23,158 nucleotides of DNA from a virus. The stretch is taken from positions 1-23,158 of the IMG/VR virus record IMGVR_UViG_3300027806_000161. One strand, 5' to 3'. Position 1 is the stretch's first letter, and each line of letters starts with the position of its first letter. Of this stretch, positions 1 to 23,158 are shown piece by piece. The notes beneath the pieces were generated by a model, which was not told the origin of the DNA, ran no database searches, and saw nothing but the letters and a program-made list of their open reading frames with translations. The position numbers and the translations under genes are program-made.

Positions 1-102
1 GGTGACCGCCGAGCAGTGAACCCTAACCCCAAGCGAGTTAGTAGGGATTCCAGCCCCCGACAGGTTGCCGTCGTTACTGTTACCGAAAGGAAGCGCAAGT
101 GA
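1..102 (+). CDS. 3' end of an upstream gene (partial, unknown)
   Basis: Frame 1 is open from the first base to a TGA at 100-102, giving a 33-residue C-terminal tail that is very basic and ends in TERKRK. Its stop overlaps the GTG start of the next gene as GTGA at 99-102. This is the same junction type seen at many other gene boundaries here, which is the main reason to believe the frame is coding. The function cannot be told from this fragment. The stretch could instead be non-coding leader or part of a cos region, since lambda-type phages carry cos just upstream of the small terminase gene. Confidence 0.5.
   Translation, partial: GDRRAVNPNPKRVSRDSSPRQVAVVTVTERKRK
86..93 (+). promoter_or_regulatory. 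Shine-Dalgarno for the small terminase gene
   Basis: AAAGGAAG lies 5 nt before the GTG at 99. It supports that start over the in-frame ATGs at 135 and 153. Confidence 0.6.
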
Positions 103-590
103 GCGAAGCTGATCCTATTGAACCCGAGCCGGAAATGATAACGCAGGCTGCGATGTCTGCGCGGTTCAGCGTGGACAGGTACACGATCCGGCGGCTGCTG
201 GCGCAGAATGAGATTCGGTCGCGGAAGGTGAGCGACAAGCGGACGGTGTATTGCGTCGAGGAGTTTGGCGCGTTGCTGGCGAAGTACCGGCAGGAGAAAA
301 AGCCCAGCGACCTCAAAGACGAGATTGCGCGTCAGCGTGCCCGCAATCTTCAAATTAAAAACGACCAGTTGGAGGCCAAGCTCATCCCGCGCTCCGAGGC
401 GGTCGAGGCGATTCGGCTTATGGCCGGCGCGGTCAATGGCGTCCGCATTCGAGCGGAGCAGGAATACCCTCGGCTCTTTGCGGAAGCTGGCGACGCGATC
501 CCTGCTAACAAGCTCGTTCTGATTCAGCTATTTGACGACCTATTTTCGCAGTTCAGAGAAATTGGTAAAACCATGGAAAACACAAAATGA
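99..590 (+). CDS. Terminase small subunit, Nu1-like
   Basis: Likely the DNA-recognition subunit of the packaging motor, which binds the phage packaging site and brings in the large subunit. The 163-residue protein has the lambda Nu1-type layout. A MerR-like winged helix lies at about residues 14-55 (MSARFSVDRYTIRRLL, then a basic wing and VYCVEEF). A charged helix likely to be coiled coil follows at 72-98 (DEIARQRARNLQIKNDQLEAK), then a helical oligomerisation region. The size is normal for the family. The GTG start has a good Shine-Dalgarno. Unusually, the large subunit gene is not adjacent but lies about 1.9 kb downstream, behind five small genes. An unrelated phage winged-helix regulator is the alternative. 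Confidence 0.72.
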   Translation: MSEADPIEPEPEMITQAAMSARFSVDRYTIRRLLAQNEIRSRKVSDKRTVYCVEEFGALLAKYRQEKKPSDLKDEIARQRARNLQIKNDQLEAKLIPRSEAVEAIRLMAGAVNGVRIRAEQEYPRLFAEAGDAIPANKLVLIQLFDDLFSQFREIGKTMENTK

Positions 591-943
591 ATGCAAACTT
601 TTTTGAATTGAAAGGGTTGCGGATCAAGCAGATTGAAGGCGCCGCTGCCGGAGAAATTGACGTGAGCATCGTGACCAATGCGCCAGAGAACCCGACTTTT
701 CGACTGTATCACGAGCAAGACTGCTGCGAATGGGTTCGGGTTGAGTCTGTAACTGGAAATACAAACGACCACATTGGCAAGGTTGTCACGTTTGCTGAGG
801 AGGATTCGGTTGTTGCCGACGTTAGCGAAAGTTCAACTAGGACGACTTTCAAGCTGCAAACCGAGGCCGGAGAACTGGTTATCGTTTGGCTTGGTGAATC
901 CAACGGATACTACGGAGAAAGCGTTTCGGTTGAGCGGCTGTGA
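587..943 (+). CDS. Conserved phage protein, DUF7448-like
   Basis: This 118-residue protein begins at an ATG overlapping the previous stop (ATGA, 587-590). It carries the pattern I associate with the DUF7448 family: HEQDCCE at residues 42-48, an acidic middle segment, and WLGESNGYYGE near the C terminus (101-111). The family is found in phages and has no established biochemical role that I know of. The paired cysteines with nearby His and Glu could bind a metal, but that is inference. No signal peptide or membrane segment is seen. The gene sits in a run of small accessory genes between the two terminase genes. Confidence 0.65.
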   Translation: MNANFFELKGLRIKQIEGAAAGEIDVSIVTNAPENPTFRLYHEQDCCEWVRVESVTGNTNDHIGKVVTFAEEDSVVADVSESSTRTTFKLQTEAGELVIVWLGESNGYYGESVSVERL

Positions 944-949
944 AAATAG

Positions 950-955
950 AAAGGA
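950..955 (+). promoter_or_regulatory. Shine-Dalgarno before the gene at 962
   Basis: AAAGGA lies 6 nt before the ATG at 962, in the 18-nt gap after the stop at 943. Confidence 0.55.
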
Positions 956-961
956 TAACAA

Positions 962-1351
962 ATGACGACGATTGAAGTTGGGAAGTTTTACAAATTTAAT
1001 GATGGATGGAAGGCAGAGGTATTTGCAATTCGCGACGGTCGTGTTTTGGCTGCATATAAATTGCCGCACGGCAAATGGGACGCGAATGGCTTTCCGCTTA
1101 ATGAAACCAAAGACTGGTCTCCCTGGATCGACGAGCCCGCGATCCCGTGGGACTCGGTGCCGGAGTGGCTGGAGTGGTGGGCTGTGGATAAAGATGGATG
1201 TCAATTTTACTACGAATCAAAACCAATTTTGCATTCTTTTGATTGGGCTGGATACAATTCACTACTGATTCCTAAATCTCTCCGCATCCCCTACGTTGGC
1301 GACTGGCGGGAGTCCCTTCGGCAGCGTCCGGGGAAGGAGGTGGCAAAGTGA
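962..1351 (+). CDS. Small phage accessory protein with AVDKDG and WRESL motifs
   Basis: A 129-residue protein rich in Trp and Tyr. The N terminus (GKFYKFNDGWKAEVFAIRDG) looks like a small beta-barrel. The later WAVDKDG (73-79) and C-terminal WRESLRQRP (115-123) match a recurring pattern in small phage early or accessory proteins that present as W-A-x-D-x-D-G, then Y/W, then W-x-x-SL-x-x-RP. I know of no proven function. It has a good Shine-Dalgarno and its last codons overlap the next GTG start. Confidence 0.6.
   Translation: MTTIEVGKFYKFNDGWKAEVFAIRDGRVLAAYKLPHGKWDANGFPLNETKDWSPWIDEPAIPWDSVPEWLEWWAVDKDGCQFYYESKPILHSFDWAGYNSLLIPKSLRIPYVGDWRESLRQRPGKEVAK
1336..1340 (+). promoter_or_regulatory. 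Shine-Dalgarno before the gene at 1348
   Basis: GGAGG lies 7 nt before the GTG at 1348, inside the end of the previous gene. It fixes the GTG as the start. Confidence 0.65.
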
Positions 1352-1683
1352 GCTATTTCCGAAACATCAAGCCGAAGCAGACGCCGAGCGCTGTCCGTCA
1401 GCGTGTGCGGTTGCTGACCAACGACAAGGCGGCCGAGCGTCAGGCTGAAACCCAGAAGGCTAACAATGCCCGTGCCCGGATGACACGGATCCGAGGTGCA
1501 GCGCAGACGCGGTCCAAGATCCAGGGCAAGCCTGCCGGGCGATTCTCGGACGGCTTCCTTGCGCGGGTCCGGCACCATCTAGCCCGAGGTCGCGGAGCCG
1601 CTGACATTGTGATCCGCGAAGGCGTATTGATGTCGGTTGTCGAGGCTGCCGTGGCGCAGGTCAGGAAGGAGGTGGTGGCGTGA
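1348..1683 (+). CDS. Small basic protein, unknown
   Basis: 111 residues, strongly basic, with an N-terminal half rich in Arg, Gln, Ala and Lys (AERQAETQKANNARARM) likely to be helical. The C-terminal segment (FLARVRHHLARGRGAADIVIREGVLMSVVEAAV) could be a small helix-turn-helix, because it repeats the spacing seen in the two units of the gene at 1991. Nucleic-acid binding is therefore likely but unproven. The GTG start overlaps the previous stop as GTGA. The product is not a family I recognise. Confidence 0.55.
   Translation: MSYFRNIKPKQTPSAVRQRVRLLTNDKAAERQAETQKANNARARMTRIRGAAQTRSKIQGKPAGRFSDGFLARVRHHLARGRGAADIVIREGVLMSVVEAAVAQVRKEVVA
1668..1672 (+). promoter_or_regulatory. Shine-Dalgarno before the gene at 1680
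   Basis: GGAGG (in AAGGAGG) lies 7 nt before the GTG at 1680. Confidence 0.65.
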
Positions 1684-1994
1684 ACATCAGCGAACAGACA
1701 AAGGACGCGCTTTTGGGAATTGGGTTTTGGGTTTGCTTGGTGCTGATCGGTGCTGCTGGGCTTATCGCGCACTCCCAAATTAACAAGCTGACCGAACAGG
1801 TTGCGAGTCAAACCAGCGCATCAGCGATCAACAAAAACATCCAAAACAACAGAAAGACGCAATGGATCGTGCTGAATCCAAATCTGTTTGGAAGCCCGTT
1901 GACCGTCAGCTTTGAAACAAACACTTGGGATGTTTTTGTTACCAACGACTTCCAAGGCGCGGCGATTCTGTTTAAGAGAAAGGAGCCCAAATGA
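1680..1994 (+). CDS. Single-pass membrane protein, unknown
   Basis: 104 residues. A hydrophobic segment at about residues 11-30 (LLGIGFWVCLVLIGAAGLIA) is followed by a polar helical stretch (INKLTEQVASQTSASAINKN) and a beta-rich C-terminal part ending in KRKEPK. A type II or signal-anchored inner-membrane protein is the simplest reading. It could take part in host interaction or superinfection exclusion, but nothing in the sequence decides this. The gene starts at a GTG overlapping the upstream stop and ends in an ATGA overlap with the next gene. Confidence 0.55.
   Translation: MNISEQTKDALLGIGFWVCLVLIGAAGLIAHSQINKLTEQVASQTSASAINKNIQNNRKTQWIVLNPNLFGSPLTVSFETNTWDVFVTNDFQGAAILFKRKEPK
1982..1985 (+). 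promoter_or_regulatory. Shine-Dalgarno before the gene at 1991
   Basis: GGAG (in AAAGGAG) lies 5 nt before the ATG at 1991. Confidence 0.55.
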
Positions 1995-2533
1995 GCGTCC
2001 TTGCATCCTTGGGCCTGAGCCCCGAGCGAGTCCGTGTGATGCTGGCCGCTACAGCCGTCAGCACTGGCAATCTGCCGACAAAACCGAGCAAACCGCCGAA
2101 GGCTGAGAAGCCGCCAAAGCCTCCGAAAGTCTACGTCGTCAAACGGTTTTCCGACGCGCAGATTCAAGCCATGCGCGAGCGTGTTGCGCGAGGCGACAGG
2201 TTGGCGGCTGTAGCGTTTGACTTTAACACGTCGATCCCGCTTGTGTGCAGGATTGCGCGTGGCAACTCCTACAAGCACGCTCCCGGCCCGATCACTAGGC
2301 GCGGCGCTCACGCGAACAAGACCTCGCAACGCATGGTTGCGCCTGACGTAGTCTTGAGAATGCGACTCAACGCAACAATTGGGAACGTGAGGCTGGCCGA
2401 TATCGCTAGGGCTGAGCGATTGCCGTTTCCAACCGTTGCGTTGATTGTCCACGGTAAGACGTACATTGATTGTCCGGGGCCGATTATGAAGCCGCGACGT
2501 TACACGCCGCCCAAGATCCAGACGCACGAATGA
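1991..2533 (+). CDS. DNA-binding protein with two repeated helix-turn-helix units
   Basis: This 180-residue protein has a Pro/Lys-rich linker at 29-46 (PKAEKPPKPPK), then two similar units of about 50 residues at 53-101 and 116-165. Each runs from MR...G through a predicted helix-turn-helix to I..G..Y...PGPI, ending in KHAPGPI and IDCPGPI. The units look like an internal duplication of a resolvase- or NUMOD-like DNA-binding module. No nuclease motif accompanies them. The gene overlaps the large terminase start (ATGA, 2530-2533), so it may act at packaging or as a regulator of the block. That role is inference. Confidence 0.6.
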   Translation: MSVLASLGLSPERVRVMLAATAVSTGNLPTKPSKPPKAEKPPKPPKVYVVKRFSDAQIQAMRERVARGDRLAAVAFDFNTSIPLVCRIARGNSYKHAPGPITRRGAHANKTSQRMVAPDVVLRMRLNATIGNVRLADIARAERLPFPTVALIVHGKTYIDCPGPIMKPRRYTPPKIQTHE

Positions 2534-4329
2534 CGACGCGACAATTCCTAGGCCAAGAGTGGGCGGCTGCTTTCGCGCCCGCAGATCGGCGACCCATTTG
2601 GGAGTGGGCGCATGACAAAATCACCGAGCTGCCCGCTGTCTATGGCGACCGGCGCCGGTTTTCCATCCTTGGCTCGCGGCATTTTGAAGCGCCGTTTCAA
2701 TCCATCCAGAGTCCCAGGGTTCACGAAATCGCGATCCTTGCGCCTGTGCGGTCGGGCAAGACGTTGCTCGCGGACATCTCAATCCCTTGGTTCATCGCCG
2801 AGGAGCACGCGTCTGTGCTGTGGGTTTTCAACACGGACGACATCGCCAAGGAGCACGTCGAGCTTCGGTTGCGCCCGATCCTCGACAACTCGCCTTGCGC
2901 GTCGATGTATCAGTCGGATCGGTTCAAGACGCGGGCGCAGGAGGTTGTTTTCACCAACGGCCAACCGCTGTTTGTGAAGGGTGCAGCGAGGTCAAACCTG
3001 CAAGCGCGGGGCTTCCGCGTGGTCGTGCTAGACGAGTGCTGGCAGTACGGCGCTGGCATCTTGCACGAAGCCAAGGGCCGCCTCGGCGACTTCGTGCGGC
3101 TTGGGAATCACAAGTTTCTGTGCATCTCGCAGGGCGGGGCGCACGGGACGGACTGGCAGATGCACGGCGACGCGGCGACTCGGTATGAGTGGGAAGTCCC
3201 GTGCGCGGCTTGTGGCCAGCACTTCGCGCCCGCGTGGACGGCTTACCGCGAGGATGGCAGCCGTTACGGCATGGTCTACCAGTCCGAGAAGTCGAATGAC
3301 ATCGACGTGGACATTGACCTCGCGTGCGCGACCTCGGCGGTTGAATGCCCGGCGTGCCGCCATCGGCATCCGTGGGGATCAAAGACCATTGGCGAATGGA
3401 ACTCTGGCGGGCGATACAAAGGATGGGACGCGGCAACCGCGCCGGAACGCGTGCTGTTCCATTGGAACGCGCTCATTGACTTCCCGTGGCCAGAGCTTGT
3501 GCGCGAGTGGTTAGGAGCACGGAAGGCGCAGGCCATGGGCAACTATGAGCCTTTGAAGCTGTTTATTCAAAAGCGCCTTGCGGAGCACGACAACCCGCAG
3601 GGCAGGTCCGTCCATTCCATCGTCCACGAGTTCGTCCGGTACGAAGCCGCCGAAGGATGGGAGGACCAAGGCGCGGTGATTATGACTGTGGACGTGCAGC
3701 GGATGCACTATTGGGTAATGGTCTGCGCGGTGTCCAAAAAGGGCGGGGTTGTCCGGCGCTTGTACTATGACAAATGCGAGACCACCGAGGCCATTGACGA
3801 CGTGCGCGAACAGTTCAAGCCAAGCGTCTTCGCCGTGGACGTGAACTACAACCGCAACAAGGACAACAGCGTCTTCCGCATGATTGCTGCGCGACGTGGG
3901 GTTGGTTTGATCGGCGACAAGGCGCAATGGTTTCCGCATCGCCACCGCAAGGTTTCTGGCGAGTTTGAGACGATCCAAAAGCAATATTCCACGCCGGCCG
4001 AAGTGGACGCCTACGAGGGCACAACGGCGCAGGCAAGGGAGCGGCTTGTTACTGTGGTCCGCTTCTCGTCTGATTCAATGGCGAGTCGTTTGCAACGCAT
4101 GATCGACAAGGGGCTTTGGCAGGAACCGACCAAGGAACCTGACTCGGCCAAGGCCCGCGAGTATCACCGTCAGATGAGTTCAGAGCATCGCGAGCAAGGG
4201 CAGGACGCCAATGGAAGGCCCATCGAAAAATGGGTTGCCCACTCCAAGGAGAACCACGCCTGGGACTGCGCTAAGATGGTCCTAATCATGTCCACGATCC
4301 TTGCCGATGCGGGGATGATTGAGTTCTGA
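2530..4329 (+). CDS. Terminase large subunit (lambda gpA / GpA family)
   Basis: ATPase and endonuclease of the packaging motor. The ATG at 2530 is preferred over an in-frame TTG at 2470 because it forms the usual ATGA overlap; it gives 599 residues. Visible motifs are a Walker A-like APVRSGKT at 71-78 and a Walker B RVVVLDE at 163-169. Next is a zinc ribbon with CAAC at 225-228 and CPAC at 273-276. A nuclease domain follows, with likely catalytic Asp388 (MTVDVQ), Asp437 (FAVDVN) and Asp579 (HAWDCAK). The zinc ribbon and length match the gpA family, which usually cuts at cos sites, so cohesive ends are expected for this phage. The Mom-like gene follows with a 1-nt overlap. Confidence 0.93.
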   Translation: MTTRQFLGQEWAAAFAPADRRPIWEWAHDKITELPAVYGDRRRFSILGSRHFEAPFQSIQSPRVHEIAILAPVRSGKTLLADISIPWFIAEEHASVLWVFNTDDIAKEHVELRLRPILDNSPCASMYQSDRFKTRAQEVVFTNGQPLFVKGAARSNLQARGFRVVVLDECWQYGAGILHEAKGRLGDFVRLGNHKFLCISQGGAHGTDWQMHGDAATRYEWEVPCAACGQHFAPAWTAYREDGSRYGMVYQSEKSNDIDVDIDLACATSAVECPACRHRHPWGSKTIGEWNSGGRYKGWDAATAPERVLFHWNALIDFPWPELVREWLGARKAQAMGNYEPLKLFIQKRLAEHDNPQGRSVHSIVHEFVRYEAAEGWEDQGAVIMTVDVQRMHYWVMVCAVSKKGGVVRRLYYDKCETTEAIDDVREQFKPSVFAVDVNYNRNKDNSVFRMIAARRGVGLIGDKAQWFPHRHRKVSGEFETIQKQYSTPAEVDAYEGTTAQARERLVTVVRFSSDSMASRLQRMIDKGLWQEPTKEPDSAKAREYHRQMSSEHREQGQDANGRPIEKWVAHSKENHAWDCAKMVLIMSTILADAGMIEF

Positions 4330-5024
4330 TGAGTGGGCAAAAAGACATCGGAAGCTTGAGGGTTGAGCCGATTCAAACCGCAGAGGCTTTGCCGTGGCTG
4401 CTTGTTCGCCACTACGCAAAGCGGACGTGTCCAATTTCGCACGCCTTTGGGGCTTTTGACGGCTCTTTGCTTGTTGGGGTTGTCACGTACGGTGTTCCAT
4501 CAAGTGCGCCTTTGCGGTCGGGCCTGTGCGGGCCGGAATGGTGCGACAAAGTTTTGGAGCTTAATCGGTTGTGTTGTGACAACAGGAAGAACGTCGCAAG
4601 CGTATTGGTGGGGCGTTCGTTGCGGTTGCTGCCGAGTCCCAGGGTTGTGGTGAGCTATGCGGACACTGGGAGGAACCATGTCGGGTACGTGTATCAAGCG
4701 ACGAACTTCCTTTACACGGGATTGTCAGCGGTCCGGACGGATTGGCGTGTGAAGGGGGAGGAGCATCTGCATGGGGCGACGGTGGCGGATCGGAGTCGTG
4801 GCAAGGAGAACCGTGCGGAGTGGATGCGGGAGACATACGGGGATCGGTTCTATCTGGAGTCGAGGCCGAGGAAGCATCGGTATGTGTTCTTCGTTGGGAA
4901 CCGGTACGAGCGGAAAGCGATGCGGTCGGCGCTTCGATATCAGGTTGAAAAGTACCCCAAGGGTGAGTCAGTAAAATACGACATTGGCGCTGGCATTCAA
5001 AGCCAATCCATATTTGAGTTCTGA
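4329..5024 (+). CDS. Mom-like DNA adenine-modification protein
   Basis: A 231-residue protein matching the Mom family of phage Mu and its many phage relatives. These GNAT-fold enzymes convert adenine in DNA to a carbamoylmethylated form that blocks restriction. The conserved track is visible in order: RHYAKR (27-32), HAFGAFDGSLLVGVVTYGVP (38-57), VLELNRLC (75-82), NVASVLVGRSLRLLP (88-102), VVVSYADTG (106-114), then HVGYVYQATNFLYTG (117-131). These cover the GNAT core strands and the likely active site. The gene starts at TGATG overlapping the terminase stop and has no Shine-Dalgarno, so it is probably translated by coupling. The assignment rests on remembered family patterns, not on a search. 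Confidence 0.82.
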   Translation: MSGQKDIGSLRVEPIQTAEALPWLLVRHYAKRTCPISHAFGAFDGSLLVGVVTYGVPSSAPLRSGLCGPEWCDKVLELNRLCCDNRKNVASVLVGRSLRLLPSPRVVVSYADTGRNHVGYVYQATNFLYTGLSAVRTDWRVKGEEHLHGATVADRSRGKENRAEWMRETYGDRFYLESRPRKHRYVFFVGNRYERKAMRSALRYQVEKYPKGESVKYDIGAGIQSQSIFEF

Positions 5025-5161
5025 TGCCAACCGCGCACGCATTGCTTTTGGCCGTTGTCTTTGCGTGCGGCTTTTGCGTCGGCGTGATTTGGGAAGACCT
5101 GCGCCGGCAGAGATGGGAGAACCGTCAGGCGCAGCGTGAGATGGACAAGTGGAGGCGCTGA
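5024..5161 (+). CDS. 45-residue membrane peptide coupled to the Mom-like gene
   Basis: A short frame starts at the ATG in the TGATG that ends the Mom-like gene. It encodes MPTAHALLLAVVFACGFCVG, VIWEDLRRQRW and then a charged tail ending MDKWRR. Residues 4-22 form one membrane segment with two cysteines, followed by an amphipathic basic helix. The coupled start and sensible protein properties support it as a gene. Small single-pass phage proteins of this type can be holin- or spanin-related or act on the host membrane, but no function can be assigned. It ends 4 nt before the stop codon of the convergent minus-strand gene. Confidence 0.6.
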   Translation: MPTAHALLLAVVFACGFCVGVIWEDLRRQRWENRQAQREMDKWRR

Positions 5162-5174
5162 CCGATCACCGGTC
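5160..5174. repeat. Inverted repeat spanning two convergent stop codons
   Basis: GACCG (5160-5164), spacer ATCAC, CGGTC (5170-5174) form perfect 5-bp arms. They cover the plus-strand TGA (5159-5161) and the minus-strand stop (5166-5168). A bidirectional terminator is possible, but the stem is short and neither side has a T-run. Confidence 0.3.
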
Positions 5175-5630
5175 TAGCTGCCGAAGGAGCGCGGTGAGCG
5201 AGTCGCGGAGCTGCCGTCTCTCGTCGGGGTTGAGTCGAGGGATCCGAGCAGCAACGCGGGACACCCAAGCGAGGATCTTGATGGGCTTGCCCGGCTCTGG
5301 GTTGCGCGGCTCTGGAGCGGGGACAAGCTCGGTCCACATCAGGAGTTGGCGGAAGTCGGCAGAGTCGAGCTTGCCGCCGGTTTCTTTGATGCGCTTGGCG
5401 ACCCGGATGCAATCGCGGGCGCGTTCAATAGTTACGGGGTGATCGCCGCCAACGTCGGCAAGCTGCGCCACGATGTCCGCAAGCTCGGCTTGGTGCGGCT
5501 CCAACGCTTGGCCAAGTGCTGCGGCTGCGTTGACGACCTTGGATGCCGCGATGAATGCCGAGTCCTTGGATGCGGCAAGCGTGGCCGCAAGGGTGCGGAT
5601 GTTAGCGATGTCGGATGTCTGGATGTTCAT
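5166..5630 (-). CDS. Helical protein, second gene of the minus-strand island
   Basis: 154 residues starting at MNIQTSDIAN. Almost all predicted helix: Ala-rich helices at about 8-60, a TIERARDCIRVAKRIKETGG segment at 67-86, a Pro-rich linker (VPAPEPRNPEPGKP) at 103-116, then a final helical domain with LNPDERRQLRDSLTALLRQL. The start overlaps the stop of the upstream minus gene (ATGA at 5627-5630), so the two are almost certainly translated together. Family not recognised. The pairing with a helix-turn-helix protein suggests a regulator partner or antirepressor-like role, which is inference. Confidence 0.68.
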   Translation of the reverse strand: MNIQTSDIANIRTLAATLAASKDSAFIAASKVVNAAAALGQALEPHQAELADIVAQLADVGGDHPVTIERARDCIRVAKRIKETGGKLDSADFRQLLMWTELVPAPEPRNPEPGKPIKILAWVSRVAARIPRLNPDERRQLRDSLTALLRQLDR

Positions 5631-6118
5631 GGTGTGCTTTTGATTCGGAAAAATTGCGCTCCGATCCACTGACGGCCACGGGGCTTTTTCTGCCCGCGCT
5701 TGCGGCACGCTGCGGCCCGATCCTCGCGGGCTTCGTCGTCCATGGACACGCGGCTCTGGATTCCGAGGCGACGTTCCAAGATGCGCTTCTCCTTCGAGAT
5801 GGCGGCACGGGTGCAGCCGATGAGCTTGGCCACGTCGTGCATGGAGTGCGGGCACTTGTTGAGGACGAACAACAGCGCATAGGCGAGGATGCGCCCGTCG
5901 CGGTTTTTCTCGGTGAACATATGGAGCACGTCCACCAAAGCGCCCGACATGGACGACGCGCCGATGGACCCGCGCCCGTCTGCCCACTCGCGCACGATGG
6001 CGTCGATGGTGTCCGGCTCTCGGTCCGACGCGACAAGCTCCGACACCAGTTCGTCAATCGGGTCTGCCTGCGGGGCTTCCGAGGCTAGCGGGTGGTCGGC
6101 TGCATCCATGTCGAGCAT
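5627..6118 (-). CDS. Helix-turn-helix protein, likely regulator of the island
   Basis: 163 residues. A central helix-turn-helix is clear at about 92-118 (SMHDVAKLIGCTRAAISKEK, then RILERRLG), resembling the DNA-binding part of sigma-region-4 or small-terminase-like phage proteins. The N terminus is acidic and helical. The C terminus (137-151) is strongly basic (CRKRGQKKPRGRQ), as expected for extra DNA contact. It is the first gene of a minus-strand pair set inside an otherwise plus-strand morphogenesis operon. Its upstream region shares a 63-bp divergent gap with the head gene at 6182, where a perfect inverted repeat sits. Start ATG at 6118; a second in-frame ATG lies at 6109. Confidence 0.7.
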   Translation of the reverse strand: MLDMDAADHPLASEAPQADPIDELVSELVASDREPDTIDAIVREWADGRGSIGASSMSGALVDVLHMFTEKNRDGRILAYALLFVLNKCPHSMHDVAKLIGCTRAAISKEKRILERRLGIQSRVSMDDEAREDRAAACRKRGQKKPRGRQWIGAQFFRIKSTP

Positions 6119-6146
6119 GGTGTCAACAAGGGGCCGTCGACTGGAA

Positions 6147-6167
6147 AAGTCAATTCACAGTTGACTT
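6147..6167. promoter_or_regulatory. Perfect inverted repeat, probable operator
   Basis: Arms AAGTCAA (6147-6153) and TTGACTT (6161-6167) are exact reverse complements, separated by the 7-nt spacer TTCACAG. The element lies in the divergent gap between the minus-strand helix-turn-helix gene and the gpW-like gene. A two-fold site for a dimeric regulator is the natural reading, with the adjacent helix-turn-helix protein as first candidate. Confidence 0.55.
6158..6165 (+). promoter_or_regulatory. CAGTTGAC leader motif, copy 1
   Basis: CAGTTGAC with its TTGAC beginning 21 nt before the ATG at 6182. It overlaps the right arm of the inverted repeat. No TATAAT-like box or Shine-Dalgarno lies between it and the start. 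Confidence 0.5.
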
Positions 6168-6181
6168 GCAAAAACGGACAA

Positions 6182-6460
6182 ATGGCCTTCAACCCATTTA
6201 TCGGATGGACCGAGGCCGAGCTATTGGCGGCGCGACGCAAGGTCCAAGACGAGATTGCCGAGGGTGGCGCCCTGACTTCCGGCGGCGCTGGCGGGACTTC
6301 GTTTGGACGCGCTCCGCAGTATTCCGCACTGACCCGGCTGCGGATGATTCAGCGTGCTCTGTACGTCATCAATCCGACAACGTACCCATTGGCCAACTTG
6401 CAGCCGCAGTCCGAGATGCCTTCTTTTTTCCGGTCCAACCCCATCAACCCGATCCCGTAA
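6182..6460 (+). CDS. gpW-like head-tail connector protein
   Basis: 92 residues starting at the ATG that follows the divergent leader; a longer in-frame reading from 6092 would run through the operator and is not believed. The N-terminal part (WTEAELLAARRKVQDEIAEG) is a helix of the kind seen in lambda gpW. A Gly/Ser loop, TRLRMIQRALYVI and a flexible Pro-rich C terminus follow. The position between terminase and portal is that of gpW in lambda, where the protein sits in the portal channel and is needed before tail joining. It precedes the portal gene by 3 nt. Confidence 0.68.
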   Translation: MAFNPFIGWTEAELLAARRKVQDEIAEGGALTSGGAGGTSFGRAPQYSALTRLRMIQRALYVINPTTYPLANLQPQSEMPSFFRSNPINPIP

Positions 6461-6463
6461 GCC

Positions 6464-7999
6464 ATGGCCGAAGCACCATTCAAGATCACGGATCGGCGAG
6501 GCTCCGAGCAATACCGCAACGCCATTGCGTTCTCGGAGCCTGTGGCGAGGCGCTACGATGGGCAACGGCGATACGTCGAGGACTTCAACGACGATGCGTC
6601 GCGACTGGTCACGCGCTATTCCCGTGAGGCGCTTGTCAGCATGGGGCGCTACCTGTACCAGAACGCGTCCCCGGTGCGGTCGGCGCTGAACCAGATGGCC
6701 GAGTATGGCGCGACCGGCATCCAACAGCAATTTGATGGATTGGATGTCGAATGGGGCAGGCAGGCTGAGGGTTGGCTCTACGAAAACAACCGGGTCTGCT
6801 GCGTCAATGGCGGCGTCTTCACGATGGATGCGCTGAAGGAAATGCTCCTTTTGTGCTACCTGCGCGACGGCGACTCGTTCGTGTTGCTGACCGAGACGTC
6901 CAACGGTTACCCACAGTTTCAGCACATTCCAGCGCATCGCATCGGCAGCCGCGGCCTTACCAAGGTCATCAGTGGGCCGTTCGATGGATACCGAATCCAG
7001 GACGGCGTGGTGGTCAACGACGTGGGTCGGCCCATCGGCTACCAGATCCTCGGCGACACGTCCAAAGAGGACCGCTACGTTTCCGCCGATTCCATCGTGC
7101 CCGTTTTTCTTCCGGAGTACCCCGACCAAGTGCGCGGCATTCCGCCGCTGGTTGCTGCCATTCTCGACTGTCAGGATGTCAGCGAGTCGCGCCGGTTGGA
7201 GATGGTTTCGCAGAAGGTTTTCGCTGGGCAATCGCTCATCGTCCACAACGAGGATGGCGGTCCAACCGAAACCGCCAACCAGATTCTCGGCTTCGGCTCT
7301 GGCGGACTGAATGCCCAAGGCCAGCCGACAACCGACGGTGTTCCTGTCGCTGTGCGCGAGCTAATTCCAGGTGAGATCCGCTACTTCCGCGCCGGCAGCA
7401 ATTCCAAGGTTGAGGCGGTCACGGGCGACCGTCCGACGCAGAATCAGCGGGAGTTTTCGCATTCAATCCTTCGCCAAGCCATCGCGTCCATCGGTTGGTC
7501 AATCGACATCGCGCTTGACCAAGGCCGAGCCGGCGGGGCGCAGATGCGCGTTGTGCTGGAGTTGTGCAACCGGCGCCTAAACCATTTGCGGGAGCGGATG
7601 CTTTTTCCAGCGCTTCGGCGGATGGACGGTTACCGTATCGCTAAAGCGCAAATCCTCGGCATCCTGCCGCGCTCGGACGAGTGGTACAAATGGGATTACC
7701 TGTCGCCGGCCGAACTGACGGCGGACAAGAAGTACGACGCGCAGGTTGCGCTTGACCAGTACAAGGCGGGGTGGATCACGGGCCGGCAGGCGTGCGCCCG
7801 TCTCGGCCTGTGGTATGACGACGTGGTGTCGCGTCGCGAGACCGAGACCCGCGAGCTTATTGACGCCGCCAAGCGAATCGCCGCCGAAACCGGCACGCCG
7901 TTTGAAACCGCGCTTGTTCTGCTCCGCGATACTGGAGCCTACAGTTCCGTCACCAATTCCGCAGCCGCAATGACCGAGCAAACGCAACCCACCGAATGA
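6464..7999 (+). CDS. Portal protein (lambda gpB family)
   Basis: 511 residues, the usual size of lambda-type portals. The dodecameric portal forms the DNA entry and exit channel at one capsid vertex. Recognisable features include the N-terminal clip/stem start with ASPVRSALNQMAEYG, and CVNGGVFTMDALKEMLLLCY, then LRDGDSFVLL (the family's received DGD-F pattern). Further on are VPVFLPEYPDQVRGIPPL (the family's R-G-x-P segment) and the C-terminal region with RQACARLGLWYDDV. The last residues are Gln/Thr-rich. The end overlaps the protease start (ATGA, 7996-7999), as expected for the head operon. Confidence 0.92.
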   Translation: MAEAPFKITDRRGSEQYRNAIAFSEPVARRYDGQRRYVEDFNDDASRLVTRYSREALVSMGRYLYQNASPVRSALNQMAEYGATGIQQQFDGLDVEWGRQAEGWLYENNRVCCVNGGVFTMDALKEMLLLCYLRDGDSFVLLTETSNGYPQFQHIPAHRIGSRGLTKVISGPFDGYRIQDGVVVNDVGRPIGYQILGDTSKEDRYVSADSIVPVFLPEYPDQVRGIPPLVAAILDCQDVSESRRLEMVSQKVFAGQSLIVHNEDGGPTETANQILGFGSGGLNAQGQPTTDGVPVAVRELIPGEIRYFRAGSNSKVEAVTGDRPTQNQREFSHSILRQAIASIGWSIDIALDQGRAGGAQMRVVLELCNRRLNHLRERMLFPALRRMDGYRIAKAQILGILPRSDEWYKWDYLSPAELTADKKYDAQVALDQYKAGWITGRQACARLGLWYDDVVSRRETETRELIDAAKRIAAETGTPFETALVLLRDTGAYSSVTNSAAAMTEQTQPTE

Positions 8000-8823
8000 A
8001 AAACTTGCATCTGATTCGCGAGGTCTTTGAACGGCCGTGGCTGATTGACGCGGTGACGCACGGCAACATTTCCCGCATCGTTGGGCAGCGTGTCGGGTTC
8101 CTGCCGACCGAGGCGCGGGAGCCCGGGGTGGATACCTGCGGCGGTGAGGTTGAAGTCGACGAGATGCGGATTGAGGACGGGATCGCTTACATCCCGATCG
8201 GTGGCGTGCTGGCCCGCAAGGTTGGCGCAATGGAGCGCGGTTCCGGTGTCGTCGATTACCTCGACATTCAGGAGGAAATCCGCATCGCCGAGGACGACGA
8301 TACGGTTGTCGCCATCGTCCTCGACATTGACACTCCGGGCGGGACGGTTGCCGGTGTGATGGAGACGGCCGACGCCATAGCGGCCATGCAAAAGCCCGTC
8401 GTCGCTTACACGTCGGGCGCTATCGCATCGGCCGGTTTTTGGTTGGCGTCCCAGTGTGACCAGATCGTGGCGACCCGAGGCGCCGAGGTTGGTTCAATCG
8501 GCGTGTTCCGCGTGTTCGTCGACATCTCGGAGTATTACGCCAAGCTCGGCGCCAAGGTGCAGATGTTCAGCAGCGGCGAGCATAAGGGCGCGGGATTCCC
8601 TGGGACTTCGCTGACGCCAAAGCAGCAGCTTCAAGCGCAGGAAGAAGTCGAGAAGCTCCTCGGCGAGTTTAAGGCGACCATCCGCGAGAAACGCCCGCAG
8701 GTGCAGGACGCCGTGATGGATGGCCGGATGTTTCGCGCAATGGAGGCGCTGGAGCACGGATTGATTGACGACGTGGTGACGAGTCTTGACGACGCTGCGG
8801 AGATTGCGCGGTCGCTGGCCTGA
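7996..8823 (+). CDS. Capsid maturation protease, S49 (SppA-like) family
   Basis: 275 residues with a ClpP/crotonase-like fold, the same clan as lambda gpC. Visible motifs are DIDTPGGTVAG (110-120, oxyanion loop), SGAIASAGFWLAS (140-152) with the probable nucleophile Ser145, GSIGVF (166-171), and GEHKGAG (194-200) with the probable general base Lys197. It should cut scaffold and perhaps coat or portal ends during head assembly. It is shorter than lambda gpC, which carries the scaffold as a fused C terminus. Here the scaffold candidate is a separate gene immediately downstream. Confidence 0.9.
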   Translation: MKNLHLIREVFERPWLIDAVTHGNISRIVGQRVGFLPTEAREPGVDTCGGEVEVDEMRIEDGIAYIPIGGVLARKVGAMERGSGVVDYLDIQEEIRIAEDDDTVVAIVLDIDTPGGTVAGVMETADAIAAMQKPVVAYTSGAIASAGFWLASQCDQIVATRGAEVGSIGVFRVFVDISEYYAKLGAKVQMFSSGEHKGAGFPGTSLTPKQQLQAQEEVEKLLGEFKATIREKRPQVQDAVMDGRMFRAMEALEHGLIDDVVTSLDDAAEIARSLA

Positions 8824-8831
8824 CAGTTGAC
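8824..8831 (+). promoter_or_regulatory. CAGTTGAC leader motif, copy 2
   Basis: CAGTTGACC directly follows the protease stop (TGA, 8821-8823). Its TTGAC begins 23 nt before the ATG at 8850. No Shine-Dalgarno or -10 box is seen in the gap. Confidence 0.5.
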
Positions 8832-8849
8832 CGGCGCGACGTTTGCGAC

Positions 8850-9308
8850 ATGGCCAGCCTTTCCGCAATCTTCGCGTCCGTTGGCGACATCGCCGCCAAG
8901 CTCACCGGCCTCGACGCCAAGCTCGACAAGCTTTCCGCCCTTGAGGGTGGCGCCGCTGCTCTTGCCGAGGTGCCCGCCCTTCGTGAGCAGGTTGCAAAGC
9001 TGACGGTTGAGCGCGACAACGCTGAGACTGCCGCCAACGCGTTGACCGAGAAGCTGACCGCCGCCGAGGCTAGCGCCAAGGAGGCCACCGACAAGCTCGC
9101 GGCCGTGGTCGCCGAGAACGAGACGCTCAAAAAGGCCAACACGTCGGCCGAGACCAAAGCCGCCGACATCCTCGCCAAGGTCGGCGTCGCGCCCGTTTCT
9201 GACACCAAGCTGGACAAGGTCGCGTCGATTACCTTCGCGCAGTTCAACGCGCTTTCGTTCCGCGAGCGCAACGACTTCGTCCGCAACGGCGGCAAGATTT
9301 CCAACTAA
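8850..9308 (+). CDS. Coiled-coil scaffold protein candidate
   Basis: 152 residues, Ala/Lys/Glu-rich. Residues about 30-115 have a long heptad pattern (LREQVAKLTVERDNAETAAN, LTEKLTAAEASAKEATDKLA, VVAENETLKKAN). A compact C-terminal element follows: ITFAQFNALSFRERNDFVRN, then GGKISN. The position between the maturation protease and the major coat gene, the length and the coiled coil all fit an assembly scaffold. A capsid decoration protein is less likely given the helical composition. The family cannot be named from sequence alone. Confidence 0.65.
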   Translation: MASLSAIFASVGDIAAKLTGLDAKLDKLSALEGGAAALAEVPALREQVAKLTVERDNAETAANALTEKLTAAEASAKEATDKLAAVVAENETLKKANTSAETKAADILAKVGVAPVSDTKLDKVASITFAQFNALSFRERNDFVRNGGKISN

Positions 9309-9332
9309 CAGCAGCACCACCGACACCATCAC

Positions 9333-10499
9333 ATGGCCAACACCATCACACTCTCCGGGCTGACCGAGATCATCTATCGCTCCCGCGACATCGTCGCTGC
9401 GGAGCCGGTGGGCTTCTCGACCAGCGTTCTCGTCAACGCCAACGGATCCGAGCGCGTCAGCCTGAACGGCAGCGTGAAGTCCATCCGCACCGCCGAGCCG
9501 ACGCTTAACACGTCGTACACCCCGGCAATGACCATTCCTGCTGCGGACGACGTGACCGTTACCGTCGAGTCCGTTTCGCTTGGTCAGGTCGCCAACGTCC
9601 GCGTCCCGCTGACTGGTGACGCGCTGCTCCAGCTCGCCAACTGCTCCAGCAAGGAGGACTACACCAACAACATTCTGGCGCAGTCGTTCCGCAAAATCCG
9701 GAACACCATTGAGGCTCACCTTGGCACCGTGGTTAAGAACGGCGCCAGCCGAGCGGTCGGCACCGCTGGCACCACGCCGTTTGCCAGCAATCACAACGTC
9801 ATCAACTCGGCCCGCCAGATCCTCAAGGACAACGGCTGCCCGGTTGAGGATGGCTCCGTCTCGCTGGTGATTGACACCGCCGCCGGCACCAACTTCCGCA
9901 ACCTGTCGAACCTGTACAAGGTCAACGAGGCCGGAACCGCCGACCTGCTCCGTCGAGGCGTGCTGCTGGACATCAGCGGCATTATGATTAAGGAGTCGGC
10001 TGGCGTTGCCTCCCACACCAAGGGCACCGGCACCTCCTACCAGACCAACAGCGCCAGCCTCGTCACCGGCTCGACCACGATCCCGCTGGACACCGGTTCT
10101 GGCACCGTGGTTGCCGGCGACGTGGTCACCTTTGCGTCGGGCGCTGGTTCCGGCCGCAACTACGTGGTCAAGACCGGCATCGCCTCTGCCGGTGACGCGG
10201 TTCTCAACCTGCCCGGTCTGCGCGGCGCGATCCCCGACAACAACGCGTTGACCATCGGCAACAACTACACCGGCAACGTCATGTTCCATCGCGCCGCCGT
10301 GGAGCTTATCATCCGCCCGCCCGCGATGCCCGATGGTGGCGACGCCGCTTCCGAGTCCATGGTTGTGTTTGACCCCGTGTCCGGCCTCGTGTTTGACGTG
10401 CGCCTCTACAAGGGCTACGGTATGAACATGCTGGACATCACCACGATGTATCAGGCCATGGTCTGGAAGCCTGAGTTTGTGGCGACTGTGCTCGGCTGA
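9333..10499 (+). CDS. Major capsid protein, P22 coat-like
   Basis: 388 residues. The order protease, scaffold, coat supports the call, and the protein reads like the P22 gp5-type coat family. It has an N-terminal arm (TLSGLTEIIYRSRDIVAAEP), a long helix with NNILAQSFRKIRNTIEAHLG, and NVINSARQILKDNGCP followed by SLVIDTAAGTNFRNLSNLYK. It continues with LLDISGIMIKESAGV and an inserted beta-rich Gly/Ser/Thr domain at about 225-310. The C-terminal SGLVFDVRLYKGYGMNMLDI is typical of HK97-fold coats. The inserted domain may be the equivalent of the P22 I-domain. There is no Shine-Dalgarno, and this is the only plus-strand leader gap of at least 24 nt without the GTTGAC motif. Confidence 0.88.
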   Translation: MANTITLSGLTEIIYRSRDIVAAEPVGFSTSVLVNANGSERVSLNGSVKSIRTAEPTLNTSYTPAMTIPAADDVTVTVESVSLGQVANVRVPLTGDALLQLANCSSKEDYTNNILAQSFRKIRNTIEAHLGTVVKNGASRAVGTAGTTPFASNHNVINSARQILKDNGCPVEDGSVSLVIDTAAGTNFRNLSNLYKVNEAGTADLLRRGVLLDISGIMIKESAGVASHTKGTGTSYQTNSASLVTGSTTIPLDTGSGTVVAGDVVTFASGAGSGRNYVVKTGIASAGDAVLNLPGLRGAIPDNNALTIGNNYTGNVMFHRAAVELIIRPPAMPDGGDAASESMVVFDPVSGLVFDVRLYKGYGMNMLDITTMYQAMVWKPEFVATVLG

Positions 10500-10522
10500 T
10501 TTTCGTCTGTGTTCATGGTTCA

Positions 10523-10558
10523 AGCCCCGTCCGCTGACAAGGTGGGCGGGGCTCTTTT
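10523..10558 (+). terminator. Rho-independent terminator after the coat gene
   Basis: A 12-bp stem (arms 10523-10534 and 10542-10553, starting AGCCCCG and ending CGGGGCT, with two G-U pairs) surrounds a 7-nt loop TGACAAG and is followed by CTTTT. It lies 24 nt after the coat stop. It would limit or attenuate transcription into the fibre cassette. Confidence 0.72.
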
Positions 10559-10565
10559 GTGAGTG

Positions 10566-10573
10566 CGGTTGAC
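10566..10573 (+). promoter_or_regulatory. CGGTTGAC leader motif, copy 3
   Basis: CGGTTGAC with TTGAC beginning 24 nt before the ATG at 10593. It lies just downstream of the coat-gene terminator, where a new transcript start would be needed if termination is efficient. A second TTGAC lies at 10583. Confidence 0.45.
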
Positions 10574-10592
10574 GGGCTGCTTTTGACGCGCA

Positions 10593-13500
10593 ATGAAGAC
10601 TTTTTTCCTGCTCCTGCTGCTGCCGCTGCTGGCGCTTGGCCAGATTACCAATGTCGTTATTGGAACTTCCGCAAATGACGGCACGGGCGACACGCTGCGC
10701 GGCGCGTTCAGCAAGGTTAACACAAACACGGCTTGGCTTTCTTCGCAAATTGGTTTTACTACAAACGGAATTGCAACCATTTCAAACCGGCTGTTTTACA
10801 GTCAAACAAGCTATTCTATTTACGAACCAACTGCAACCAATCGGTTCATATTGGACTCGTCTTCGTCTGGTTTTCAATACAACCATGACGCGTCACTTGC
10901 CTACTATAGAGGCACATGGTTTGCGCAATGGAACGCAAACACAAACCAGAACGAATCAAATCCTGGACAGGTCAATTTGCAGAGTACGTCAACCGACTTC
11001 GTTACGTGGTCTTCTCCTGTTCCCGTCTTTGTCGATGCGTCCACGTCTTCAAATCCTGTTACCTATTCCTATTCTTCCGACATCCAGTGGCAGCCGAGCA
11101 TGGTTGTTGTCGGGTCGGAATTGTGGTCGATTTGGAGCCAGCAGCTTCCGCTGACGTATCCGACTGGACAGCGGATTTATTTCTCTCGTCTTACGTCCCC
11201 GACTGGAAAATGGACAAATAATCTACTGAGCCTCAACTACACCGAAAGTGGAATGACATTCTACGGATTCCCAACTCAGAATCCGTTGCAGCTTCAAAGC
11301 GGTCGCGTGGTTGCTCCGATTGTTTGGATGGCTACAAATCAGGTTTCTCCCTTACCTTCTGGGTGGACTTCTTCTGATAATTTTTTTGTCATCCAAAAAA
11401 GAGCTGGTGTAATTTACACCGACGACGGAGGAGTAACTTGGAACATTGGTGGAACCACTACACTTCCTGGGTATAATTACGTTACGTGGGAGCCTGTTAT
11501 TCAGCAAGCTCCGGACGGTTCGATCAGGCTCTATTGCCGAAATCTTGATTACAAGAATTTTGGCTACAACAGCTTTCTATTGACTGCAACAGGATACAGC
11601 GACGGGGCAGTTTTCGGTCCTTTGCAAATTGTTGGAATTGACACTCCATCTAGTCGTCTAGGAATGGTTTCCCAATCCGGAAAATATCCCCGCCAGATTG
11701 GGTTTGCAAACGATTGGAAAGGTGGAGGATTTGTTAATGACAGATATAACGGGGCTTTGTTGTTTAGCAGATACGGGATGGACGATATGGTTTTCGGTGT
11801 TCCTTTTAGTGGAAACGAAACGGTTGTCGCATATCCTCAAGCTGTCGCTACCACGTCCGATGTTAGGGTAATCTATTCTCAAGGAAGTGTTCCAAGGTCG
11901 ATAAAGTCTGCTGTAATTTCTCCTGCTCCGGATCCGTCTTTGCTGTACCTGCTGCCTAGGCGAAACGACTACGTTAATCCACAGGTCGCATTTAGGGCTG
12001 GGCCGCCAGCGTATTTTGAGCATGGGGCAAATTCCACTATGTCGTCTGTTGCTTCAACAGACATTTGGTCTTCCACAAACCAATTTAGTTCTGGAATGTG
12101 GCTGTTTCGCACAAATAACGCATCTAGCGAGACGTTTTTTGATTTCCGTTCACTTGTTGGGTATCAGGGTGCGGCCTTGGCTTCTCTTTCAGGGGTTCCT
12201 TTCCTCACTGTTTATTCCGGAACTTCGCCTCAAAACGTCACATTTGAAACACTATCAATACCGACAAATCAGTGGGTTTATGTAGGTCTTTCGTATGACG
12301 GCGGCTCCACTTCCGTGACGGCGCATGTGGTTGATGCTTCGGGAACGGCAACTACGCAAACAAAATCTCTTAGTTCTCCTAATGGACTGAATGGATCCGT
12401 ATTAAATATAGGGCTTTCGCAGCCAGGCTCGTCGCTTGCCAGATTTAGCGGCGCAGTCAGGCATTTGTCCATCATCAATGGAGTTGTTGCAACGGCCGAC
12501 AACCATCGCTATTTGCACGGTGTAGACCAATCGGCTCTCGGCGCTTCAGATTGGTCTGGAACAGAAACAAACCCTGGAACGCTTTCGTTTGATTACTGGG
12601 CAGCGGATCCAAATGCCGGAAGCAACAATTCCACATGGCTGGCGTCATGGTCTGCAACCGGAAACTCCGTTCGCGGAAATGCTTACAGCTCTACCATTGG
12701 ATCAGATTCCGTCCTTTCAGTAACCGGCACCGGCTCTGCTGGCGTCGAGCTGTTTCCATTCACCCCTGGTCAACAGCTTGCCTTCGGAACGCAGGTTTTA
12801 CTTACAAACAAAACAAGTGGATATGATCAGGTCATAGCAACCATTGGCCCAAAGCCTTCACGAATTGACATTGTAAGCAGAAACGCAAACTCAACCCGCG
12901 TTGAAGCGTACTCGGCTGAAACTGGAGCGTATTACGATTTGGGTTCATACATAACTGGCGAGTATGTTGATTTTTCAATGTCTTTTGATGGGCAGCTTCT
13001 TTCGGTTTCTTGGGCAAAGGGCTCCGAAGTTCAAATTCCAGTAAGCTTTAAAAGCCCACGACTTTATTTCGGAACCGGCTACCTTGACACCTGGACCATC
13101 AACGCATCTGATGGAAAGGCTTACAAGCTGTCTTCTACCTACTGCCATGTAGGAACCGCGGTTCCGTATGTGTCCCAGTCGAGAAAGCTTTCGGGTTTGA
13201 CCGTTGAATCCGCGACTCCAGCCGTGACGTTGACTGATACGGATTCCCCGGCAAAAACGAATTTCATCTATGCGCTTGGCGCCAATGTTCGCATTGGCGG
13301 GACAAATCAAGCGACATCCGCTCCGTTTTTGTTTGAGAACGGAAACGGAAACTTTACCGCTGGAGGTCAGATTACGGCTGGAGGAACAGTTACGTCGCCT
13401 GGCGAATTGGTGAAAGCCTACGCTGGCGCAGCTGACGTAAATCAGCGACGCATCAATGGCACGTCTGCGTCTCCCGCAACCATTGCAAGCGGTGACAGGC

Positions 13501-13997
13501 TTGGAGCCTCTTTTTGGTCTGGATATGATGGCTCCTCTGAAACAACCGCAAGGGGGTCAATCCGAGGAGAGGCGTCGCAAACTTGGAGTTCAGGGGCAAA
13601 CGGAACTAGGGTTGTTGTGCAAACAACTCCTAACGGATCTTCCACGCGAGCCGATGTGTGGGCGTGGGAAAACGATGGCAATGCAACAATGACTGCTTCT
13701 TCCCCTATTCTTGACGCAGTAGCATCGAATGGTGCATCCGGATTTAGGCTTAGGGTTACTGGAGCAACTACGGCGCTTTTTCGCGTTTTGGACAATGTCA
13801 GCACAACCAGATTTCAGGTTGAAGGAACCGGCAATATAACAGTGTACGGGAAAGTTATTATGGGGGCTGGAGGGCCCACGATTACAACCGGTTCCGGCGT
13901 TCCGTCAGCGTCCGAACCAGATGGCTCAATTTACATGAGGACTGGTGGAAGTCCTTATTTCTATGTTCGCGAAGGCGGAGCTTGGGTTGGAAAGTAA
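10593..13997 (+). CDS. Large fibre or spike with sialidase-like propeller and LamG-like domains
   Basis: 1134 residues. The N terminus is a clear Sec-type signal peptide (MKTFFLLLLLPLLALGQ). It is followed by the phage fibre N-terminal signature TSANDGTGDTLRGAFSKVNT (about residues 25-44). Residues about 80-455 look like a beta-propeller: they include a full Asp-box, T276-D-D-G-G-V-T-W283, and segments such as SGRVVAPIVW and GSIRLYCRN as in sialidase-like glycosidases. Residues about 465-640 form a LamG-type lectin sandwich (PTNQWVYVGLSYDGGSTSVT), and about 670-855 look like a second sandwich. The C terminus (PDGSIYMRTGG, REGGAWVGK) is a common fibre end. The gene is lower in GC than its neighbours, suggesting recent acquisition. 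Glycan binding or cleavage on the host or in mucus is likely; the catalytic residues are not confirmed. Confidence 0.75.
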   Translation: MKTFFLLLLLPLLALGQITNVVIGTSANDGTGDTLRGAFSKVNTNTAWLSSQIGFTTNGIATISNRLFYSQTSYSIYEPTATNRFILDSSSSGFQYNHDASLAYYRGTWFAQWNANTNQNESNPGQVNLQSTSTDFVTWSSPVPVFVDASTSSNPVTYSYSSDIQWQPSMVVVGSELWSIWSQQLPLTYPTGQRIYFSRLTSPTGKWTNNLLSLNYTESGMTFYGFPTQNPLQLQSGRVVAPIVWMATNQVSPLPSGWTSSDNFFVIQKRAGVIYTDDGGVTWNIGGTTTLPGYNYVTWEPVIQQAPDGSIRLYCRNLDYKNFGYNSFLLTATGYSDGAVFGPLQIVGIDTPSSRLGMVSQSGKYPRQIGFANDWKGGGFVNDRYNGALLFSRYGMDDMVFGVPFSGNETVVAYPQAVATTSDVRVIYSQGSVPRSIKSAVISPAPDPSLLYLLPRRNDYVNPQVAFRAGPPAYFEHGANSTMSSVASTDIWSSTNQFSSGMWLFRTNNASSETFFDFRSLVGYQGAALASLSGVPFLTVYSGTSPQNVTFETLSIPTNQWVYVGLSYDGGSTSVTAHVVDASGTATTQTKSLSSPNGLNGSVLNIGLSQPGSSLARFSGAVRHLSIINGVVATADNHRYLHGVDQSALGASDWSGTETNPGTLSFDYWAADPNAGSNNSTWLASWSATGNSVRGNAYSSTIGSDSVLSVTGTGSAGVELFPFTPGQQLAFGTQVLLTNKTSGYDQVIATIGPKPSRIDIVSRNANSTRVEAYSAETGAYYDLGSYITGEYVDFSMSFDGQLLSVSWAKGSEVQIPVSFKSPRLYFGTGYLDTWTINASDGKAYKLSSTYCHVGTAVPYVSQSRKLSGLTVESATPAVTLTDTDSPAKTNFIYALGANVRIGGTNQATSAPFLFENGNGNFTAGGQITAGGTVTSPGELVKAYAGAADVNQRRINGTSASPATIASGDRLGASFWSGYDGSSETTARGSIRGEASQTWSSGANGTRVVVQTTPNGSSTRADVWAWENDGNATMTASSPILDAVASNGASGFRLRVTGATTALFRVLDNVSTTRFQVEGTGNITVYGKVIMGAGGPTITTGSGVPSASEPDGSIYMRTGGSPYFYVREGGAWVGK

Positions 13998-14002
13998 ATG
14001 AC

Positions 14003-14338
14003 ATGAAAAAAACCATCATTGCACTCGTTTCAGTTGCGGCTTTGGCGCAAGTGCCGGACGACGCCATCACCGTCTCGACCTCCACGCGCACAGTGACGGA
14101 GGTGAAGACCAAGGAATGGCGCCGCTTTGTTTTCGACGCGGATCCAGCCAGCGGTGAGATTACGGTGTCGGCTATGTACGAGGAGGTTATTCGTGTTGAT
14201 GGGAAGCCTACAACGTTTAAGGAACTTCGTTCTGTGCGATTGCCTTGGGCTCAGGCGACCAACATATCGCCGTCGCTGGTGCTGGTCCGTGAGGAATTGA
14301 AATCCGCCATGCCGACCATTTTGACTAACGCGCCGTGA
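14003..14338 (+). CDS. Small exported protein, unknown
   Basis: 111 residues. Starts at MKKTIIALVSVAALAQ, a textbook signal peptide with likely cleavage around Ala15-Gln16, followed by a beta-rich domain (ITVSTSTRTVTEVKTKEWRR and EITVSAMYEEVIRVDGKPT). GGAAAG lies 8 nt before the ATG. An in-frame reading from 13982 would begin inside the fibre gene and place residues before the signal peptide, so 14003 is preferred. It sits directly behind the fibre gene and ends in a GTGA overlap with the membrane protein. It could be a fibre-associated or periplasmic factor, but no family is recognised. Confidence 0.6.
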   Translation: MKKTIIALVSVAALAQVPDDAITVSTSTRTVTEVKTKEWRRFVFDADPASGEITVSAMYEEVIRVDGKPTTFKELRSVRLPWAQATNISPSLVLVREELKSAMPTILTNAP

Positions 14339-14718
14339 ACCCAACCAACACCGTGGACAACGTCGCCAACCAAGTCGTCGGGGTGAGCCAGCAGTTGCAA
14401 AACCCGTGGCAACTGATGGTTTTCCTTGTCGTCGTCGGCATCGTGTTTTTCTGCGCGTTTGGCTGGGCGGTCTACAAGTTGACCATGCGCCAGTTCCGTG
14501 AATCGGACTCGGCGCGGCAACAGCTTATTGACACCGAGAAAGCGCACGCGCAGGCGCTGGAAAAGCTCCGCGAGGAACACGGCACCGAGCTAAAGGAAAT
14601 CGTCCGCGACAATCACGAAGTCATGCGCCAACTGGAGCAGGCTATCCAAGGCAACACGACGGCGATCAATCGCTTGGCCGACAAGTTGACCGGAGCCGGT
14701 CGAATCGCTGGCGGTTGA
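14335..14718 (+). CDS. Single-pass membrane protein with coiled coil, holin-like
   Basis: 127 residues from a GTG overlapping the previous stop. A short polar N terminus precedes one strong membrane segment at about 27-46 (LMVFLVVVGIVFFCAFGWAV). A long charged helix follows (FRESDSARQQLIDTEKAHAQ, ALEKLREEHGTELKEIV), and a C-terminal helix with INRLADKLTG. This resembles class III-like holins or XhlA-type haemolysin-like phage membrane proteins, which work with an endolysin, and also inner-membrane spanins. No endolysin is present in the window, so a lysis role is only suggested. Confidence 0.55.
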   Translation: MNPTNTVDNVANQVVGVSQQLQNPWQLMVFLVVVGIVFFCAFGWAVYKLTMRQFRESDSARQQLIDTEKAHAQALEKLREEHGTELKEIVRDNHEVMRQLEQAIQGNTTAINRLADKLTGAGRIAGG

Positions 14719-14719
14719 C
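14712..14719 (+). promoter_or_regulatory. CGGTTGAC leader motif, copy 4
   Basis: CGGTTGAC overlaps the TGA stop at 14716-14718. TTGAC begins 29 nt before the ATG at 14744, a longer spacing than the other copies, so this one is weaker. Confidence 0.35.
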
Positions 14720-14743
14720 AGGTTTTGGCCAGTAGAAATTACC

Positions 14744-15166
14744 ATGCCTTTTCTACTGGGAACAGAAGAAGTGACTGGGTCGTGGTCCTCGGACGGGGAG
14801 CGGTTTACGCTGTCCAAGCCGATCCTGTACCGGTCGCTAGCGTATGACACTCACCGAGGCGAGCCGATTCGAGTGCCGGTTGGATTTGTGACCGACTTTG
14901 CATCGTCGTGGGTTGGCCGGTTTCAGCTTCTGTCGCGAAAGGCGGCATTCAGCGCGTCTCCGGTGCTGCATGATTGGCTGTACTACGAGGGTCTGGAGAG
15001 TAAAAAGGTGGCCGACCTGATTTTCAAAGAGGCTCTGCAAAGCCAGGGATGCTCGTCTTACGACGCCTGGAAGGCGTACTGGGGAGTCCGGTGGTTTGGA
15101 AAGGCGGCATGGGAGTCTCACCGTGAACGTGATTGGACCAAAAAATGGAGACGCAAATTGAAGTAG
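14744..15166 (+). CDS. DUF1353 family phage protein
   Basis: 140 residues carrying the DUF1353 pattern: PVGFVTDFASSWVGRFQLLS (about 45-64), then ASPVLHDWLYYEG (with the family's HDWLY), VADLIFKEALQSQG, and WKAYWGVRWFGKAAWESH near the C terminus. The family is widespread in phages next to lysis or tail genes. I know of no proven function, though its His/Asp/Tyr-rich core has led to suggestions of an enzymatic or lysis-related role. It lies next to the holin-like gene, consistent with such a cassette. Confidence 0.78.
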   Translation: MPFLLGTEEVTGSWSSDGERFTLSKPILYRSLAYDTHRGEPIRVPVGFVTDFASSWVGRFQLLSRKAAFSASPVLHDWLYYEGLESKKVADLIFKEALQSQGCSSYDAWKAYWGVRWFGKAAWESHRERDWTKKWRRKLK

Positions 15167-15333
15167 GCAGCATCTACAAGGTGCGCGGCAACGTGGACGG
15201 TGAGGCGCTGTACCGCGTGCTGGCCGTGTCGGGACGTTTCGTTAAGTACCGCAACGCCGAGAACCTTGACGAGGAGGCTACGACAATGTTGGAACTGGAC
15301 TTTCGCGGACTGTTTGAAAGGGTAAAACAATGA
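15145..15333 (+). CDS. Small protein, unknown
   Basis: 62 residues from the ATG at 15145 (METQIEVGSIYKVRGNVDGE), inside the end of the DUF1353 gene. A TTG at 15133 in the same frame is a less likely start. The pattern VGSIYKVRG, LYRVLAVSGRFVKYRN, then LDFRGLFERV suggests a small SH3-like beta-barrel. It ends in an ATGA overlap with the lipoprotein gene. No function is assigned. Confidence 0.55.
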   Translation: METQIEVGSIYKVRGNVDGEALYRVLAVSGRFVKYRNAENLDEEATTMLELDFRGLFERVKQ

Positions 15334-15569
15334 GGAAAACCGCAATCGTCGCCGCGTGCACCGGCTTGGTCGGATGCACGTCCGTCTCGCATCCTTCGGG
15401 GTGGACGTACCGCAGCCTTGGCTTCCAGAAGACCATTGCCGAGTTGCAGGTTGGCACTAACGGAACGCTGCACATGAAGGGATACGCGTCCAAGGACTCC
15501 CAGATGGCCGAGGGCATCGCTGCTGGCGTTGCTAAGGGTCTCGCGGCTGGCGCCAATCCCCTGCCGTGA
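15330..15569 (+). CDS. Small lipoprotein with a glycine zipper
   Basis: 79 residues. The N terminus (MRKTAIVAACTGLVGCTS) contains a lipobox LVGC with Cys16 as the likely lipidated residue; VAAC (Cys10) is a weaker alternative. The mature part is short and beta-like (LGFQKTIAELQVGTNGTLHM), and ends in a glycine zipper with Gly at 62, 66, 70 and 74 (GIAAGVAKGLAAG). Similar small lipoproteins with the pattern KGYxSxDSQ are common in phage genomes near lysis genes, but no role is established. An outer-membrane spanin-like or membrane-perturbing role is possible. GTGA overlap with the next gene. Confidence 0.65.
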   Translation: MRKTAIVAACTGLVGCTSVSHPSGWTYRSLGFQKTIAELQVGTNGTLHMKGYASKDSQMAEGIAAGVAKGLAAGANPLP

Positions 15570-15958
15570 ACGCTCTCGCCGCAGGCTGCCGCGCCGCGCT
15601 TAACGCGTTGGCCGGGTACACTGGCAACCAGACGTTTGCGTGGACGTTGCCAGATGGAACCTCGCGCTCCGTTGCGTGCGTGCCCAACGACGAGCGGGAG
15701 GCAAATTCACCAATCGTCGGCGGCTTCGACAACACGGGCGGCCTGTCTCTGTTTGTCCAATTCGACGATTGGCTGACTGCGGACTCAACCCTCGTCACGG
15801 TGGATTCGACGCTTTACACCGTCGACCAAGGCGGCCAGCGCAAGCCGGTTGTCGGACGGCGCGTCACGTATCAGGCGACGACGTGGCGCATTCTGTCCTG
15901 CACGCTGTCCGCGTCGCAGTCCCATTACATCCTCGCACTCGGCCCGAACAACCGATGA
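15566..15958 (+). CDS. Head closure / neck protein candidate
   Basis: 130 residues from a GTG overlapping the lipoprotein stop. The C-terminal part is beta-rich (VGRRVTYQATTWRILSCTLS, then HYILALGP), like the head-completion proteins that cap the portal and accept the tail. The position at the start of the neck block, before the gp10-like and tail-terminator genes, supports this more than the sequence itself does. Both ends overlap neighbouring genes, so it belongs to the same translational chain. Confidence 0.5.
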   Translation: MNALAAGCRAALNALAGYTGNQTFAWTLPDGTSRSVACVPNDEREANSPIVGGFDNTGGLSLFVQFDDWLTADSTLVTVDSTLYTVDQGGQRKPVVGRRVTYQATTWRILSCTLSASQSHYILALGPNNR

Positions 15959-16764
15959 CGCCAATCGTGCAAGTGGACAAGACGGCTTTTGACCGGGCCA
16001 TGCTGCTGCTTGCCAAGCACTCCAAGCGCGGGGTTGCAGACGCCATCAATTCGCGGCTGTTCTTTATCCTCGTCCGGATGCTGGTCCTTCTGCCGCCTCG
16101 GTCCATGAAGGAGCGTCGGCAGATGATTCGGGCTTACCTGAATGCGCCGGTGAGCCAACAAAGGAAAAGCCCACCAAAGAGCGGCAAGAACCATCAATTT
16201 CAACGCGTCCACCTAATCGCGCAGGCCATGAACCGCAACAAGCCGTTTGAGTTGAAAGGGCTGCCGTCCGGCTCCCGTGGCCTGTACGGCGAGCGGATGA
16301 AGGCTGCTGCCGCGATTGTACGCCGCCGCGCCATTGGCTCGGTCGGTTACATCAAGTCGGGTGTCCTCAAGGCGATTCGCCGCATCTCCCCAGGTTTCAC
16401 AGCCGCCGGCGCCACGCGTCGCGGCAAGAGTGCTGACGGAAAGCGGGTTGACCGTGTCATCAAGGCAAACGGCGCTTACGTCGAACTTGCCCGCCAGTAC
16501 GGCGTGGAGATTGAGAACGTCGGCAGCCATCGCGGCAACAACGCCCGAGCGTCCAAGGCGCAGGATGGCGTCAATCCAACCGCATCGGCGCGGGTTGTTG
16601 CTGGCGTGGCCGATGGGCAGGAAGCAACCGTTGACGGCATCTATTCGCAGACGGGATCCCGCGTAATGGCCGACGAGACGGCGGAGATGGACCGGATGCT
16701 CCGCGCCACCTTCGGCGATATTTACGAGCAAGCGCTAAAACCTAACGGATTTGAGATAAAATGA
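15955..16764 (+). CDS. gp10-like minor head or tail completion protein
   Basis: 269 residues from the ATG at 15955 (ATGA overlap). A longer in-frame reading from 15640 lies antiparallel in sense to nothing but overlaps the whole previous gene in another frame, and is rejected. The protein is basic, with an N-terminal helical part (VDKTAFDRAMLLLAKHSKRG). A long middle section rich in Arg and Ala follows, and an acidic C-terminal end (MADETAEMDRMLRATFGDIY). The overall pattern and position match HK97 gp10 or lambda gpZ-like neck and tail-completion proteins, though it is longer than typical gp10. Confidence 0.55.
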   Translation: MTPIVQVDKTAFDRAMLLLAKHSKRGVADAINSRLFFILVRMLVLLPPRSMKERRQMIRAYLNAPVSQQRKSPPKSGKNHQFQRVHLIAQAMNRNKPFELKGLPSGSRGLYGERMKAAAAIVRRRAIGSVGYIKSGVLKAIRRISPGFTAAGATRRGKSADGKRVDRVIKANGAYVELARQYGVEIENVGSHRGNNARASKAQDGVNPTASARVVAGVADGQEATVDGIYSQTGSRVMADETAEMDRMLRATFGDIYEQALKPNGFEIK

Positions 16765-17246
16765 ACGCCGTCGCACTGAAAACCGAGCAGGCCGTGAAGG
16801 CGTATCTGGACGGGCTGACGTGGCCGACGCCTGCGCCGACGGTCCTTGTGTCCTACGGTCGCGGCGCCTTGTCGTCCGAGTCCATCGCGGAGCAGGATGA
16901 TATGCCGAGCTTCCCGCGCATCGTGGTCCGCGCCACCAGCTCGGAGCCTGTCGCGCCCGAGGTGGACGTGCATCAGGTGCCTGTGTCCGTCGACCTGTAC
17001 GTGTCGGCCGACGAGTCGGAGGAGAGCGAGACGTTCGACTTGCTGGCCGTCATGGAAACCGGCTTGCAGGAGCTTACCTACAACGAGCAATGGTACTTGC
17101 TCAACATAGCGGCCACAGCCACGGAGACCGGCTTTGACTGCCAATTCGTGACGCCGTCGTCGGGCTCGGATGTCAGCGTGCAGAATCGGGCGCGGGTCGT
17201 CACGCGGGCGATGAACATTTGGGGACGTACAACGCCGAAGACCTGA
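16761..17246 (+). CDS. Tail terminator-like protein
   Basis: 161 residues. The N-terminal helix (VALKTEQAVKAYLDGLTWPT), followed by a beta-rich core (FPRIVVRATSS, VPVSVDLYVSADE) and a helix with FDLLAVMETGLQEL, has the layout of lambda gpU-type tail terminators. These form a ring that stops tail-tube growth and joins the head. The location directly before the tail-tube gene is the usual one. The ATG overlaps the previous stop (ATGA). Confidence 0.62.
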   Translation: MNAVALKTEQAVKAYLDGLTWPTPAPTVLVSYGRGALSSESIAEQDDMPSFPRIVVRATSSEPVAPEVDVHQVPVSVDLYVSADESEESETFDLLAVMETGLQELTYNEQWYLLNIAATATETGFDCQFVTPSSGSDVSVQNRARVVTRAMNIWGRTTPKT

Positions 17247-17247
17247 A

Positions 17248-17255
17248 CAGTTGAC
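17248..17255 (+). promoter_or_regulatory. CAGTTGAC leader motif, copy 5
   Basis: CAGTTGACC begins one base after the TGA at 17244-17246. TTGAC begins 22 nt before the ATG at 17273. No Shine-Dalgarno or -10 box is seen. Confidence 0.5.
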
Positions 17256-17272
17256 CGAAACGAAAAACCGAT

Positions 17273-17779
17273 ATGGCAACCTCACTGGGAACGGTGGTCC
17301 GTTTTGGCGTCGGCGGGACAATGGTCCTTTACGCCGCCGATGGCTCGACCGCCGTGAACAGCGGGCCGCTCGCCGTTGGCGCGATCCAGTCCCTTGAGGT
17401 TACCCATGAGGACGACGCGCTGGAGCCAAAGGACAAGGACGGCAAGGTGTTTTCCAGCGTCGTTGCCAACAACGACCGCCTTACGCTAAACGTCACCGCG
17501 CTTCTGTCCGGCAGTTCCTCCAGCAACGCGGCGCTTTCCGCCTCGTTCCCAAGCGGCAATGGTCGCGCCGTTCTGACGGGTTGCCCGGTCATCAAGATGG
17601 GGCCGTGGGCTGACGCCATCAATACCAACACTGCCTCGGCGCCGAACACCTACCTCTGGATCTATCAGGGAGGCGGCAAGGTTTCGATGAACAACGACGG
17701 AACCGCAACCATGACGGCGACGTTCAAGCGATTCGGCAGCGTGGCGTCCACTTCGTCCGACGCCGCCGTTTCCATCTAA
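17273..17779 (+). CDS. Major tail tube protein
   Basis: 168 residues, beta-rich. The N terminus MATSLGTVVRFGVGGTMVLY is followed by LAVGAIQSLEVTHEDDALEP, then DRLTLNVTALLSG, a Gly/Ser loop, and C-terminal strands GTATMTATFKRFGSV. This fits the tail-tube fold shared with gpV and related proteins, which stack as hexameric rings. The position between a tail terminator and the chaperone/tape-measure pair is diagnostic. No C-terminal Ig-like extension is present. Confidence 0.75.
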   Translation: MATSLGTVVRFGVGGTMVLYAADGSTAVNSGPLAVGAIQSLEVTHEDDALEPKDKDGKVFSSVVANNDRLTLNVTALLSGSSSSNAALSASFPSGNGRAVLTGCPVIKMGPWADAINTNTASAPNTYLWIYQGGGKVSMNNDGTATMTATFKRFGSVASTSSDAAVSI

Positions 17780-17785
17780 CCCACA

Positions 17786-18391
17786 ATGAAACCCCTGGCG
17801 CGGCTGTATCACGCCGTATCGGCCGGGGCACCATTGGTCCTCGGCTTGAGAATGCGGCCTGCTACGGTAGGCCACATGGTCATTCTGTCCCGACTGGGCA
17901 ACCCGCTTGCAAAGGCTGGGCCGTTGACCGTCGAAGAACTGACCGAGGCTGCTTTCCTGCTTTCGGACGATTGGCGCGAGATTGCCGAGCGGCTTGCGCG
18001 TCCGTTTCCAAAACTGGAGTTCAAGCTGTGGGCTTGGTTTAAGTTGCGCAAGGCCGATTGGAACGGCTCGGCAGCCGCGTTGACCAAGTGGGTTTGGGAT
18101 CGTGAGGGCGAATTGGCCGTTCTGCGCTCGTCGTCCTCGGACCCGCTGGAGGCTGCCGGACCCGAGCGGCTGCTTCTGTCCTTGGTCCACATCGGGTTGA
18201 CGGCTGACGAGGCTCTGGACCTGCCGCTGATTGACGCCGAGCGGCTTGTCCTGACGTGGGCCGAGGCGCAGGGTCACGTCAAGTTGAACGGCGAGCATCA
18301 CCAAGCGTTGAAGGCCCGCGCAGACGCCGAGTACGCCCGCGTCATGGCCGAGATCCAAGCCCACAAAACCGACACAGAAGGAGCAAACTGA
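17786..18391 (+). CDS. Tail assembly chaperone candidate
   Basis: 201 residues, helical, rich in Leu, Ala, Trp, and Arg. It lies between tail tube and tape measure, where the gpG/gpGT chaperone is encoded. The part WAWFKLRKADWNGSAAALTK and the C-terminal LPLIDAERLVLTWAEAQG are similar in feel to such chaperones. The usual second product made by -1 frameshift is not evident: the tape-measure gene begins 2 nt after the stop and there is no spare open frame. The upstream ATG at 17786 is assumed; in-frame ATGs lie about 22 and 31 codons later. Confidence 0.6.
   Translation: MKPLARLYHAVSAGAPLVLGLRMRPATVGHMVILSRLGNPLAKAGPLTVEELTEAAFLLSDDWREIAERLARPFPKLEFKLWAWFKLRKADWNGSAAALTKWVWDREGELAVLRSSSSDPLEAAGPERLLLSLVHIGLTADEALDLPLIDAERLVLTWAEAQGHVKLNGEHHQALKARADAEYARVMAEIQAHKTDTEGAN
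18378..18384 (+). promoter_or_regulatory. Shine-Dalgarno before the tape-measure gene
   Basis: GAAGGAG lies about 8 nt before the ATG at 18393. It is the only strong ribosome-binding site seen among the structural genes. Confidence 0.5.
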
Positions 18392-18392
18392 T

Positions 18393-19529
18393 ATGGGCCT
18401 GATGTCATTCTTGGTGAAGCTGGGGCTTGACGGCACCCAGTTTGAAACCGGCATGGTCCGCGCCAAGTCGGCGGGAGATCGGTTTGCGGCTGACTTCAAA
18501 CGGTCGGTTGGGTCGACTCTGGCCAGCGTCTTTGCGGTCGACAAGCTGGCCGAGTACGGCAAAGCGTCCATCGACCTTGCTGGAAAGCTGACGGACCTTT
18601 CTACGCGGCTTGGCGTTTCGGCCGAGTTCCTGCAAGAGATGGGTGTTGCTGCCGAAATGGGTGGATCCTCCTTGGACGACGTGTCGGCGTCGCTGGAAAA
18701 GTTGGCCATCTCTCGCGCAAAGGCGCTGGGCGGCGATGCTGGGATGCTGGAATCGTTCAAGCGGTTCGCCATTGACGCCGAGAAGTTGAAAACGCTGCGG
18801 ATTGAAGAGATTTTCGAGCGCGTTGGAGCCGCGTTTGAAGGTGGCGCCAACCCTCAAAACCTTATCGGGCCTCTTCGTGAAATTGCCGGGAAATCGGCCG
18901 GCGCTTTGATTCCCGCAATGGTCGACGGACTCGGAGATGCCGCGCAAAAAGCTCGCGAGCTTGGGCAGGTGTTGAGTAATGACGTTGTCGCTTCGCTGGA
19001 TGAGGCGGGAGACCGCATTGAGGTTATGCAGCGCACGTTCACGCTAAGCATCGGATCGCTTGTCGGAAATGTAGTCGAGCCTCTTTTCCGTTACCTTGAA
19101 GCCATTGGCGCGGCGTTGGGAACTGTTCAAAAGCTGATGCCGTCTCTGACCAATCCTCAGCTTTTCAGCAACCCGTTCTCCATCGTCAAAAACGCGCTAG
19201 ACCAAGGGGCGCAATCGTTCCGTTCCTCGTTGGAAGAACAGGGCCAAGCCGCAGCCGACACAGCCGCAGCCCGCGAGCGTCGCGCAAGGTTGCGGGAAAC
19301 GGTCAATCTTGAAGCTATGGCAAGTGGATCCAAGTCCGCTTCAACCGTTGCCCAGCAAGTCGCGTTTCGTCAGCCGCAGTCGACCGACCCTCTCGCCCGC
19401 ATTGGCGGCTTCACCCAGTTTGGCGCCGGCATCTCTGACACTCGCCGCATGATGGAGCAGCAGACGCGGCTTTTGCAGTCCATCGCATCGGCGACCAAGG
19501 AAACCGCCGTCAAAATCGACGCTAACTGA
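18393..19529 (+). CDS. Tape measure protein (short)
   Basis: 378 residues, mostly helical. The N terminus MGLMSFLVKLGLDGTQFETG, with FETGMVRAKSAGDRFAADFK, is the classic tape-measure start (lambda gpH/TP901-like). A segment IDLAGKLTDLSTRLGVSAEF follows. A weakly hydrophobic section at about 215-240 and a Gln/Ala-rich C terminus complete it. Tape length sets tail length at about 1.5 angstrom per residue, so 378 residues predict a tail of only about 55-60 nm. No transglycosylase or peptidase domain is visible. Confidence 0.72.
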   Translation: MGLMSFLVKLGLDGTQFETGMVRAKSAGDRFAADFKRSVGSTLASVFAVDKLAEYGKASIDLAGKLTDLSTRLGVSAEFLQEMGVAAEMGGSSLDDVSASLEKLAISRAKALGGDAGMLESFKRFAIDAEKLKTLRIEEIFERVGAAFEGGANPQNLIGPLREIAGKSAGALIPAMVDGLGDAAQKARELGQVLSNDVVASLDEAGDRIEVMQRTFTLSIGSLVGNVVEPLFRYLEAIGAALGTVQKLMPSLTNPQLFSNPFSIVKNALDQGAQSFRSSLEEQGQAAADTAAARERRARLRETVNLEAMASGSKSASTVAQQVAFRQPQSTDPLARIGGFTQFGAGISDTRRMMEQQTRLLQSIASATKETAVKIDAN

Positions 19530-19531
19530 CC

Positions 19532-20329
19532 ATGGCAACCGAACTTGGCCAACTAGGCACGTCCAACTACGTGTTGACGCGGAGCAGCCCGTCGTTCGAC
19601 CCGCAGGTTGGCGCCGTGTGGGAGATGGAATACGTCGGCAGCCGCGATGCCATCCGCATTGCCTCGGTCGGCTGGCTACAGTCTGGCGGCAAGGTCCGCA
19701 TCGACGAGTCTGGGCCGCTGTCCACGGCCGTCGTGGTGTTCTCCGGCGCTCGCAATCCTAGCGACCCAACGGCGCCAATCTCCAACGAGCAGCCCACCGA
19801 CCGTTACGAGCTGCGGTCTGACCGCGTAGAGGTGTCGCTCTTCGATCTGCCCGGCGTTGTCGCTGAGGCGTCAGCATATTCGGCCGCGTTTGGCGAAGGC
19901 GCAACGCCTAGTCTGTACCGCTCGCAGATTGAGGAAGCCGCACGGTCCGGCACAGCGTTGCCGTTCTCGACCGCCCAATTCCCGCTTGCCGCAAAGCTGC
20001 TTGCGCGTCTCTCGGTCGGGCAAGACACTTTCCCAACCACCCGGCTGAACCTCCTGCGCGTCCGCTCGTTTACCACGTCCTACAATCAGCAAGCGCGCCT
20101 TGACCCAATTCCGCCGATTTACTCGACCTCGTCGCTCGTCTTGCTGTTCGCGTTGCCCACGACGGTCGCGGCTTGGCTGCCGGCAGACCCTCCCGCGCCT
20201 CCAGGGACCGCTTGGGGTTGGCTGACGACGGACAATTCATTCAGCTACCAGCCGAAACTCAACCTTATCGAACAGTCCACGGCGTGGGCATTTGCGGCAT
20301 GGGACACCGAGTTGTACCCGCGAGTCTAA
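19532..20329 (+). CDS. Distal tail protein, unknown
   Basis: 265 residues starting ATGGCA two bases after the tape-measure stop. It is mainly beta with a Trp-rich C terminus (AWGWLTTDNSFSYQPKLNLI). Segments such as WEMEYVGSRDAIRIASVGWL and DRYELRSDRVEVSLFDLPGV have no family I recognise. The place directly after the tape measure is that of the distal tail (Dit/gpM-like) proteins that form the tail-tip ring. The assignment rests on position alone. Confidence 0.5.
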   Translation: MATELGQLGTSNYVLTRSSPSFDPQVGAVWEMEYVGSRDAIRIASVGWLQSGGKVRIDESGPLSTAVVVFSGARNPSDPTAPISNEQPTDRYELRSDRVEVSLFDLPGVVAEASAYSAAFGEGATPSLYRSQIEEAARSGTALPFSTAQFPLAAKLLARLSVGQDTFPTTRLNLLRVRSFTTSYNQQARLDPIPPIYSTSSLVLLFALPTTVAAWLPADPPAPPGTAWGWLTTDNSFSYQPKLNLIEQSTAWAFAAWDTELYPRV

Positions 20330-20330
20330 A

Positions 20331-20338
20331 CAGTTGAC
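20331..20338 (+). promoter_or_regulatory. CAGTTGAC leader motif, copy 6
   Basis: CAGTTGACC begins one base after the TAA at 20327-20329. TTGAC begins 22 nt before the ATG at 20356. No Shine-Dalgarno or -10 box is seen. Confidence 0.5.
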
Positions 20339-20355
20339 CAACCGCAAAACTTGCC

Positions 20356-20721
20356 ATGGCTAACGAGATCCAAGTCACAACCAAGCTCTATTCGTCCAAG
20401 GGTGGCGCCAGCACGGCAAACGCGACCCACAACTGGACCGCGAACATGAGCGGATCGGACCTCATCACGCTCACGCAGGCTGTTGGCACAACCGAGGAAT
20501 CCCTCAGCGTTGGTCCCGACGTTGGCGCTCCGTACGCCGTTGAGGTGGTCAATTTGGACTCCACCAATTACATCGAATTCGGATTCTCGACCGGCACATA
20601 CGTCGGCCGCATTCCTGCCGGCCAGTCGATGCTGATTCCGTACGTCGCGTCCGGCGTCACGGTGTATCTCAAGGCCAACACCGCCGCGTGTAACATCCTG
20701 ACCACCGCGACGGAACTCTGA
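20356..20721 (+). CDS. Small beta-rich virion protein, unknown
   Basis: 121 residues, Ser/Thr/Gly-rich with no Lys-rich or helical part. Segments include QVTTKLYSSKGGASTANATH, SYLSVGP-like strands and a jelly-roll-like DSTNYIEFGFSTGTYVGRIP, followed by a strand ending with TVYLKANTAACNILTTATEL. The composition fits a small virion surface protein, such as a tail-tip or head decoration protein. The family is not recognised. Confidence 0.5.
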   Translation: MANEIQVTTKLYSSKGGASTANATHNWTANMSGSDLITLTQAVGTTEESLSVGPDVGAPYAVEVVNLDSTNYIEFGFSTGTYVGRIPAGQSMLIPYVASGVTVYLKANTAACNILTTATEL

Positions 20722-20728
20722 CCCGCCC

Positions 20729-20929
20729 ATGAAGCGCCGGATCCGAGTTGCCGAAAAGGGCATCCGTTCCGACATTGCGCGGGCAGTCAACCAACTGGCC
20801 GAGCAAGTCGAGCGGCAACGCCTCGTTGCGCTTCCCGGTCAAGCCGTCACGGAGACCGCAAACGGAACCGCGCTCAAGGTGACGGCTGCCGCTGGTTCCG
20901 GTGTTGCAGACCCGGACGTTTTCTACTGA
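20729..20929 (+). CDS. 66-residue protein, unknown
   Basis: Starts 7 nt after the previous stop. The N-terminal half is a basic helix (MKRRIRVAEKGIRSDIARAV, NQLAEQVERQR) and the C-terminal half is Ala/Thr/Gly-rich (TALKVTAAAGSGVADPDVFY). The short form and position suggest a minor tail component or linker. Coding is supported by its place in the dense gene chain. Confidence 0.5.
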   Translation: MKRRIRVAEKGIRSDIARAVNQLAEQVERQRLVALPGQAVTETANGTALKVTAAAGSGVADPDVFY

Positions 20930-20938
20930 CATCGTCCC

Positions 20939-23158
20939 ATGGGATTCGCCCCAAATAGGCGGGCGCGGATGTTTAAGGCCGCAAACTTAAACAACCTCTA
21001 TGCCCGTGCGGACCGGAAATGCTACCTCGCGTTGCAGGGCAAGACCCCGCTCCTTGCGGACAGTTGGTCCCTGACGATGCCCTACGGCGTGTGGTACGTT
21101 TTCACGCAGGGGCCAGTCAAACGGCTTTACGATAGCGGAACGGGAATCCCAGGCATCGGCGCCGTCTATCGGCTAAACCACGACCAAGCGACCGTTCCAT
21201 TTGAGTTGGCCAAGCTAGATTCCGTGGCGTTGGACGTGCCCGGCAACCGAGTCTTTTGCGACTTGTGGACCTACGCGACCGACCCGACGCCCGACGCCGA
21301 CGTTCTCGCGGTTCACCACTCGTTTGAAGTCCACCAACGCGTCATCGGCGGCAAAGCCTACGACGTGCAGCTTGGCCTTGCGCCGCCTGAACCGTGGATC
21401 ACTGGACTTGGCCCGCAATCATCGTGGGTGCGGACGCAATTCGCCGCGACATCCTTGCCGCCCTACTACGTCCCGGCACGTTCGCACAGATACGAGCGGG
21501 CGGTTGCCGAAATCGCGTGCGAAGGCGTGCCGCTGTTCACGGTCAAAAAGACGTGGACTCGCTACGATTGCTGGCGGGTTCACAACCTGTCGGAGTTCTC
21601 CATGACGCTTGTCTTGGAGTTTCCAAACGGCTCATCCGCTCGCCAAACCATCCCGCCCTACGAATGCCGGACCGCCCGTCGCGCTGCGAATGGCCTTTGG
21701 ATGTCGGTTTGGGCACCGTCTTACCCGAACCTGCCGACGTGCTATTTCTGGCCGTACGTCAAAGGCGACGTTCCGCTCTTTGCTGGTGGACCTCCGCAAA
21801 ACTACAGCTCTTCGGTGAACAGCGGCGCCGCGTTGGCGCTGGAGCGTTCGCAGTCGGCCAACAACATCGCAAACCCGTGGGTCATCCTTGAATGGATGCA
21901 TCAGCTAAAGGCGACGCTTGACCCTCGCGTGCCCTACGATGCCCATAAAAACTATCGCGACTTCCTGTCCGACCCATCGAACGACGACAATCTGATCGGC
22001 GATTGCGTGCTGACGTGGGGACGTGCCCGATTGCAGGATAGCGCCGGCAACGTTGAGATCATCGAAATCCCGAACGTTTCCGCGCTAACCGAGACGCTCG
22101 CTGGATACGGGATCGTCTGCACGCTTTCCGGAACGACGCTCAACATCACCAACCGGAGCCAATGGACGCGCATCTACAGCCTAGACTGCAACCTGTTTGC
22201 TGAGACCTCGGGTGCCCGCTATTGGGACATCTCCGTAGGGAGCCCGTCGTTCTCGGTGGCCTACCCGCCCGCGTACTGCAAACAGACGGCTGTCGGCGTC
22301 AACAAACGCTGGCAGCAATACGCGTGGTCCACGGCGACGCCTCCGACAATCTTTGACACCATTGGAACGCTGCGCCGCAAGGTGCTTGTTGAAGCCGGAT
22401 GGATGGCGTCCGAGACTCAATACCTGGAGATACCCGAGGCGTTCGCCGCGTCTTCCGTCACGCTGACGCCGCTGGGCTTGGTGATGCGCCTGCCGACGCT
22501 TACGCCGGTCTACGATGTTGCCGATCAGGTGGACGGGACGTATTGCTACGAAGGTGGACTGACTGGTGTCTCGCCGTTTTACTGGGCCGGCATCCATCCG
22601 CGCAAGATCGCCTACGGCGTATCCACGGACCCGGTCTATCAGTTGGACAATTACTGGGCGGCCGACGAGTTCTGGCTGCTTGCGCCCGCTGGCGACTCGG
22701 ACGGCGTGACCTACAACGGGTGGCGCCGGCTGTTCCCGTGCGTTGACGCGTACTCGGTCAACCTGTCATTTCCGGCAATCTGGACGGCCTACGTGCCGCC
22801 CGGTGGTCAATGGGTGTATGCGCGGACTGTCTACGATTGGGAAATCCGTCGGTGCTTTGAAATAACTTCCGACGAAGACCGCTTTTCGTTTGGCGCAGAC
22901 TTTTGGATCGGGAAGTGGGGCCAGCATGGCGGCGACGATTCGCACGTCCGCGTGCCCGGAAAGCCAGACGTGACGCCGCAGTTTGGCGCGTTTAACGGCG
23001 AGCTCTATCCCGAGACTGCGCCGGACGATATCTGGTTCGACGAGTACCGGCCAAAACGCAGCGGCGCGTCCGACTTTGACGTGGACGGCAACGACGGGTT
23101 CGACGGCCAAACAACGTTGCTGCACGAACCGCAGGACGGCGCGTCGGTCCATCCGTAC
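20939..23158 (+). CDS. Large aromatic-rich tail protein, open at the window end
   Basis: An ATG at 20939 opens a frame of 740 codons with no stop up to the last base, so the gene continues past the window. The N terminus is MGFAPNRRARMFKAANLNNL. The protein has 28 Trp in 740 residues and many Tyr, and is mainly beta by eye, with segments such as NLIGDCVLTWGRARLQDSAG and VSTDPVYQLDNYWAADEFWL. The last visible part is acidic (PDDIWFDEYRPKR, FDVDGNDGFDG). No signal peptide or enzyme motif is recognised. Size and position after the distal tail genes suggest a tail-tip hub, baseplate or receptor-binding protein. Confidence 0.7.
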   Translation, partial: MGFAPNRRARMFKAANLNNLYARADRKCYLALQGKTPLLADSWSLTMPYGVWYVFTQGPVKRLYDSGTGIPGIGAVYRLNHDQATVPFELAKLDSVALDVPGNRVFCDLWTYATDPTPDADVLAVHHSFEVHQRVIGGKAYDVQLGLAPPEPWITGLGPQSSWVRTQFAATSLPPYYVPARSHRYERAVAEIACEGVPLFTVKKTWTRYDCWRVHNLSEFSMTLVLEFPNGSSARQTIPPYECRTARRAANGLWMSVWAPSYPNLPTCYFWPYVKGDVPLFAGGPPQNYSSSVNSGAALALERSQSANNIANPWVILEWMHQLKATLDPRVPYDAHKNYRDFLSDPSNDDNLIGDCVLTWGRARLQDSAGNVEIIEIPNVSALTETLAGYGIVCTLSGTTLNITNRSQWTRIYSLDCNLFAETSGARYWDISVGSPSFSVAYPPAYCKQTAVGVNKRWQQYAWSTATPPTIFDTIGTLRRKVLVEAGWMASETQYLEIPEAFAASSVTLTPLGLVMRLPTLTPVYDVADQVDGTYCYEGGLTGVSPFYWAGIHPRKIAYGVSTDPVYQLDNYWAADEFWLLAPAGDSDGVTYNGWRRLFPCVDAYSVNLSFPAIWTAYVPPGGQWVYARTVYDWEIRRCFEITSDEDRFSFGADFWIGKWGQHGGDDSHVRVPGKPDVTPQFGAFNGELYPETAPDDIWFDEYRPKRSGASDFDVDGNDGFDGQTTLLHEPQDGASVHPY

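Follow-up and report, generated by a model that had tools for sequence, protein, structure and literature searches.

To our knowledge, Mom is one of the few phage enzymes known to place a large group on adenine, and in phage Mu it is tightly controlled. Mom is a GNAT-superfamily enzyme that acts at adenine N6 (PMC7824862), and it protects Mu DNA from restriction enzymes (PMC6483171). The mom gene adjoins com in both Mu and SfMu; in Mu, where it is the last gene of the genome, it overlaps com, lies apart from the head genes and has its start unmasked by Com (PMC6483171). A Mom-like GNAT gene is also described at the genome 3′ end of the Bacillus phages Thornton and SerPounce, and in Thornton 21 bp are identical on both sides of this gene, whereas the relative Juan carries a single copy (PMC9965433).

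Here we describe a Mom-family gene in a 23,158-base IMG/VR virus record, analyzed over its whole length and referred to below as the window; the record carries no end repeats and may therefore be a fragment. In contrast to Mu, the gene overlaps the large terminase gene (terL) and lies between terL and the portal gene. In the window, too, mom has the same stretch on either side (4319-4331 and 5014-5026), as in the Thornton/Juan type of insertion, although the Thornton and SerPounce genes, unlike the one described here, are not reported beside terL. Mom relatives are numerous, with 277 phage records carrying one by tblastn and at least 586 confirmed in a scan of IMG/VR, so the presence of mom in a phage is ordinary. 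We regard the insertion pattern as the most interesting part of the locus.

A full-length member of the Mom family

The mom gene is an intact open reading frame (ORF) running from ATG to TGA at 4329-5024 (+), and profile, fold and alignment place its 231-aa product, with a GNAT fold, in the Mom family of DNA-adenine modification enzymes. A prior reading of the bare sequence (hereafter the original prediction) had proposed a Mom-like gene here on the strength of five motifs, HYAKR, FGAFDGSLLVGVVTYGVP, ELNRLC, VVSYAD and HVGYVYQATNF, all of which we found in the protein. It had also suggested a search against Mom-family models and a fold comparison with GNAT structures, and both analyses bear it out. 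Pfam PF25680 (Mom) matched end to end, over profile positions 2-202 of 202, at 1.8e-35 and 122.9 bits, well above the curated cut-off of 27.1. PHROG 1384, annotated as 'Mom-like DNA modification protein', matched at 6.2e-48, and the solved Mu Mom structure 8bv8 was matched by sequence alone (phmmer 7e-10). An AlphaFold2 model built from 28 sequences (pLDDT 85.9) had 8bv8 as its best match in the PDB (TM 0.64-0.66); the top two matches were both Mu Mom (E 1.1e-11 and 1.0e-10), with the next GNAT following at 4e-5.

Mu Mom and the window protein, about 30% identical, are alike in sequence and fold over their full length and have the same key serine. S91, which 25 of 26 sequences retain, aligns with S124 of Mu Mom; that S124A is inactive is taken from the title of the 8bv8 entry, 'inactive mutant S124A'. 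Also kept are H28, Y29, R32, E77, R80, N88, D112, Y122-Q123-A124, N126 and Y209-P210-K211, and in the alignment codons 88-114 (4590-4670, +) hold the conserved N88, S91, S109, A111 and D112. One relative that was misframed in the alignment (L088) was excluded both when residues were counted and from the alignment on which the fold model was built. In a tree, the window Mom falls near the relatives L012 and L010 with weak support and on a longish branch. Its membership in the family is as firm as sequence and modeled fold allow, nothing in its sequence suggests a dead copy, and the protein is a new addition to the known Mom family.

By analogy with Mu, the product is most likely an N6-modified adenine in the phage DNA, probably of the carbamoylmethyl type. 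The enzyme would attach a small carbamoylmethyl-type group to adenine N6 and thereby block host restriction enzymes, an anti-restriction role to which homology points. It seems to us improbable that this is instead a Mom-fold GNAT with a changed substrate, moving another group to adenine or to another base, or modifying a protein. Identity to Mu Mom of only about 30%, the chemical diversity of GNAT enzymes (PMC8072286) and a literature search that found no product measurement for the subfamily of the window Mom leave room for such a change. It fits poorly with a profile match over the full length, with a fold match in which the E-value for Mu Mom is better than those for other GNATs by a factor of over six orders of magnitude, and with the features common to Mu Mom (H28, Y29, R32, E77, R80, N88, S91, D112, the YQA-NF motif and the YPK end).

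Position behind the large terminase gene

Upstream in the same packaging module lie a small terminase subunit gene (terS; 99-590, +; phrog_57, 1.3e-7) and terL (2530-4329, +), whose product is a large terminase subunit of the GpA type by profiles (GpA_ATPase 9e-20, GpA_nuclease 3e-11) and alignment with sister phages. Judged from the alignment with the sisters, ATG 2530 is a more likely terL start than TTG 2470, where the mechanically called ORF begins. The terL stop TGA (4327-4329) and the mom start ATG (4329-4331) have one base in common (TGATG). The original prediction had called the gene fused by overlap to the terminase; the 1-nt overlap with the terL stop is real, but these are two separate ORFs and there is no fusion. 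Because the first nine or so Mom residues are not conserved across the aligned relatives, TTG 4356 is a possible alternative start, and the overlap depends on choosing ATG 4329. Two further contigs (L002 and L003) encode the same 231-aa Mom in the same context and share the junction, which makes an assembly accident unlikely.

Among the loci examined, it is unusual for mom to lie in the packaging module with a stop-start overlap. For the 80 IMG/VR relatives that were closest among the matches listed, a tblastn search with the window TerL showed terL directly upstream of mom in no case. The nameable large neighbors in these 80, identified with PHROGs and Pfam, were DnaB-type helicases, primosomal proteins, primase-helicases, DNA polymerase, DEAD helicases and methylases. 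On 45 relative records, every terminase detected with profiles lay apart from mom, with no same-strand terL directly upstream; the nearest lay about 2 kb downstream of mom (L087). As many of the relative contigs are short, this comparison of positions should be read as a survey rather than a census. The closest proteins among the matches listed, a group of IMG/VR relatives 61-73% identical to the window Mom (L010-L023), have the same length and motifs, but their identified neighbors are helicases, a replication initiation protein and a Dam-like methylase rather than terL. In named phages, mom occupies early small-gene clusters (Listeria phages) or has DNA polymerase neighbors (Microbacterium and Salmonella phages), and Bacillus phage Riggi alone was observed to have mom next to terL, the two genes there being divergent. 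The original prediction had also contrasted this arrangement with the com-mom operon of Mu. The place directly behind terL stands; as for Com, its zinc finger (PF10122) had no match in the window, but the positive controls of that search were silent too.

Some relatives have neighbors that are of note in their own right. The closest of them (73%; L010:716-3215) comes after a D12-class adenine methyltransferase-like gene. In Roseobacter phage CRP-902, a gene annotated as a VRR-nuclease lies directly upstream of the Mom relative (L007:4651-5660), and another relative has a small downstream ORF that we read as nuclease-like (L005:9977-12605); both recall the Mom-endonuclease fusions described in jumbo phages (PMC7824862).

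Evidence for insertion at the terL 3′ end

Three sister contigs (L090, L091 and L092), with TerL proteins 59-60% identical to that of the window, have in common with it the gene order terS, terL, a minus-strand pair, a small gene, portal and S49 protease, and none has mom between terL and the minus-strand pair. PF25680 had no match anywhere on these sister records, which are fragments, nor on the control genomes. In the window, the minus-strand pair (5166-6118, −) separates mom and a small downstream ORF from the portal gene (6464-7999, +; by profiles). Its two ORFs, which sit inside a plus-strand head module, are conserved in the sisters without mom at about 70% and 40% identity and had no match in Pfam, PHROG or PADLOC where searched. 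The small ORF (5024-5161, +; 45 aa, with a hydrophobic N-terminal stretch) overlaps the mom stop by 1 nt, again at TGATG. No counterpart of it was found in the sister phages, and it may have arrived with mom or predate it.

Two identical copies of a 13-bp direct repeat, TTGAGTTCTGATG, flank mom, each running into the start codon of the next gene: the left copy (4319-4331, +) comprises the end of terL and the mom start codon, and the right copy (5014-5026, +) the end of mom and the start codon of the 45-aa ORF. Neither this repeat nor the absence of mom from the sisters formed part of the original prediction. The IEF C-terminus of terL is also present in the sisters, the window Mom ends in EF*, and nearly all Mom relatives, the nearest included, end otherwise; the copy at the mom end therefore looks like the duplicate. 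In codon usage, mom has the second-worst fit to the window of 27 genes.

The repeat could be a coincidence in which both genes simply end in EF* and use a TGATG junction. The overlap itself accounts for five of its 13 bases (TGATG), the Mom of L073 likewise ends in EF, and under a Markov model the 1.1-kb stretch would contain some 13-mer repeat by chance with a probability of about 1.3%. We consider a coincidence rather unlikely, given that the two copies agree at every base and keep register with the gene ends, and that flanking repeats of at least 11 bp are commoner at Mom genes than at other genes. Such repeats were found at 5 of 61 clustered Mom genes, the window included, versus 0-3 of 179-187 like-sized other genes under three settings (p 0.0008-0.027) and 5 of 183 under a fourth (p 0.07). 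This enrichment, sought after the first case had been seen, is suggestive.

The mom gene of Riggi (NC_022765; L009:4460-5175), whose product is 39-44% identical to the window Mom, is a neighbor of terL and has a copy of a 19-bp repeat, GTATTACCTGAGTAATATA, on either side. Its close relative Finn, which aligns at 95-99% on both flanks, lacks mom at exactly this point and has one repeat copy (L116:1559). The wider Riggi repeat, TTGACATATT(A/G)GTATTACCTGAGTAATATA, resembles in our reading a sigma-70 promoter (TTGACA...TAATAT). Riggi and the window thus both have mom directly beside terL and flanked by direct repeats, but in Riggi the gene is divergent from terL and the repeat promoter-like, whereas in the window the gene is co-directional and the repeat is a stop-start junction. 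Riggi also has in Finn a close relative with a single repeat copy, whereas the sisters of the window that lack mom vary in what comes after terL. A search of IMG/VR for the pattern of an empty-site junction returned three matches, none of them related, and no single-copy relative was found. Insertion of mom at the terL 3′ end is well supported; with no empty site found and sisters that vary after terL, we only infer the mechanism of insertion.

Putative coupling of mom to terL

Our preferred explanation, to which we give a probability of roughly 0.7, is that, in the lineage of the window, a Mom-type adenine modifier entered as a cassette at the terL 3′ end and has its translation coupled to terL. 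Insertion would have duplicated the terL terminus and start signal, TTGAGTTCTGATG; mom would thereby have inherited the stop-start overlap that it forms with terL, and the 45-aa ORF would have kept an identical one. Ribosomes finishing terL would probably reinitiate at TGATG and translate mom, and through this coupling the DNA would be modified around the onset of packaging. Expression of mom would then, as the original prediction had proposed, accompany that of the packaging genes, and it would be late, as it is known to be for Mu mom.

We found no promoter-like site between terL and mom, and the only Shine-Dalgarno-like run, GGGGAT, is farther upstream of the mom ATG than usual. A ten-base arm in mom codons 1-4, GAGTGGGCAA (4331-4340, +), is perfectly complementary to an arm inside terL, TTGCCCACTC (4235-4244, +), and might occlude the mom start; complements of this kind occur at about 0.6% of window positions, and the mom gene is identical in all three copies. 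Predicted accessibility at the mom start (0.25) was the lowest of 23 starts checked, and the RNA around it folded with a stability no greater than that of shuffled sequences (z −0.54). By analogy, there is a weak case that ribosomes translating the end of terL open the mom start, with an outcome comparable to that of Com in Mu, and translational coupling of mom to terL is plausible.

How much the location means is evenly balanced in our estimate: mom could be an ordinary moron behind terL, translated from its own start, with no link between modification and packaging. Mom relatives are found at a variety of positions, the Riggi gene is divergent from terL, the identical 1-nt overlap recurs at the next gene, and GGGGAT could serve as a Shine-Dalgarno-like signal for mom; the same-strand overlap with terL, the occluded start and the lack of a promoter-like site between the two genes nonetheless favor coupled expression at least. 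If coupling to terL holds, a Mom without a detected Com, apparently controlled by its place behind terL alone, would be a simple system for the timing of DNA disguise versus packaging.

The repeat-flanked insertions beside terL in the window phage and in Riggi/Finn suggest how counter-restriction genes move between phages. A further-reaching proposal, which we offer as speculation and think distinctly unlikely, is that mom spreads as small cassettes that duplicate an expression signal of the recipient. The signal would be a promoter-like piece in Riggi and the stop-start junction in the window, so that mom would be wired in while the next gene keeps its own signal; terL translation, opening the mom start, would here be an in-cis equivalent of Com.

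A PADLOC search gave no match. The named phages had no nucleotide similarity to the window, and a search of bacterial genomes for TerL relatives found none. At 10593-13997 (+) the window encodes a protein of 1134 aa that has a BT_1020-like beta-propeller match; its gene is low in GC and departs from the remainder of the window in codon usage, and it is probably a separately acquired tail or carbohydrate-binding protein.
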